Shown: positions 1 through 64,000, counted from the stretch's first letter. The stretch is DNA of 64,000 nucleotides from Candidatus Aminicenantota bacterium (GCA_016933515.1 JAFGAV010000025.1:1-64000); one strand, 5' to 3'. Notes: generated from the letters alone by a model not told the origin. Translations and numbers: made by a program.

Positions 1-291
1 GTTCAGGGCGTTGGCCACCAGGTTCCCCAGGCGGAAGGCCTCCTCCTTGCCCTTGTTGGTCAGGGTGTCGGTGAAAACCGGCACGAAGGCCGACGCCAAA
101 GCCCCCTCGGCGAACAGGTCGCGAAGGAGGTTGGGGATGCGGAAGGCGGCCACGAAGGCGTCCACGGCGAACCCGGCGCCGAAGAGGTAGGCGAACGTTT
201 GCTCCCGGGCCAGGCCGAAAAGGCGCGAGACGAACGTTGCGCCGCTCACGACCGTCGTCGAGCGGGCGATGCTCTCCCTTTGGTCCGCCAT
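1..291 (-). CDS. murJ: Lipid II flippase MurJ/MviN, N-terminal part (runs off left edge)
   Basis: Reverse complement translates MADQRESIARSTTVVSGATFVSRLFGLAREQTFAYLFGAGFAVDAFVAAFRIPNLLRDLFAEGALASAFVPVFTDTL, characteristic MurJ N-terminus; not in ORF track because it is open at the edge. Confidence 0.9.
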   Translation of the reverse strand, partial: MADQRESIARSTTVVSGATFVSRLFGLAREQTFAYLFGAGFAVDAFVAAFRIPNLLRDLFAEGALASAFVPVFTDTLTNKGKEEAFRLGNLVANALN

Positions 292-637
292 GTTGCTTTG
301 CTTATAGCACAAAACGGGGCCGGGACTCCACCGGCCGCTCTCGCCTGTCCGGTCCGCTTAACGGCCTTCCCGGCCATCCTTGACGCCGCCCGAACCCGGA
401 CGGATCCCAAGCTCCGGGCGAAGAAGGAATTTCTCATACTGAATTTGCAGTGCTCCTTGCATTTCTTGTCGTTTATAGGCAATATAGATTGTCCCATTGG
501 CTTGCCAATGCAGGCTTTCGGCCGCAAGATCATTATTACTTGATTTGAATCATGTCCCTGATAGAGAATTTTTCAAAGAGGGATAGGGCGAGTTGATTTT
601 CAGAGGACTTGAGATTTCATTACAGAGGAGGACGAAC

Positions 638-988
638 ATGGAAGAAGGGAAGGCGATGAATGTGGGAGACGGTGATTTTGAACAGGAAGTATTGAAATCA
701 AACGTTCCCGTGATTGTGGATTTCTGGGCTCCTTGGTGCGGACCTTGCCGGATGGCCGGTCCGGTGCTTGAGAAAATCGCTCAAGAATACCAGGGAAGAT
801 TGAAAGTGTGCAAGTTGAATGTTGATGAAGGACGCCAAACAGCCTCCCAATTTGGGATCATGAGCATACCCACATTGAATCTTTATAAAGATGGCGAGGT
901 TGTGGACCAAATGATCGGAGTCACGCCAAGCTACGAATCGGATCTTAAGAAAATGATAGAACCGAAATTGGAAAAAAACGAAGAGTGA
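638..988 (+). CDS. trxA: Thioredoxin
   Basis: [10 protein letters not shown] active site, cis-Pro (SIPTLNLYK); ATG at 638 preceded by GAGGAG. Confidence 0.93.
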
Positions 989-995
989 TTTCCTA

Positions 996-1943
996 ATGAA
1001 TGACATCGCGGCCGATGTGATCATTGTGGGAGGCGGCCCGGGGGGCTTAACGGCCGCCATTTATACCTCCAGAAATCGACTGAACACTCTTCTCTTAGAG
1101 AAAGGCGTATGCGGAGGATTGCCCGCAACGACCGATGCGGTGGAAAATTATCCTGGTTTTCCGGACGGCATCAACGGGATGGAGTTGATCAATAAGTTTA
1201 AGAAACAGGCCGCAAGATTCGGCACGAACATTATTGAATTCAAGGAAGTAAAAAGAATCGAACCAGTCGGGGAGAGGATCGGCGTACAGACTGATGAAGA
1301 ACGGTACAATGCCGATGCGGTGATCGTGGCTTCGGGCAGCATCCCGAAAAAATTGAATATTCCCGGCGAAGAAAAGTACAGCGGCAGGGGTGTTTCTTAC
1401 TGTGCCACATGTGACGGGCCGCTCTATAGAGACAAGCACGTCGCTGTTATCGGCTGCGGGAATTCCGGGCTGCAAGAAGGCGAATCCCTTCTCAAGCATG
1501 TAAAGAGTATCGTTTTTATAGAGTTTTTGCCTTACATGACGGCTGAAAAAATCTTGCAAGAAAGATTGCAAAAAAACGAAAACACGCAGTTTTTATTGAA
1601 CCATGAACTCACTTCGATACAGGGCGACGCAGGAGTCCGGTCTGTTGCGGTCAGGAACCGTCAGACGGGCGAGGAAAAACAGATTGAGGTTTCGGGCGTC
1701 TTCATCTACGCGGGATTTTTGCCGAATTCAAAATTTTTGGAAGGCATTGTCGAATTGGATCGTTGGGGATACATCGCGACGAACGAAAAAATGGAAACGA
1801 CCGTGCCCGGCATCTATGCCGTAGGAGATGTGCGCTCAAAGAAGGTGCGTCAGATCAATGTCGCTTGTGGCGAAGGAACAATCGCGGCCATAGCGGCCGC
1901 TGAGTATATAAACGAACTGAGGTTTAAAGTAGGGAAGACGTAA
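996..1943 (+). CDS. trxB: Thioredoxin-disulfide reductase-like FAD/NAD(P) oxidoreductase
   Basis: GGGPGGLTAAIY FAD motif, SYCATCDGP redox CxxC, C-terminal GIYAVGDV; 7 bp after trxA. Confidence 0.9.
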   Translation: MNDIAADVIIVGGGPGGLTAAIYTSRNRLNTLLLEKGVCGGLPATTDAVENYPGFPDGINGMELINKFKKQAARFGTNIIEFKEVKRIEPVGERIGVQTDEERYNADAVIVASGSIPKKLNIPGEEKYSGRGVSYCATCDGPLYRDKHVAVIGCGNSGLQEGESLLKHVKSIVFIEFLPYMTAEKILQERLQKNENTQFLLNHELTSIQGDAGVRSVAVRNRQTGEEKQIEVSGVFIYAGFLPNSKFLEGIVELDRWGYIATNEKMETTVPGIYAVGDVRSKKVRQINVACGEGTIAAIAAAEYINELRFKVGKT

Positions 1944-2096
1944 TCTTTAGAGCTTTTCTCCAGGCACCGGACGGATTCAGGTTTTGTCCTGCGGGAAAAG
2001 GCCCGAATGTCCCCCCTCCCAACCACCCTTGGCGCCGACGGGAGCCCCAACTGCACCATAACGGCTATCTGGAGAAAATCTGACCCTTGAGAAAAG

Positions 2097-2138
2097 CGGA
2101 AGCATTCACGTTGGTGGAAACCGGAAGCATTCACGTTG
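2097..2138. repeat. Two 17-bp direct repeats CGGAAGCATTCACGTTG, 25-bp period
   Basis: Identical copies at 2097-2113 and 2122-2138 just upstream of a promoter-like sequence. Confidence 0.8.
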
Positions 2139-2161
2139 CCTTGACAGAGGGAAAAAACCGT

Positions 2162-2190
2162 TTGAAAAATTACCGTTCCCATGGTATATA
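2162..2190 (+). promoter_or_regulatory. Sigma70-type promoter TTGAAA-N17-TATATA
   Basis: -35 TTGAAA 2162-2167, 17-bp spacer, -10 TATATA 2185-2190, upstream of the 2297 gene. Confidence 0.55.
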
Positions 2191-2296
2191 AGACACTTTG
2201 TTTCCCGTCTTCGTTGCTTGAGGACGGGAAGAAAAGCGAGGTTGTCTTTTTCATCGAGGAAATTATTATTAATCCAAACTGGAATCTGGAGGAAGC

Positions 2297-3052
2297 ATGA
2301 AAGAAAAAAAGAGCATCATGGATAGAATCGCGGAATCCAACAAGGCCGTCACCACGGGAGTTGATGAAAAAGACATCAAAAGCTGGGTGACCATTTATGT
2401 GATGGGCAAAGCTTATAAGGTTCCAGCAGGATTAACCATTATGCAGGCCATGGAGTTTGCCGGCTATCGATTTATCCGCTCTTGTGGGTGCCGGGCCGGG
2501 TTTTGCGGCGCCTGCGGCACCATATACCGAAAGATAGGAGATTATAAGCTTCATGCGGTGATGGCTTGTCAGACCAGAGTGGAAGACGGCATGTATCTGG
2601 TCCAAATTCCTTTCGCCCCTGCTTATAAGGCGACATATGACATTCAAAAAGAAAAGTATGAAGTCGGCACTCTTTTCAAATACTATCCGGAACTCGCTCG
2701 TTGTGTTTCCTGCAACACATGCACGAAATCATGCCCGCAGGGTCTTGAGGTGATGGATTATATCCAGGATGCGATCAAAGGCGATTTTGAAAAGGTGGCC
2801 CATGAGTCTTTTGACTGCATCCAGTGCGGCCTCTGTGCCGTGAGGTGCCCCGCGGAATTGGTGCATTATAATATCGCCCAGCTCGCCCGAAGGATGTTCG
2901 GATATCATGGAAATAAAGAACCGGAACTTCTAACAGCCAGACTGGAAGAAATAGAAAAAGGAAAATATAAAAAGGACTGGGAAAAGCTCCTCAAAGCATC
3001 CATAGAGGAGCTCAAAAAATTGTATGCGGAACGAGTCAGGGAAGCCGACTAG
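2297..3052 (+). CDS. Succinate dehydrogenase/fumarate reductase-type iron-sulfur protein: 2Fe-2S plus two 4Fe-4S motifs
   Basis: CGCRAGFCGACG (2Fe-2S), CVSCNTCTKSCP and CIQCGLCAVRCP (4Fe-4S). Confidence 0.85.
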   Translation: MKEKKSIMDRIAESNKAVTTGVDEKDIKSWVTIYVMGKAYKVPAGLTIMQAMEFAGYRFIRSCGCRAGFCGACGTIYRKIGDYKLHAVMACQTRVEDGMYLVQIPFAPAYKATYDIQKEKYEVGTLFKYYPELARCVSCNTCTKSCPQGLEVMDYIQDAIKGDFEKVAHESFDCIQCGLCAVRCPAELVHYNIAQLARRMFGYHGNKEPELLTARLEEIEKGKYKKDWEKLLKASIEELKKLYAERVREAD

Positions 3053-3067
3053 CTGAGGAGGAGAATC

Positions 3068-4726
3068 ATGTCCGAAATGAAATATATCAAAGGTTATCCG
3101 GAATACATGCGCGATCTCATCGATGTCGTAAACAAAACCCGAATCAAAAGAAAAGATTATTCTCCTCCGGCGATGAGCGCGAAAGAACGGGAAGAGGTTC
3201 TTCAAGTCCATCCGGATTTTGCCCCCGGCGGAAAAAGGAAAATATCCATAGGCTTGAATAAGGGCGATCTGGCCGCCAATGAGGTGGTGGATCTTCTGGA
3301 AGCTTACCCGGTTATTGAAAAAGAAGAAATCGATCTTTCCAAAGTCCATTACAATCCTGATGTTCTGATTATCGGCGGCGGCCTGGCGGGAACTTCGGCG
3401 GCCATTTGGTGCAACAATCAGGGAATCCCCGCGGAAAAAATACTTCTTGTCAACAAATTGAGACACGGCGACGCCAATTCGATCATGGCCGAGGGCGGAA
3501 CTCAGGCCGCGGATCGCCCGAACGATTCCCCCCTCATCCATTATCTGGATGCCATGGGGGGCGGACATTTTTCGAACAAACCGGACGTCCTCAAAGCGCT
3601 GGTGGAGGATGCCCCTTATATCATGCACTGGCTGGTGGAGCTGGGAGCCATGATCGATAGAGAAGAAAACGGGGAGTTTGCCTCCAAGTGGGGAGGAGGG
3701 ACTTCAAGAAGAAGAATGCATGCCTGCCGGGACTATACCGGCCTCGAGGAATTCAGGGTCATTCGGGACGAATTCCGAAACAGAAAGATTCCCGCCTTGG
3801 AATTTTATCCTGCAGTCGAACTGCTGACCGATGCCGCCGGGAGAGTCGCGGGGGCGGTTCTCTGCAATCTTGAAACCAGCGAATATGAAATCGTGAAAGC
3901 GAAAACAACGGTTCTGGCCACGGGCGGATTCGGCCGGCTTCATATCAGAGGTTTCCCCACCACGAATCACTATGGGGCGACGGCCGACGGAATCGTGTTG
4001 GCCTACAGGGCCGGAGCCAAATTGAGAGACACGGATACCGTTCAATATCATCCCACGGGAGCCGCTTTCCCTCCCCAGATCATCGGCCTGCTTCTCACCG
4101 AAAAGCTCAGAAGCATGGGAGCGCAACCCGTGAATGTCGACGGTGAAGCCTTTGTCTTCCCGCTCGAGCCGAGGGATGTTGAGGCCGCCTCGTTTATTCG
4201 AGAGTGCTATGTCAGGGATAAAGGGATTCTCACCCCTACCGGCATGAGAGGGATCTGGCTGGACACTCCTTTGATCGAAGTCAAAAATGGAAAGGGAACC
4301 ATCGAGAGCGCTTTTCCCGGCATGAAAAGGATGTTCGAAAGATTCGATATCGATATGGCGACGGATCCGGTTCTGGTCTTTCCGACGCTTCATTATCAGA
4401 ACGGAGGAGTGGAAACAGACCCGGAAGGAAAGACCAATGTCGCCGGGCTTTTTGTCGCCGGTGAGATATCGGGCGGCGTCCATGGGAAAAACAGGCTCAT
4501 GGGGAATTCAACCCTGGATTGCATGGTTTTCGGACGGAGAGCCGGAATCTATGCCGCCGAAGATGCGAAAAAGGCCAAAACCCCGAAGAATTTGAGTTTG
4601 AAGCATATGGCAAAATATATAGACATGCTGAAAGCGGCTCGGATAAAGTCTGAAAGAAAAGCTCCAATGCTGCTTCCGGATTACCGAGGAAAAGCCGTTC
4701 TCGCAAGAATGATCGACGTTTTTTAA
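3068..4726 (+). CDS. FAD-binding fumarate reductase/succinate dehydrogenase-like flavoprotein
   Basis: DVLIIGGGLAGTSAAIW, YHPTGA, NRLMGNSTLDCMVFGRRAG; RBS GAGGAG; 15 bp after Fe-S subunit. Confidence 0.88.
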   Translation: MSEMKYIKGYPEYMRDLIDVVNKTRIKRKDYSPPAMSAKEREEVLQVHPDFAPGGKRKISIGLNKGDLAANEVVDLLEAYPVIEKEEIDLSKVHYNPDVLIIGGGLAGTSAAIWCNNQGIPAEKILLVNKLRHGDANSIMAEGGTQAADRPNDSPLIHYLDAMGGGHFSNKPDVLKALVEDAPYIMHWLVELGAMIDREENGEFASKWGGGTSRRRMHACRDYTGLEEFRVIRDEFRNRKIPALEFYPAVELLTDAAGRVAGAVLCNLETSEYEIVKAKTTVLATGGFGRLHIRGFPTTNHYGATADGIVLAYRAGAKLRDTDTVQYHPTGAAFPPQIIGLLLTEKLRSMGAQPVNVDGEAFVFPLEPRDVEAASFIRECYVRDKGILTPTGMRGIWLDTPLIEVKNGKGTIESAFPGMKRMFERFDIDMATDPVLVFPTLHYQNGGVETDPEGKTNVAGLFVAGEISGGVHGKNRLMGNSTLDCMVFGRRAGIYAAEDAKKAKTPKNLSLKHMAKYIDMLKAARIKSERKAPMLLPDYRGKAVLARMIDVF

Positions 4727-4733
4727 CCGGATC

Positions 4734-4958
4734 ATGGCCGAGGCGGAATCGCTGATGTCGGGCGGCGGATATGCCGTGGTTTCGGCGGAAGGGCTGGAGA
4801 TCGCAACGGCCTCTGACTGTTCGGCTTATGACGCCGAGTTCGTCGCCTTAGCCTGCGACCTGAGGGCGCCCCTCGGGACGCTCGACAAGGCCGGTCTTGA
4901 AGCCTTTCCGGAGACTGCCGTCACCCCGCCCCGCTTCCTGGCCGATCCGGCGCCCTGA
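4734..4958 (+). pseudogene. C-terminal remnant of a PIN-domain (VapC-like) toxin
   Basis: ASDCSAYDAEFVALACDLRAPLGTLDKAGLEAFP resembles PIN-domain C-terminus (SAYDxxFVALA...LGTLDK); N-terminal half absent. Confidence 0.65.
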
Positions 4959-5117
4959 CCTCTTCTTCAAGCCGGAAACGAGCTGAGCCGCCCGCGCTGC
5001 CCCTCGCCGCAGCGGGAGCGGCGTGTGTCGTCGCCTTCCTCTCGGAGTGGTTTTTGGCAAGTCTTTGTGGCGCTTTAGCGGTGGTTTTCATATAATACGC
5101 TGTTGGAAAAAGCGGCG

Positions 5118-6146
5118 ATGAACATCAGGGAGAAGATAGAGGAACAGGAGAGGACCATCCTCTCGCCCAGGGCCTGCCTGAGCCTGGCCTCGAAGGGAAG
5201 GGTGCGGCCGGAGAAACCTCACGACTTGCGCACGGCCTTCCAGCGCGACCGGGACCGCATCCTGCACTCGAAGTCCTTCCGCAGGCTGAAGCACAAAACC
5301 CAGGTCTTCCTGGCGCCCTTCGGAGACCACTTCCGGACGCGTCTGACGCACACGCTCGAAGTGTCCCAGATCGCCCGGACGCTGGCGCGGGCGCTGGCGC
5401 TCAACGAGGACCTGACCGAGGCCGCCGCCCTGGGGCACGACCTGGGCCACACGCCCTTCGGCCACGCGGGCGAGGAAACGCTCCGCAAACTCCTGCCCGG
5501 AGGATTCTATCATGCCGACCAGAGCCTGCGGGTCGTGGACAGGCTCGAATACGAAGGCAAGGGCCTGAACCTGACCCATGAGGTTCGGGACGGCATCTTC
5601 AAGCATTCCAAGGGCCGGGGCGAAATCCTCAGCTCCCGCAAGGCGGACATGCCCGAGACGCTCGAGGGGCAGCTGGTCCGCATCTCGGACGTCATCGCCT
5701 ACGTCAACCACGACATCGACGACGCTCTCCGGGCGGGCATCATCAAGGAGAGCGACATCCCTCCGCGCCTCATCAAGATGCTGGGTCGCTATCACGCCCA
5801 CAGGATCGACACGATGGTCGGGGACGTCGTGCAGACGAGCCTCAAGGTGGGGCTGGAGAAAATCGCGATGAGCCCGTCCGTCATGGACTCCACGGTCGCG
5901 CTGAGGGATTTCCTCTACGACAAAGTCTACAACAGCGAGTTCGCCCAAAGAGAGCACGCCAAGGCCAAAAAAATCCTCACCGACCTCTACCGCTTCGTCT
6001 TGGAGAGCCCTGCGGGCTATGTCAAGGACTACCCGGCCGGCGATTCCCTGGAAAAGAGAGCCGGGGATTTCATCGCCGGCATGACCGACCTGTATGCCTT
6101 GGCCCTTTATGAAAAGCTGTTCCTGATCAGACCGGGGACCCTGTAG
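5118..6146 (+). CDS. dgt: Deoxyguanosinetriphosphate triphosphohydrolase-like HD protein
   Basis: [47 protein letters not shown] motifs; TATAAT at 5091-5096. Confidence 0.92.
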
Positions 6147-6181
6147 CAAGGACGGAAAGGCGCTCAGCCGGCGAACAAGAG

Positions 6182-6952
6182 ATGAGAGAGGGAAGAGGCG
6201 CGCCGGTCGTCGATGTCGCGGACCTTGTCAAGGACTTTAAAAAGCTCCGGGCCGTGGACGGGGTGTCCTTCACCGTTTCGGAGGGCGAGATCGTCGGACT
6301 CCTCGGGCCGAACGGCGCGGGAAAGACGACGATCATCCACATGCTCCTCGGACTGACGACCCCGACTTCGGGCCGGGTTCGCGTCTTCGGCCTGGACTTC
6401 GGTCGACACCGGTCGCGCATCCTCCAGGAGGTCAATTTCTCCTCGACCTACACGGACATGCCCTATTCGCTCACCGTGCAGGAGAGCCTGCGTGTCTTCG
6501 CCCGGCTTTACGGCGTCCGCCGCCGCGAGGAAAAGATACGCGGCCTTCTCGAAACCTTCGGCTTGACCGACATCCGCCGCAAGCAGGTCCGCCACCTGTC
6601 CACGGGGCAGCGCACGCGGCTCAATTTGTCCAAAGCGCTGGTCAACGACCCGCGCGTCCTCTTCCTCGACGAGCCCACGGCTTCGCTCGATCCGGACATC
6701 GCCGACAAAACGCGCAAGCTCCTCAAGCGGGTCAAGGAGGAGCGGGGCATCTCCATCCTCTACACTTCGCACAACATGATAGAGATGGAGGAAGTCTCGG
6801 ACCGAGTCCTTTTTCTTCACCGGGGCCGGCTCCTGGCCGAGGGGACGCCCGCGGAGGTCGTGCGCTCGTTCCGGGCGGCGAGCCTGGAAGACGCCTTCCT
6901 CAAGGTGGCCCGCGGGAAGGACGCGGGCGGAAAAGGGACGGCGCTTCCATGA
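6182..6952 (+). CDS. ABC transporter ATP-binding protein
   Basis: GPNGAGKTT Walker A, LSTGQ signature, VLFLDEP Walker B. Confidence 0.95.
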   Translation: MREGRGAPVVDVADLVKDFKKLRAVDGVSFTVSEGEIVGLLGPNGAGKTTIIHMLLGLTTPTSGRVRVFGLDFGRHRSRILQEVNFSSTYTDMPYSLTVQESLRVFARLYGVRRREEKIRGLLETFGLTDIRRKQVRHLSTGQRTRLNLSKALVNDPRVLFLDEPTASLDPDIADKTRKLLKRVKEERGISILYTSHNMIEMEEVSDRVLFLHRGRLLAEGTPAEVVRSFRAASLEDAFLKVARGKDAGGKGTALP

Positions 6953-7740
6953 AATTCCACCGGATCTTCGCCGTGTTTCTCCGGTATTTCTACATCTACC
7001 GCCGAAGCGGCACGCGGATTTTGGAGACCGTCTACTGGCCGCTCCTCGACCTGGTCCTCTGGGGATTCGTGACGCTCTACCTTTCCCGCAGCGCGAAGGG
7101 GCTGCCCCAGTTCGTCGCCTTCCTTCTCGGCGCCCTTATCCTCTGGGACATCCTTTTCCGCTCCCAGCAGGGCATATCGGTCTCGTTCCTGGAAGACGTC
7201 TGGGCCCGGAATTTTCTCAACATTTTCGTCAGCCCCCTGACGACCTGGGAATACCTCCTGGCCCTCATGCTCTCGAGCCTGCTCAAAATTCTGATCGCCG
7301 GCGTGGTGCTGACGCTCATGGCCTGGCTTTTGTTTTCGTTCAACATCTTCCTCATCGGCATCTCGCTCCTGCCGTTCCTCATCCTCCTTGTCTTCCTGGG
7401 GTGGGCGATCGGCCTCATCACCACGGCCATCATCCTCCGCTTCGGCCAGCAGGCCGAGGTCCTGGCCTGGGGGATCGCCCTGCTCTTTCAGCCCGTATCA
7501 GCGGTGTTCTATCCCGTCTCCGTTCTGCCGCCCATTCTCCAGGCCGTGGCGCGCTTCATGCCCGCGGCCCACGTCTTCGAGGGAATGCGGTCCGTCATCT
7601 CCACGGGCGCGTTTCCGAAGCGCGAGCTCCTGGTCGCCCTCGCCCTCGACGTTGTTTACCTGGCCGCAGCCCTGGCGTTCTTCTTTTGGATGTTCCGCGT
7701 CGCGCGCAAAAAGGGACTCCTGGCGCGGGTCGGCGAGTGA
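6949..7740 (+). CDS. ABC-2 type transporter permease
   Basis: Hydrophobic multi-TM protein; 4-bp ATGA overlap with the ATPase gene. Confidence 0.88.
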   Translation: MKFHRIFAVFLRYFYIYRRSGTRILETVYWPLLDLVLWGFVTLYLSRSAKGLPQFVAFLLGALILWDILFRSQQGISVSFLEDVWARNFLNIFVSPLTTWEYLLALMLSSLLKILIAGVVLTLMAWLLFSFNIFLIGISLLPFLILLVFLGWAIGLITTAIILRFGQQAEVLAWGIALLFQPVSAVFYPVSVLPPILQAVARFMPAAHVFEGMRSVISTGAFPKRELLVALALDVVYLAAALAFFFWMFRVARKKGLLARVGE

Positions 7741-7748
7741 GAGTCGGG

Positions 7749-7777
7749 TTGTGATAATCCGCCGCAGCGATTATAAT
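7749..7777 (+). promoter_or_regulatory. Sigma70-type promoter TTGTGA-N17-TATAAT
   Basis: -35 7749-7754, 17-bp spacer, consensus -10 7772-7777. Confidence 0.6.
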
Positions 7778-7833
7778 GAGCCCTCTTTCATCTCCATGAT
7801 TATGCCGTCATCGCTCCGGGGAGGGAAACCGAC

Positions 7834-9657
7834 ATGAGCAAGGTCGAGACGCTCCAAAAAATCGCGACGAAGCTGAGAATCCACTCGCTGGCCATGACGA
7901 CGCGCGCCGGGTCCGGGCATCCGACGACCTGCCTGTCCATGGCCGAGATCGCCGCCTGCCTCTTTTTCAGTGAGATGAAATACAACGTCCGCGACCCGCA
8001 TGATCCTCTCAACGACGAGATCGTGCTGTCCAAGGGGCACGCGGCGCCCATCCTCTGGGCGGCCTACGCCGAGGCGGGCATAATCACGAAAAAGTCCCTT
8101 CTCGACCTGCGAAAATTCACGAGCGACCTCGAGGGCCATCCCACGCCCCGCTTCCCTTGGATTAAAGCGGCCACGGGATCGCTCGGCCAGGGGCTGGCCG
8201 TCGGCGCGGGCGTCGCGCTCGGACAGAGGCTGCGCAAAACGTCCGCCCGGACCTACGTCGTCATGGGCGACGGCGAGTGCGCCGAGGGCGCGGTCTGGGA
8301 AGCGGCCAACATTGCCTCCCTTCTCGGCCTCTCGAACCTCTGCGCCGTCGTCGATGTCAACCGGCTGGGCCAGTCCGACTTCACCATGCATCGCCACGAC
8401 CTGGCCGCCTACGGCCGCAAATTCAAGGCCTTCGGCTGGGAGGTCTTCACGGTCGACGGCCACGACATTCCCGCCCTGCTCGGCGCCCTCGACAAGGCGC
8501 GCAAGGCGTCCCGCCCCGCGGTCATTCTCGCCAAGACGATCAAAGGCAAGGACGTGTCTTTCGTCGAGGACCGGAACGGTTGGCACGGAAAACCCCTCAA
8601 GGAAGACGAACTCCGGGAGGCCCTGGCCGAGCTGGGCAAGATGCCGGCTGTGGACGCAAGGAAGCTTGTCAAAGCCCGAAAAGGAAAACGGCCGGCCGAA
8701 CCGAGTCGGATTTATGAGTTCGACAGAACGGACTACAAAGAGAAAACAGCCACCCGGCTGGCCTACGGAAAAGCCCTGGCCGGACTGGGCCGCGCCAATC
8801 CCGACGTCGTTGTCATCGACGGCGACGTCAAGAACTCGACGTATGCCGACAAGTTTTTCGAGGCGTTTCCGGAACGCTCGTTCCAGGCCTTTATCGCCGA
8901 GCAGTCCATGGCCGGAATGGCCATGGGCCTGGCGGCTAAAGGATTCATTCCTTTCACGGCCACATTCGCCGCTTTTTTGACCCGGGCCCACGACCAGGTT
9001 CGCATGGCCGCCTACTCCTTCGCCAATGTCAAGTTCTGCGGCTCTCACGTCGGCGTGAGCATCGGTGAGGACGGCCCGTCCCAGATGGGGCTTGAGGACC
9101 TGGCCATGTTCCGGCCCATCCCCGGCTGCGTCGTCCTCTATCCCAGCGACGCTTTTTCCGCCGAAGCCTGCGTCGAGGCGGCGGCCTGGCACCGGGGGAT
9201 GGTCTATATCCGCACCACGCGGCCGGCGACGCCGCTGCTCTACGAAAAGGGAGAGGCGTTTCCCGTCGGCGGGTCCAAGGTCCTGCGCTCGAGCGCCGGC
9301 GACAAGGCGGTCGTCGTGGCGGCCGGCATCACCGTTCACGAGGCCCTCAAGGCGGCCGACGAACTTAAGGAGGGCGGGATTTCCGTCAGGATCGTGGACG
9401 CCTACTCGGTCCAGCCCATCGACGCCCCGGGTCTGAAGCGGCACGCCGCCGAGTGCGGCGGGAATGTGATTGTGGTCGAAGACCACTTCCCGGCGGGCGG
9501 TCTGGGGGAGGCGGTCGCCGCCGCCCTGGCCGGCTGCGCCAAAATCGCTCATCTTTGCGTCCGCGAGCTTCCGCGCTCGGGAAAGCCCGCCGAACTTCTC
9601 GACGCCTGCGGAATCAGCGCCCGTCACATCCGCAAGGCCGTGGAGGATATGTCCTGA
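7834..9657 (+). CDS. tkt: Transketolase (full length)
   Basis: TRAGSGHPTTCLS, LSKGHAAP, GDGECAEG, FIAEQSMAGMAMGLA, GEDGPSQMGLEDLAMFR. Confidence 0.93.
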   Translation: MSKVETLQKIATKLRIHSLAMTTRAGSGHPTTCLSMAEIAACLFFSEMKYNVRDPHDPLNDEIVLSKGHAAPILWAAYAEAGIITKKSLLDLRKFTSDLEGHPTPRFPWIKAATGSLGQGLAVGAGVALGQRLRKTSARTYVVMGDGECAEGAVWEAANIASLLGLSNLCAVVDVNRLGQSDFTMHRHDLAAYGRKFKAFGWEVFTVDGHDIPALLGALDKARKASRPAVILAKTIKGKDVSFVEDRNGWHGKPLKEDELREALAELGKMPAVDARKLVKARKGKRPAEPSRIYEFDRTDYKEKTATRLAYGKALAGLGRANPDVVVIDGDVKNSTYADKFFEAFPERSFQAFIAEQSMAGMAMGLAAKGFIPFTATFAAFLTRAHDQVRMAAYSFANVKFCGSHVGVSIGEDGPSQMGLEDLAMFRPIPGCVVLYPSDAFSAEACVEAAAWHRGMVYIRTTRPATPLLYEKGEAFPVGGSKVLRSSAGDKAVVVAAGITVHEALKAADELKEGGISVRIVDAYSVQPIDAPGLKRHAAECGGNVIVVEDHFPAGGLGEAVAAALAGCAKIAHLCVRELPRSGKPAELLDACGISARHIRKAVEDMS

Positions 9658-9848
9658 TCGTGTTTGCGGCTCGATCTCAAGCCCCCGGCGCTCGGGGGAG
9701 GGGGGAACGCAAATCCGCGAAACGGAATCGTCTTCCAAGAACCGACCCGGTCTCCCGAATCCAGGACGTTCAATCCTCGGCAAGCCGTTTTGGGGACTTC
9801 GTCCGCACTTCCCCGGGCGGCGAAGCGGGAACGAGCGAAAGGAGGGAG

Positions 9849-10664
9849 ATGAGAGGCCCGAATTCTTGGGGGGCGGTTTTCTTTGTTGTCATCGCGGCGG
9901 CGGCCGGCGTCTTTGTTGAGGCCGGCGCTCCCGTCCCGCCGGCGGGAACAGCCGAGGCGGCGCCTCCCGCCTCGGCCGTCGTCCTGTACGTCGTCGACGG
10001 CGATTCCTTCCACGCCCGCTTCCCGGACGGAAAGGCGGGCGGGGTGCGTCTCATCGGCGTCAACGCGCCCGAGATGACGGATGAGCGGGAGGATGTCCGC
10101 GCCTGGGCGTTTCTGGCCAAAAGGTTCGCCATTCATCAACTCGCCGGGAAAAAAATCAAGCTCGAATACGATTGGGAAACGAGGGACGCCTACGGCCGCC
10201 TTCTGGCCTACGTTCGCCTGCCCGGAGGGGAGCGAAAGCTTTTCAACAAACTCATCATCGGCCGCGGCTTCGCCTACGCGTTCCTCAAGTATCCTTTCCG
10301 TGAAGATTACCAGCGTGAGTTCCGCCGGGCCCAACAGGAAGCCGTAAGAGAGGGAAGAGGGTTGTGGAGAAAAGATGCCCCACCGGAGATCACTCCCGCC
10401 GAGGCCGGAAACCGCCTCGGAGATCTCGCCGCCGTCCGCTTCCGATGCGCCGAGGTCAAAGAGCTGAGGCGGTATTACGCCCTCATCGCCCGGGAAGGGG
10501 GATTTCAGGTCCTGGTTTCCAAGAGCTGCGGGCTCGATCTCAGCCCTGTGTCGTCCTGGGCCGGCAGACGGATGGTCGTTTCCGGCATCGTGGAGGGCGC
10601 CCCGGGCCGCATCAGCATTTATGTCTGTTTCCCGATCCAGATACAAACGGAGGGGGACGGTTAG
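9849..10664 (+). CDS. Thermonuclease (SNase-like) family protein with signal peptide and C-terminal extension
   Basis: VDGDSFHARF...RLIGVNAPE...WETRDAYGRLLAYV; internal ATG 9849 preceded by GGAGGGAG gives hydrophobic leader. Confidence 0.85.
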   Translation: MRGPNSWGAVFFVVIAAAAGVFVEAGAPVPPAGTAEAAPPASAVVLYVVDGDSFHARFPDGKAGGVRLIGVNAPEMTDEREDVRAWAFLAKRFAIHQLAGKKIKLEYDWETRDAYGRLLAYVRLPGGERKLFNKLIIGRGFAYAFLKYPFREDYQREFRRAQQEAVREGRGLWRKDAPPEITPAEAGNRLGDLAAVRFRCAEVKELRRYYALIAREGGFQVLVSKSCGLDLSPVSSWAGRRMVVSGIVEGAPGRISIYVCFPIQIQTEGDG

Positions 10665-10685
10665 GAGCGCTCCGGCATTATTCAA

Positions 10686-10720
10686 TTGACAAAATGACGA
10701 ATCTCCGTTAATTAAACGGA
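10686..10720 (+). promoter_or_regulatory. Promoter TTGACA-N17-TAATTA with overlapping inverted repeat TCCGTT/AACGGA
   Basis: -35 10686-10691, -10 10709-10714; inverted repeat 10704-10709/10715-10720. Confidence 0.5.
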
Positions 10721-10898
10721 AAGGGGAAAACGGTGTTTTTCGCCGCCTGGGAAAAAACCGTTGCCGACGGCAGGGCGGTTCCGGCGCCGTAAGACCCGAT
10801 GAAAACGACGCGCCGTGTCTTCGCTTCCCCCCGGACGGCCGATCCGGGCGCCGGGGGAGAAAGTCGAGGGAATTTGTAATCAGTTCAAGGAGGTTGTC

Positions 10899-11756
10899 AT
10901 GCCGAAAGAAAAAGAAAAGGGCAAGGAAGGCAAATCGAAGTTCAACCCGCTGTTCGCCGTCGGTTGGGCCGAGAAGGCCATCGGATTTCTCAAACGCCTT
11001 TTCACGGAAAAGCTTCTGGCGAAAAGCCTGGCCGGCTCGAAGGCCCTGGGGAAATACGGACTGGCGGCGGCGGCCGTCCTCGGTCTGCTGCTGTCCCTGG
11101 TCATGGCCGTCAGGGCGAATTCCTTCATCGCCTTCCTGATCGGCGTGGGATGGGTCCTGGTCGTCATCGTGGCCATGTATGTCGCCGGGAGGTTCATCGA
11201 CGCCGGGGAGAAGCTCATCGAGTCCACGTCCTCGCAGCTGTCCTCCACGGCCTTCCTCGACTGCTTCGGTTTCCTGGCGGCCATCGTCGGAACGGTCGGG
11301 TTCGTCCTTCTGACCGTGCTGGCCGTCCAGAGAAAGAGCGAGTCGTATTTCTACGTCGGAGTCGCCCTCCTCGTCGCCAGCGTCTTTTTCGCCGCCGTGG
11401 CCTTCAATCCCAAGTCCGTCAACATCGCCATCATCAAGGAATCCTCGGCCGGCCACGAAGCCGTGGGGGTCATCGCCTTTTTTCTCAAGGGGGCGCTCAA
11501 GCTCATCCCGGTCGTCTTCGGCGTGGGCGTCGTCGTCTCGGCCGTCATCATGGTCATCAAGGGCATCGGCCTTTTCGGAGCCGACTGGAGAGTGGCGGCC
11601 GCGTGGAGCGGAGTTGTTCAATTCGGGACGATGGCCTTCCTCTTCGCCCTCGCTCCTTTTCTCGGCTTTCTGCTCTTTATCCTCAGCTACCTGGGCCTGG
11701 ACGTTATCCAGTCCATCCTGTCCGTTCCCGGCAAGCTCGACAAGCTGGCGAAATAG
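10899..11756 (+). CDS. Hypothetical multi-TM membrane protein with Lys-rich cytoplasmic N-terminus
   Basis: MPKEKEKGKEGKSKF...; several hydrophobic segments; SD AAGGAGG before ATG 10899. Confidence 0.7.
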   Translation: MPKEKEKGKEGKSKFNPLFAVGWAEKAIGFLKRLFTEKLLAKSLAGSKALGKYGLAAAAVLGLLLSLVMAVRANSFIAFLIGVGWVLVVIVAMYVAGRFIDAGEKLIESTSSQLSSTAFLDCFGFLAAIVGTVGFVLLTVLAVQRKSESYFYVGVALLVASVFFAAVAFNPKSVNIAIIKESSAGHEAVGVIAFFLKGALKLIPVVFGVGVVVSAVIMVIKGIGLFGADWRVAAAWSGVVQFGTMAFLFALAPFLGFLLFILSYLGLDVIQSILSVPGKLDKLAK

Positions 11757-11843
11757 CCGGAGAGGGGGGGGAGCTTCAAGGGGAGGCCGGCTCTCGAGCC
11801 GAAGCGGTCGTCGGGTAGCGCTCAAGGGAGAGAAAACGCCGAC

Positions 11844-13280
11844 ATGCGCGGAGGTTTTCATTACAGGCGGGTCGATAAAGCCCTGACGGACGGCCTTAAG
11901 GAGATTGTCGGCCGGGACAACGTCTTGATCGATCCCGACCGTCTCGACGCCTATTCGGGAGACGAATCGCCCCATCGGGAAATCGCCCGGAGGCCCGAGG
12001 CCGTGGTCCGTCCGGGAACGACGGAGGAGGTAGCGGCCGTTCTCCGGCTGGCCTCGGAAGAGCGCGTTCCGGTCGTGCCGCGCGGCGGGGGGACGGGACT
12101 GAGCGGCGGATGCGTTCCCCAATTGGGCGGACTCGTTCTTTCGCTCGAGAGAATGAACCGCGTCTTCGAAATCGACGCCGCGAACCAGACAGCCGAGGTC
12201 GAGGCCGGCCTGACCCTGGCCGGATTCAACGTCGCCGTGGAGGAGACGGGGTTTTCCTTCCCGCCCCATCCCGGAGACGAAGGGGCGATGATCGGCGGCC
12301 TGATCGCCACGAACGCCGGCGGATGCCGGGCCCTGAAATACGGCGGCATCCGGCAGCATGTCCGCGGCTTGGAAGTCGTTCTGGCATCGGGCGACGTCCT
12401 CCGTCTGGGCGGAAAGCTCGTCAAAAGTTCGACCGGCTACAATCTCCTGCACCTTTTTATCGGGTCCGAGGGGACGCTGGGCGTCATCACCCGGGCGACG
12501 ATCCAGCTTCTGCAGCCCCTGAGGCTGACGCGCACGCTCGTCATCCCTTTCGAGGACATCGCTCCGGCCATCGAGGCCGTGCCGCTCATCCTGCGTGAAA
12601 GCGGCCTCCCCATGGCCCTGGAATTCGTCGGCCGCGACGTCATCACGGCCACGGAAGCGCATCTGAGGAAAAACTGGCCCTGCGCTTCCGGGACGACCTA
12701 TCTGCTGGTCATTCTGGACGCGCCCACGGAGGACGAGCTCGAGCGTCTGTCGCTCTCGGCCGCCGAGATCTGCCTCGGATCCGGCGCCCTGGACGTTTAT
12801 GTCGCCGACACCGCGGCCAAGCAGGATCGGATCCTCGAGATCCGGAGCAAGATTTACGAAGCCATCAAGGCGGACACGGTCACCATTTTGGACATCTCCC
12901 TGCCGCGCTCCGAGATCGCCGCTCATGTCAAGTTCGTCCGGGATATCGCCCGGAGACACGGTTTGTGGCTGCCGACTTTCGGACATGCGGGTGACGGAAA
13001 CGTCCACACCCACATCATGAAGTCCCGTTTCAAGGACGGCCGGCCGCGCCCCATGGACGGTCCGGCCCCCGCCGGACTGTTCGACGAGATCAAGCGGGAG
13101 ATCTACCGCGACGGCAAGTCCCGCGGAGGGGTCATCAGCGGGGAGCACGGCATCGGCCTCGTGAAAAAGCCGCTTTTGGCGTTCAGCCTGGACGAACGGC
13201 AGGTGGAAATGATGCGCGGCATCAAGAAGGTGTTCGATCCCCGAGGCATTCTGAATCCGGGAAAAGTCTTTGATCCCTGA
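11844..13280 (+). CDS. FAD-binding oxidase, glycolate oxidase GlcD / D-lactate dehydrogenase type
   Basis: VVPRGGGTGLSGGCVP, NAGGCRALKYGGIRQHVRGLEVVLASG, GHAGDGNVHTHI, GVISGEHGIGLVKK. Confidence 0.92.
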   Translation: MRGGFHYRRVDKALTDGLKEIVGRDNVLIDPDRLDAYSGDESPHREIARRPEAVVRPGTTEEVAAVLRLASEERVPVVPRGGGTGLSGGCVPQLGGLVLSLERMNRVFEIDAANQTAEVEAGLTLAGFNVAVEETGFSFPPHPGDEGAMIGGLIATNAGGCRALKYGGIRQHVRGLEVVLASGDVLRLGGKLVKSSTGYNLLHLFIGSEGTLGVITRATIQLLQPLRLTRTLVIPFEDIAPAIEAVPLILRESGLPMALEFVGRDVITATEAHLRKNWPCASGTTYLLVILDAPTEDELERLSLSAAEICLGSGALDVYVADTAAKQDRILEIRSKIYEAIKADTVTILDISLPRSEIAAHVKFVRDIARRHGLWLPTFGHAGDGNVHTHIMKSRFKDGRPRPMDGPAPAGLFDEIKREIYRDGKSRGGVISGEHGIGLVKKPLLAFSLDERQVEMMRGIKKVFDPRGILNPGKVFDP

Positions 13281-13513
13281 ACGCCTCAGTCCCCACGTGG
13301 GCTTTCTGAGAAGGGAACCGGTCGCCGCAATTCCAAGCGGCATTGTGCCGCCCCACGCCGAAGGTCCCGCCCCCTGACGATTCAGGGGAGCAAGCGTCGA
13401 TTCCGGCAGTGAAAAAACCGCCGACCTGGAAAGCATTCCATTTGATTTGACGGTTGTTCTAGGGGAAAATAATAGCGGCGGAACGGCAAGCGCCGCATTT
13501 CGGGGAGGCTGTT

Positions 13514-16500
13514 ATGAGAAGAAAATCAAGGTCCGAGAGGAAGGGTTTCATCATCGCGCTCATTCTGCTCTCCATGGCCGCCGCCGGGGCGCAGGAGCGC
13601 CCTGCGGCGACGGCGGCCAAGGAGAAGCCGTTCTCCGAGGCCTTGTTTTCCAATCTCGAGTGGCGGAACATCGGCCCGGCCATCATGGTCGGCCGCGTCA
13701 CGGATATCGAAGGCGCTCCCGGAAAACCGGCCGTCGTTTATGTCGGGACCGCTTCGGGCGGAGTGTGGAAGACCGTGGACGGAGGCGTGACCTGGAAGCC
13801 GATTTTCGACGGCATCGGTCTCCCCAGCATCGGCGACATCGCCCTCGAGCCCGGCAATCCCGACGTCGTCTACGTCGGCACGGGCGAAGCCAATCCCCGG
13901 AACAGCGTTTCCGCGGGGGGCGGAGTCTTCAAGTCCACGGACGGCGGAGCCACCTGGGCGTCGCTCGGCCTTCAGGACACGCGCCACGTCTCGCGCATCG
14001 TCGTTGACCCCCGGCGCCCGAACGTCGTTTTCGTCGGCGCCCTCGGCCATGTCTTCGGCCCGAACAAGGAGCGCGGCGTGTTCCGGTCGGAGGACGGCGG
14101 ACGGACTTGGGAGAAAACCCTTTATACCGACGAACGCCACGGAGTGGCCGATCTTGAAATCGACCCCGCAAACCCGAACATACTCTACGCCTCCCTGTGG
14201 AGGTTCGAGCGAAAGCCCTGGACCTTCCTCAGCGGCTCCGAGAACGGGGGAGTGTATAAATCCGTGGACGGCGGACGGACGTGGAAAAAACTCGTCCGCG
14301 GCCTGCCGCGGCTCGCGGGGCGCATCGGCGTCAAAGTCGCGCCGTCCAATCCCGCCGTCGTCTATGTTATGACCGAGTCGCCGGAGGGAATCCTCTATCG
14401 TTCCGACGACCGGGGAGAAACGTTCCGCCTCGTGTCCAAGGAGCGCCGGCTCGTATCCCGCGGGTTCTACTACACGGACCTGCGGGTCGATCCCGTCGAG
14501 GAGAACCGGGTCTACGCCGTGTCGTCACAGCTTTTCGTGTCGATCGACGGGGGAAGCGGCTTCCGCCGCATTTCCCAGGCGACCCATGTGGACTTTCACG
14601 CCTTGTGGATCGATCCCGCCGATCCCTCGCGCCTTTGGCAGGGACAGGACGGCGGCATCGCCGTCTCTCGGGACAGGGGAGAGACCTGGCATTACGTCAA
14701 CAACCTGTGCGCAAGCCAGTTTTACCAGGTTTTCGCCGACAACCGGGAACCTTTCTATTATGTCGGCGGCGGGCTCCAGGACAACGGCGCATGGTACGGC
14801 CCGTCCCGCAACCGGGAGGCCTTCGGGATCCTGAACGACGACTGGCGGATGATCAGCTTCGGAGACGGATTCCACGGCGTCGTCCATCCGGAAAATCCCG
14901 ATCTCTTCCTGACCGAGTCGCAGGGCGGAAGCATCATGCGCACCGACATGAAGACCGGGGAGCAGCAGGCGGTGAGCCCTCAGGTGCGGCGCGGCGAGGG
15001 CGGGCCGGTCTCTGAGCTTCCCTACCGGTTCAACTGGAACGCGCCCCTGGTGGCGTCTCCCTTCGACGACCGGACGATCTATCTGGGCGCGAACGTCGTT
15101 TTCAAATCCACGGATTTCGGCCTGATGTGGAAGCCCATCAGCCCCGACCTGACGACCAACGACCGGGAGAAGCAGAAAATGCCCGGCGCGCCGGCCTGGC
15201 CGGAGAGCACAACGGCCGAATTCTACTGCACGATCATCAGTCTCCGGGAGTCGCCCTTCCAGAGAGGCCTGTTGTGGGCCGGCACGGACGACGGACAGCT
15301 CCATGTCACGACCGACGGAGGACGGGAGTGGCAGAATGTGGCCAAGAACGTTCCCGGGATTCCCGCCTTATCTCCCGTGTCGGCGGTCGAGCCCTCCTGG
15401 ACCGAGGCCGGAACGGCCTACTGCGCTTTCGACAGGCACATGCTCGATGACCTTCGGCCCTATGTGTTCAAGACGCGCGACATGGGGAAGACGTGGACGA
15501 ACATCACCGGCAACCTGCCCGAACGGGCCCATGTCTGGGCGCTCAAGGAGGATCTGGAGAATCCCTCCATTCTTTATGCCGGGACGGAGCTCGGCCTGTT
15601 CGTGTCTTTCACGGGCGGGTCGGACTGGATGAGGCTCCATGGCCGGAATCTGCCCGTCGCGCCCGTTCATGACATTCTCATTCATCTGCGGGACAACGAC
15701 CTGATTCTGGGAACGCACGGCCGGGGGATCTGGATTCTGGACGACATCACGCCCCTCCAGCAATCGGCCGCTTCGCGTCTTGACCGGCCGGTCGGCCTTT
15801 TCGACCTCCGGCCCGCCCTCCGCTTCAGTCAAAAAGCGACGCGCTACGGCATCGGCGACAGCCTCTTCCGGGGCCAAAATCCGCCCTACGGCGCCCTGAT
15901 CACTTATTTTCTCAAGGAAAAAGCGGACAAAAAGCTGAAGCTTGAGGTTTTGGACGGCGCGACGGGGAAAGTTGTCCGCATCCTGGATGAGATCCCGGCC
16001 GAGCCCGGCCTCAACCGGGCCGTGTGGGACCTGAGAGGGGAAGGGCCGCGGTCGAGGAGCGAAACTCCCCCGGAACCGAACGATTTTTCACGGGGACCGA
16101 GGGGCGCCCAAGTCCTGCCGGGTTCTTACCGCCTGCGGTTGAGCCTGGGGCCGATCACCGTTGAAAAACCGCTCAAAGTCAAACTCGACCCCACGGTCAA
16201 TGTGACCCGGGAAGATCTCCTGGCCCAGCAGAAAGCCTGTCTCAAAGTCCTGGAGATGCTTTCCGCGACCAACGACGCCTTAAGGATTCTTGACGGGCTC
16301 AAGGCGCAGATCGAGGAGCGCAAAGCCACCATGCGGAAGTTGGGAAAGAACGTCAAAGACAACACGGTCAATGCCGTCGACGTCCACACAAACATGATTC
16401 ACGATCTCGAGGATCGATTGGCCCAATCCCGGGGAGACGGCGTGCCTTCCTCCAGTCCCCGCCTGTTGAACAAGCTCTCCATGTTTTTCAATGCCCTCGA

Positions 16501-16699
16501 CGGGGTCAACGCCGCGCCGACCGTTTCGCAGTTGGCCTACCTTTATGAGCTGACCGTGGAATTCAAGGACTCCCTGGCCGCTGTGAACGCCTATCTTTCG
16601 GACAGGGCCGACAAGCTGAACTCAGCGCTCTCCGAGAGCCGGATTCCGGGCGTTCTCGTCCCCGAGCCGCTCAAGCTTCCCGACCTCGAAAAGCTGTGA
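13514..16699 (+). CDS. Secreted VPS10/sortilin-like BNR-repeat beta-propeller protein
   Basis: Signal peptide; repeated S.DGG.TW motifs (TVDGGVTW, STDGGATW, SEDGGRTW, SVDGGRTW, SDDRGETF). Confidence 0.88.
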   Translation: MRRKSRSERKGFIIALILLSMAAAGAQERPAATAAKEKPFSEALFSNLEWRNIGPAIMVGRVTDIEGAPGKPAVVYVGTASGGVWKTVDGGVTWKPIFDGIGLPSIGDIALEPGNPDVVYVGTGEANPRNSVSAGGGVFKSTDGGATWASLGLQDTRHVSRIVVDPRRPNVVFVGALGHVFGPNKERGVFRSEDGGRTWEKTLYTDERHGVADLEIDPANPNILYASLWRFERKPWTFLSGSENGGVYKSVDGGRTWKKLVRGLPRLAGRIGVKVAPSNPAVVYVMTESPEGILYRSDDRGETFRLVSKERRLVSRGFYYTDLRVDPVEENRVYAVSSQLFVSIDGGSGFRRISQATHVDFHALWIDPADPSRLWQGQDGGIAVSRDRGETWHYVNNLCASQFYQVFADNREPFYYVGGGLQDNGAWYGPSRNREAFGILNDDWRMISFGDGFHGVVHPENPDLFLTESQGGSIMRTDMKTGEQQAVSPQVRRGEGGPVSELPYRFNWNAPLVASPFDDRTIYLGANVVFKSTDFGLMWKPISPDLTTNDREKQKMPGAPAWPESTTAEFYCTIISLRESPFQRGLLWAGTDDGQLHVTTDGGREWQNVAKNVPGIPALSPVSAVEPSWTEAGTAYCAFDRHMLDDLRPYVFKTRDMGKTWTNITGNLPERAHVWALKEDLENPSILYAGTELGLFVSFTGGSDWMRLHGRNLPVAPVHDILIHLRDNDLILGTHGRGIWILDDITPLQQSAASRLDRPVGLFDLRPALRFSQKATRYGIGDSLFRGQNPPYGALITYFLKEKADKKLKLEVLDGATGKVVRILDEIPAEPGLNRAVWDLRGEGPRSRSETPPEPNDFSRGPRGAQVLPGSYRLRLSLGPITVEKPLKVKLDPTVNVTREDLLAQQKACLKVLEMLSATNDALRILDGLKAQIEERKATMRKLGKNVKDNTVNAVDVHTNMIHDLEDRLAQSRGDGVPSSSPRLLNKLSMFFNALDGVNAAPTVSQLAYLYELTVEFKDSLAAVNAYLSDRADKLNSALSESRIPGVLVPEPLKLPDLEKL

Positions 16700-17712
16700 A
16701 CGTCCTGGTCGTCGGCGGCACCCGTTTTCTGGGGTGGCACATCGTCCGCAGGTTGCTTGAAGACGGGCGCGAGGTGACGCTGTTCAACCGCGGCCTGACG
16801 CCCGACGATTTCGGCGGCGAAGTCCGAAGGTTGCGCGGCGACCGAAGGGACGGGTGCGCGTTCCGGGTCCTGGCCGGAAGCCGCGACTGGGACGCCGTCG
16901 TGGATCTCATCGCCTACGACGCCGGGGATTCCCGCTCGGCGGTCGATGTCTTCCGGGAGAGAGTCGGGCACTTCCTCCACATCAGCACGGGCGCGGTCTA
17001 CATCGTCACCCGAGATTATCCCTGCCCTCTCCGGGAGGAGGATTACGACCGGGAGCTCTCCCCCCGCCCGGCGGCCGATGACGGCCTCTGGCTTTACGGG
17101 ACGAAAAAAAGGGAGGCCGAGGACGTTCTCAACGCGGCGCATGCCGAGCACGGCTTTCCCGCGACCTCCCTGAGGCTTCCGATCGTCCTCGGCGAGAGGG
17201 ACTACACCCTGCGCGCCTACTCCTATTTTCTGCGGGTCGAAGACGGGAAGACCGTGATTCTTCCGGACGGAGGGCTGTGCCCCTCGACTTACGTCTATGC
17301 CGGCGACGTGGCCGCGGCGGTCTCGGCCAATCTCGGGAATGCGGCCTCCTTCGGCCGGGCTTACAACCTGGCCCAGGCGGAGATTGTGTCTCTCCGGGAG
17401 TTCGTCCGGAAGTCGGCGTCCGCCCTGGGCGCGAATCCGGAAATCGCGGACATTCCCAAGGACGTTCTGGACCGCACCGGTTGGGGGAGGGGTTTTTCTC
17501 CCTTCTCGGTCCGCAGGCCTTTTGTGCTTTCGATCGAGAGAGCGGCGCGCGAATGGGGATTCGTCCCTTCGCCGTTCGACGAATGGCTGAGGGCGACCGC
17601 GCTCTGGTTCCGGGACCGCTACCGCGGCCCTCTCCCCGAAAACTACCTCCGGCGGGAGGAGGAGGCGGAGATGGCCCGGAGATACGCCGACGCCGTCTCA
17701 CGGCTGTTTTGA
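16696..17712 (+). CDS. NAD-dependent epimerase/dehydratase (SDR)
   Basis: MNVLVVGGTRFLGWHIV Rossmann motif; GTG start overlaps upstream stop. Confidence 0.88.
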   Translation: MNVLVVGGTRFLGWHIVRRLLEDGREVTLFNRGLTPDDFGGEVRRLRGDRRDGCAFRVLAGSRDWDAVVDLIAYDAGDSRSAVDVFRERVGHFLHISTGAVYIVTRDYPCPLREEDYDRELSPRPAADDGLWLYGTKKREAEDVLNAAHAEHGFPATSLRLPIVLGERDYTLRAYSYFLRVEDGKTVILPDGGLCPSTYVYAGDVAAAVSANLGNAASFGRAYNLAQAEIVSLREFVRKSASALGANPEIADIPKDVLDRTGWGRGFSPFSVRRPFVLSIERAAREWGFVPSPFDEWLRATALWFRDRYRGPLPENYLRREEEAEMARRYADAVSRLF

Positions 17713-17896
17713 TCCATCAGCCGCCCTACTGATCGGATTTCTTCAAATGCCGGATAGGGAAGCGCTCAGGAGGGCCGAGACCGGGCAAGGATTTCAGGCA
17801 TCGGCGGCTCTATGACGAATTGTGTGGTGATTTCTCGTCCGAGGCCCAAGGCTCACGCTCAAGGACCACCCAAAACGTCATGGGGCCGGCATCGGC

Positions 17897-17925
17897 TTGA
17901 CATCTGACCCGGATTTCCATAAAAT
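17897..17925 (+). promoter_or_regulatory. Sigma70-type promoter TTGACA-N17-TAAAAT
   Basis: -35 17897-17902, -10 17920-17925. Confidence 0.65.
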
Positions 17926-18022
17926 TCACCTCAAATTATGGGGAAAATCAGCTGGGCCGGATGTTGAAAGCGGGAAAAAGCAACGCCGACCCGATCTCAT
18001 AGATAAACGAAAAGGAGGAATC

Positions 18023-19300
18023 ATGAAGAGATTGTTGGCGATCGTAGGCATGTCTCTCCTTGTTCTCTCGGCATCCCAGGCCAGCATCCTGACCAACTCC
18101 AACCAGAGCGCCGAGTATCTTCGGATGCTGTCCCGGAACGCGTCGACGGAGATAGATGCCGTGTACTTCAACCCGGCGGGTCTGACGCAGCTTGCGGACG
18201 GCTTCCACCTGGCCGTAAACAACCAGTCGATTTTCCAGAAGAAAACGATCATCCTCGACCCCCTCTACCCCTTCCAGACCGGGGACGGCACCTACGTCGG
18301 CGATGTGAAGGCGCCTGTTTTCCCCAGCGCCTTTATCGCCTACAAGACGGGCAAGCTCGCCCTGTCGTTCGGGTTCGGCCCCAATGCGGGCGGCGGTTCG
18401 GCCGACTACGCCGACGGGCTTCCCTCGTTCGACGCGCTCTTTTCTCTGGTGACGATTCTCTACGATGTCTTTACCTGGCCGGTCAACGAGTATTCGGTCG
18501 ATATCAGCTTCAAGGGCACGTCCGTCTTTTTCGGCTACCAGGTGAACGCCTCCTACGCCGTCACCGATTGGCTCTCGGCGGCCGTCGGAGCGCGCCTCCT
18601 GACGTGCACCAACACCTATGAGGGCAGCGTCAGGAACTATTTATTGAACTTATGGATTTTCGGCTGGCAGCCGACGGGAGTGGAACTCGATGTCGAGGCC
18701 AAGGAAAAAGGCACGGCCTTTACGCCCATCCTCAGCCTGAATTTCAAGCCCATGGAGGCCATGAACGTCAGCCTGAGGTACGAGTTCCAAACCAAAGTGG
18801 AGCTGACGACCGAGACGACCGTGGACGATCTGGGGATGTTCCCCGACGGCTCAAAGGTCCGCAGCGACCTGCCGGCCATTCTGTCCGCGGGAGTGGGCTA
18901 CGCCATCATGCCCGGGCTCCGGGCCATGCTGTCCTTCAACTACTGGTTCGACAAGACCATGGACTGGGACGGGGATCCCGAGGACACCGCCAACGTTTTG
19001 AACCTCGACGGCAACTCCTGGGACCTTGGCGTAGGGATCGAATATGACCTGAGCGAGAGTTTCCTCATCAGCGCCGGATACCTGCACACCCAGATCAGCC
19101 CCGGGGACGCCTATCAGACCGATATGAGGCATGAACTCCCCGCCGATACGGTCGCCGCCGGCGGCCGGTTCAAGCTGTCCGAGAATTTCTATTTCAACTT
19201 CGGCGGCGCGTACAGCATCTATCAGGAGCAATCGGTCACGCCGCTGACGTTCCAGAGATCCAACTTCGGTTTCACCGTGGGCTTCGGCGCCCATCTCTAA
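18023..19300 (+). CDS. OmpP1/FadL-family outer membrane protein
   Basis: Signal peptide, AVYFNPAGLTQLADGFHLAVN motif typical of FadL/TodX, beta-barrel pattern ending in aromatic-rich strand; SD AAGGAGG. Confidence 0.85.
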   Translation: MKRLLAIVGMSLLVLSASQASILTNSNQSAEYLRMLSRNASTEIDAVYFNPAGLTQLADGFHLAVNNQSIFQKKTIILDPLYPFQTGDGTYVGDVKAPVFPSAFIAYKTGKLALSFGFGPNAGGGSADYADGLPSFDALFSLVTILYDVFTWPVNEYSVDISFKGTSVFFGYQVNASYAVTDWLSAAVGARLLTCTNTYEGSVRNYLLNLWIFGWQPTGVELDVEAKEKGTAFTPILSLNFKPMEAMNVSLRYEFQTKVELTTETTVDDLGMFPDGSKVRSDLPAILSAGVGYAIMPGLRAMLSFNYWFDKTMDWDGDPEDTANVLNLDGNSWDLGVGIEYDLSESFLISAGYLHTQISPGDAYQTDMRHELPADTVAAGGRFKLSENFYFNFGGAYSIYQEQSVTPLTFQRSNFGFTVGFGAHL

Positions 19301-19324
19301 AGATCGGTTCGATCTGAACTCACG

Positions 19325-19371
19325 GACCGGGAGGCCGCCTCTTGAAAGACGGCCTCCCGGTCAAGTTTTTT
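19325..19371 (+). terminator. Rho-independent terminator
   Basis: 13-bp stem GACCGGGAGGCCG (19325-19337)/CGGCCTCCCGGTC (19350-19362) followed by AAGTTTTTT. Confidence 0.85.
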
Positions 19372-19539
19372 ATCATTCGCGCCTGCCGCCGTGGGGGGGG
19401 GAGGAACGATTTTCTCATAGGTTTCTTTGCCGGCAATTCCAAAATGATATTCCTCTTTCAGATTTTATGAATCGTGATCACTGTTAATGATGACAATGTG
19501 TCGGATCCGGGGATCCGGATTTCGATGAGGGGATGTTAA

Positions 19540-21006
19540 GTGAACATCCTTCTTACAGGCGCCACCGGATATGTCGGCGGCAGGCTCAAGGAGCGGCTGC
19601 TCGGAAGGTCCGATGTCCGGCTCCGCCTGCTCGTCCGAAACGCCCGCAAGCTTCGCGGCGCCCTTCCGTCCTCGGCCGGTGTCTTCGAGGGAGATACGTT
19701 CAGCCCGGCATCGCTCGCTCCGGCCCTGGAGGGCGTGGAAATCGCCTATTATCTTGTTCACTCCATGGGCGGGGGGGGGCATTTCGAGAAACGCGACCTC
19801 GAAAGCGCGGTGAACTTCCGGGACGCATGCATTGACGCCGGCGTGCGGAGGGTGATCTATCTCGGCGGCCTGGGCCGGAAGGAGGACGCCAGCCCCCATC
19901 TTAGAAGCCGGATCGAGACAGGCGAAACCCTGGCCGCCCGGCCCGACCGGCTCGAGCTGGTCTGGCTGCGGGCGGGCGTCATCATCGGCGCCGGAAGCTC
20001 AAGCTTCGAAGTCATGAGGCATCTCATAGAAAAATTGCCGGTCATGATCGCTCCCCGCTGGGTGCGGACGCTCACTCAGCCGATCGGCGTCGAGGATGTG
20101 CTGGACTATCTTGTCCTGGCCAAGGATGTTTCCTTGGCCGACGCAACGGTCGTGGCGGACATCGGCTCCGAAGCCATGAGTTTCCGGGAGATGATCCTGC
20201 GCGCCGCCCGAGCCATGGGGCTTCGGCGGATCCTCGTTCCCGTCCCGCTGCTCACCCCCCGGCTGTCTTCTTATTGGCTGGCTCTGATCACTCCCGTGCC
20301 CTATGCCGTCGCCTCGGCTTTGATCGAGGGGCTGAAGTCCGAGACCGTCGTCCAAAACGACAACGCGGCGAAGTTTTTCCCGCAGGTCAGGCCCGCCCCC
20401 TTCGAAGAAACCGTCCGCCGCGCCATGGAAAGCATCGCCCGCGGGCAGATCATCAGCCGGTGGTGCGACTCGAGCGGGGGAGAGTCCTGCGATGTGGACG
20501 GCCGGGAAGAGAGCCTTGAGGGGGCGGTCTATCGCGATGTGCGGCGTCGATCCTTTCGGGGGCTTCCCGCTGACGCCGTTTTCCGGGCTGTGAAATCCGT
20601 AGGCGGAAAGCAGGGCTGGTTCCGTTTCGACTGGCTGTGGAGGATCCGAGGAATCCTGGACAAGCTGGCCGGGGGCTATGGAACGAACCGGGGGCGCCGA
20701 GATGAGCGGGAACTTGCCGTGGGCGACAAGCTGGATTTCTGGAAAGTGGCCGACCTCCGCGAGGGCCGTCGGCTGCTTCTCGAAGCCCAGATGAGGCTTC
20801 CCGGCCGGGCCTGGCTGGAGCTCAGACTGGAAGGCGAAACGCTCGTCCAGACGGCGTTTTTCCTTCCCCGCGGCTGGCTCGGACGCCTGTACTGGTATGC
20901 GATATGGCCTCTGCATTCTTTGGTTTTTTCGGATCTGATCCGGGGAGTTGTCCGCCTGGCTCAAAGCCGTTTTGAAGATGCCGGCGGCCTGTCCGCAGAA
21001 TCCTAG
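19540..21006 (+). CDS. NAD(P)-binding SDR protein with C-terminal DUF2867-like domain
   Basis: MNILLTGATGYVGGRL, YYLVHSMG; C-terminal GGKQGWFRFDWLWRIRGILDKLAGGYG typical of DUF2867. Confidence 0.87.
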   Translation: MNILLTGATGYVGGRLKERLLGRSDVRLRLLVRNARKLRGALPSSAGVFEGDTFSPASLAPALEGVEIAYYLVHSMGGGGHFEKRDLESAVNFRDACIDAGVRRVIYLGGLGRKEDASPHLRSRIETGETLAARPDRLELVWLRAGVIIGAGSSSFEVMRHLIEKLPVMIAPRWVRTLTQPIGVEDVLDYLVLAKDVSLADATVVADIGSEAMSFREMILRAARAMGLRRILVPVPLLTPRLSSYWLALITPVPYAVASALIEGLKSETVVQNDNAAKFFPQVRPAPFEETVRRAMESIARGQIISRWCDSSGGESCDVDGREESLEGAVYRDVRRRSFRGLPADAVFRAVKSVGGKQGWFRFDWLWRIRGILDKLAGGYGTNRGRRDERELAVGDKLDFWKVADLREGRRLLLEAQMRLPGRAWLELRLEGETLVQTAFFLPRGWLGRLYWYAIWPLHSLVFSDLIRGVVRLAQSRFEDAGGLSAES

Positions 21007-21097
21007 AGCCCGAATCTTGGCCGTTCTCTAGATAGCAAAACAGATGCCTGGGCCCGACCCAGGGGCAACCCCAGGAGCAACCGACCCGATGGGGCGA

Positions 21098-23713
21098 TCA
21101 ACTTTTCGGCTGGGGGTAGAGCAGCGCGTTCAGGAGGAACTTGTACGTGCCGTGCGACTGGGCGCGGTGCTGACAGCGGATGCCGATGAGGATGATGTGT
21201 CCCCTCTTGTATTGCGTGTCCACCACAGCCGCCTTGCGGCTGATGACATCCTCTCCCAGGAGCCAGCCGCTCATGAGCATCTCGTCCTCGGGAAAGCGGG
21301 CCACGACACGTCGGTCCCATTCCACGGGAGGCACCCAGGTGTCCAGCGCCACGCTGTCGGCAAACACGGCCGCCGCCTCTTCGGGCATTCCATAGCCCAG
21401 AGGCGATGTGTTGTCCACCTCGATCTTGAGGATCGAGGTCGGACAGAAGAACTTGGTGCGATCCACGCGCTCCAGGGCGCTGCGGGCCGGGGCTCCGAGC
21501 TCGCGGGAGGCGAAGAGGCAGGCTTCGTTGAGAGCGACGACGATTCCGCCTTTTTCCACGAAGGTCTTGAGAGCGTCCACGCCGGCTTGCTCGATGCCCC
21601 CTTCATACTCGGGCGGCACGGCCATCTGGCGGTAGTAGCGGGCCCAAGGGGAGTCGGGACTGGGTTTGCCGGTCTTGATGATGTCGGCGCTTTCGTCGGC
21701 GAAGACGATCACGTCGAATGCGGCCTTCAGATCGATCCTTTTCTCCTTCGAGCCTTTGGCGGGCTTGAAGTCGGAGTTGTGAAGAGACCTGTAGGAGACG
21801 CCGAGATCGTCCAGTACGCATCGGGTCCAGCCTTCGTCCATGTTGGAGCGCCAGGACTGGTAAAGGCCCACCCTCGGGTTTTTGATCCGGGCGACCGGAA
21901 TGCCGCCGAGGTCATCGAGAGCGTAAGCCGTCAGGCCCCACTTTTCCAGGAGTCCGGGAAGGACCGTTAACGCCTGAGCCGAATTTCTGACGATGAAGCT
22001 CCCCGCCGGAGCTTTCAGAGATCCGGCGGTGAAAGCGCTTTCGGACCTGAAGATCTCGGCGCCCTCCTTGAGGAGGGCGAAAGCCGCGGCGAACGAGGTG
22101 TTCAGGCGGGCGTCCAGGACCCAATAGGGCGACTCCCCGGGGGATTCGACGGCCGGCGGGGGAACGACTTCCAGCTTTTCAAGGTCGGCCTCGAAGGGGC
22201 TCATGATCTCGTCGCAGGCGACTCCCATCTGAAGCGGGAGCGTCCAGGCGGCGTTGTCATAGGGAGGAACGGGCGGGCCGCCAGGATACTGGCGGATGTC
22301 CGGGTATTTCTGACGCTGGAGAAGCGCCCAGGCGTAGGGCTTGTAGGGCTGGGAGAGCAGGATGACATGGGAGCCGGCGGGGTAAAGCGTGCTCCCGACG
22401 GTGAAGTCTTTGCGGGTCCTGTGGATTTTTACGCCTCCGAACTGCAGAACCCGGAGCATCTTCAGCGCCGTCAGGCCGTCGTGTTGGCCGGCCGGAACGA
22501 CATAGGCATAGGGCTCCCCTTTGGCCCGGTCTTTGATCGACGCCCGGTTCATGCTGTAGAAATTGAAAAGCAGGTCGTTTTTCCGGAGAGAGGAGGTCTC
22601 GATCAGGCTCAGAGACAGAGTGAGTTCATAGTCCACGATGTCTCTCAGCCTCCACCACCCCCCGGGCCAGGGATCGAGGAAACTCATGCGCTTTTCGTAG
22701 TACTCATCGGACAGCTCGTTGGGCTCGATATAAATGGGGCTCGCGACCCGCACCGAGGCCATTTCGCTCAGCAGGCCGATGACGTTGTGCAGCCAGGAGG
22801 TGTCGTCGCAGGCGCCGATCCACCAGCCGGTGAAGCTGCGGCCGTGCTCCACGCCGGAGAAGCCGTTTTGCTGGAGATCGTAGCACATGCTGCTGCCCAT
22901 GAGATTGACGCCCCGCCACAAGAGAGGCTGGACGTTCGGCACGGGCGGATCCATGAAAGGAGGGAGGAACAGGCGGGCGCCCGTGGAGCCCATCTGGTGC
23001 TCGTCGATGTGAACCTGGGGCAGCCAGTCATGGTAGAGGACGGAGGTCACGGCCCGGGTTTCCGGGAGGTTGAACATGAACCAGTCGCGGTTGTTGTCGT
23101 GGCCGGCGTAATGGTGGTAGAGCCAGGGCATGGCCCCGCCCTCGTACTTGGTGCCGACATACTTGCGGTACCATTCGGTGATCATCTGGTGGCCGTCGGG
23201 ATTGGAGGTGGGAACGAGGAGGACGACGACGTCCTCCAGGACCTTGTCGGCGTCGAACGGCGTTTTGCCCGTCACCAGATTGTAGGCCAGCTCGAGGGAC
23301 ATCTGGGAGGCGGCGATTTCCGTGGCGTGAAGGCTGCAGGTGATGAGGACCAGGGCCTTGCCTTTCCGGGCCAGGGCGAGCGCTTCTTCATCCGAGAGTT
23401 CGGCGTCCCGGAGCTTCCGGGTGATGGACCGGAACTCGTCCAGACGGGCCATGTTGCTCTCGGAGCTGATGACGGCCATGATCATCGGCTTGCCGAGTGT
23501 GGATTTTCCGATGGTCAGCAGCTTGAGCCGCGGCGACTCGGCGTCGAGCTTTTCGAAATAGGCCTGGATCTGGTTGGCGTCGGCCAGCTTGCGGTCGGCG
23601 CCGACCTCGTGTCCGAGGAATGTTGCGGGAGCGGTCGGCTCCGAAGCGGACCAGGCTGAAACCGAGAGGAGAAAAACGAGAAGCAAACAGACGGGGGTTC
23701 TTCGAAGATTCAT
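21098..23713 (-). CDS. Secreted M14-family zinc carboxypeptidase-like protein
   Basis: Signal peptide MNLRRTPVCLLLVFLLSVSAWS; SLHATE zinc motif; VPTSNPDGHQM; VHIDEHQMG. Confidence 0.88.
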   Translation of the reverse strand: MNLRRTPVCLLLVFLLSVSAWSASEPTAPATFLGHEVGADRKLADANQIQAYFEKLDAESPRLKLLTIGKSTLGKPMIMAVISSESNMARLDEFRSITRKLRDAELSDEEALALARKGKALVLITCSLHATEIAASQMSLELAYNLVTGKTPFDADKVLEDVVVLLVPTSNPDGHQMITEWYRKYVGTKYEGGAMPWLYHHYAGHDNNRDWFMFNLPETRAVTSVLYHDWLPQVHIDEHQMGSTGARLFLPPFMDPPVPNVQPLLWRGVNLMGSSMCYDLQQNGFSGVEHGRSFTGWWIGACDDTSWLHNVIGLLSEMASVRVASPIYIEPNELSDEYYEKRMSFLDPWPGGWWRLRDIVDYELTLSLSLIETSSLRKNDLLFNFYSMNRASIKDRAKGEPYAYVVPAGQHDGLTALKMLRVLQFGGVKIHRTRKDFTVGSTLYPAGSHVILLSQPYKPYAWALLQRQKYPDIRQYPGGPPVPPYDNAAWTLPLQMGVACDEIMSPFEADLEKLEVVPPPAVESPGESPYWVLDARLNTSFAAAFALLKEGAEIFRSESAFTAGSLKAPAGSFIVRNSAQALTVLPGLLEKWGLTAYALDDLGGIPVARIKNPRVGLYQSWRSNMDEGWTRCVLDDLGVSYRSLHNSDFKPAKGSKEKRIDLKAAFDVIVFADESADIIKTGKPSPDSPWARYYRQMAVPPEYEGGIEQAGVDALKTFVEKGGIVVALNEACLFASRELGAPARSALERVDRTKFFCPTSILKIEVDNTSPLGYGMPEEAAAVFADSVALDTWVPPVEWDRRVVARFPEDEMLMSGWLLGEDVISRKAAVVDTQYKRGHIILIGIRCQHRAQSHGTYKFLLNALLYPQPKS

Positions 23714-23915
23714 GCGTGCCTCCAGATGGACATCAATGATTCCTTTATTTATCATTCGAACACGTCATCGTCAAGCGTCTCGGGAGCCGGGGAAAAAGCG
23801 CCCTGTTGCAGCCGAGCCTCATTGTTCTTTTCAGAGACGGCGGGCATGAAGGAGCCGACCGTCTTGGGCGGCCGGGACGGATCGCACGGCGGCCTGGAGG
23901 GGCGGGTTTCGGCGC

Positions 23916-24605
23916 TCAGTCGCGAGAGCCGCGGAGAATAATCATCCGCAGGAGCTGCATGACCGCCATGGCCGTGGAGGCGACGTAGGTCAGGGCCGCG
24001 GCCGAGAGCACCTTCCGCGCGCCCATGATTTCTTCCCCGTTCAGGTAGCCGCGCTCGCGCAGCAGGACCAGGGCCCGCTTGGAGGCGTTGAACTCCACGG
24101 GGAGCGTGACGACGGTGAAGGTCACGGCGCCGGCATAGAGGAGGATTCCCAGATCCATGAGGAGACTGGGTCCTTTCTGGCTGAAAAAAAAGCCGACGAG
24201 GAAAAGAGGGAAGGCGAGGAAGGAGCCGATATTGGCCAGGGGATAGATGACTCCGCGGAGGGCGAGGGGCGCGTAGCCCGTGTGATGCTGCAGGGCGTGC
24301 CCCGTTTCATGGGCGGCGATTCCCAAGGCCGCAAGAGAATGGGAGCCGTAGACGCCCTCCGAGAGGCGCAAAACCCGTTTGCGCGGGTCGTAGTGGTCGG
24401 ATAGCTGCCCCGGGACCTTCTCCACCGGCACGTCCCGGACGCCTGCGTCCGAGAGAAGGCGGGCCGCCACTTCGGCGCCCGTGATGCGGGTCGAAGCCGC
24501 CACGCGGCTGTAGCGTCCATAGGCGCCCCGGACCTTGGCCTGAGCATAAAGAGCCAAGATGAGCGGCGGTATCAAGAAAAACCAAGTGTAATCCCAGATA
24601 AACAC
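23916..24605 (-). CDS. YugP-type membrane zinc metallopeptidase
   Basis: AAHETGHALQHHTGY HExxH motif; GTG start at 24605 preceded by TTGGAGG. Confidence 0.88.
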   Translation of the reverse strand: MFIWDYTWFFLIPPLILALYAQAKVRGAYGRYSRVAASTRITGAEVAARLLSDAGVRDVPVEKVPGQLSDHYDPRKRVLRLSEGVYGSHSLAALGIAAHETGHALQHHTGYAPLALRGVIYPLANIGSFLAFPLFLVGFFFSQKGPSLLMDLGILLYAGAVTFTVVTLPVEFNASKRALVLLRERGYLNGEEIMGARKVLSAAALTYVASTAMAVMQLLRMIILRGSRD

Positions 24606-24829
24606 TGTTTCCTCCAAAATTTCAATATACGGCCCGGCGGAATTCCTGTCAAACAGCCGCCCCAAGAAAGCCGCATCTTTTTTTCTGTGATTCCGATGGT
24701 TTTGAGGAAGGGAGGCACGGCCGACTAAAGAGATGGAAGCCGCCCCCCGCAGCTCGGGCGAAGATTCGACGCCGAAAGAGCGAGTCGGACGGCGAGGAAA
24801 GCTTGGGCGGGCGGTCCGAGGGTGCCAAA

Positions 24830-24858
24830 TTGACAAACGCGGTCTTTCTCTCTAGGAT
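24830..24858 (+). promoter_or_regulatory. Promoter TTGACA-N17-TAGGAT immediately before ATG 24866
   Basis: -35 24830-24835, -10 24853-24858. Confidence 0.6.
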
Positions 24859-24865
24859 GGAGCCC

Positions 24866-26206
24866 ATGAGAAAAACAACGGCAGGCGTCGCCTGGGCCTT
24901 GGCCGCAGGATGGCTCTTCGGGTGTTCGTTCTCCGTCGCCGCTCAGGAACGGTCCGCCTACCGGGAAGCCGTCGAGCAGGCCGACCGCCTGTTCCAGGGC
25001 GGAAATTTCCGCAACGCCGCGGAACGGTATTTCTTCGCTTCCCAAGCGACCAAAGAACGGCTCGAGCTGGCCCGGGCTTATATCGGGCTGTCCATGTCGT
25101 ACCTGTACCTGAAGGATGAATCCGCCGCGGAGAAATGGGTTCGGAAGGTCCTGGAAGCCGCTCCCCGATTGAAAGTCGATGTGCCCGACTATCCCATCAG
25201 CTTCGTCCAATTCTTCGGCCGCGTCAGGGCCGATGTTTTCAAGGAATCTTCTTTGCCCGCGGCGGCGGAAGAGGAAATCGCGAAGACCGCTCCGAGCGCT
25301 CCCGACGTGGCAGCCGCTGAGAAATCCGAACCCTCCCCGGTCAAAACTTCTCCGCCGCCCGATTCGCCCCGGCCTTCGGAGCCCAAAGGGAAGGAGACGC
25401 GGCCGGACACGACGCCTGAGCCGGCCCAGGTCAAACCGCTTCCTCCGGCCGCCGCCCGTCCGCAGGTCCCGGCCGTCCCCAAGGTGTTTCGCCCCGGCGG
25501 GCGTTTTCAGGTCATGTTCCACGCCTCCAACTGGACGATTGACCCGGTCCTTAACATTGTCGAGCGTTTGGTTAGGGACAAAATCGGGGAGGAAATTCTC
25601 AACCAGGTCGACAACGAACTGCGGACCAAGTATTTCACCCTCGTCGCATCCGGTTCGGAACAGGCCCTGGACTTCGATTCGAGCGGTTCGAATTTCGGCC
25701 TGGAAATCCGCTATTTTTCCCGGGGCTGGGGAGGCACGTTCAGCCTGGGTTTGGCTTTCGATCGGACCACCATCCGGCTGGCCCTGGCGGGGCGGGTCAT
25801 GCAATCCTACACCAACGGCACTTCGGTTGAGGCCGAAGCCAACGGCGCGCTGACCACGGACCTGTCTTCCACCGTTCTCAGCTTCCGCTGGGACATCTCC
25901 CCGGCTTCCCGGCTGACGCCCTTTATCATCCTCGGGCTGGGGGTGACTCCGTTCCAGGGCCGGGTGAGCTATGAATACTCGGGAACCTACGACGCCGTGA
26001 TCTTTCAGGACACGATCTCCGGCGGAGAGGAAAAAACCTTCTCCGAGCTGGCCGAGGAGCAGGAATTCGACATGATCGACGTGTTCGTCGTTCTGCAGCT
26101 TGCGGTCGGATTCGATATTGAAGTGTTCAAGGGATTGACGGGCGTGGTCGAGGCCGGCCTCTGGGACGGATTTTACCTCCGGGGCGGGCTGGGATACCGT
26201 TTCTGA
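24866..26206 (+). CDS. Secreted protein: N-terminal TPR-like region, Pro-rich linker, C-terminal beta-barrel-like domain
   Basis: Signal peptide; repeat-like N-terminus; Pro-rich linker; C-terminus GLWDGFYLRGGLGYRF ends in Phe as outer-membrane barrels do. Confidence 0.65.
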   Translation: MRKTTAGVAWALAAGWLFGCSFSVAAQERSAYREAVEQADRLFQGGNFRNAAERYFFASQATKERLELARAYIGLSMSYLYLKDESAAEKWVRKVLEAAPRLKVDVPDYPISFVQFFGRVRADVFKESSLPAAAEEEIAKTAPSAPDVAAAEKSEPSPVKTSPPPDSPRPSEPKGKETRPDTTPEPAQVKPLPPAAARPQVPAVPKVFRPGGRFQVMFHASNWTIDPVLNIVERLVRDKIGEEILNQVDNELRTKYFTLVASGSEQALDFDSSGSNFGLEIRYFSRGWGGTFSLGLAFDRTTIRLALAGRVMQSYTNGTSVEAEANGALTTDLSSTVLSFRWDISPASRLTPFIILGLGVTPFQGRVSYEYSGTYDAVIFQDTISGGEEKTFSELAEEQEFDMIDVFVVLQLAVGFDIEVFKGLTGVVEAGLWDGFYLRGGLGYRF

Positions 26207-26292
26207 ACCGGTCTTCTTGTCATCGCGGCGGGCATCCCGGCTGCGGCTTGAGGCGCAATCTCCGACTCTAGGTTTTTTCGTCCGGGGCGGGG

Positions 26293-26298
26293 TATAAT
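26293..26298 (+). promoter_or_regulatory. -10 element TATAAT of SRP RNA gene
   Basis: Perfect consensus, 6 nt before the predicted RNA 5' end. Confidence 0.6.
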
Positions 26299-26304
26299 AA
26301 AAAT

Positions 26305-26576
26305 GACCGTGCTAGACGGGGAGCCAGCGGTGCCCTGTAGCCCACAATCCGCTACAGTGGGGTCGAACTCCCTGCCGAGGCTGTTCTTTTTCCGGTTCGT
26401 ACCGGGACGGGAAGCGATGATGGTTAGGGCCCTGGGCGAGGAGCCGCCTGCCAAACCCGTCAGGACCGGAAGGGAGCAGCGGTAACAGGAAGGTTTCCTG
26501 GGTTTCAGGCCGCCTTGCCGGAGCCGAAGGTCCTGGCAACACGGGGAAAGCGCAGTCGGAGCAGGGTGCACGGTCG
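26305..26576 (+). ncRNA. ffs: Bacterial large-type signal recognition particle RNA (with Alu domain)
   Basis: 5' GACCGTGCTAGACGGGGAGCCAGCGGTGCCCTGTAGCCCACAATCCGCTA...; conserved helix 8 GTCAGGACCGGAAGGGAGCAGC; ends pair GACCGTGC (26305) / GCACGGTC (26568-26575). Confidence 0.92.
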
Positions 26577-26602
26577 TTTTTTTCCCCGCTTTTTTTGCGG
26601 GG
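26577..26602 (+). terminator. T-tract and CCCCGC/GCGGGG hairpin downstream of SRP RNA
   Basis: TTTTTTT then CCCCGC-T7-GCGGGG. Confidence 0.5.
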
Positions 26603-26624
26603 GGGGCTGAGGAGCCCCCGGTTT

Positions 26625-27521
26625 TCAGGGTCGAATAATCCCGATGGTTTTCAGAACGTTCCTGATTTCGCGTCGTCCTTCGTCGGTCGGGGGAAGCAGG
26701 GGGCGCCTCACCGGGCCGCCGCGGTAGCCCAGAAGGTCCAGGGCGAATTTCAAACCGGGGATGCCTTGCCGGGAAACGACGGCTTGGTGAAGGGATGCCA
26801 GGTCGCCTTGGACTTTGCGGGCTTCTTTGAAGCGGCCTTCCAGGAAAAGGGCGTGGAGGCGGCAGCACAGCTCGGGCGCGGCGTCGGCCGCAGCCAGGAT
26901 CGCTCCCCCGGCGCCCATGAGCAGCGCGGGCAGGACGAGACTGCCCGTGCCGAGAAGAAAGCTGAAATCCTCCCCGACAGAGGGTACCACCTCTCCCACA
27001 GCCGTCAGGTTGCCGCTCGAGTCCTTGATGCCGGCGATGTTGGGATGCCGGGACAGCTCGATAACCAGGGAGCTGTCCAGGGAAATGCCCGTGTTTTGCG
27101 GAATATTGTAGATCAGAATGGGCACGCGGGAGCCGTCGGCCACGGCCAGAAAATAGTCTTTCAGTGCTTCCCCCGTCATCCTGGATTTGTAGAAGGAGGG
27201 GGTGCGGACCAGGGCGGCCTCGATCCCCAGCGAAGCCAGCCGATTCGTGAGTTCCAGGGTCAGGCGCGCGGATTCGCGCGCCGTTCCGGCGATGACTTTC
27301 CGGCCGGGCGCCGCGGCCTCCACGGCCGCCGCGGCCAGGGATTCCGACTCCGCGTCCGAGAGGAAAACGCTCTCGCCGGTCGATCCCAGGACGACGTAGC
27401 CGGCGAGGGGGAACCGGTTGTAGAGATCGATGTTGTGACGAAGGCCCGTGAGGGAGACGTCGCCGTTGCCTTCAAAAGGCGTGGTCAGCGCGGCAAAAAC
27501 GCCGGCCCAGTGCGGGCTCAT
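26625..27521 (-). CDS. Dihydrodipicolinate synthase/N-acetylneuraminate lyase family protein
   Basis: GVFAALTTPFEGNGDVSLTGL, VVLGSTGESVFLSDAE, ILIYNIPQNTGISL, AGIKDSSG. Confidence 0.9.
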   Translation of the reverse strand: MSPHWAGVFAALTTPFEGNGDVSLTGLRHNIDLYNRFPLAGYVVLGSTGESVFLSDAESESLAAAAVEAAAPGRKVIAGTARESARLTLELTNRLASLGIEAALVRTPSFYKSRMTGEALKDYFLAVADGSRVPILIYNIPQNTGISLDSSLVIELSRHPNIAGIKDSSGNLTAVGEVVPSVGEDFSFLLGTGSLVLPALLMGAGGAILAAADAAPELCCRLHALFLEGRFKEARKVQGDLASLHQAVVSRQGIPGLKFALDLLGYRGGPVRRPLLPPTDEGRREIRNVLKTIGIIRP

Positions 27522-27901
27522 GCTTCCTCGTTTTCGATGTCCCGCAGGTCGTCCTCGCTCAGGCCGAAATAGTGTCCGACCTCGTGGAGAACGACCTCGC
27601 GCACCCGGCGTCGGATGTCCGACTCATTGCGGCTGAAGCGCTCGATGGATTTTTGATAGATGACGATGACGTCCGGAATCGCGCTGCCGAACGTCGCGCC
27701 TCTCTGCGGGTAGGGAAGTCCGTGATAGAGCCCCAGGAGCGTCCCCGATCGCAAGCTGCGCTCTTTCGGAGGAGAGTCTTCAACGATCACGACGATGTTT
27801 TGCAGGTGCTTCTTGAACCTTCGGGGGAGGCTCTGCAAAGCTTCTTCGACCAGGGTTTCGAATCGTCGCCTTTCCAACGCGCTTCTCTTTTCCCGCTTCA
27901 A
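27518..27901 (-). CDS. Zincin-like metallopeptidase (minimal HExxH family, PF06262-like)
   Basis: VREVVLHEVGHYFGLSEDDL; likely TTG start at 27901 overlapping the upstream TGA stop. Confidence 0.82.
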   Translation of the reverse strand: MKREKRSALERRRFETLVEEALQSLPRRFKKHLQNIVVIVEDSPPKERSLRSGTLLGLYHGLPYPQRGATFGSAIPDVIVIYQKSIERFSRNESDIRRRVREVVLHEVGHYFGLSEDDLRDIENEEA

Positions 27902-28446
27902 CGCTCGATGCCGTCTCGGGCCTGGACGCCGCGGTCGTAGTAATGTTTGACTCCGGCCATGTCGGTCACCAGATCGGCCCGATCCAAAACGGCTTGCGGA
28001 GCGTAGCGGCCGGTCAGGACGATCTCCACGGCTTCGGGCTTCCGGTCGAGAAAGTCCAGGACGTCCTTCTCCGAAAGGAGCCGGAAATACAAGGCGACGC
28101 ACACCTCGTCCAAGACGACGATGTTGTATTTTCCGGAAAGCATGGCTTCGCGGCATTTGTCCAGCCCGCGTCGCGCCCGCTCATAATCTTCCTTCTCCGG
28201 ATCCCGGCCGACATGAATGAAGCCTTTCCGGCCGAATTGCTCGATAGTGATGAGAGGCGAGAGGGGCTCCAGAGACCGCAGCTCTCCGTAATCCTGGCCC
28301 TTCAGGAATTGGCCGATATAGGTGCGCAGGCCGTGCCCCGCCGCCCGAAGCGCCAGCCCCAGGGCGGCCGTGGTTTTTCCCTTGCCCGTCCCGGTGTAGA
28401 CCTGGATGTATCCTCGGAAAGGCCGGTCGTCCCTTCGGTCGCTCAT
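27898..28446 (-). CDS. cobO: Cob(I)alamin adenosyltransferase, CobO/BtuR type
   Basis: GYIQVYTGTGKGKTTAALGLALRAAGHG P-loop; VVLDEVCVAL; VLTGRYAP. Confidence 0.92.
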   Translation of the reverse strand: MSDRRDDRPFRGYIQVYTGTGKGKTTAALGLALRAAGHGLRTYIGQFLKGQDYGELRSLEPLSPLITIEQFGRKGFIHVGRDPEKEDYERARRGLDKCREAMLSGKYNIVVLDEVCVALYFRLLSEKDVLDFLDRKPEAVEIVLTGRYAPQAVLDRADLVTDMAGVKHYYDRGVQARDGIER

Positions 28447-28464
28447 CGTTTCCCGCTCATGAAC

Positions 28465-28493
28465 ACTATAAGAAAATGGCGGCCGGAGGTCAA
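28465..28493 (-). promoter_or_regulatory. Promoter TTGACC-N17-TATAGT (minus strand)
   Basis: -35 28493..28488, -10 28470..28465, upstream of cobO. Confidence 0.6.
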
Positions 28494-28616
28494 TCGCGCG
28501 CTCCGAATCCCGAGGCCGCGGGCGCCGGAACGATCCGGCGATGACGCCGGATTCCGGAGTTTCCTTTTGGACTGGAAAGACATATAGTTGAGGAAGGCGG
28601 AAAAGGAGGTTTGCCG

Positions 28617-29891
28617 ATGCTCGACCTGAAGTGGATTCTGGACAACGCGCCGGAGGCGCGCCGCCGGTTGGCGCAACGGGGAGTCGAGCTGGATACCGAA
28701 GGGTTGTCGCGGATCAACGAGGAGCGCAAGGCGTTTCAGAAGCGGGCGGAAGACCTTCGGGCCGCGCGCAACAGGGCCTCGGAAGACGTGGCCCGGGCCA
28801 AGAAAGAGGGCCGGGACGCCGCGGAGGTGATCGCCGCGATGAAAAAGGTCGGGGATGACATTTCCGCCCTGGAGGAGAACATCCGCTCCCTGGAGGCGAA
28901 GCTGCGCGCGGATCTCTTGAGCATTCCCAACCTTCCCGCTGGCAGCGTGCCCGAGGGCCGCGCCGCGGAAGACAACGTTGAGGTGAGGCGTTTCGGCGAC
29001 CCGCCCCGCTTTTCCTTCCGGCCGGAGCCCCACTGGGAGATCGGCCGCCGGCTCGGCCTTCTCGATTTCGACCGCGCGGCCAAGATCGCCGGCGCCCGAT
29101 TCGCCGTGTCCCTGTCCGAGGGCGCGAGGCTCGAACGGGCGCTCATCAGTTTCATGCTCGACATTCACACCCGGGAGTCCGGCTACACGGAAGTCCTCCC
29201 CCCTTTCATCGCCAACGAGGACAGCCTGATCGGAACGGGAAACCTCCCCAAGTTCGCCGAGGATCTTTTCAAGATCGAAGGCTTCAAATGGTACCTCATC
29301 CCTACGGCCGAGGTTCCCCTGACGAACTTGTTCCGGGATGAGATCCTTGATGAGAGCTCCCTGCCGCGCCGCTTCGCCGCCTACACGCCCTGTTTCCGCA
29401 GCGAGGCCGGTTCCTACGGCAAGGACATTCGGGGCCTGATCCGGCAGCACCAGTTCAACAAGGTGGAGATCGTGGCTTTCTCGCTTCCCGAGAAATCCTT
29501 TGAGGAGCTGGAGAGGATGACGGTTTCGGCCGAGGAGGTGTTGCGGCGATTGGAGCTCCCCTATCGCGTGGTGGAGCTGTGCGCCGGCGACCTGGGTTTC
29601 GCCAGCGCCAAGACCTACGACCTGGAGGTCTGGATGCCCGAAAGGAACGGATACGTGGAGATCTCCTCGTGCTCCAACTGCACGGATTTCCAGGCGCGCC
29701 GGGCGAACATCCGCTTCCGGAGGGCTCCGAAGTCCAAGCCGGAACACGTCCACACCCTGAACGGCTCGGGAGTGGCCGTAGGCCGCACCGTGGCCGCGCT
29801 GCTCGAATGCGGCCAGCAGAAGAACGGCACCGTCCGCATTCCCGCCGCGCTGCGGCCCTACATGGACGGATTGGAGAAGATCGGATCCTAA
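28617..29891 (+). CDS. serS: Seryl-tRNA synthetase
   Basis: [86 protein letters not shown]. Confidence 0.96.
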
Positions 29892-29998
29892 GGGGGGAAC
29901 AGGAAGGCGTTGATTGCCGAAAACGCCTTTTTATATTTTAATAGTATTAATCCCCCCAGCCCCCCTTAGGGAATTAAGGGGGGGAACAGGAAGGCGTT
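29889..29998. repeat. 23-24 bp direct repeat TAAGGGGGG(G)AACAGGAAGGCGTT
   Basis: Copies at 29889-29911 and 29975-29998 flanking an AT-rich spacer; first copy contains the serS stop codon. Confidence 0.8.
29904..29940 (+). terminator. Rho-independent terminator of serS
   Basis: AAGGCGTT...AACGCCTT stem followed by TTTTATATTTT. Confidence 0.75.
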
Positions 29999-30010
29999 TT
30001 CGGAAAGGTC

Positions 30011-30100
30011 GGAGGGATGGCCGAGTGGTTGAAGGCGGCGGTCTTGAAAACCGCTTTCCGGGCGACCGGAACGGGGGTTCGAATCCCTCTCCCTCCGCCA
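30011..30100 (+). tRNA. tRNA-Ser (anticodon TGA)
   Basis: GGAGGGATGGCCGAGTGGTTGAAGGCGGCGGTCTTGAAAACCGC...GGTTCGAATCCCTCTCCCTCCGCCA; long variable arm; encoded CCA. Confidence 0.97.
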
Positions 30101-30158
30101 TAGCGCTCATTGGAAACGGCGCGACAGAGGCGGAATTCCCATCCCCCGGCAAACATGC

Positions 30159-30164
30159 TACAAT
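30159..30164 (+). promoter_or_regulatory. Promoter -10 TACAAT (with TTCCCA -35 at 30136) for second tRNA
   Basis: 17-bp spacer; upstream of 30186. Confidence 0.45.
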
Positions 30165-30185
30165 GCCTCCCGCCGTTTCGGGCGC

Positions 30186-30279
<94 letters not shown>

Positions 30280-30350
30280 CATAATCCCTTATTTTCATTT
30301 CATCATCCCCCAGGGCGTTTTTTTCCTTCCGCCGTATCCGACGGCGGCGT

Positions 30351-30845
30351 TCAGATCGGGCCGAGAGGCCGATTGAGGTCGATGTCCCGGGGAAGGGGGA
30401 TGATCATCGCCTCGAAGGTGTCCGATCCGGGCGAGGTCTCATAGAGGAGGCGGAGCTTGACCCGGGATTTTTTCGTGGAATAAGACATATTCCGGATGCT
30501 CGACCAGGGGACATAGCGCATCCGGTAGACAATGCCTCGGTTGCCGATGACCGCGTTCCGCCGGGGAGCCAGAGACAATCCGAAGGCCAGGAGCAAAAGC
30601 CTGCGATATCCCTCCGGACTTTCGGGTTTGAGGGCGATGAGAGCCAGGCCCCAGGCGGCCACGGCCAGCAGCAGTCCCAGAACAAGGAGATTCTCGACGA
30701 AACCGAGATGAAATATCCCGGACCAGCAGGCGTGTGCCGTCCCTGCTTTGGCCTTGAGACGCCTGAACGCCGCCATGTTCGACGCGGCCAGCGCGAAAAC
30801 GGGGAGAAAGGCAAAGAGATAAGGAGCCGGTCCCGCGGCGTTCAT
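30351..30845 (-). CDS. Small membrane protein (DUF5673-like), last gene of peptide/propeller operon
   Basis: Two or more hydrophobic segments then NRGIVYRMRYVPWSSIRNMSYS; ATGA overlap with upstream gene. Confidence 0.7.
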   Translation of the reverse strand: MNAAGPAPYLFAFLPVFALAASNMAAFRRLKAKAGTAHACWSGIFHLGFVENLLVLGLLLAVAAWGLALIALKPESPEGYRRLLLLAFGLSLAPRRNAVIGNRGIVYRMRYVPWSSIRNMSYSTKKSRVKLRLLYETSPGSDTFEAMIIPLPRDIDLNRPLGPI

Positions 30846-31318
30846 GGCCTTTTTTCCGTCTGTTTGGAGCTCCGGGGCGGGATTTTTTCCACCGATCCCG
30901 AGACCGCATCGAGCACGAGACCGGGATTCGCCGTCCCGATTCCCGCCGCCAGGAAGAGACCGCTTGTGTCCACAAGGACGGGCGCGGGGCATCCTTTGGA
31001 CTTGAGGAACATCCGCAATCTTTTGGCCGCAGCTTCCGGAGGCGCGCCGTCGGCGTCGTCGCCGGGACGCGAAGAAACGACCACCCAAACATTTTCCCGG
31101 CCGTAGCGTGCGGCGAAGCGGCGGAAATCGGCGAGGAACCGTTCGCCGCACAAAGGGCAGAAATAAAGACTCGGGTCGGCCGCCAAGACCACAATCGCCT
31201 GCCGCCCGCAAGCCGGCGCGTCCAAAGAGAGGCTCGCCGACGGCCGGGCCGCGGAAAACAGAAAAGCCAAGGCCGAGAGAACGGCGATCGCGATCACCCG
31301 ACTAACGGCGCTCATCAT
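30842..31318 (-). CDS. Secreted thioredoxin/redoxin-like protein with CPLC motif
   Basis: Signal peptide; AADPSLYFCPLCGERFLADFRRFAARYGRENVWVVV; PVLVDTSGLFLAAGI; overlaps propeller gene. Confidence 0.65.
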   Translation of the reverse strand: MMSAVSRVIAIAVLSALAFLFSAARPSASLSLDAPACGRQAIVVLAADPSLYFCPLCGERFLADFRRFAARYGRENVWVVVSSRPGDDADGAPPEAAAKRLRMFLKSKGCPAPVLVDTSGLFLAAGIGTANPGLVLDAVSGSVEKIPPRSSKQTEKRP

Positions 31319-32345
31319 CGGACTCGGGTCCCATGATCCTGTATTTTTTGAGCGTCATGCCCTGGTCGGCCCGGGCATAGAGACAGCCCCGGCCGTCGAT
31401 CATGAGGCAGTGGCTGGGCTGGGGAAGGATCAGGGTGTCAAGCAAGCGGCCGTCGGAGTCGAGCACATAGACGTCGCGGCTCCGGTGTCGGGAATACCCT
31501 CCGCCCAGAACGAACAGGCGGCCCTGCCCGTCAACGGCAATGTCCTTAAACGTCGGCGTTTCCGGAACGGTATGAAAGAGGATCTTCTTCGTCCTGATCT
31601 CGGAGACTCCCAGAAGGCTTTTGGCCCACAGGAGGCGCCCCCGCGCATCGAGTTTGAGGAGGCGGTCCAGGTAGTTGAAGACCACGTAGAGCGAGCCGTC
31701 GGCGCCGAAACGGAAATCGATCGGAGACATGGCGGGAGGATCGTCCCTGCGGCGGCAGGAGAAAATGCGTTTCAGACGTCCCGATCGGTCAATAACCCGG
31801 ATCGTTCCCGCGTCCTCTTTCCTCAGCGAGACCGTGGAGTAGGCCAGGCGGCCGTCGGGAAACGCCTGAAGGTCGTCGGCCGGGCACGGCAGGGGGATCG
31901 AGGCTTTAAAATTCAGCCCGGCGTCGAACTCCTTGATCGAGGACCGGAAAGGGTCCGAGACCACGACGAAAACACTGCCGCCCGAAACATCCACGGGGTA
32001 GCGGCGCACCCCGAACGCTCCCTTGCCGCTCAGCATCCAGGCCGCGGTTTTCATCAAACATCCGTCCGGGCCGAATTTTTTGAGGGAGGCCTCCAGAGCG
32101 TCCGTAACGTACAGACACCCCGTCCCGTCGGCGGCGACGCCGACCCACATGGACAGGAGGTCGCTTTCCCGGCCGCCGACGGACAGCACCTCCTCGAGAC
32201 GGATTGTCTTTTTGGGCTCGGCCGCCGTCTTGGCCGCGAAAAGACCGAGAACACAAACCGCCGCCGCGGCGAAGAGGGCGGGGCGCATGCGCCCCGCCCT
32301 CAGAGCCGTTCGGATCTTGAAAGGGGTCGGTGAAGAAGCGCTCAT
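31302..32345 (-). CDS. Secreted 6-bladed beta-propeller (NHL-like) protein
   Basis: Signal peptide; repeated GxLYVx(D/N)..LxxLKKFxxxG blades; ATG 32345 with AGAGGG upstream. Confidence 0.75.
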   Translation of the reverse strand: MSASSPTPFKIRTALRAGRMRPALFAAAAVCVLGLFAAKTAAEPKKTIRLEEVLSVGGRESDLLSMWVGVAADGTGCLYVTDALEASLKKFGPDGCLMKTAAWMLSGKGAFGVRRYPVDVSGGSVFVVVSDPFRSSIKEFDAGLNFKASIPLPCPADDLQAFPDGRLAYSTVSLRKEDAGTIRVIDRSGRLKRIFSCRRRDDPPAMSPIDFRFGADGSLYVVFNYLDRLLKLDARGRLLWAKSLLGVSEIRTKKILFHTVPETPTFKDIAVDGQGRLFVLGGGYSRHRSRDVYVLDSDGRLLDTLILPQPSHCLMIDGRGCLYARADQGMTLKKYRIMGPESDDERR

Positions 32346-32359
32346 GGGTCCCTCTGCGC

Positions 32360-32581
32360 TTACTGCATGTAGAGCAGGCAGAAGAGAAAGCCGATAAAGC
32401 AATAGTCGGCGTTTATGATTTTTTCCCACAAAGGCTGTTCTTTGAGGCACCGGTTGAGGGCTTCGCCGCAGTCCACTTCTTCGGCTTGCAGGCCGGAAAC
32501 GCCGCCCAGGATGAGCAAAACCGCCGCCAGAAGGAATGAACCGGCCGCGAGTTTGAGGGCCGGTGAGAATTTTTTCAGCAT
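32360..32581 (-). CDS. Small secreted Cys-rich peptide B (twin CX6C)
   Basis: MLKKFSPALKLAAGSFLLAAVLLILGGVSGLQAEEVDCGEALNRCLKEQPLWEKIINADYCFIGFLFCLLYMQ; SD AAGGAG; paralogous to peptide A. Confidence 0.75.
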   Translation of the reverse strand: MLKKFSPALKLAAGSFLLAAVLLILGGVSGLQAEEVDCGEALNRCLKEQPLWEKIINADYCFIGFLFCLLYMQ

Positions 32582-32610
32582 GCATTTTTCTCCTTTTTTT
32601 CGTTCTTTCG

Positions 32611-32856
32611 TCAGTCCAGAAGGAATTCCCTGCAGAAGGCGTAGCCTTCGAAACAAAAAGCGGCATAGGCCAGGCCCCAGAACGGGCCTCCCTCTCCGGT
32701 CAGCCCGGCGGCGTCCCCCAGGCAGCTGAGAAGGGCCGTCTCGCACGCGCCCGCCTCGGCGCTAGGAGCGAGGAAGGCCATCCCCAGCACGGCCAGCATC
32801 AAGGCCGCGGCCGCTTTCAGGACCATGTCTCTCCTTTTCGACCGAAACATTTTCAT
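32611..32856 (-). CDS. Small secreted Cys-rich peptide A (twin CX6C)
   Basis: MKMFRSKRRDMVLKAAAALMLAVLGMAFLAPSAEAGACETALLSCLGDAAGLTGEGGPFWGLAYAAFCFEGYAFCREFLLD; strong SD AAGGAGGTG; AEA-type signal cleavage. Confidence 0.78.
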   Translation of the reverse strand: MKMFRSKRRDMVLKAAAALMLAVLGMAFLAPSAEAGACETALLSCLGDAAGLTGEGGPFWGLAYAAFCFEGYAFCREFLLD

Positions 32857-33025
32857 GATGCACCTCCTTGAATTCGTTCGCCATGAAGGGGGACGAAGGC
32901 GTTTCCGGTATTTTCTCAGTCACGAGGCGGAATCGCTTGCGGATTGTTGCCCGTCTCCCCGAAGGGGACGTTTTGGCTCGGCTGTCACAACGGGCGAGCA
33001 GGAAATCCCGCCGGCCCCGAAAGTA

Positions 33026-33034
33026 TGGTAAAAT
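33026..33034 (+). promoter_or_regulatory. Extended -10 TGG-TAAAAT upstream of A2M gene
   Basis: TGnTAAAAT; 26 bp before ATG 33059. Confidence 0.45.
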
Positions 33035-33058
33035 CAAATTTTGTGAGGGAGGCGGGAC

Positions 33059-36000
33059 ATGAAGATCTTCCGGATGGTCATCTTGGGTCTCGTGGCCGTG
33101 AGCGTGATCTCCATTCTAGGGGTAACGATGAAACAGAGCCGACAGGACAAAGAAACGCGGGCTCAGATCCAGGAGCTGTGGGAGAAGGCCGAACAGGCCC
33201 GGAAAGACGGATTGCCGCAGACCGCCGCGGGGCATTTCAAGGAGATCACGGGCCTGGCGCTCAAAATCGGGGAGAAGGGGATGGCGCTCACGGCTCTGAT
33301 CCAAAAATTGGCGATGGAGTCCGTGGTTGAAGGCAACCGGCCGGAAGAGCGCATTGTGCGCTTGAAAAAGGAGATGGCCCTTCTGCCGGCGGATCTCCTG
33401 CCCGTCATGAAGCTCGTTTTGGCCCGGTGGTACTGGCATTATTTCCAGCGCAACCGATGGCGTTTTCTGCAGCGTTCGGCGACCGAAGGCCTTGACGAAG
33501 AAGATTTCACCGCCTGGGATCTCCCTCGTCTTTTCCGGGAGATCGCCTCGCTGTATGACGATGTTCTCGAGGCGGACGCCTATCTCAAATCGAAACAGCT
33601 TTCCGAATTCGCCGACTTTTTCCAGCCTGGAAACCAGCCCCCGGCTCTCCGGCCGACGCTCTTCGATTTTGCCGCCTGGGAAGGCCTGGAGTTCTACACC
33701 TCCGCCGAGCAGGCGGCCGCCAAACCCGAAGACGCCTTCGAGATCCTGAGCGAGTCGGCGGCCCTGTCTCCCGCCGATACATTCCTGGCTTTCCGGCCGG
33801 AAACGACGGACGTCGATTCCCCGAAGCTCAAGGCGCTTTGCATTTTCCAGGCGCTCCTGGAATTTCATCGCTCCGACCTCCGTCCCGACGCGTTCCTTCA
33901 CGCCGATCTCGGTCGGCTCCGATGGGTCCGCAACGTTGCCGTCGGCGAAAACGTTTCCGAACTCTATCTGCTCCGGCTCAAGGAACTGGCGGAACGCCAT
34001 CCCGGATCGGAGATTTTCGGCGAAGCCTGCCACCTCCGGGCCAAGGAGCTTTTCGACCGGGACGAACGGGTTGCGGCCTTGGACATCGCCTCTCGCGGCG
34101 AGAAGGCCTATCCGCATTCCGTGGGCGGCCGAAATTGCCGTGTTCTCAAAGCCCGGATCCTGGCCAGGGAATTCGAGCTCCGAACCGAGTCGGTGATTCT
34201 CCCCGGGCGCGTCTCGCATCTCGTCGTGAGCTACCGGAACGTCACCCGCCTGAACATGCGCGTCGTCCGGCGTGATTTCGAGAAGCTTTTTGAGGGTGGT
34301 GGGGAGGGCCTTTCTTATTCCGGCCTTTCGGAAGACGCCTTGAAAATCCTTCTCGCCCGGGCCCCGACGGCGGAATGGACGGTCGAGCTTGCGCCGACCG
34401 AAGATTTTCGTACGCGCGAGGCCGTGATCGAGATCCCGGCGCTCGACCCCGGATATTACCAGCTGGTGGCCGGTCTCGACCCGAAGTTCTCTTTCGACGG
34501 CAACAAAATCGAAACCGCTTCTTTCTGGGCGAGCCGTTTGGGCCTCGTTCTCAACGCCCGCGACAGAGAAAGCGTTTCAGGCACCGTCGTGAACAGCGGC
34601 GGAGGTGAGCCCCGGCCCGGCGTCGAGGTGTCCCTTTGCGATTGGCAGTACAACCGGCGGGTCTACGAGGAGCGAAGCCAGGTCATAAGCGACGACGCCG
34701 GTCATTTCGAACTGATCAAGCCCGCCCGGTATGCCCAATTTCTCGTGGTCGTTCGGGACAAGGACGGAGACGCCGTCGCCTCCTCGAATATTCCCTACGG
34801 CGTCCGCCGAGAGCCCCAGGTCGGGGAGCGGACTGTTCTGTTCACCGACCGCGCCCTTTACCGTCCCGGCCAGACCATTCATTTCAAGGGCATTTGCCTG
34901 AGCCTGGACCAGGGCCAAAACATCTATCGGACGCTTCCCGGCCGGACGGTCACGGTCGGGCTCCGCGATGTGAACGGAGAAACCGTTTCCGATCTGGAGC
35001 TGAGGACCAACGACTACGGTTCTTTCAGCGGGATGTTCGTCGCGCCCGCCGACCGCCTGACGGGAGAGATGACGATCGTTTGCCGGGAGCCCGACGGTCA
35101 GGCTGTCGTGCGGGTCGAAGAATACAAGAGGCCCAAGTTTCAGGTCCAGGTCGACATCCCGGACAAGGAATTCCGGTTGGACGACGAGGTGGAGGCCGGC
35201 GGCGCGGCCGCGGCTTACACCGGCGCTCCGATCGACGATGCCCTGGTCCGCTTCCGCGTTGTCCGGGAGGTGAACGTTCCCTATTGGTGGTTCTACCGGC
35301 ACGGCGCCGGGACGTGGCGCAAAAGCCAGGAAATCGCCCACGGGACGGTCCGCACGGACGACGAAGGCAAATTTCTCATCCGGTTCCGGGCCCGGTCCGA
35401 TCCGTCCGTTCCGCGCGAATCACAGCCGGTTTTCGATTACATGGTGCGTGTGGATGTCACGGACGGCTCCGGCGAGACGCGAAGCGCCCAGGGCCGGGTA
35501 AGGATCGGGGCGGTCTCCCTGCAGGCGGGGATGGACATCGCGGAATGGCAGGAATCCGGCCGGCCGGTGGAGGTGAAAATTTCGACCGCCAACCTGAACG
35601 GCCGGCCCGCCGCCGCCGAGGGACGGGTAGAGATTTTCAGCCTCCGGGGGCCGGAGAAGCCCGTTCCCGCCGACCTCATCGGCGAGGTGGCCGTCCGCGA
35701 GCGCGAAGCCCTGGACGCCGGAGAGCCCGGATTCGCCGGGACGTCGGACTGGCGGAAATGGCCCGCCGCCACATTGGTCGACTGCAGGGATTTCCGGACA
35801 GCCGATGACGAAGACGCTTCGTCCTTTTTGAGCTTCGACCTTCCGCCGGGCGCTTATCAGGCCCGGCTCACGACCCGGGACCGGTACGGTTCGAAAGTGG
35901 AAGCTGTCGGATTCTTCATCGTCCTGGCGCCGTCGGAACGTCGCTTCGGCGTCCCCGTTCCCTTCCACGTCGTTTCCCGCTCCGACCGGGCGGAAGTCGG

Positions 36001-39000
36001 CCGGACCTACGAGCTGCTTTGGGCCACGGGATATGATCAAGGGCCTCTGCTCATCGAAGTCCTGCGGGACGGCCGCCGCCTGCAGAGATTCTGGACGGAC
36101 GGCGGACAGACTCAAGGGCGGCTGCGCGTTCCCGTGGATTCCTCGCTCAAGGGAGGATTCACGGTCGTCTGCACCCTGGTCAAGGAGAACCGTTTCTACC
36201 GGAGCGAGAACAGGGTGTCTGTCCCCTGGTCGGACAAAGCGTTGGACCTGCGATGGACGTCTTTTCGCTCCAAGCTTCTCCCCGGGCAGAAAGAGCGGTG
36301 GGCGCTCGAAATCCTGGGGCCGCAGGCCCTTCCCGCAGCGGCGGAGCTGGTGGCGGCGATGTACGACGCTTCGCTCGACCAGTTCTTTCCGCATGCTTTT
36401 TCCTCCCTGGCCGGCATCTTCGCCCGCGACCTGACCTTCGTTCACTCCCTGTACTCCAATCGAGCGCTTTCCTTTTCCTCTTACGGCCGGGGAGTGAACG
36501 ACATCCCTCCGGAGGTCCGGCCGACATATCCCGCGTTTCCGGAGGCGGTCGGCAGGGATCTGTTCGGTTTCGAGTACTACGATGCGGGATTCGCGGTGAA
36601 GGCCCCGGCCCCTCTTTCCGCCACAAGGGAAATGCTTGCCGAGGAAAAGATGGTGGCGGCTGAGGCGACGGAGGCGGAAGCCGAGGAGCCTGAACTCGCG
36701 ACCGAAGTCCCTCCCGCTCCGGATCTGACGCAGGTCCCGACCCGTCGCAACCTCGACGAAACGGCCTTTTTCTTCCCGCATCTCCTGACCGACAAGGAAG
36801 GAACGGTCTCCCTGGAATTCACCATGCCCGAGGCGCTGACCGAATGGCGCTTTCTCGGCCTGGCGCATACGCGGGATCTGGCCAGCGGCTCCCTGGAGGG
36901 GAGGACCGTCACTCAGAAAGATCTCATGGTCCAGCCTAATCCGCCGCGGTTTTTGCGCGAGGGGGACGCTCTGGAATTCACCGTCAAGGTCACGAACATG
37001 ACCGCCGAGGAAATCCGGGGAGGGGCGGCGCTCAATTTCAGCGACCCGGTTTCGGAAAAACCTCTCGACGCGGAGCTGGGCAACCTGGAGGCGCGGAAGG
37101 AATTCGCCGTTCCCCCGCAGCAGTCGCGCACTCTCGCCTGGGCGATCCGGGTTCCGGACGGCCTCCAGGTCGCGGCCTTTAAAGCCGTCGCCGCGACGGA
37201 CAGGCATTCGGACGGGGAGGAAGGCTGGCTTCCGGTTCTCAGCCGCAGGCTTTTCGTCCGGGAATCCCTTCCTCTCTGGATCAGCGGCCGCGGACGGAAA
37301 ACGTTCGTCTTCGACAAGCTGGCCCGCTCGGCCGAGTCCACGACGCTCGCCCACCACAGCCTGACCGTGCAGATGGCCTCCCATCCCGCCTGGTACGCCG
37401 TTCAGGCGCTGCCGTATCTCATGGAATTTCCCTACGAGTGCTCGGAGCAGGTTTTCAACCGTCTGTACGCCAACAGCCTGGCGCGGCACATCGCCCTCTC
37501 CGACCCGAAGATCCGCCGGGTGTTCGACCTCTGGAAAGGGACCGAGGCTCTGGACTCGAACCTGGAAAAGAACGAAGACTTGAAGGGCGTCCTTCTTCGC
37601 GAGACGCCCTGGGTGCTCGAGGCCCGGTCAGAGAGCGAGGCCCGTCGCCGCGTCGGGATGCTGTTCGACGCGAACCGGCTGGATTCGGAGATCAAATCCG
37701 CCTATGGAAAACTCGCCGACATGATGGAAGAAGGCTCCTGGCCCTGGTTCCCGGGAGGACGGTCGAACCGCTACATCAGCCTGTACATCATCACCGGTTT
37801 CGGCCGCCTGAGAAACATGGGAGTCGCATCGGCGCCCCTCGACCTGGCCCTCGCCGCCTTGGACGGCGTCGATGAGTGGATGGAGGAACGCTACCGGGAT
37901 CTCGTGCGGCGCAAGGCTCTGGAGGATGTCAATATCGACCCGACAACGGCGCTCTACCTCTACGGCCGCAGCTTCTTCCTGAAGGACAAACCCGTCCCCC
38001 CCAAAACTCGGGAGGCGGTCGCCTATTTTCTGGAACAGGCGAAAACGCATTGGCTGAAGCTCGGCTCCCGACAAAGCCAGGGACACCTTGCCCTGGGTCT
38101 GAAGCGCTTCGGTTTTCCCGAGGAGGCGGGAAAAATCATGAGGTCGATCAAAGAGCGCAGCCGGACGGACGAGGAAATGGGCCGTTCCTGGAGCGAGGGG
38201 GAGAGCGCCTGGTGGTGGTACGAGGCGCCCATTGAGACCCAGGCGCTGATGATCGAGGCGTTCGACGAGGTTATGAACGACGCCCCGGCGGTGGAGGAAT
38301 GCAAGGTCTGGCTGCTCAAACAGAAGCAGACGCAGGCCTGGAAGACGACCAAGGCCACGGCCGATGCCGTCTATGCCCTGCTTCTTCGCGGGGAAAGCCT
38401 CCTGTCCTCCGACGCCCTGGTCGAAATTCGTCTGGGCGGCCTGAAGGTCGAACCGGAAACCGTCGAGGCCGGAACGGGTTTCTACCAAAAGCGCTTCGCC
38501 GGTCCGGATGTTCGACCCGCCATGGCCGAAGTGACCCTGGACAAGACGGACCCGGGCATCGCCTGGGGCGGTCTGCATTGGCAGTATTTCGAGGACATCG
38601 GGGCGGTGACGCCCCACGTCCAGAATCCCCTCCGGCTCAAAAAGCAGGTTTTCGTCAGGCGCCTGACGAAGAAAGGCCCGGTCATCGAGCCCGTCCCGGG
38701 CGCGCTTGAGGTCGGGGACACGCTCGTCGTGCGCATCGAGCTTCGCTCCGATCGCGACCTGGAATACGTCCACATGAAGGACCACCGCGGGAGCGGGATC
38801 GAACCGGTCAATGTCCTGTCCCGCTACAAGCATCAGGACGGGTTGTGGTATTACGAATCCACCAAGGATGCGGCCACCCATTTCTTCATCGACGTTCTTC
38901 CCAAGGGGACGTACGTTTTCGAGTATTCCCAGAGGGTCGTTCACCGCGGCACGTACGAGAACGGCCTGGCCTTTGTCGAATGCATGTACGCGCCCGAGTT

Positions 39001-39040
39001 CAACAGCCATTCGGAAAGCGTTCTTCTTGAGGTGAAATGA
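33059..39040 (+). CDS. Alpha-2-macroglobulin family protein (1993 aa) with CxEQ thioester motif
   Basis: RALYRPGQTIHFKG (MG domain), EFTMPEALTEWRFLGLAHT, PYECSEQVFNRLYANSLA thioester; YAYSQR-like C-terminus (FEYSQRVVHRG). Confidence 0.93.
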   Translation: MKIFRMVILGLVAVSVISILGVTMKQSRQDKETRAQIQELWEKAEQARKDGLPQTAAGHFKEITGLALKIGEKGMALTALIQKLAMESVVEGNRPEERIVRLKKEMALLPADLLPVMKLVLARWYWHYFQRNRWRFLQRSATEGLDEEDFTAWDLPRLFREIASLYDDVLEADAYLKSKQLSEFADFFQPGNQPPALRPTLFDFAAWEGLEFYTSAEQAAAKPEDAFEILSESAALSPADTFLAFRPETTDVDSPKLKALCIFQALLEFHRSDLRPDAFLHADLGRLRWVRNVAVGENVSELYLLRLKELAERHPGSEIFGEACHLRAKELFDRDERVAALDIASRGEKAYPHSVGGRNCRVLKARILAREFELRTESVILPGRVSHLVVSYRNVTRLNMRVVRRDFEKLFEGGGEGLSYSGLSEDALKILLARAPTAEWTVELAPTEDFRTREAVIEIPALDPGYYQLVAGLDPKFSFDGNKIETASFWASRLGLVLNARDRESVSGTVVNSGGGEPRPGVEVSLCDWQYNRRVYEERSQVISDDAGHFELIKPARYAQFLVVVRDKDGDAVASSNIPYGVRREPQVGERTVLFTDRALYRPGQTIHFKGICLSLDQGQNIYRTLPGRTVTVGLRDVNGETVSDLELRTNDYGSFSGMFVAPADRLTGEMTIVCREPDGQAVVRVEEYKRPKFQVQVDIPDKEFRLDDEVEAGGAAAAYTGAPIDDALVRFRVVREVNVPYWWFYRHGAGTWRKSQEIAHGTVRTDDEGKFLIRFRARSDPSVPRESQPVFDYMVRVDVTDGSGETRSAQGRVRIGAVSLQAGMDIAEWQESGRPVEVKISTANLNGRPAAAEGRVEIFSLRGPEKPVPADLIGEVAVREREALDAGEPGFAGTSDWRKWPAATLVDCRDFRTADDEDASSFLSFDLPPGAYQARLTTRDRYGSKVEAVGFFIVLAPSERRFGVPVPFHVVSRSDRAEVGRTYELLWATGYDQGPLLIEVLRDGRRLQRFWTDGGQTQGRLRVPVDSSLKGGFTVVCTLVKENRFYRSENRVSVPWSDKALDLRWTSFRSKLLPGQKERWALEILGPQALPAAAELVAAMYDASLDQFFPHAFSSLAGIFARDLTFVHSLYSNRALSFSSYGRGVNDIPPEVRPTYPAFPEAVGRDLFGFEYYDAGFAVKAPAPLSATREMLAEEKMVAAEATEAEAEEPELATEVPPAPDLTQVPTRRNLDETAFFFPHLLTDKEGTVSLEFTMPEALTEWRFLGLAHTRDLASGSLEGRTVTQKDLMVQPNPPRFLREGDALEFTVKVTNMTAEEIRGGAALNFSDPVSEKPLDAELGNLEARKEFAVPPQQSRTLAWAIRVPDGLQVAAFKAVAATDRHSDGEEGWLPVLSRRLFVRESLPLWISGRGRKTFVFDKLARSAESTTLAHHSLTVQMASHPAWYAVQALPYLMEFPYECSEQVFNRLYANSLARHIALSDPKIRRVFDLWKGTEALDSNLEKNEDLKGVLLRETPWVLEARSESEARRRVGMLFDANRLDSEIKSAYGKLADMMEEGSWPWFPGGRSNRYISLYIITGFGRLRNMGVASAPLDLALAALDGVDEWMEERYRDLVRRKALEDVNIDPTTALYLYGRSFFLKDKPVPPKTREAVAYFLEQAKTHWLKLGSRQSQGHLALGLKRFGFPEEAGKIMRSIKERSRTDEEMGRSWSEGESAWWWYEAPIETQALMIEAFDEVMNDAPAVEECKVWLLKQKQTQAWKTTKATADAVYALLLRGESLLSSDALVEIRLGGLKVEPETVEAGTGFYQKRFAGPDVRPAMAEVTLDKTDPGIAWGGLHWQYFEDIGAVTPHVQNPLRLKKQVFVRRLTKKGPVIEPVPGALEVGDTLVVRIELRSDRDLEYVHMKDHRGSGIEPVNVLSRYKHQDGLWYYESTKDAATHFFIDVLPKGTYVFEYSQRVVHRGTYENGLAFVECMYAPEFNSHSESVLLEVK

Positions 39041-39104
39041 GAGACCGGCCGCGCCCAGAGGACGGGGCGCGCGGGAGCCGCTCCGCGGGCCTCCGCGACG
39101 GCGC

Positions 39105-39917
39105 TCACGGTTTGACGAGAAGATAACGGTGATAGAACCGCCGGCCGTTGACGAAGGACATGTAGAACTCCGTGTCCGACGTGCAGGCGAACCTCCGGAA
39201 ATAGCCCCTCAGAAAGAACGGGACCCGCTTTCGAATGAGGCGCTCTTTCTTCAGGCTGTCCCTGTTCAGGGAGCGCAGGACATCGGCGGTGATGTCTTCC
39301 TTTTCCTGGATCACGAATCCGGAACTTTCGATCGCTTCGATCCAGGAGCGCATTTTTTCGATGATCCGGAAATCGGCGTAGAAAAATTTTCCACCGGACT
39401 TCAAGACCCGGAAAACCTCGGAGAAGAAGGCTTTGATGTTGGGGTAGCAATGGGACGACTCGACGTTGACCACGGCGTCGAAGGACCCGTCGGGAAAGGG
39501 GATGTTTTCGGCGTCGCCGACGCGGAAGGAAAGAGCGCGGTCGGCGTTGGATTTGTTGTTGAGCGCGATAGCCCTGGCGGACAGGTCGATGCCCGTCAGG
39601 GAACGGGGAGACGCGTATTTCATCAGGCTTCTCGCTCCGCCGCCCCGCCCGCAGCCGACTTCCAAGACATCGAGCCCCGCCAGGGCGCGGCGGCCGATGG
39701 TGTGGTAATACATCTGCAGAGGGAAGCGGTCGTTCTCATCGCGGGGGTCGAGGGGGAGGATCTTCCCCGCAGTGTCTTTAGGGGCGTAACCCCAGTTCAT
39801 GAAATTCAGGTTGCCCGCCCGGCCGTCCACAAGGTGAGCGAAATTGTACCAAAAATTCCACGTCTTCTTGGCCCAGGCCGGGCTGCGGGTGAGCTTAATG
39901 AACAAGGAAAGGATCAC
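39105..39917 (-). CDS. Class I SAM-dependent methyltransferase
   Basis: VLEVGCGRGGGARSL, GDAENIPFPDGSFDAVVNVESSHCY. Confidence 0.88.
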   Translation of the reverse strand: MILSLFIKLTRSPAWAKKTWNFWYNFAHLVDGRAGNLNFMNWGYAPKDTAGKILPLDPRDENDRFPLQMYYHTIGRRALAGLDVLEVGCGRGGGARSLMKYASPRSLTGIDLSARAIALNNKSNADRALSFRVGDAENIPFPDGSFDAVVNVESSHCYPNIKAFFSEVFRVLKSGGKFFYADFRIIEKMRSWIEAIESSGFVIQEKEDITADVLRSLNRDSLKKERLIRKRVPFFLRGYFRRFACTSDTEFYMSFVNGRRFYHRYLLVKP

Positions 39918-39982
39918 GTGTCGTCTCCATCAGGACTCCATTATCCTGATTTTAGGCGACGGGGTCAAATCCCCGGAATCGG

Positions 39983-41149
39983 ATGTCCATGATCGTCGTC
40001 TGGCTGGCGGTTTTTCTGGCCGCATCGGCCCTGGCGTGGCTGTCCTCTCTTGGCTACCTGTTTTTCCTGGAAGGGATTCGGCTGTTCCGGCGCCGGCCGG
40101 AGCGCGAGCCCGCGGTCTGGCCCGCCATCGCCGTTGTCGTCCCCACGCTTAACGAAGAGGAGAAGATTCCGGCCAAGCTCGAGGATCTGCGCCGATGCGA
40201 CTATCCGGCCGACAAAATACGCCTCGTGGTCGTTGACGGCGGCTCAAGCGACCGAACGGCGGAGATCGTCCTCAAAGAGGCCGGGAGCGGAGAGCGCCTG
40301 CAGCTCGTTCCTCTGCCCCATGCCCGCGGCAAAGCGGATCAGGTCCGTTCCGTCCTTGAGCGTCTCACGGAGGACATCGTGGTTTTCACCGACGCCGACA
40401 GCCGTCTCGATCCTTCCTGCGTCCGGGAGCTCGTCGCGGAAATCGCGGGCGGCAGGGCCGTTTCTTTGGCGGCGGCGGTGGTGACGCCCGATACTTCTCT
40501 CCTCGAGGAGCGGATTCATTGGATGTTCCTCAACCGCCTGTGGTGGCTGGAGGGGGAAGTCCTGTCCTGCTCCGGGCTCTCGGGGGTGTGCTACGCCCTG
40601 AAGCGGACTTCGTTTCTTACTCTGGACGCCGAAGCCCGGGCCGAAGACATCCGGCTCGGCGCCATGGCCGGAGCGAAGGGGATGAAGGCCGTTCTGGCGC
40701 GGAAAGCGCGGGCCGTGGAGCTCCGTGTCCCCGGCACGAAGGAGGAGTTTCTGGATTTTCGACGAAGACGCGGTTCCTGCTATCTGGCCGAGCTTCTCCG
40801 GACTTCGAAGGGAAAGATGCGCTCCAAAGCCTGGCGTCTGGCCAGGTCCGTCCGCATCTGGCAGATGGCCGGCCTTCCCTGGGCGCTGGCGGCCGCACTT
40901 CTTTCGGGAGCGGTCCTGCTGGCCACGCGATTCCGCACGTGCCCCCCGGCGGTGTTCGCCTGGTTTCCGCTGACCGCATATCTTTACGCCTTAGCCCTTT
41001 CGAAACGGGAAATCCCCCGTGCTTCTCCCTTCGGACTCGCGATCGCCCTGGTCAGGTACGCCGCGCTTCTTTTTGTCTCGCTTTTCCGCCTCAGAAAAAA
41101 TCCCGCCGGTCAGGGGCCCCGGGGAGGCGGATTTCTTCCGGCCTCCTAA
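39983..41149 (+). CDS. Membrane-anchored family 2 glycosyltransferase
   Basis: IAVVVPTLNEEEKIPAKLEDL, VVDGGSSDRTAEIV, FTDADSRL; C-terminal TM helices. Confidence 0.88.
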   Translation: MSMIVVWLAVFLAASALAWLSSLGYLFFLEGIRLFRRRPEREPAVWPAIAVVVPTLNEEEKIPAKLEDLRRCDYPADKIRLVVVDGGSSDRTAEIVLKEAGSGERLQLVPLPHARGKADQVRSVLERLTEDIVVFTDADSRLDPSCVRELVAEIAGGRAVSLAAAVVTPDTSLLEERIHWMFLNRLWWLEGEVLSCSGLSGVCYALKRTSFLTLDAEARAEDIRLGAMAGAKGMKAVLARKARAVELRVPGTKEEFLDFRRRRGSCYLAELLRTSKGKMRSKAWRLARSVRIWQMAGLPWALAAALLSGAVLLATRFRTCPPAVFAWFPLTAYLYALALSKREIPRASPFGLAIALVRYAALLFVSLFRLRKNPAGQGPRGGGFLPAS

Positions 41150-41250
41150 GCCTCGGGCCGCTCTTTCCCGTCCGCGTTTGAGCCGGCTGTCGCGTTCCGA
41201 TAAAATGCCTGTCGGCGGGGAACGATCCCTCCATGAAGGGAGGAGAACCT

Positions 41251-42450
41251 ATGAGATTCCGGCATTTCCGAGGTTTCTGGCTGTCGGCCCTAACGCTCTG
41301 CCTTGCGTTCGGGCCGTCCTGTCGCGACGGCGGTCCGGCATCCGGTGACGAATCGTTGATCGTTTCGAACGAGGGCCGCAACGGCCCGGGGCCACGGCTG
41401 GCCATGGATTTTTCTGGGATCGAGAAGCCGGCCGGACCGGCGGACTTTGCGGCCGCGTTCCACCTGCCGCCCGTCAGGCAGGGAGACACGGGGACGTGCT
41501 GGGCGTTCGCCGCGACGTCGCTTCTCGAATCGGAGCTGGCGCGGATGGGCCGATCGGCGGTCAAGCTTTCCGAAATGCACACCGCCTACTGGGAGTATGT
41601 GGAAAAGGCGCGCCGTTTCATAACGGAAAAGGGGAATTCGTTCCTGGGCCAGGGAAGCGAGCCGAACTCCGCCCTGGCGCGCATCAAGCAATACGGTCTC
41701 GTCCGGGCGGAAGACTATACCGGACTTCTCCCGGGAGCGACGGTCCACGACCACGGTCCTCTTTTCAGGGAATTTAAGAATTTTTTGGCCGCGGCGGAAG
41801 CCGAAGGGGACTGGGATGAGGAGCGTGTCCTCTCCGGAGTCCGGGGACTCCTCGACAGGCATATGGGAAGGCCGCCCGAGACGATCGTCGTCGAGGGGCG
41901 GACCCTCACCCCCCGGGAATATTTGGATGCGCTCGGTCTCCGGCCCGACGACTACGTTTCTTTCCTCAGCTTCCGGCATCTCCCGTTTTACAGCCGGGGT
42001 GAATTTCGGGTGCCGGACAACTGGTGGCGCAGCGCCGATTACCACAACCTCCCGCTTGAGGAATTCACCGCCGCGCTTCAAGGCGCCCTGAGCCGGGGAT
42101 TCACGGCCGCTCTGGCCGTTGATTTCTCGGAGCCCGGCTACAGCGGGGAAAACGACGCCGCCGTCGTTCCCGGTTTCGATATCCCCGGGGAATGGATCAG
42201 CCAGTCGAGCCGGGAGTTCCGTTTTTCGAACGGAACCTCGACGGACGATCACGCCGTCCACTGCGTGGGATTCAAGCGCGCGAAATCCGGGGATTGGTAT
42301 CTGATCAAGGATTCCTGGAAAAACGCCTATGAGGGGACACACAAGGGGTATTTCTTCTACCGCGGGGATTATCTCCGTCTCAAAGGCCTGATGTTCCTGG
42401 TTCATAAGGACGCGGTCGGAGATTTCCTGGCGAAATTCCCCCGGCGGTAA
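41251..42450 (+). CDS. Secreted C1-family (bleomycin hydrolase-like) cysteine peptidase
   Basis: VRQGDTGTCWAFAATSLLESE catalytic Cys; DDHAVHCVGF catalytic His; YLIKDSWKNAY. Confidence 0.82.
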   Translation: MRFRHFRGFWLSALTLCLAFGPSCRDGGPASGDESLIVSNEGRNGPGPRLAMDFSGIEKPAGPADFAAAFHLPPVRQGDTGTCWAFAATSLLESELARMGRSAVKLSEMHTAYWEYVEKARRFITEKGNSFLGQGSEPNSALARIKQYGLVRAEDYTGLLPGATVHDHGPLFREFKNFLAAAEAEGDWDEERVLSGVRGLLDRHMGRPPETIVVEGRTLTPREYLDALGLRPDDYVSFLSFRHLPFYSRGEFRVPDNWWRSADYHNLPLEEFTAALQGALSRGFTAALAVDFSEPGYSGENDAAVVPGFDIPGEWISQSSREFRFSNGTSTDDHAVHCVGFKRAKSGDWYLIKDSWKNAYEGTHKGYFFYRGDYLRLKGLMFLVHKDAVGDFLAKFPRR

Positions 42451-42578
42451 ATCGGAAGGGCATCGGGCGCCGGGCTTTCCTTCCCTCCAGGGGGAGAAGC
42501 GGATTCGGCTTCTGAGCGGATTCCGGGAAGAGAAGAATGGAGGGTGATGCCTGAAGCCGATCGGGAAGTCGTTGGCGG

Positions 42579-42607
42579 TTGACAATTCAGCGCCGGCCAA
42601 ATATATA
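42579..42607 (+). promoter_or_regulatory. Promoter TTGACA-N17-TATATA
   Basis: -35 42579-42584, -10 42602-42607, before ATG 42637. Confidence 0.65.
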
Positions 42608-42636
42608 AGAGTCTCAATTCGCATGGATGTCACCCC

Positions 42637-43593
42637 ATGTCCAATAAAGAGGACAGAACCGGAAAAAGCCTTTTTTTCATGGCGCCTTCCACGCAATTAG
42701 GCGAGGATGATCGCCCCCGCCTCCGGGATGCCGTCGGTTTAATCAGCGGGGCATTGGAAACGAACAGGGTCAATCTGAGTCCTTATCTTTTCACAAGCGA
42801 CAGGATCATCGGCCATGTGACCGCTCCGATCGGGGAGAGAGCCGGGGAATTCAAGGCGGCCGTCAGAGAAGGAGACGTCATTGTGTCCGTCGCCGGAGGG
42901 ACGGGCGCCGAAGACCTTGTCCCGATGCTCGACCGGACGGATTACCGCGTCATCAGGAAGAGAAAACCCTTATTCATCGGGTTTTCTGATTTCACCTTCC
43001 TTCTCAACGAGGTCTATTCCCGGTGCGGCGTTCCGGGAATCCTTTTTCCCTCCCTCCGCCTGAACGAGGGAAATATGGGGAGTCTTCTTTCCTTGATCAA
43101 GGGGGAGGAGATCGGCTACCGCGGCTCCGCCTGGCTGTCCGATCCTCCGGACGAAGCCGTGAGCGGGATTCCCATCGGCGGGAATCTCACCACGTTCGTC
43201 AACTTTCTGAATCGGGAAAAGCCGCCGCGTCTCTGTTGGCGGGAACTTGTCCTTTTTATCGAAGACATCGGCATCGATCTTGAGGATTTGCACCGCCTGG
43301 TGGCGGCGCTGAGACGCCACCGGGTTTTTCGAAGCATCAAGGGGCTGGTGATCGGGTCACTGGCCGAGGACTTGAGCGCTCCTCAGGGAAGAGAGTTTCA
43401 GGACAAGGCCGTGTCCTTCCTCCTGGCCTATCTGTCCGGCGTCCTGAAGAAACGTCGCGACCGTCAAGCGGCCCTGCCGATCATGCTCCTCCGGACCTTC
43501 GGCCACAACATCACCGCCGGCCTGCCGGCCGTTCCCATCGGCGGTCTCGTGACCCTGTCTCCGTCCCTGGAGATCGCCTTTCGGTTGAGGTGA
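42637..43593 (+). CDS. LD-carboxypeptidase (peptidase S66 family)
   Basis: FFMAPST, VAGGTGAEDLVPMLD, KPLFIGFSDFTFLLNEVY. Confidence 0.85.
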   Translation: MSNKEDRTGKSLFFMAPSTQLGEDDRPRLRDAVGLISGALETNRVNLSPYLFTSDRIIGHVTAPIGERAGEFKAAVREGDVIVSVAGGTGAEDLVPMLDRTDYRVIRKRKPLFIGFSDFTFLLNEVYSRCGVPGILFPSLRLNEGNMGSLLSLIKGEEIGYRGSAWLSDPPDEAVSGIPIGGNLTTFVNFLNREKPPRLCWRELVLFIEDIGIDLEDLHRLVAALRRHRVFRSIKGLVIGSLAEDLSAPQGREFQDKAVSFLLAYLSGVLKKRRDRQAALPIMLLRTFGHNITAGLPAVPIGGLVTLSPSLEIAFRLR

Positions 43594-43599
43594 CCCGCC

Positions 43600-44436
43600 A
43601 TGCCCGACACGGCCCCCCCGCTCATGAAAGAGCTGTTGGTCGTCATTCCCCACAGCGGAATCGTCATCCCGGCTGAGATTTCCCTGGACAGCCTCTCGGA
43701 TCAGTTTCCCGAGCTGGCGCGGAATGTGGACTGGTATACGAACTGGCTTTACGATTTCCGCGACCTCCTGGGGAACCGCCACCTGGTCTTTCCCTACTGC
43801 AGCTTGATCCTGGAAGCCAACCGTCGTCCGGACCGGGTGGACGACTGCGTCCCCCTGCGCGACGTTCACGGCCGTCCCGTATACCGGGTCGGGCGGGAGC
43901 CCGGCCGCGACCTCCGCCTCCGGCTGGTCGAAAAATACCTCCGCAGCTTTCACCGCTCGATTGAAGACCAAATCGCCTCCGGAGCGGAATGTCTCCTGGA
44001 CGGCCATTCCACGGTGTCGGCGCGCGGGATGAAGGACGATCAGATCGACATCATGAATTTCCAGCATTCCGCTCTGGACGACGGACCGATTCGGTTCTCC
44101 CCTCCGGCATACGCCGAAGCCTACGCCGATGAGCTCCGCAAGCGCTTGCCTGATGTCCGGATCACGGTCAACGCCTCGGATTATCACGACGTCTACGGTC
44201 ATGTCGCCGCCGCTCATTCCGTGAACGCCGCCGGCCGAAGGGGAACGAGGGTTCCGGCGATCATTCAGGAGACCAACGAGCGCCTCTACAAGAATCCCGA
44301 CCGGACGCCGAACGTGGAAGCCGTCAACCGGCTGAGGAAGGCCTTCGCCCTGGCGTTGGCCGCCGCTTGGAGACGGACGAGGCCGCAGCCGGAGGGCGTC
44401 GTGTCCGCTCCCGGTGGAAAACGCTCTTCGGGTTGA
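43600..44436 (+). CDS. N-formylglutamate amidohydrolase family protein
   Basis: VVIPHSGIVIPAEI, LEANRRPDRVDD, FHRSIEDQIASGAECLLDGHSTVS. Confidence 0.83.
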   Translation: MPDTAPPLMKELLVVIPHSGIVIPAEISLDSLSDQFPELARNVDWYTNWLYDFRDLLGNRHLVFPYCSLILEANRRPDRVDDCVPLRDVHGRPVYRVGREPGRDLRLRLVEKYLRSFHRSIEDQIASGAECLLDGHSTVSARGMKDDQIDIMNFQHSALDDGPIRFSPPAYAEAYADELRKRLPDVRITVNASDYHDVYGHVAAAHSVNAAGRRGTRVPAIIQETNERLYKNPDRTPNVEAVNRLRKAFALALAAAWRRTRPQPEGVVSAPGGKRSSG

Positions 44437-44490
44437 GGGGTTCCGCTCCAAAACCGGGAGACTGGATTCCCACCGCGAATCAATGCGAAA

Positions 44491-45756
44491 ATGGAAAGAG
44501 TGAGGAGAAACGCCATGGCGAAGGAATGTCGGCGCCGGACGGCGATGCGGGTTTTTGCGGCCGGGGGAGTGATTCTGGCTTGGATGGCTGTTGGGGCGGG
44601 AACGGCCCTCGTGTCCTCTTCCTGCCGGGACAAGGAAATGCGGAGGCATGTGAAGTTGAACGATTTCGACGCTCTGGCCCTCAAGCCGCCCATGGGCTGG
44701 AATTCCTGGAACAGGTTCGGCTGCGCCGTGGATGAACAGCTGGTGCGGAGCATGGCCGAGGCCATGGTCCGAAGCGGCATGGCCGCCGCCGGCTACGAGT
44801 ACGTGGTCATCGACGACTGCTGGCAGACCGCCCGAGACGCCGAAGGCAACATCGTCGCCGACCCGGAACGCTTTCCCTCAGGCATCAAGGCCCTGGCCGA
44901 TTACGTGCATTCCCTGGGATTGAAGTTCGGGCTTTACTCCTGCGCAGGCGACAAGACCTGCGAGGGGCGTCCGGGGAGCAGGGGATTCGAAGAGCCGGAT
45001 GCCCGCCGATATGCCGCCTGGGGCGTGGACTATCTGAAGTACGACTGGTGCCATACCGAAGGCCTGCAGGCGGAGCCGGCTTACCGGAAGATGCGCGCCG
45101 CTCTCGAGGCCGCCGGCCGCCCCGTCGTTTTCAGCATCTGCGAATGGGGACGGAGCAAGCCTTGGCTGTGGGCCCGGGGCGTGGGGCATCTGTGGCGGAC
45201 GACAGGAGACATCAAGGACAACTGGGAGAGCGTCGTCAAGATCCTCGATCTCCAGGTCGGCCTCGAGGACTATGCCGGGCCGGGAGGCTGGAACGACCCC
45301 GATATGCTCGAGGTGGGAAACGGAGGCATGACCGCGGACGAATACCGGGCCCATTTCAGCCTGTGGTGTCTCCTGGCCGCCCCCCTCATGGCCGGAAACG
45401 ACCTGCGGACGATGTCGCGCGAGACAACGTTTATCCTGACCAACTCCGATGTCATCGCCGTCAACCAGGACGCATTGGGAGTGCAGGGACGGAGGATCCG
45501 GAAGGAGGGCGGCCTGGAGGTCTGGGCCAAGCCCCTGGCCGACGGCGCCTTGGCCGTAGCTCTTTTCAACCGCGGACAGGTCAAAGAGCGCATCTCCGTT
45601 TCCTGGCCCGAACTCGGGGTGGAAACTTCGACCTGCTTCGTGCGCGATCTGTGGAGAAAAAGGGATGTGGGGCGTTTTCTGAGCGGATTCGCCGCCGACG
45701 TCCCCTCTCATGCCGTCGTCCTCGTCAAGGTCAAGCCTTCGAACATCATCGACTGA
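44491..45756 (+). CDS. Alpha-galactosidase, glycoside hydrolase family 27
   Basis: LKPPMGWNSWNRFGC, YEYVVIDDCW, FGLYSCAGDKTCEGRPGS, GVDYLKYDWC, NDPDMLEVGNGGMT. Confidence 0.94.
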   Translation: MERVRRNAMAKECRRRTAMRVFAAGGVILAWMAVGAGTALVSSSCRDKEMRRHVKLNDFDALALKPPMGWNSWNRFGCAVDEQLVRSMAEAMVRSGMAAAGYEYVVIDDCWQTARDAEGNIVADPERFPSGIKALADYVHSLGLKFGLYSCAGDKTCEGRPGSRGFEEPDARRYAAWGVDYLKYDWCHTEGLQAEPAYRKMRAALEAAGRPVVFSICEWGRSKPWLWARGVGHLWRTTGDIKDNWESVVKILDLQVGLEDYAGPGGWNDPDMLEVGNGGMTADEYRAHFSLWCLLAAPLMAGNDLRTMSRETTFILTNSDVIAVNQDALGVQGRRIRKEGGLEVWAKPLADGALAVALFNRGQVKERISVSWPELGVETSTCFVRDLWRKRDVGRFLSGFAADVPSHAVVLVKVKPSNIID

Positions 45757-45942
45757 GCGAGAAAAGAAACCCGTCGCCGTCGTCTCTATTATGAAGCGGT
45801 CGGCGGGCGCGCGCCTCTCTCGGGCGCGAGAGACCGATCAGAGGGTTCTTTCCCGGTCCGACGGGCCCGAGGACGTGTTTGGCCCGCCGGAGCCGCGATC
45901 GGCGTCTTCCGTCCCTTCGGCGCGATCGAACAGGGAGCATCC

Positions 45943-46137
45943 GTGAGATACAGGGTCCGATTGATCGACACCGGGAACGGCTACGCCGTCTGGGTCCCGG
46001 CGCTCCCCGGCTGCCGTTCTTTCGGCCGGACCGAGGGCGAAGCCCTGGAAAACATCAGGGGGGCGATCCTGTCATACCTGGAAGCGCTCGAGGAACAGAA
46101 CACCGCCTTTGATTCGCGTGAGATCGAGATTTTTTAA
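45943..46137 (+). CDS. HicB-like antitoxin-family protein, apparently without adjacent HicA
   Basis: RYRVRLIDTGNGYAVWVPALPGCRSFGRTEGEALENIRGAILSYLEAL HicB fold motif. Confidence 0.82.
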   Translation: MRYRVRLIDTGNGYAVWVPALPGCRSFGRTEGEALENIRGAILSYLEALEEQNTAFDSREIEIF

Positions 46138-46188
46138 AGGGAAACGCCCGGCCGGAAATTCTCTCCCCGAAGGAAGCCGGCGCGGCGT

Positions 46189-46497
46189 TCAGCCTGCCAG
46201 TTTGTTGAGTTCGGACTGGACGATGGCCGGCATAATGACGCCGATGAACCAGAACAGCAAAAACCACATAACGGTGTTGTTGTCTTTCTTGACGTAAAGA
46301 GAGAACGCTTCGGCGTATTTGTACAGCCAGTAAATGTTGGCGATGGGGACGATGATCAGCCAGGCGGTCGGGATCTGGGCGCCGAGGCTGTTCATCTCGG
46401 TCTTGGTCTTGACCATCCAAACGATGAAGTAAATGCCCAGCGTGACGATGCCCAGGAGATAGACGACGAGAACGTCTCTTTTGGTGATAGCGACCAT
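46189..46497 (-). CDS. DUF4234-type membrane protein
   Basis: [26 protein letters not shown]...; SD AAAGGAGGA. Confidence 0.82.
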
Positions 46498-46521
46498 GTG
46501 TTCCTCCTTTCGACACTGGGG

Positions 46522-46550
46522 TTATTAGCAGAATCTCTCGTTAATGTCAA
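46522..46550 (-). promoter_or_regulatory. Promoter TTGACA-N17-TAATAA (minus strand)
   Basis: -35 46550..46545, -10 46527..46522. Confidence 0.6.
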
Positions 46551-46589
46551 TGCGCCCGCCGCGGCCGCCCTTGAACCGACCTCCGGCGG

Positions 46590-46618
46590 TTGATGCCTTC
46601 GGGGAAAACTGCTAAAGT
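46590..46618 (+). promoter_or_regulatory. Promoter TTGATG-N17-TAAAGT
   Basis: -35 46590-46595, -10 46613-46618, upstream of YpfJ-like gene. Confidence 0.5.
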
Positions 46619-46678
46619 GGAAATCGTCCGCCGCGCAGAGCGGCCGGAGGAGGAACGGCTTTTCAAGGAGAAAAGATC

Positions 46679-47530
46679 ATGCTGTGGAAGGGGAGACGCC
46701 GGAGCGCGAACGTTGAGGACCGACGCGGCATCGGAGGGCGCGGCCTGGCCGTCGGAGGAGGCATCGGCGCCGTCATCGTCGCCGCGATTATCCTCTTGTT
46801 GGGAGGAAATCCGGATGATGTTCTTCAGAATGTCCCGGTGACGGGGATCGAATCGCCTCTCTCTTCGGGCACCCTTTCCGCCGAAGATCGGGAGATGGGC
46901 GACTTCGTTTCCGTTGTCCTGGCCGATACCGAGGATGTCTGGAACGCGCTCTTCCGCCAGGCGGGAAAGACATACCGGGAGCCGAGCCTGGTTCTGTTCA
47001 CCGACCAAACGGCCTCGACGTGCGGTTACGCCTCCGGCGCCTCAGGCCCTTTCTATTGCCCCGCCGACGAGAAAGTCTATATCGATCTCGGATTCTTCCG
47101 GCAGCTTCAGTCGCAGCTCGGCGCTTCGGGGGATTTCGCCATGGCCTATGTCATTGCCCACGAGGTCGGACATCACGTCCAGAACCTCCTGGGCATCATC
47201 GACCAGGTGAACTCCATGAAGCCGCAGCTCGGGGAGCGGGAGGCCAACCGTCTTTCAATCTGCATGGAACTTCAGGCGGATTTTCTTGCGGGGGTCTGGG
47301 CGCACCATGCCCAGCGCCTGAAAGGCATCCTCGAGGAAGGGGACGTCGAGGAGGCCGTGAACGCCGCGGCCGCCGTGGGCGATGACCGCATCCAGAGGAT
47401 GACCCGTGGAGCCGTCGTGCCTGACTCGTTCACCCACGGGACCTCCGAACAGCGCATGAACTGGTTCCTTAAGGGATATCGATCCGGCGATGTCGGCCAG
47501 GGGGACACATTCAACGCCGAAGTCTTGTAG
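46679..47530 (+). CDS. YpfJ-type neutral zinc metallopeptidase
   Basis: RRSANVEDRRG, VIAHEVGHHVQNLLGI, ELQADFLAGVWAHHA. Confidence 0.93.
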   Translation: MLWKGRRRSANVEDRRGIGGRGLAVGGGIGAVIVAAIILLLGGNPDDVLQNVPVTGIESPLSSGTLSAEDREMGDFVSVVLADTEDVWNALFRQAGKTYREPSLVLFTDQTASTCGYASGASGPFYCPADEKVYIDLGFFRQLQSQLGASGDFAMAYVIAHEVGHHVQNLLGIIDQVNSMKPQLGEREANRLSICMELQADFLAGVWAHHAQRLKGILEEGDVEEAVNAAAAVGDDRIQRMTRGAVVPDSFTHGTSEQRMNWFLKGYRSGDVGQGDTFNAEVL

Positions 47531-47566
47531 GCCGATTCCGTCAGAAGGGCTCAATTTCCGGGTAGG

Positions 47567-47595
47567 TTGATTTCGGCCGTCATTTTCTGTAGAAT
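47567..47595 (+). promoter_or_regulatory. Promoter TTGATT-N17-TAGAAT
   Basis: -35 47567-47572, -10 47590-47595. Confidence 0.6.
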
Positions 47596-47639
47596 ACGTT
47601 TCTCTCTATAGAGCAAAAGGGAAAAACAAAAAAGGTCTT

Positions 47640-49142
47640 TTGTTGACGGAACGGAGAATTATCGTCATCGGCGCCGGCCTGTCCGGTCTTTCGGCCGGCG
47701 TTTACGCCAGGCTGGGAGGATATCCCTGCCTGATCGTGGAGCAGTACAGCGGACCGGGAGGCGTCGCGTCCTGTTGGAAACGGGGCGAGTATCTCATCGA
47801 CGGCGGCATCCATTTCTTCATGGGCCATCGGCCGCAGGATGCCTCCTCCGTTCTCTTCCGGGAGCTGCTGGGCGGAGACATGGGCGATCGCGTCGCGGAG
47901 ATGCGGATTTACGGCCGTTACGTGGACGAGAACAAGGGCCGCCGCGTGGATGTGACCCGCGACCTGGACCGTCTGGCGCGGGATCTCAAGGGATATGCCG
48001 GCGAAGATCTCGATCTCATCAATCTGATCATCGAGGGCGCCCGCCGGCTCCGGCGTCTGGACTTGAGCCGCGTGGCGCTCTATCTTCCGCCTGAACTGTC
48101 GCCGCCCCTCGCAAGGCTGGGGGAGATGTGGGCGATGCGCCGCGCCTGGCGTTCGTTCTCCGGAGCATACGGCCGTTCGATGTCCGATTTCGCCCGCGCC
48201 TGCTTCGATCCCTGGTTGAGCCGGTTTCTGGCCAACCTGTTTCTTCCCGACGTGCCCGTATGGTTCGTCTGCTTTCTTCTGGCTCTCCTGGCCGACGGAG
48301 GTCTGGGCTATCTCAAGAACGGCAGCCTGGATTTCGTCCGGTCGATCGAAAAGCGATTCCTTGAGCTCGGAGGGGACGTGGCCTACAACGCGCCCGTAGA
48401 GAGCATCCTGGTCGAAAACGGCCGGGCGAGCGGCGTCCGGCTCGAGGACGGCCGCATTCTGCGATCGGGCGCCGTCATCTCCGCGGCCGACGGCCGGGAA
48501 ACGCTTTTCCGCCTGCTCGGGGGACGGTACCTCGACAAAGCCGCGGTCGAGCGGTACTCAAGCTGGAAGCTCGCTCCGGCCGGCCTGACGGTGTCTTTCG
48601 GCCTGAGGAGGGAATTGGCCGACGAAGTCCCCCTGACCACGATTTCATTGATGCACCCGATCTCCTTCAACGGCTCCAAAGTCCAGGATCTGTCGCTCAG
48701 GATTTTCAACTACAGCCCGGCCTTCGCGCCCAAGGGGCGGTGCGTTCTCCAGGCCTGGGCGGAAGCGGATTTCGATTCCTGGCAGCGGTTGAGGGACGGG
48801 GACCCCTCCGGTTATGAAAGCGAGAAAAAGCGCGCCGCCGAAGAGATTCTCAAGCGTCTGGAGAAGCACTATCCCGGAATCTCCGGCCAGGTCGAGCTCG
48901 CGGATGTGGTCACCCCGGCCACGGTCCGAAGGATCACGCGCAACCACCGCGGCGCGTCCATGGCTTGGATGCCCACGCCGCGCTTTTTCAAGACGCCGTT
49001 GCGCCGGACGCTCAAAGGCGTTTCGGATTTCGCCCTGGCCGGCCAGTGGGTGGCGGGCAGCGGAGTCGTCCCCTGTCTGCTCTCCGGAAAGCACGCCGTC
49101 GAGATCCTCCACCGTTCAGGCCTCAAGCCGTCCGGGGGATAA
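47640..49142 (+). CDS. Phytoene desaturase/CrtI-like FAD-dependent oxidoreductase
   Basis: IIVIGAGLSGLSAGVYARLGGYPCLIVEQYSGPGGVA; WKRGEYLIDGGIHFF; C-terminal GQWVAGSGVVPCLLSG; start codon TTG uncertain. Confidence 0.83.
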   Translation: MLTERRIIVIGAGLSGLSAGVYARLGGYPCLIVEQYSGPGGVASCWKRGEYLIDGGIHFFMGHRPQDASSVLFRELLGGDMGDRVAEMRIYGRYVDENKGRRVDVTRDLDRLARDLKGYAGEDLDLINLIIEGARRLRRLDLSRVALYLPPELSPPLARLGEMWAMRRAWRSFSGAYGRSMSDFARACFDPWLSRFLANLFLPDVPVWFVCFLLALLADGGLGYLKNGSLDFVRSIEKRFLELGGDVAYNAPVESILVENGRASGVRLEDGRILRSGAVISAADGRETLFRLLGGRYLDKAAVERYSSWKLAPAGLTVSFGLRRELADEVPLTTISLMHPISFNGSKVQDLSLRIFNYSPAFAPKGRCVLQAWAEADFDSWQRLRDGDPSGYESEKKRAAEEILKRLEKHYPGISGQVELADVVTPATVRRITRNHRGASMAWMPTPRFFKTPLRRTLKGVSDFALAGQWVAGSGVVPCLLSGKHAVEILHRSGLKPSGG

Positions 49143-49261
49143 TCCGTTTCCTTCACCCCGCACGGGCCTGCGCCGCGAGCGGGGATTTCAATCGTGTCAG
49201 GAACCGACCTCCGGCTGTCCTGCTCAGGAAGATCTCAGGGTCAGAATCGCCTCCTCCTCGT

Positions 49262-49290
49262 TTGCTTTGCCCCTGGGGCTGAGATATACT
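49262..49290 (+). promoter_or_regulatory. Promoter TTGCTT-N17-TATACT immediately before ATG 49298
   Basis: -35 49262-49267, -10 49285-49290. Confidence 0.55.
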
Positions 49291-49297
49291 CCGCCGG

Positions 49298-50710
49298 ATG
49301 AATTCGATTTCCGCGCCTCCGCCCGCCGCGGACCGGCGTCTCATTCTGCTCATCACCACGACCTCTTCCTTCCTGACGCCCTTTATGGGATCGGCGCTCA
49401 ACATCGCCTTGCCCAGCATCGGCGCCGAGTTCGGCCTGGATGCCGTGGCCCTGGGCTGGGTGGCGACCTCCTACATGCTGGCCGCGGCCGTGTTTCTTGT
49501 GCCCTTCGGCCGCCTGGCGGACATCGCCGGCCGGAAAAAGATTTTTATCTCCGGAGTCATCCTCTACACCGCGGCATCGCTTTTGTCCGCTCTGGCCGTT
49601 TCGGGGTCGATGCTGATCGCCGTGCGCGTCCTTCAGGGGTGGGGAGGATCGATGATTTTCGGCACGGCCACGGCCCTCCTGATTTCAGTCTACCCGCCGG
49701 GCCAGAGGGGAGCGGCTCTGGGCATCAACACCGCCGCCGTTTATACCGGTCTGTCGCTCGGTCCGGTTCTGGGAGGACTCCTGACCCAGAGCTTCGGCTG
49801 GCGGAGCATCTTCCTGCTCCATGCCGGACTGGGCGCCCTCCTGACCGCCCTCGTCCTCCTGCTGCTGAAGCAGGAATGGAGGGAAGCGCGAGGCGAGCCT
49901 TTCGACGCGGCCGGATCGCTTCTCTTCGGATTGGCGCTCGTATCCCTGATGTACGGATTTTCCCGGCTGCCGGACGCGCCGGGATTCGTTCTCATCGGCG
50001 CCGGCACGTGCCTGGCGGCGCTCTTTCTCCGGTATGAAACGAAAATCGCCCATCCTGTTTTGAACCTGTCCCTGTTTCTCAGAAACAGGATCTTCGCCTT
50101 TTCCAACCTGGCGGCCCTGATCAATTACAGCGCCACGGCGGCCTCCGGTTTTCTGCTGAGCCTCTACCTTCAGTACGTTAAGGGGCTGTCTCCCCGGCAG
50201 GCCGGTTTGGTGCTTGTCGCCCAGCCCGTGGTCATGGCCGTCGTGTCCCCGCTCACCGGACGGCTTTCGGACAGGATCGAGCCCCGCTGGCTGGCCTCGG
50301 CGGGCATGGCTCTCTCGGCCGGGGGGCTGTTCCTGCTCGCCTTCCTCCAAATCGGGTCGCCGCTCTCCGTCGTCACGGGTTGTCTCGTCCTTCTGGGCAT
50401 GGGTTTCGGACTTTTTTCTTCGCCGAACACCAATGCCGTCATGAGTTCCGTGGACAAGCGCTCGCTAGGCGTCGCTTCGGCCACGCTGGCGACGATGAGG
50501 CTCACCGGCCAGATGTTCAGCATGGGCATGTCGCTTCTCGTCATCGCCCTCTACCTGGGGCGAGTCCGCATAACCGCCGCGAACCACCCCGCCTTTATGG
50601 ACGGCTTGCGCAGCGCGTATTTCATTTTTGTCGCGTTCTGCGCGGCCGGTGTGTTCGCCTCACTGGCCAGAGGGCGCACGCCCGGCCGAAGGCGCCCTGA
50701 ATCGGGTTGA
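49298..50710 (+). CDS. MFS transporter, DHA2 (14-TMS drug/H+ antiporter) type
   Basis: ALNIALPSIGAEFGLDAVALGWVATSYML, PFGRLADIAGRKKIF, GLSLGPVLGGLL. Confidence 0.92.
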   Translation: MNSISAPPPAADRRLILLITTTSSFLTPFMGSALNIALPSIGAEFGLDAVALGWVATSYMLAAAVFLVPFGRLADIAGRKKIFISGVILYTAASLLSALAVSGSMLIAVRVLQGWGGSMIFGTATALLISVYPPGQRGAALGINTAAVYTGLSLGPVLGGLLTQSFGWRSIFLLHAGLGALLTALVLLLLKQEWREARGEPFDAAGSLLFGLALVSLMYGFSRLPDAPGFVLIGAGTCLAALFLRYETKIAHPVLNLSLFLRNRIFAFSNLAALINYSATAASGFLLSLYLQYVKGLSPRQAGLVLVAQPVVMAVVSPLTGRLSDRIEPRWLASAGMALSAGGLFLLAFLQIGSPLSVVTGCLVLLGMGFGLFSSPNTNAVMSSVDKRSLGVASATLATMRLTGQMFSMGMSLLVIALYLGRVRITAANHPAFMDGLRSAYFIFVAFCAAGVFASLARGRTPGRRRPESG

Positions 50711-50777
50711 GTCGTCTCTTCGGGCAGGCGGAACGCGCGTTCGAAGGGCGCCGGGATTTCACGGCTGAGGAGGAGGC

Positions 50778-51140
50778 ATGTTCATCAAGGATGTGAAGAA
50801 TGGCCGGGCATTCACCGCCGGAGACGGCTCCCATCTTAAGGAGATTTTCAATCCCGTCAAAGAAAAGCTGGCCTTTCGATACAGTCTCGCCTGGGCGGAG
50901 GTCCCGGCGCGCGGAGCCACGCGCCCCCACCGGCTGACCTCCTCGGAAGTTTACTTCATCCTGGAGGGGGAAGGCGAAATGCACATCGACGCCGAGAGGG
51001 AAGCGATCGGTCCCGGACGGGCGGTCTACATTCCGCCGGGGGCGCGCCAATGGGTTGAAAACACGGGCCGGGGGGAGCTTCGGTTCTTGTGCCTCGTCGA
51101 TCCGGCCTGGCGTCCCGAGGACGAGGAGATCCTCGCCTAA
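50778..51140 (+). CDS. Cupin-domain protein
   Basis: PHRLTSSEVYFILEGEGEMHIDAE...AVYIPPGARQWVENTG. Confidence 0.88.
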   Translation: MFIKDVKNGRAFTAGDGSHLKEIFNPVKEKLAFRYSLAWAEVPARGATRPHRLTSSEVYFILEGEGEMHIDAEREAIGPGRAVYIPPGARQWVENTGRGELRFLCLVDPAWRPEDEEILA

Positions 51141-52186
51141 GCGCGCCTCAATCCGCGATCCGGCCGGGCGCCGAATTCCAGGACGGCCTCAAGCACTTCC
51201 TCGTGCGAAAGGACGGTTCCCTCTCGCGGGGAGGCGACGATTCTCCGTTTGAAGAAAGCGCAGTCGCCTCCGTACCAGGGGGAGGAGGCGGCCATTCCCA
51301 GTCGGCTCCTCTTTTCCCCCTCCTGGAGGTCAAGCCGGACCGCCAATCCCTCGAGAGTGACGCCTTCCTCCGGATCCACTCCCAGAAGAAAGCGATCGCG
51401 GCCCGAACCGCTCATGACGAAAACGTATCCCTTGCGCAAGGAGGAGTGAACGATGTCCCGGCGCGCCCATTCTTTGAAGAGAAAACTCCGCGGTTTCGAT
51501 ACGGCCAGGCCGTCGAGCTCTTTCCGGTCTTTTTCCGAGGGATGTGGGAGCCACAGCCGGAGCGTCCGGCCCCGCTCCCTGTCTTCCAGGTACCGGAAAT
51601 AGTCGGACTCGATGCGCCTCATGGCCCTCTCGAAGCGGTCGATTCCGGCGAAGAGAGTCCGGTTCTCGACGATGTCCAAGCCGAGTTCCGCCTTGTCGTA
51701 GAGAAAACTCATCATTCTCAGGCCTTCGTCCATCCGGCGGCGGCTGGCCTCGTCCTCCTCTTCATGGATGACGCTCGACAGGGCGCGGAGGATGGCATAG
51801 GGGGTGGCCGCCAGGTCGATGCTCTTGGGAAACGAAGCCGAGTCGGCCATCCGGGCGTAGCCGGCCAGGCGCTCCATGGATCGGTCGACCGTTTTCGTCT
51901 CCAGGAGCTTGAGCGCCAAAAAAACGGAGGCCGAAGCGTCGAAGTCCGGCAGGCGATGGGTGACGACCGTCAGGGAGGCGGGCGCGGCTCCGTCCGCTTT
52001 GAGAAGGTGGTCGAGGACGAGGTCGGGGTGTTTGACGATCAGAGAAGCGGCGCACTCGGCTTCGGCTTTCGGATGGTGGTGGTCGATGACTCCCGGGACC
52101 ATGTTCATCCCCACATCGAGGACAAGGGTGTTTTCCCGGGGTTCGATCACCTCTCCGTAGTTGACGAATTCGTAGCGGACATTCAT
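51137..52186 (-). CDS. DHH-type phosphoesterase-like protein with permuted motif order
   Basis: LVLDVG and VIDHHHP near N-terminus, then VVTHRLPDFDASASVF. Confidence 0.6.
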   Translation of the reverse strand: MNVRYEFVNYGEVIEPRENTLVLDVGMNMVPGVIDHHHPKAEAECAASLIVKHPDLVLDHLLKADGAAPASLTVVTHRLPDFDASASVFLALKLLETKTVDRSMERLAGYARMADSASFPKSIDLAATPYAILRALSSVIHEEEDEASRRRMDEGLRMMSFLYDKAELGLDIVENRTLFAGIDRFERAMRRIESDYFRYLEDRERGRTLRLWLPHPSEKDRKELDGLAVSKPRSFLFKEWARRDIVHSSLRKGYVFVMSGSGRDRFLLGVDPEEGVTLEGLAVRLDLQEGEKRSRLGMAASSPWYGGDCAFFKRRIVASPREGTVLSHEEVLEAVLEFGARPDRGLRRA

Positions 52187-52187
52187 C

Positions 52188-53279
52188 TTACCGCCCGTGC
52201 GCGCGAGGCCGGCTGCGGCCGTCGGACCCGATCAGTTTTTCGACGATTTTAGCGCTTCCCGCGGGAAAAGCATAGCTCCGGAGCGCGGCCGGCTTGACCC
52301 ACAGCCGACGAGGGGAGGGACGGAGCGCTCCGGCGGCACGGCAGAGAAACGCATGCAGGTCGACGCGGTATTTCGTGTAGGCATGCTTGACCCGAGCCAG
52401 GAACACCGGATCCCGGACCTCGACGCCCAGCTCTTCCCGGATCTCGCGGCGCAGGGCGGACTCGAGCGTTTCACCGGGCTCGACCTTGCCGCCCGGAAAT
52501 TCCCACAGTCCGGCCAAGAGCCCCTTGTCCGGCCGTTTTTGGATGAGAACTTTTCCGTTTCTTCGGATGACGGCCACGGCGGCCGTCACCCGAAGGGCCG
52601 GTTTCGTTTTTCTGGGCGGGATGGAGTCCTGCTCTCCGCGGCGACGGGCGCTGCAGTATGAGGCCACGGGGCACGACACGCAGCGCGGCGATGCCGGGCG
52701 GCAAACGAGGGCGCCGAGTTCCATTAAGGCCTGGTTGAACTGGCCGGCGTTCCTGCGGGGCAGGAGGGATGAGAGAGCCGAAGCGATTTTTCGGTCGGCT
52801 CGTCCGTCGAGCGGGCCGCGGAGCCGGAGGAGGCGCGCCATCACGCGCCGGACATTGGCTTCCAAGACCGGATAAGGCCTGTTCAGAGCCAGGCTGAGGA
52901 TCGCCGCCGCCGTGTAAGGTCCGATGCCCGGAAGCCGGACGAGCTCCTCAAAGCCGTCCGGGACGCGTCCGCCATTCCCGGCGACGAGGATGCGGGCCGC
53001 GGCTTTCAGGTTCCGGGCGCGTTCATAGTAACCCAGTCCCTGCCAGTCCTTGAGAACTCGGGAGAGCGGGGCCCGATCCAAGGCGGCCAGATCGGGGTAA
53101 GACTTGACCCAGCGCCGGTAATAAGGAATGACGGCCTCTACGGTGGTCTGCTGGAGCATGATCTCCGAGACCCAAATGCGGTACGGATCGCGCGTGAGGC
53201 GCCAAGGAAGCGGCCGCTTGTGACGCGCGTACCAGGTCCGAAGCCGCCTGACGAATCGAGCGGCTTCAGGTCGCGTCAC
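52188..53279 (-). CDS. mutY: A/G-specific adenine glycosylase MutY with C-terminal NUDIX domain
   Basis: WVSEIMLQQTTVEAVIPYY, LPGIGPYTAAAI, CRPASPRCVSCPVASYC Fe-S, GLWEFPGGKVEPGE NUDIX. Confidence 0.94.
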   Translation of the reverse strand: MTRPEAARFVRRLRTWYARHKRPLPWRLTRDPYRIWVSEIMLQQTTVEAVIPYYRRWVKSYPDLAALDRAPLSRVLKDWQGLGYYERARNLKAAARILVAGNGGRVPDGFEELVRLPGIGPYTAAAILSLALNRPYPVLEANVRRVMARLLRLRGPLDGRADRKIASALSSLLPRRNAGQFNQALMELGALVCRPASPRCVSCPVASYCSARRRGEQDSIPPRKTKPALRVTAAVAVIRRNGKVLIQKRPDKGLLAGLWEFPGGKVEPGETLESALRREIREELGVEVRDPVFLARVKHAYTKYRVDLHAFLCRAAGALRPSPRRLWVKPAALRSYAFPAGSAKIVEKLIGSDGRSRPRAHGR

Positions 53280-53285
53280 GGCCGT

Positions 53286-54662
53286 TCAGCCTTCGTTCTC
53301 GTCCGCGCTCCCGCCGTTTTCGGCTTTTTCCCAGTCTTCGGCCGATGCGGGGATGTCGTCCAAAAAGGACGAATCGACGCGGAGCAGATAGCCGAGCCTT
53401 GGGTTCTTGATCACCGCCTGTTTTTTCTCTTCGTTTACCGCTCCGACGAGAAGGATGACCTCGCGCGCTTTCCCCTCGAAATCCTTGACGCCGATGACGA
53501 TCTCGGCCCGGGGGTTGTCCAGGCCGTACGATGCGGCGAGGCCCGGCCGGTCGATGAATTCCGCGGCCTGCAGGCCGTCGACCCGCCGGAGGAACGATTC
53601 GACCTTGGATCCGTCCGCCTCGCCCCCCGAATCGAACCGCCAACGGCCTTCCTCGTCCTTGGACAGCGCGAGCTCCGTCTTTCCGGATTTGACCCTCAGC
53701 CGCTCGACCTCCCAGGCGTTGAAAACGTCCACGCCCTTTTCCCGCAGTTCCTGCGGCTTCCGGCCGAGATCCGTGAAGACAGAGGACTCGGCGGAAACGA
53801 TTTTTTCGGAGGAGGAAGTGGCGACGAAAGTCTTTTCGTCTTTCCGGGTCAGGGAAAACGTGATTTCCCGGCCCTCGGCGGGCAGGGAGAGCCCGACTTC
53901 AACATCAGGCTCGTCCAGGCCGCATGCCCTGAGATCGGCGTCCGTCTTGTGTTCCGATACGAATTCCTTGGCCCTCAAACCCGACAGGGAATTGATGACG
54001 CTTTCCAAACCGTATCGGTCGGCCAGGCTTTTGACGGGCGTTTCCAGAAACCACTCGCCGTCGCGCCGGGCCGCCTCCCAAGCGTTCTCCCGGGAACGGA
54101 GCGAGATGCGGTCGACCTTCGATGTGTCGAACCCGAAGATGTCCTTTTTGCGCAAATCGAACGGAGTCTTTTCGAGATGGACCTTGACCGAAGCGGGCAG
54201 GAGAAGGACCCTCTGTTCTCCGTCTTTCCGGGCGTAGAGCGTCCCGTCTACGGGATGTTCGTCGCCGACCCGGATGCGGATCGGTTCCTTCCGGCCCTTG
54301 ATCCACAACGCGACCTCCCGGCCGGCGATGCCGTAGGCGGACGGATCGGAGGGCGCTTCGTCCGCCACCCTCTCGGCTCTGAGCCGGGACAGGTCTTCGG
54401 CCAGGCGGTTGACTTCGAACTCGTCGGCCGGGGCTTGAAGGGGCGTCTCGAGAAGCCAATCCCCTTTCTCATCCTTGCGGAGGCCGATCGTTTCCGGGCC
54501 GCCGATGACGATCCGCTCCACGTCCTCGGCCTTGAGGTCCGTCACCCAGGGCCCCTGTGCGCCGGCCGATTCCTCGGCGGGTTTGCGGGGTAGGAGGAAA
54601 AGAACGACGAGGAGAAGAACGACGGCGATTCCCAGAAGGATGAGCGTGGATTTGAATTTCAC
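53286..54662 (-). CDS. DUF4340 domain-containing protein
   Basis: N-terminal TM; repeated W..L.(T/S)P...ADE..V..L...L motifs; adjacent to Gld-type ABC genes. Confidence 0.82.
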   Translation of the reverse strand: MKFKSTLILLGIAVVLLLVVLFLLPRKPAEESAGAQGPWVTDLKAEDVERIVIGGPETIGLRKDEKGDWLLETPLQAPADEFEVNRLAEDLSRLRAERVADEAPSDPSAYGIAGREVALWIKGRKEPIRIRVGDEHPVDGTLYARKDGEQRVLLLPASVKVHLEKTPFDLRKKDIFGFDTSKVDRISLRSRENAWEAARRDGEWFLETPVKSLADRYGLESVINSLSGLRAKEFVSEHKTDADLRACGLDEPDVEVGLSLPAEGREITFSLTRKDEKTFVATSSSEKIVSAESSVFTDLGRKPQELREKGVDVFNAWEVERLRVKSGKTELALSKDEEGRWRFDSGGEADGSKVESFLRRVDGLQAAEFIDRPGLAASYGLDNPRAEIVIGVKDFEGKAREVILLVGAVNEEKKQAVIKNPRLGYLLRVDSSFLDDIPASAEDWEKAENGGSADENEG

Positions 54663-56275
54663 CGCGACCTCCTTCGGATCCAGACGGCCAGCCCGGCGGC
54701 GAGGACGAACAAAGGCAGGAAGACCCGCGTGACGAGGGAGATCGTCCGCTTTCGGTCCGGAGTCAGTCTCAGGACGTGCTGGGAGGGAGCCTTGGGCTGG
54801 ATCGAGATCAAATCCGTTTCCTCGGACAGCCAGTTGACGGCGTTCAGGAAGAGGAGGCCGTTGGCCGGGTTGTTGTTGAAGTAATAGAAGCGGTTGGTGA
54901 TGAAATCGGAATCTCCGAAAACCACGAGGCGCCCCTCGCGGGTTTCCTCCTCTTCGGGCGCCCCTTCGGGAGGCCCGGCGTCCGGCTCCCGGCTCTCTTT
55001 GCCGCTTCGGCCTTTGACCGTGACCGCGACGCCCATGGGCACCGGCCCGGGCTCGTCCGTCTCCGGGTCGAAGACCGGCGGGCTTTGGTCTGGACTGCGC
55101 TCCGCCCAGGCTCCCGGCATGAGGGAGGAGGGTTCCTTGTTGGACCTGGCCAAGACCGCGGCGGTCAGGCCTTCGGGCGGCTCTTCGGCGGCGCCCACGG
55201 TGCGGGCGTTAGGGAAGAATGCGGCGTAGCGCAGCCCTTCGGTTACGGGATGACTCTCGAAAGAGGCGGTCAAAGGCCAGCGCTCGTCCCCGACGACGTA
55301 GGCCGCCAGCTCGTCGTAGATGAAGTCGTCGTCGACTTTGACGCCGAATTCGGCCAGGCGGCCGACGAGTCCCGGCATCCGGCCGGGGTCCAAAAGAAGA
55401 AGCGCCCGGCCTCCGCGGCGGATATAATCCCGGACGGCCGTCCACTCGTCGGCCGAGAAATCGACCTCCGGTCCGGCGACGACGAGAAGGGCGCAGTCCT
55501 CCGGGATCCGGCCGGGAAGGGCGTATTCCAGCGTCTGGACGCCGTAGGCGAGCTTTTCCAGATTGTCCCTGGCCCACGAGGCGCCCGTCTCTTCCCGATC
55601 GGAAAGGGATTTTTCACCGTGACCGGCGAGGAAATACACGACCTTCTCGCCGCTTCGGGTGACCTTGATGATGGCGTTGGTGATGTCCTCTTCCTTGATT
55701 GTCGTGATCCGGTCGGTCTTGCCGCCGCTCTCGAAGATCGAGGTGTTGAATCCGGTGATTTGATCGGCCTGGGCGCGGCGGGGATTTTTGTCCGGGTCGA
55801 TGAACTCGTAGACGAGACGCGGGCCGGCGTCGGCGTAGAGCTTCAGGATTTTTTCCATGCGGAAACGGGTGTCGCTTTTTTCGAGGAAATAGCAGCGGAC
55901 TTTGACGTCGGTTTTCAGGCTTTTCAGGAGCCGGACGGTCTGGGGCGAAAGGCTGTGGATCTTGTCCTCGGTGAAGTCGAAACGGGCGTGGAAGCGGCCG
56001 AGGACGATGTTCGCCAGGACGAGAATGACGAGGGCGAGGAGGATGACGAACACGAGGTTGGAGGAGTAAAGGAACGCCCTGCGGCGGACACCCCGCCGCA
56101 GCTCGTCGATATTGAGGCCGACGTACAATCCGAAGGCGACCAGACAGAGGGGAAGGAAAACGACATACAGGATCCAGCCGCGGACGGGTCCGAACGGCCG
56201 CAGGGACAGGAAGAGGAGGGCCAGGATGAGAAGCGCCAGGCCGATGAAATGGCCGTAGGACTTGAAGACGTTCAT
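54659..56275 (-). CDS. GldG-family ABC-associated auxiliary protein
   Basis: RFDFTEDKIHSLSPQTVRLLKSL, VVYFLAGHGEKSL, AVNWLSEE; TM at both ends. Confidence 0.88.
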   Translation of the reverse strand: MNVFKSYGHFIGLALLILALLFLSLRPFGPVRGWILYVVFLPLCLVAFGLYVGLNIDELRRGVRRRAFLYSSNLVFVILLALVILVLANIVLGRFHARFDFTEDKIHSLSPQTVRLLKSLKTDVKVRCYFLEKSDTRFRMEKILKLYADAGPRLVYEFIDPDKNPRRAQADQITGFNTSIFESGGKTDRITTIKEEDITNAIIKVTRSGEKVVYFLAGHGEKSLSDREETGASWARDNLEKLAYGVQTLEYALPGRIPEDCALLVVAGPEVDFSADEWTAVRDYIRRGGRALLLLDPGRMPGLVGRLAEFGVKVDDDFIYDELAAYVVGDERWPLTASFESHPVTEGLRYAAFFPNARTVGAAEEPPEGLTAAVLARSNKEPSSLMPGAWAERSPDQSPPVFDPETDEPGPVPMGVAVTVKGRSGKESREPDAGPPEGAPEEEETREGRLVVFGDSDFITNRFYYFNNNPANGLLFLNAVNWLSEETDLISIQPKAPSQHVLRLTPDRKRTISLVTRVFLPLFVLAAGLAVWIRRRSR

Positions 56276-56278
56276 GCC

Positions 56279-57043
56279 TCACCTCCACCGCCGGGATTGG
56301 ATGACGGCCTGGGTCAGGAACAGGCCGAAGAACGTGAAACTCAGGAAGTAGGCCAGGTCGGCCGTGTCCACGTTCCCCTGGATCATGTTCTCGAAGCGGG
56401 GAGTGAAGGACACCGCGCCGATGACGGCTTTGACGACTCCCGTGGAAAAGTAGGTTTCGTAGTAGATGAAGTACAGAAGCAGCAGGGTGCCGATCGAGAG
56501 CACGGCGGCGACGACCTGATTTTCGGTCAGCGAGGAGAACAGCATCCCGACCGAGATGAAGGCCGCGCCCACGAGGAGGAGGCCCAGAAAACCGCTCAGG
56601 ACGGGAAGTCCTTCGGGATTGCCGAACAGGAAGGCGAAAAGGATGATGACGGCGGAAAACACGAGGATGACCATGTACAGGAAAAACGTGGCCAGGAACT
56701 TGCCGCCCACGATCTGGGTGATGGACAGGGGCGACGTCAGGAGCAGCTCCTCCGTGCCCGCCTTCTTTTCCTCGGAGAAAAGCCGCATGGTCAGGAGAGG
56801 CACGACGAAGATCAAAACAAGGAGGCTGAAGCTGAAAAAATAGAGGATCAGTTCCTGGTTGACGTTGGGCGGCTGGCCGTATCCGTAGCTCATCATCTGG
56901 CGGGTGTAGAGCTCGTAGATCTGGGCCCGGCCGTAGAAGAACGAGCCGCCGAGAAAAAGAAAAACGGCGACGACGATATAAGCGATGGGCGAAACGAAGA
57001 ACGCCGCGAGCTCGCGTTTGGCGATCGACCACAAGTTTCTCAT
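56279..57043 (-). CDS. ABC transporter permease (GldF-like)
   Basis: MRNLWSIAKRELAAFFVSPIAYIVVAVFLFLGG; multi-TM. Confidence 0.88.
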   Translation of the reverse strand: MRNLWSIAKRELAAFFVSPIAYIVVAVFLFLGGSFFYGRAQIYELYTRQMMSYGYGQPPNVNQELILYFFSFSLLVLIFVVPLLTMRLFSEEKKAGTEELLLTSPLSITQIVGGKFLATFFLYMVILVFSAVIILFAFLFGNPEGLPVLSGFLGLLLVGAAFISVGMLFSSLTENQVVAAVLSIGTLLLLYFIYYETYFSTGVVKAVIGAVSFTPRFENMIQGNVDTADLAYFLSFTFFGLFLTQAVIQSRRWR

Positions 57044-57966
57044 TGGACGGACCCTCCCGAGACGACCTTGAGATAGAGGTCCTCGACGCTCGGCGCCGCC
57101 GACCTCATCTCGAGGAGGCCGCAGCCTTTGGCGGAAACGATCTTGAGAATCTCCTCCCGGGGGTCGAGACCTTTCTCCCATTCCAGGCGGAGCTCGTTCC
57201 CCTCGTGTTCGACCTTGTCCACGCCGTCGATCCGGCGGAGCGAGGCGTATGCTTCCCGCGCCCCGCGCCGCACCTTGAGAACGACGCCCTCTCTTCCCCC
57301 GAACGAGGAGGCCAGATCGGCGAGCGACAAAGAGGCGACGAGCCGGCCCTCGCTGATGATGGCCACCCCGTCGCAGGTCTGGCTGACTTCCTGGAGGATG
57401 TGGGTCGAGAGCATGATCGTCCGCTCCCCGCGCAGCGACTTGATGAGCTGCCGGATCTCGACGATCTGGGCCGGATCGAGGCCGATCGTCGGCTCGTCGA
57501 GGACGAGGACCTGGGGGTCGTGGATGAGCGCCTGGGCGAGACCCAGGCGCTGCTTGAATCCGCGGGAGATGTTGCGGATGAGCCGGCGGCGGACGGACTC
57601 CAGGCCGCAGGACTCGATCGCCCGGGCGACGGCCTCTTTGCGCCTCGGTCCCGGGACCTGCTTGATCTCGGCCACGAACCCGAGATAGCCGGACACGGTC
57701 ATCTCCGGGTAGAGGGGCACGGTTTCGGGCAGGTAACCGATGATCTTCTTGACCGTGTCGGGCCGCTCGAAGACGTCGAATCCGCCGACCCTGACCCGGC
57801 CTTCGCTGGCCGAGAGAAATCCGGTCAGGACGCGCATGGTCGTCGTCTTGCCCGAGCCGTTCGGCCCGAGCAGACCCCAGATCTTCCCCTTGTCCACGGT
57901 GAAGCTGAGGTCGCGGACGGCCGTGACATCGCCGTATTTTTTGGTCAGATGCTCCATGACGATCAT
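57040..57966 (-). CDS. ABC transporter ATP-binding protein (GldA-like)
   Basis: GPNGSGKTTTMRVLTG, RGFKQRLGLAQAL, VLVLDEPTIGLDP; ATGA overlap with permease. Confidence 0.94.
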   Translation of the reverse strand: MIVMEHLTKKYGDVTAVRDLSFTVDKGKIWGLLGPNGSGKTTTMRVLTGFLSASEGRVRVGGFDVFERPDTVKKIIGYLPETVPLYPEMTVSGYLGFVAEIKQVPGPRRKEAVARAIESCGLESVRRRLIRNISRGFKQRLGLAQALIHDPQVLVLDEPTIGLDPAQIVEIRQLIKSLRGERTIMLSTHILQEVSQTCDGVAIISEGRLVASLSLADLASSFGGREGVVLKVRRGAREAYASLRRIDGVDKVEHEGNELRLEWEKGLDPREEILKIVSAKGCGLLEMRSAAPSVEDLYLKVVSGGSVQ

Positions 57967-57987
57967 CTCATGACTCTCCTTGCGTAT

Positions 57988-59928
57988 TCACATGCGCTCG
58001 GGCAGGGGGATGCCCAAGAGCGTCAGGGTCGTTGTCAGGGATTCCCGGACGATGTCGAGGATGAGCAGTCTCAGGGCCTTGAGCCGCTCGTCCTCCTCGG
58101 CCAGGACGGGGTATTTGTGGTAGAAGCTGTTGGATTTTTGGCCGAGGGTGAACGCGAACTTGGCCAGGTGAGACAGCTCGAGCGACTTCACCGACCGCCG
58201 CGTTTCCTCCTCGAGCTGCGAAGCCAGGACGGCCAATTCCCAGAAATCCTCCGCCTCTTCGCCGGGCAGGGCCTCAAGGGAAGGAACGGCCCGCCTCACC
58301 CCTTCCAGGATGTCTTCGGTCCGGCGGCCGGAGCGCTCCTCGAGCTTGCGGAAAATGCTGTTCACTCGCACCAGGCTGTACTGGAGGTAGGGGCCGGTTT
58401 CCCCCTCGAAGCTCAGCGCCTCCTCGAAGTCGAAAACAAGGAGCGAGTTCCTCGAGAACTTCAGCATGAAATACCGCAGCGCCCCGGCGGCGATCTGGCG
58501 GGCGATTCCGTCCTTGGCCTCTGCGGAAGATTCGGGATTCCGTTTCTCGATCTCGGCCCGGGCTTTCTCCTCGAGGCGATCGAGGAGATCGTCGGCCTTG
58601 ACTCCCAGGCCCTTGCGTCCCGAAACCTCGAGGAAGGTCTTGTCGGCGTCGTCCTCGGTGGGAGTGTAATCGAGCTCCTTCAGGCTCTTGGGAGAGAGGG
58701 CCACCATCTCATAGGAGAAATGAACGGATTTCTCGGCCTGCTCCCGATGCCCCAAGGCTTTGATCCCCTGGACGACGATCTTTTGAAGGTAGGCCTGCCG
58801 GGCGTCGATGACGTTGATCACTTTGGAGGCCCCGCCGAAAGTCGGAGCGCCGGGGGCGCCGTCTTCCGCGGTCGAGATCCAGGCCGTTCGTCCTTTCTCT
58901 TCAAGAAAGGGCTCGTAGCCGAAGTCTTCTCCCAGGAGCCCGAATTTCCACATCTGGTAGGCGATGTCCTTGCCGACGTAGGTCACCGTCCCGTCCGAGC
59001 GGACGATGATTTTTTCGCGTTCGGGATCGTCTTCGAGGCGCATGACCCAGCAGCCCGCGTTCGGGCCTTCGGCGGCCAGGCGGACCGCTCCCCGCTCGCG
59101 GAGGAGGCGGAAGGCTTTCTCCCAGAACCGCCGGCCGAGGATGCTGCTCTCGCAGGGCAGGACGTCGTAGCCGACGCCCAGCCGCGACATGGTGGCCAGA
59201 TGAGAGCGCAGGATGCGGCGGGAGATGTGGCGGGCCATCGCAGCCTCGGCTCCCTGGCCATGCTCGACGCGCTTGACGATTTCCGCCCTCCGCGGCAGGG
59301 CCTCGGGGTGAGCGGCCAGATAGGCGGACACCCGTGTGTAAAGGTCCCAGCAAAGATAATCGAATTTGTCCGGCAGGGCTTCGACTTCGGCTTGGGATTT
59401 CTTTTCCATCTCCATAAAACCGAAGACGACGTCGACGACCTGGACGCCCGTGTCGTCGATGTAATTCTGGACTTCGACCGTTTCCCCGAGGCTGCGGAGA
59501 CAGCGGACGAGGGTGTCTCCCAGACAGGCGTTGCGCAGATGCCCGATGTGGGCCGCCTTGTTGGGATTGATGTTGGTGTGCTCGACGACGATTTTTCGCT
59601 CTTCGGGGCCCAGGGCCGGACCGGTGCCGGCGCCGACGCGCGCGGCGACGAACAGGCTGCGGTCGAGGAAGAAGTTGATGTATCCGGGTCCGGCGATTTC
59701 CGCCCGCGCCACGCCTTCGAGATCCGCGAGGCGGCCGAGCATGTCCCGCGCCAGATCGCGGGGTGAGGATTTCATTTTCTTGGCCAGCTGGAAAGGGAGA
59801 GCGAGGGCTAGGTCGCCGAAGCGCGCCTGGGGCGTGGAGACGAGCTCGACGTCCGAGAGTTCGACCGGATAGGTCCCCCGGAGTCGGGAATGGATGTCTG
59901 TTCTCAGCCGTTCTTTAAGCCGGAGCAT
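57988..59928 (-). CDS. argS: Arginyl-tRNA synthetase
   Basis: VVEHTNINPNKAAHIGHLRNACLGDTLVR; C-terminal LRLLILDIVRESLTTTLTLLGIPLPERM. Confidence 0.95.
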   Translation of the reverse strand: MLRLKERLRTDIHSRLRGTYPVELSDVELVSTPQARFGDLALALPFQLAKKMKSSPRDLARDMLGRLADLEGVARAEIAGPGYINFFLDRSLFVAARVGAGTGPALGPEERKIVVEHTNINPNKAAHIGHLRNACLGDTLVRCLRSLGETVEVQNYIDDTGVQVVDVVFGFMEMEKKSQAEVEALPDKFDYLCWDLYTRVSAYLAAHPEALPRRAEIVKRVEHGQGAEAAMARHISRRILRSHLATMSRLGVGYDVLPCESSILGRRFWEKAFRLLRERGAVRLAAEGPNAGCWVMRLEDDPEREKIIVRSDGTVTYVGKDIAYQMWKFGLLGEDFGYEPFLEEKGRTAWISTAEDGAPGAPTFGGASKVINVIDARQAYLQKIVVQGIKALGHREQAEKSVHFSYEMVALSPKSLKELDYTPTEDDADKTFLEVSGRKGLGVKADDLLDRLEEKARAEIEKRNPESSAEAKDGIARQIAAGALRYFMLKFSRNSLLVFDFEEALSFEGETGPYLQYSLVRVNSIFRKLEERSGRRTEDILEGVRRAVPSLEALPGEEAEDFWELAVLASQLEEETRRSVKSLELSHLAKFAFTLGQKSNSFYHKYPVLAEEDERLKALRLLILDIVRESLTTTLTLLGIPLPERM

Positions 59929-60155
59929 TGCCCTTGGTGTTCCTCATCGCCGCGGGCGGCCTCACGTCCGGCGCTTCGGGATATGACGGCCTTAGCCGGC
60001 GCGCGAGCGACATGTTCCGCGCCCGGCCCGTCGCCCCGGCCGTGCGAACCCGCGAAAATCTCTTCTGGCCGAAGCCGAATGATAAATCATCCGGATCGAA
60101 AATTCAAATGGAATCCCCGCCGCCCGCTTCCCGCCGCGGGAAGCACTCATGGCCC

Positions 60156-60899
60156 TCAATGCTTGCGCGCCAGGCAGAAGACCGTGCTGCCGAAAGGCAG
60201 GTTGAGCGACCGCGTCAGCCGCGCCTCCAGCCTCATGAGTTTGATGAGAAAGGCATTGAGGCCGGGGGGGATGGGCTTCAGATTCGAGACGGGCGGTCCG
60301 GAAGCGGAAAATACGAATTTTTGGGTCAGCCTCACGGCCGCCACGGCGGGGAAAAGGAAAAAATTGTAATAGCCGCGCCTCTCGGGCTCAAGCCCGGCTT
60401 GGCGGCATATCCTGTCGAGCGTCCGCCTCACGTAGCGGCGTCCGATATGGCAGGCCCTGTCGTGCCGGCCGTGGAGGACAGGAAACGCCGAGTCGAGGAC
60501 GAGAAGCCGTCCTCCTTTTTTCAGGACGCGGGCCGCCTCCCGGAGGGCGGCGTTTTCCGACGGAACGCTTCTATGAGAAATGACGTCCAGGGCGGTCACG
60601 AGGTCGAAGGAGCCGTCGGAGAAGGGGAGGCGCTCGACGCCCGCCCGTACGAGCTGGCGCAGGCCGCGGCGGCGGCTGAAATCAAGAGCTTCGGAAAACA
60701 GATCGCAGCCGCAGGGCTCGCCGTAGCTGCCAAGAAAAACGAGGTTGATGCCCGTGCCGCAGCCGATGTCGAGGATGCGAAGACGGGGCTCTTCCCGCTC
60801 GAGCGGCCTGAGGATTTCGGCCATGATGAGCCGGCGGCCGATGAACCACCAGTAGGCGTCTTCGAGTTCGAAATGCTTCCGGTATTCGTCCTTTTCCAT
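60156..60899 (-). CDS. SAM-dependent methyltransferase
   Basis: ILDIGCGTGINLVFLGSYG, LPFSDGSFDLVTALDVI; ATG 60899. Confidence 0.87.
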   Translation of the reverse strand: MEKDEYRKHFELEDAYWWFIGRRLIMAEILRPLEREEPRLRILDIGCGTGINLVFLGSYGEPCGCDLFSEALDFSRRRGLRQLVRAGVERLPFSDGSFDLVTALDVISHRSVPSENAALREAARVLKKGGRLLVLDSAFPVLHGRHDRACHIGRRYVRRTLDRICRQAGLEPERRGYYNFFLFPAVAAVRLTQKFVFSASGPPVSNLKPIPPGLNAFLIKLMRLEARLTRSLNLPFGSTVFCLARKH

Positions 60900-60901
60900 G
60901 C

Positions 60902-62089
60902 CTAAGGCCGGCTTTGCCGCACGGCTTTGACGGCTTGACAGACCCGGGCGATCTGTTCCTCGGTCAGCGCGAGGCCGGAGGGAAGGTAAAAGCCCTTCTT
61001 TGACAGCGCCACCGATACGGGGAGGGCGTCCTCTCCGGGCAGGAACTCTTTCTGAAAAACGGGCTGTTCGTGGACGGGGACGAAGAACGTCCGCGTGTCC
61101 ACGCCGTGATCCTTCAAACGCGCGGTGACGTCTTCGCGGGACAGCCCGAACGGCTCTTCGACCAGAACGGCGTACATCCAATACACGCTCCAGCCCCAGG
61201 GCTTCTCAAGAGGCAGGGTCAGGCCGTCGATTCCGGACAGCCCTGCGTGGTAAGCCTCGGCCATCTTCCGCTTGAGGGCGATGAACCGGTCGACCTCCTC
61301 GACCTGGGCCAGACCGATTGCGGCCTGGACATTGGTCATGCGGTAATTGTAGGCCAAGTCGGTGTGCAGAAAGCGCCGCTCGGGGGAGTGGGCCAGGTCC
61401 TTAAGCCGCCGGCAGCGCTCGGCGGTCTCGTCCGAGTCGGTGACGACCATGCCGCCCTCGCCGGTGGTGACGATCTTGTTGGCGTAGAAGCTGAAGCAGC
61501 CCACGTCTCCCATGGAGCCTGCGGGCAGGGGGCGGGGAGACCGGCCGGAGCGGTAAAGCGCGCCGTGCGCCTCGGCGGCGTCCTCCACGACAAAAAGGTT
61601 GTTTTCCCGAGCCAGGTCCAGAATTTCATCCATGCGGCAGGGATGCCCGTAGAGATGGACGGGCAGAACGGCCCGGACCGCTCCGCCCGTTCGCTTGTGG
61701 AAAAGCGTGTTGCTGGCGGAGTCGAACCGGCACCAGGTGCGGATGAAATCCCGGAGACGGTCCGGGTCGAGGTTGAAGGTTTCGGGGTCGACGTCGAGAA
61801 GGATCGGCCGCGCGCCCGTGTAGAGCACGGCGTAGGGCACGGCGATCATGGTCAGGTCGGGGATGATGACCTCGTCTCCCGGCCCGATGCCCAGCGCCGC
61901 CAAAGCCAGATGAAGGGCGGTCGTCCCCGAAGTCGTGGTCACGGCGTGTTTGACGCCGACGAAGGCGGCAAACGCCTCCTCGAAGCGCCGGATGTAGCTT
62001 CCGGCCGATGAGATCCAGCCCGTGTTCAGACAGTCGAGGACGTAGGCCTGCGTGTTGGCGCCCAGGAGAGGCTCGTTGACGGGGATCAT
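60902..62089 (-). CDS. DegT/DnrJ/EryC1/StrS-family PLP aminotransferase
   Basis: TTSGTTALHLALAALGIGPGDEVIIPDLT, FVVEDAAEAHGA, FSFYANKIVTTGEGGMVVT. Confidence 0.93.
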   Translation of the reverse strand: MIPVNEPLLGANTQAYVLDCLNTGWISSAGSYIRRFEEAFAAFVGVKHAVTTTSGTTALHLALAALGIGPGDEVIIPDLTMIAVPYAVLYTGARPILLDVDPETFNLDPDRLRDFIRTWCRFDSASNTLFHKRTGGAVRAVLPVHLYGHPCRMDEILDLARENNLFVVEDAAEAHGALYRSGRSPRPLPAGSMGDVGCFSFYANKIVTTGEGGMVVTDSDETAERCRRLKDLAHSPERRFLHTDLAYNYRMTNVQAAIGLAQVEEVDRFIALKRKMAEAYHAGLSGIDGLTLPLEKPWGWSVYWMYAVLVEEPFGLSREDVTARLKDHGVDTRTFFVPVHEQPVFQKEFLPGEDALPVSVALSKKGFYLPSGLALTEEQIARVCQAVKAVRQSRP

Positions 62090-62094
62090 CCGGC

Positions 62095-62496
62095 TTAGAA
62101 ATACTCCTTGTCGTCGAAACCGGCGTAGGGGCCTTGCTTGACCTCGATGATTTTGGAGGGCTCGAGCACCACGATCCGGTGTCCGCCGCGGGCGAGAAGG
62201 ACGGAATCCCCGCTTTCGAGGAGGAAGGTCTCGAGGGGATTCCTCTCATCGTCGTAGAGCTCGACCTCAAGGCGGCCGGAGAGGACGACCAGCACTTCCT
62301 GGGTGTGAAAGATCTCCCGCTTGATGAGTTTGTGGCGGTGGCGTTCGATGATTTTTCCTTTGTCGTGCTGAAGCAGCCCGAGCTGCTGGGAGAATTCCCC
62401 CGGGGTCAGAAAACTCACTCCCGGCCGGTCGCATTCTTTTTTGAGAATGATGGCGTAGATCAGGCCGTCTTTGGTGATTTCTCGAACGCCTTCCAT
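62095..62496 (-). CDS. Cupin-fold protein of glycan locus
   Basis: HTQEVLVVLSGRLEVELYDDERNPLETFLLESGDSVLLARGGHRIVV. Confidence 0.75.
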   Translation of the reverse strand: MEGVREITKDGLIYAIILKKECDRPGVSFLTPGEFSQQLGLLQHDKGKIIERHRHKLIKREIFHTQEVLVVLSGRLEVELYDDERNPLETFLLESGDSVLLARGGHRIVVLEPSKIIEVKQGPYAGFDDKEYF

Positions 62497-62499
62497 GGA

Positions 62500-63258
62500 T
62501 TATCGCGCCTTTGGAATTTTCGTCAGCCGGAGCCGCAGGGGCAGGATAAAATATTTCCAGCCTTTTTGCAAGAAGTTGAAGACATTGACGAATGTCTTGC
62601 CCCGGCCCGCCCTCCGGGCGCGGCAGAGGTAGGGGATTTCGCGCGTCGTGAATCCGAGTTTTTTCGCCCGGTAAACGAGGTCGATGAAATAGTCCCCGTA
62701 ATCGCCGCGCAGCGGGACGCTGTTCAGGACTTCGCGGCGCACGGCGATGAAGCCGCTCGTCCAGTCCGTGAATCCCGGCCCGAGGACGAACCTCAGGTAT
62801 CGGTTGAGGACCAGGCTGAACAAGTAAGCGGCCGGAGAATCGGGGCCGCCGCTCACGATCTCCACTCCGCCGCCGGGGAGGTAGCGGCTGCCGACGGCCA
62901 GGTCGGCCCCCTTTTCGATCTCCGCCAGAAGAGAAGGGATCATCTCGGGGGGCATGGACAGGTCGCTGTCCATCCAGACGCAAATCCGTCCGCGGATGAG
63001 TTTGATCCCGTCGCGAAGCGCGGAGGTCAATCCCCTGTCTTCCGTGCGCCGAAGGAGTTTGAGATTGTCGCTCTTGCCGGCCAGCCGCTCGACCAGGCGC
63101 CACGTGCCGTCCGGCGAGTCGTCGTCCACGACGACGACATCGGTTCCCGGAGGCGTGTTTTTGAACACGGAGCGGATGAGGGGAACGATGTTGTCTTTTT
63201 CGTTGAGCGTCGGCAAAATGACCGATACGGAGCCGGAGGGCGCGCGTCCGCGTTTCAT
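62500..63258 (-). CDS. Family 2 (dolichol-phosphate mannosyltransferase-like) glycosyltransferase
   Basis: SVILPTLNEKDNIVPLI, VVVVDDDSPDGTW, VWMDSDLSMPPEMIP. Confidence 0.92.
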   Translation of the reverse strand: MKRGRAPSGSVSVILPTLNEKDNIVPLIRSVFKNTPPGTDVVVVDDDSPDGTWRLVERLAGKSDNLKLLRRTEDRGLTSALRDGIKLIRGRICVWMDSDLSMPPEMIPSLLAEIEKGADLAVGSRYLPGGGVEIVSGGPDSPAAYLFSLVLNRYLRFVLGPGFTDWTSGFIAVRREVLNSVPLRGDYGDYFIDLVYRAKKLGFTTREIPYLCRARRAGRGKTFVNVFNFLQKGWKYFILPLRLRLTKIPKAR

Positions 63259-63437
63259 GGCTGCTTATCATACACGTTTTGCCGCCTGAATGCCATCGGG
63301 CTCCTTTCTTCCGCCGCCGCGGCTCCGGTTGACAGGCGGGGGCCCGGTGTTCTATTTTGGGATTAAAGCCGGTGAAAACCTCGCCCCGAAAAGGATCCGT
63401 CAAAGGCAGAAAGCAAAAGGAATCGTCCCGGACGGCC

Positions 63438-64000
63438 ATGGACACCAGGCACTACGTCCGCCGGATCGCCGGCCTGCCCCGGCCTCCTCGAAGCGCCGTG
63501 CCGGGCGGAAGCGCGGAGCTCGAGAAAATCGAGCTTGCCTACCGGGCCTTGATCGAGGAGACGGGCGCGGGAGTTGCGGCCGTGGACGCCGGGGGCTCGC
63601 TCCTTTTCGTCAACCGGGGGCTGGGACGCATGCTCGGCTACGGCCGAGAAGAGATGATGGGCCGGCCGTTCGCGGATTTTCTTCATCCTGAAGACGTGGA
63701 CAGGATTGCCCGGCTGTTGTCCGACGCACGGAAAAATCCCCGCCAAAAGCTCCGGCTGGATTTCAGGGCTCTTCACAAGGACGGCCGGACGCTTTACTGC
63801 GACGCCCGGCCCACCGTCCTTCCCGGGCGAGGGAGGGAAGGAGCCTTTTACGCCATCATCAACGACATAACGGCATACCATGAAGCCGAGGAGAGGCGGC
63901 GAACGGCGCATGAGCGGCTGCAGGCGCTTCTTTCCTCGACTTCAGCCGTTTTTTTCACCTGCGAGCCCTCAGGAGGATTCGGCGCGATCTATGTCAGCGA
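63438..64000 (+). CDS. PAS-domain sensor protein, N-terminal part (runs off right edge)
   Basis: YRALIEETGAGVAAVDAGGSLLFVNRGLGRMLGYGREEMMGRPFADFLHPEDVDRI...AFYAIINDITAYHEAEE; in-frame alternative GTG at 63372. Confidence 0.82.
   Translation, partial: MDTRHYVRRIAGLPRPPRSAVPGGSAELEKIELAYRALIEETGAGVAAVDAGGSLLFVNRGLGRMLGYGREEMMGRPFADFLHPEDVDRIARLLSDARKNPRQKLRLDFRALHKDGRTLYCDARPTVLPGRGREGAFYAIINDITAYHEAEERRRTAHERLQALLSSTSAVFFTCEPSGGFGAIYVS

Follow-up and report, generated by a model that had tools for sequence, protein, structure and literature searches.

In the mauBEDA gene cluster of methylamine dehydrogenase, a propeller chain and a cystine-rich small chain are encoded together with a CxxC redoxin (MauD) and MauE. 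The twin-CX9C/CX3C (CHCH-type) proteins fold as antiparallel helical hairpins with two laddered cystines and have a dedicated thiol oxidase. In Bacteroidota, NVEALA (PF14055) loci encode a small exported peptide beside a PF17170-type propeller; no paper on this pairing was found in the open-access literature. MauE has been suggested to form disulfides in the beta subunit of methylamine dehydrogenase, and in Streptomyces clusters MauE, and once MauD, is paired with candidate precursors that have at least 8 cysteines (PMC7794033).

We analyzed an operon from a 64,000-nucleotide stretch of DNA of a Candidatus Aminicenantota bacterium (GCA_016933515.1, JAFGAV010000025.1:1-64000), referred to here as the window, from a genome of 2.37 Mb in 123 contigs. 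The initial annotation of the window had likened this operon to the NVEALA loci. The likeness extends to the propeller family (PF17170) and to the position of a peptide gene adjoining the propeller, but not to the peptides as such, which are not PF14055 members: neither P0001, P0002, nor any of 53 family peptides matched PF14055 at E up to 1. Unlike the NVEALA peptides, the Aminicenantes peptides have no NVEALA motif, form an old tandem pair, and carry a CX6C...CX6C arrangement, and the gene order of the loci differs. The comparison is thin, being based on one NVEALA locus, in which the NVEALA peptide comes after a 316-aa DUF1573 protein that matches Redoxin weakly and has a CxxC, and before a propeller-like ORF that was identified by its motif RKGNGPDEF and is cut by the contig end. 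A CxxC redoxin-DUF1573 protein adjacent to the peptide is a further likeness to the operon described here, and at the level of architecture the analogy is fair.

Organization of the operon

The operon is made up of five packed genes on the minus strand, all of which were called as ORFs where the initial annotation had placed them; the ORF coordinates reproduce the two gaps (29 and 14 bp) and the two coding overlaps (17 and 4 bp). The gene pep1 (32611..32856) encodes a peptide of 81 aa that matches our mature-peptide profile A2 at E 1.2e-12 and is conserved across the order, and pep2 (32360..32581) encodes a paralogous peptide of 73 aa that matches the same profile at E 3.0e-12. Both peptides are predicted to be exported, as are the products of the next two genes, a 6-bladed beta-propeller of 347 aa (31302..32345) and a thioredoxin-like CxxC (CPLC) protein of 158 aa (30842..31318), referred to here as the redoxin. 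The optional fifth gene (30351..30845) encodes P0005, a membrane protein of 164 aa in which hydrophobic segments are followed by a conserved C-terminal domain. Taken singly, the five window proteins gave no Pfam or NCBIfam match above the cut-off, and the assignments to PF17170 and to the thioredoxin-like family were revealed by relatives rather than by the window proteins' own searches.

Directly downstream of the operon, on the opposite strand, the window has a seryl-tRNA synthetase gene and then two tRNA-Ser genes with the anticodons tga and gct (28611-30279). On the other side, ~200 bp from pep1 and divergent to it, lies the gene for a bacterial alpha-2-macroglobulin of 1993 aa with A2M, MG2, and bMG10 domains (33059-39040); an alpha-2-macroglobulin homologue is likewise divergent beside the operon in a contig of the same genus (L031).

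Sequence and predicted structure of the peptides

Translation of the ORFs bore out a Sec-type signal and two CX6C motifs in each of the two peptides. The cysteines of pep1 are at positions 38, 45, 68, and 75, a spacing of CX6C-22-CX6C, and the spacing in pep2 is CX6C-15-CX6C. Both motifs are present in all 60 peptides compared (30 pep1 and 30 pep2), and the second has Gly at its position 3 in 60/60 and F, W, or Y at its position 6 in 60/60. All of the 53 peptides that were aligned keep the pattern C-x6-C...C-x2-G-x3-C, in which C, C, C, G, and C are invariant; the full set of conserved positions is C, A(+3), C, C, G(+3), an aromatic residue, F/W, and C. Of the shared motif first described for the two window peptides, the CX6C pairs hold for the family but the W is not a family feature, and no invariant Trp pair was found among the 60 peptides.

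A signal-peptidase-I-like site lies no more than 16 residues before the first Cys in 60/60 peptides, and a lipobox was found in 0/60, which predicts export of the peptides as free proteins of ~42-49 residues. The loop between the motifs, compared in 30 peptides of each type, is 16-44 residues long in pep1 (mostly 20-22) and 13-20 in pep2. It is hydrophobic in pep1 (median GRAVY 1.3) and mildly so in pep2 (0.31), and a [GAS]xxxG motif is present in 21/30 pep1 loops and 7/30 pep2 loops. No model for the peptides was seen in Pfam or NCBIfam, a single match to PF13488 at E 0.6 being seen among them, and searches of the open-access literature on NVEALA, twin CX6C, DUF5128, and Aminicenantes disulfide peptides returned no paper. 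The initial annotation, which knew of no described system with this peptide motif, appears to have been right in this respect, and the arrangement of these peptides with a propeller is apparently undescribed.

AlphaFold2, run with an alignment of 22 sequences that all came from the window or from loci of our genome scan, predicted pep1 to be a two-helix hairpin (residues 37-56 and 58-79) with a pLDDT of about 84-91 over most of the hairpin. In this model Cys 38 and Cys 45 are on the first helix and Cys 68 and Cys 75 on the second, in register for pairing of 38 with 75 and of 45 with 68. An antiparallel hairpin of helices, its disulfides forming a ladder, is suggested both by the AlphaFold2 model and by a mirror-symmetric relative described below. 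The predicted structure is in this regard like that of the CHCH-type proteins; unlike these, the peptides are CX6C/CX6C and never CX9C, are bacterial and predicted to be Sec-exported, and gave no significant match in the PDB by sequence or by fold.

Recurrence, linkage, and selection

The initial annotation had proposed a peptide HMM search to ask whether the peptides recur with the same neighbours. They do, and more than by chance: the motif and the gene order were seen again in 43 of the 95 order genomes. Profile A2 found 92 peptide genes in these 43 genomes, and the propeller profile A1 found 55 propellers in 45 of the 95 (matches with E up to 1e-40), the window propeller having strong homologues in many genomes of its order. 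The pair of small signal-peptide ORFs with CX6C...CX6C was found repeatedly 5' of the propeller at loci with upstream sequence remaining: 86 of the 92 peptide genes lie on the same strand as a family propeller and no more than 1.5 kb upstream of it, and the other 6 abut contig ends. Counted by propeller, 42 of the 55 have two peptides, 2 have one, and 11 have none; the 11 are mainly contig-edge cases or members of a separate paralogous branch (L061-L063). Most of the named operon carriers are Candidatus Aminicenantes metagenome-assembled genomes, and one genome (G428) has three copies of the operon. The operon is absent from most of one family (f7), indicating that it is dispensable or has been repeatedly lost. 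Outside the order, no peptide match below E 1e-3 was found among 396 genomes of the phylum; four matches at E 0.003-0.008 were taken as chance.

The two peptides of an operon are the products of an old duplication. When each peptide was compared with those of other operons, its nearest relative had the same operon position in 59/59 cases, pep2 of the window being nearest to pep2 of other operons, which indicates that pep1 and pep2 split before the families diverged and that both have been kept. The propeller tree recovers one large family cleanly (f2, 99/98) and the others less so. The initial annotation had held that peptide ORFs lacking purifying selection would count against its reading, and such a lack was not seen: wherever dN/dS could be estimated for a close pair it came out below 1, at about 0.05-0.62 for the peptides and 0.09-0.29 for the propellers, these being small genes with dS near saturation in some pairs. 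The arrangement of paired disulfide peptides with a propeller is real and old.

The linkage bears on the reading that the peptides are hairpins with a structural role in the envelope or inserted into a membrane, the propeller being an unrelated co-expressed neighbour. The hydrophobic pep1 loops, some of them glycine-zipper-like, and the PF13488 match are in keeping with such hairpins. Peptide-propeller linkage holds at essentially 100% over a deep order, however, despite flanking genes that vary between loci, and the propeller is again the neighbour in Ignavibacteria (below). We consider this reading rather improbable.

Several other loci were noted in the course of the searches. The paralogous propellers L061, L062, and L063 (branch support 100/99) have no peptides and have different neighbours. 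An Aminicenantes-type operon was found in a contig titled Clostridiales (L077, JARYMI010000064.1); its peptides equal those of a contig of the order studied here (G010:C93), and the title looks wrong. In the Aminicenantes genome G466, a different Cys-rich exported peptide of 75 aa is followed by a PF17170 propeller and then by a CxxC protein (L179:11509-13315, the same as L088); this contig has many tandem propeller genes, and the genome has 13 propeller matches. In Deferribacteres JdFR-76, a very Cys-rich signal-peptide ORF of 79 aa (L102:1444-1683) starts ~55 bases after a propeller ORF.

Propeller, redoxin, and membrane protein

The presence of a secreted 6-bladed propeller in the operon was upheld by its family, 14 of 15 rows of family A1 matching PF17170 with a best E of 2e-10 and a representative scoring 32 bits against a cut-off of 22.9. 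The window propeller (P0003) is the one row with no PF17170 match; it has lost the GxGPGEF stretch, forms a long branch in the tree, and is a diverged member of the family by its match to profile A1 (E 1.1e-116). We also considered the propeller as a peptidyl-glycine amidating lyase and rejected this assignment, the profile match reflecting general NHL repeats; the operon has no monooxygenase partner and the peptides have no conserved C-terminal Gly.

The thioredoxin-like protein with CPLC was likewise supported. In the AlphaFold2 model, a strand (E41-47) precedes CPLC (54-57), and the CxxC stands where the first long helix (55-72) begins. Foldseek matched the model with probability 1.0 to the Trx-like (TlpA-like) structures 2l5o and 3eyt at E about 1e-3 and weakly to SdbA (5um7), the family profile matched StoA (3erw) at E 4.9e-4, and one member of the family matches the NCBIfam StoA model. 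These matches describe a MauD/TlpA/StoA-like protein. The CxxC is invariant in the family. As to the cis-proline that would face the CxxC in a thioredoxin-like protein, alignment A5 has one Pro kept in a [FA]P motif (P113) and no conserved Pro just before the strand 133-137. Of 31 loci with peptides, 26 have a CxxC protein encoded directly 3' of the propeller, and two of the remaining five are at contig ends. This protein probably forms the disulfide bonds of the peptides. The redoxin is missing from some complete operons (L032/L072, L071, L057, and L177), indicating that it is not strictly required in cis. VKOR was not found in the genome of the window. MauE was considered as part of the Aminicenantes system and rejected, as it sits at a separate conserved locus after an aminotransferase-like gene.

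Homologues of P0005 lie directly 3' of the redoxin at L040, L049, L052, L056, L058/L079, and L176, and an HMM of these homologues matched P0005 at E 4.6e-27. In family f2 no P0005-type gene follows the redoxin, a different gene (about 450 aa) being found there. In a further explanation, the peptides are a two-peptide bacteriocin-like pair, hydrophobic and disulfide-stabilized; the redoxin would mature them, and self-protection would come from the membrane protein (in Ignavibacteria from the ABC transporter). Each operon encodes two paralogous small hydrophobic peptides, the [GAS]xxxG motif is frequent in the pep1 loops, part of the operons have the membrane protein, and the redoxin model resembles SdbA, if weakly. 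Unlike class IIb two-peptide bacteriocins, the peptides have Sec signals and no double-glycine leaders, and no bacteriocin exporter or peptidase gene was seen in the Aminicenantes operons. Their sequences are conserved and their positions kept throughout the order, whereas toxins diverge fast; the propeller is obligate and has no known bacteriocin role; P0005-type proteins are missing from many operons; and the Ignavibacteria have a single peptide. It is unlikely that the peptides are bacteriocins.

A related operon in Ignavibacteria

We examined two Ignavibacteriae contigs from the genome scan (L080 and L081) together with 201 genomes sampled from the class. At nine Ignavibacteria-class loci, a small exported peptide with the pattern C-x6-C-x3-C...C-x3-C-x6-C is encoded just upstream of a propeller, with the ends of the Cys spacing altered in L167 and small shifts in some loci. 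The operon of six-cysteine peptide, PF17170-like propeller, and redoxin is conserved in L164-L167, L171-L174, L080, and L081. The CxxC redoxin lies downstream of the propeller, and its profile matched that of the Aminicenantes redoxin with a probability of 99.1 and E 4.9e-19. The peptide profiles of the two groups matched over 39 columns with a probability of 89.7 and E 1.8e-6, this being a short match dominated by cysteines. In several loci MauE (PF07291) is fused to the redoxin or encoded by a separate upstream gene (E 4.6e-11 to 3.2e-24 in four), and most loci have an ABC ATPase and a permease-like protein. The Ignavibacterial operon is like that of Aminicenantes in its homologous redoxin, its propeller type, and its peptide, which shares the outer CX6C frame and the GY motif. 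It is unlike it in having a single peptide with an extra inner Cys pair (three predicted disulfides), in having MauE and an ABC transporter, and in lacking the Aminicenantes membrane protein. It is apparently undescribed in the open-access literature and is perhaps a fuller version of the system.

Because the extra cysteines form one inner mirror pair, the simplest interpretation gives the Ignavibacterial hairpin three ladder rungs and the Aminicenantes hairpin two. Gain or loss of such a pair between phyla fits structural disulfides and argues against the peptides being redox-active and carrying electrons or thiols from the redoxin to a further partner in the envelope, or the reverse, instead of being statically disulfide-bonded. 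Four invariant cysteines and a CxxC protein in the same operon could be taken to suggest carriers of this kind; yet the cysteines are 7 apart on helices and not in CxxC motifs, and some operons have no redoxin. We regard such a role as highly unlikely.

The combination of a propeller, a disulfide-rich small chain, a CxxC redoxin, and, in Ignavibacteria, MauE recalls the cast of the mau cluster (MauA, MauB, MauD, and MauE). By extension, the peptides might be small subunits of a propeller oxidoreductase of the methylamine dehydrogenase type, with an active group made from peptide residues and MauD/MauE-type maturation. We think this improbable. Neither the peptides nor the propellers matched the Pfam families of the light and heavy chains or a profile of the mau chains; no MauG, cytochrome, or radical-SAM enzyme that could make a cofactor was seen in the operon; the peptides do not share a Trp pair; and the propeller is of a different family, six-bladed and not seven-bladed.

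A model for a proposed peptide-propeller complex

On balance, and with moderate confidence, we favor a model in which the peptides are exported cystine hairpins that undergo oxidation by the MauD-like redoxin and serve the propeller as small subunits or ligands. The reading of the initial annotation is upheld in part: the genes for exported disulfide peptides, a 6-bladed propeller, and a thioredoxin-like protein form one conserved unit, and action of the redoxin on the peptides and their binding by the propeller are inferred. This model draws on the linkage, the invariance of the motif, the 59/59 agreement in operon position, the export signals, the hairpin model, the Ignavibacterial relative, the Trx-like fold, the dN/dS values below 1, and the parallel with MauE and MauD in the literature. 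According to the model, the operon would supply two small alpha-hairpin proteins exported via Sec, and after export their cysteines would pair C1-C4 and C2-C3, laddering the two antiparallel helices. The redoxin, acting like MauD and, in the Ignavibacterial version, with MauE, would make or correct these disulfides. The folded pep1/pep2 pair would then use the C-terminal helix that the two peptides share (C-x2-G-[YF]-x-[FW]-C) to dock on the propeller, yielding a permanent envelope complex. Its logic would be comparable to that of methylamine dehydrogenase, which has a cystine-rich small subunit and a propeller as its large subunit. The membrane protein, in those lineages that have it, would perhaps link the complex to the inner membrane.

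Several observations stand against the model: 11 related propellers have no peptides, some complete operons have no redoxin, MauE of Aminicenantes is found at an unrelated locus, and no VKOR was found in the window genome. The hydrophobicity of the pep1 loop, which is up to 44 residues long, would also fit insertion into the membrane.

PF17170 propellers and their small peptide neighbours are present in public databases without a function. The folds of the present system are known ones, and their arrangement has likenesses to the mau genes as well as to the NVEALA-propeller loci; there is a real chance that the system and its relatives make up a separate class. We suggest tentatively that cystine-hairpin peptides may be matured by their own MauD/MauE-type redox pair and serve as dedicated small subunits or ligands of PF17170 propellers, in an undescribed, cross-phylum class of envelope complex of which the NVEALA loci would be a third branch. 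For the peptides, a cystine ladder of two or three rungs offers a simple structural reading. Together, the invariant cysteines, the strict linkage to the propeller, and the MauE-bearing relative in another phylum lead to a testable proposal, that a dedicated maturation route for disulfide peptides would serve the propeller.
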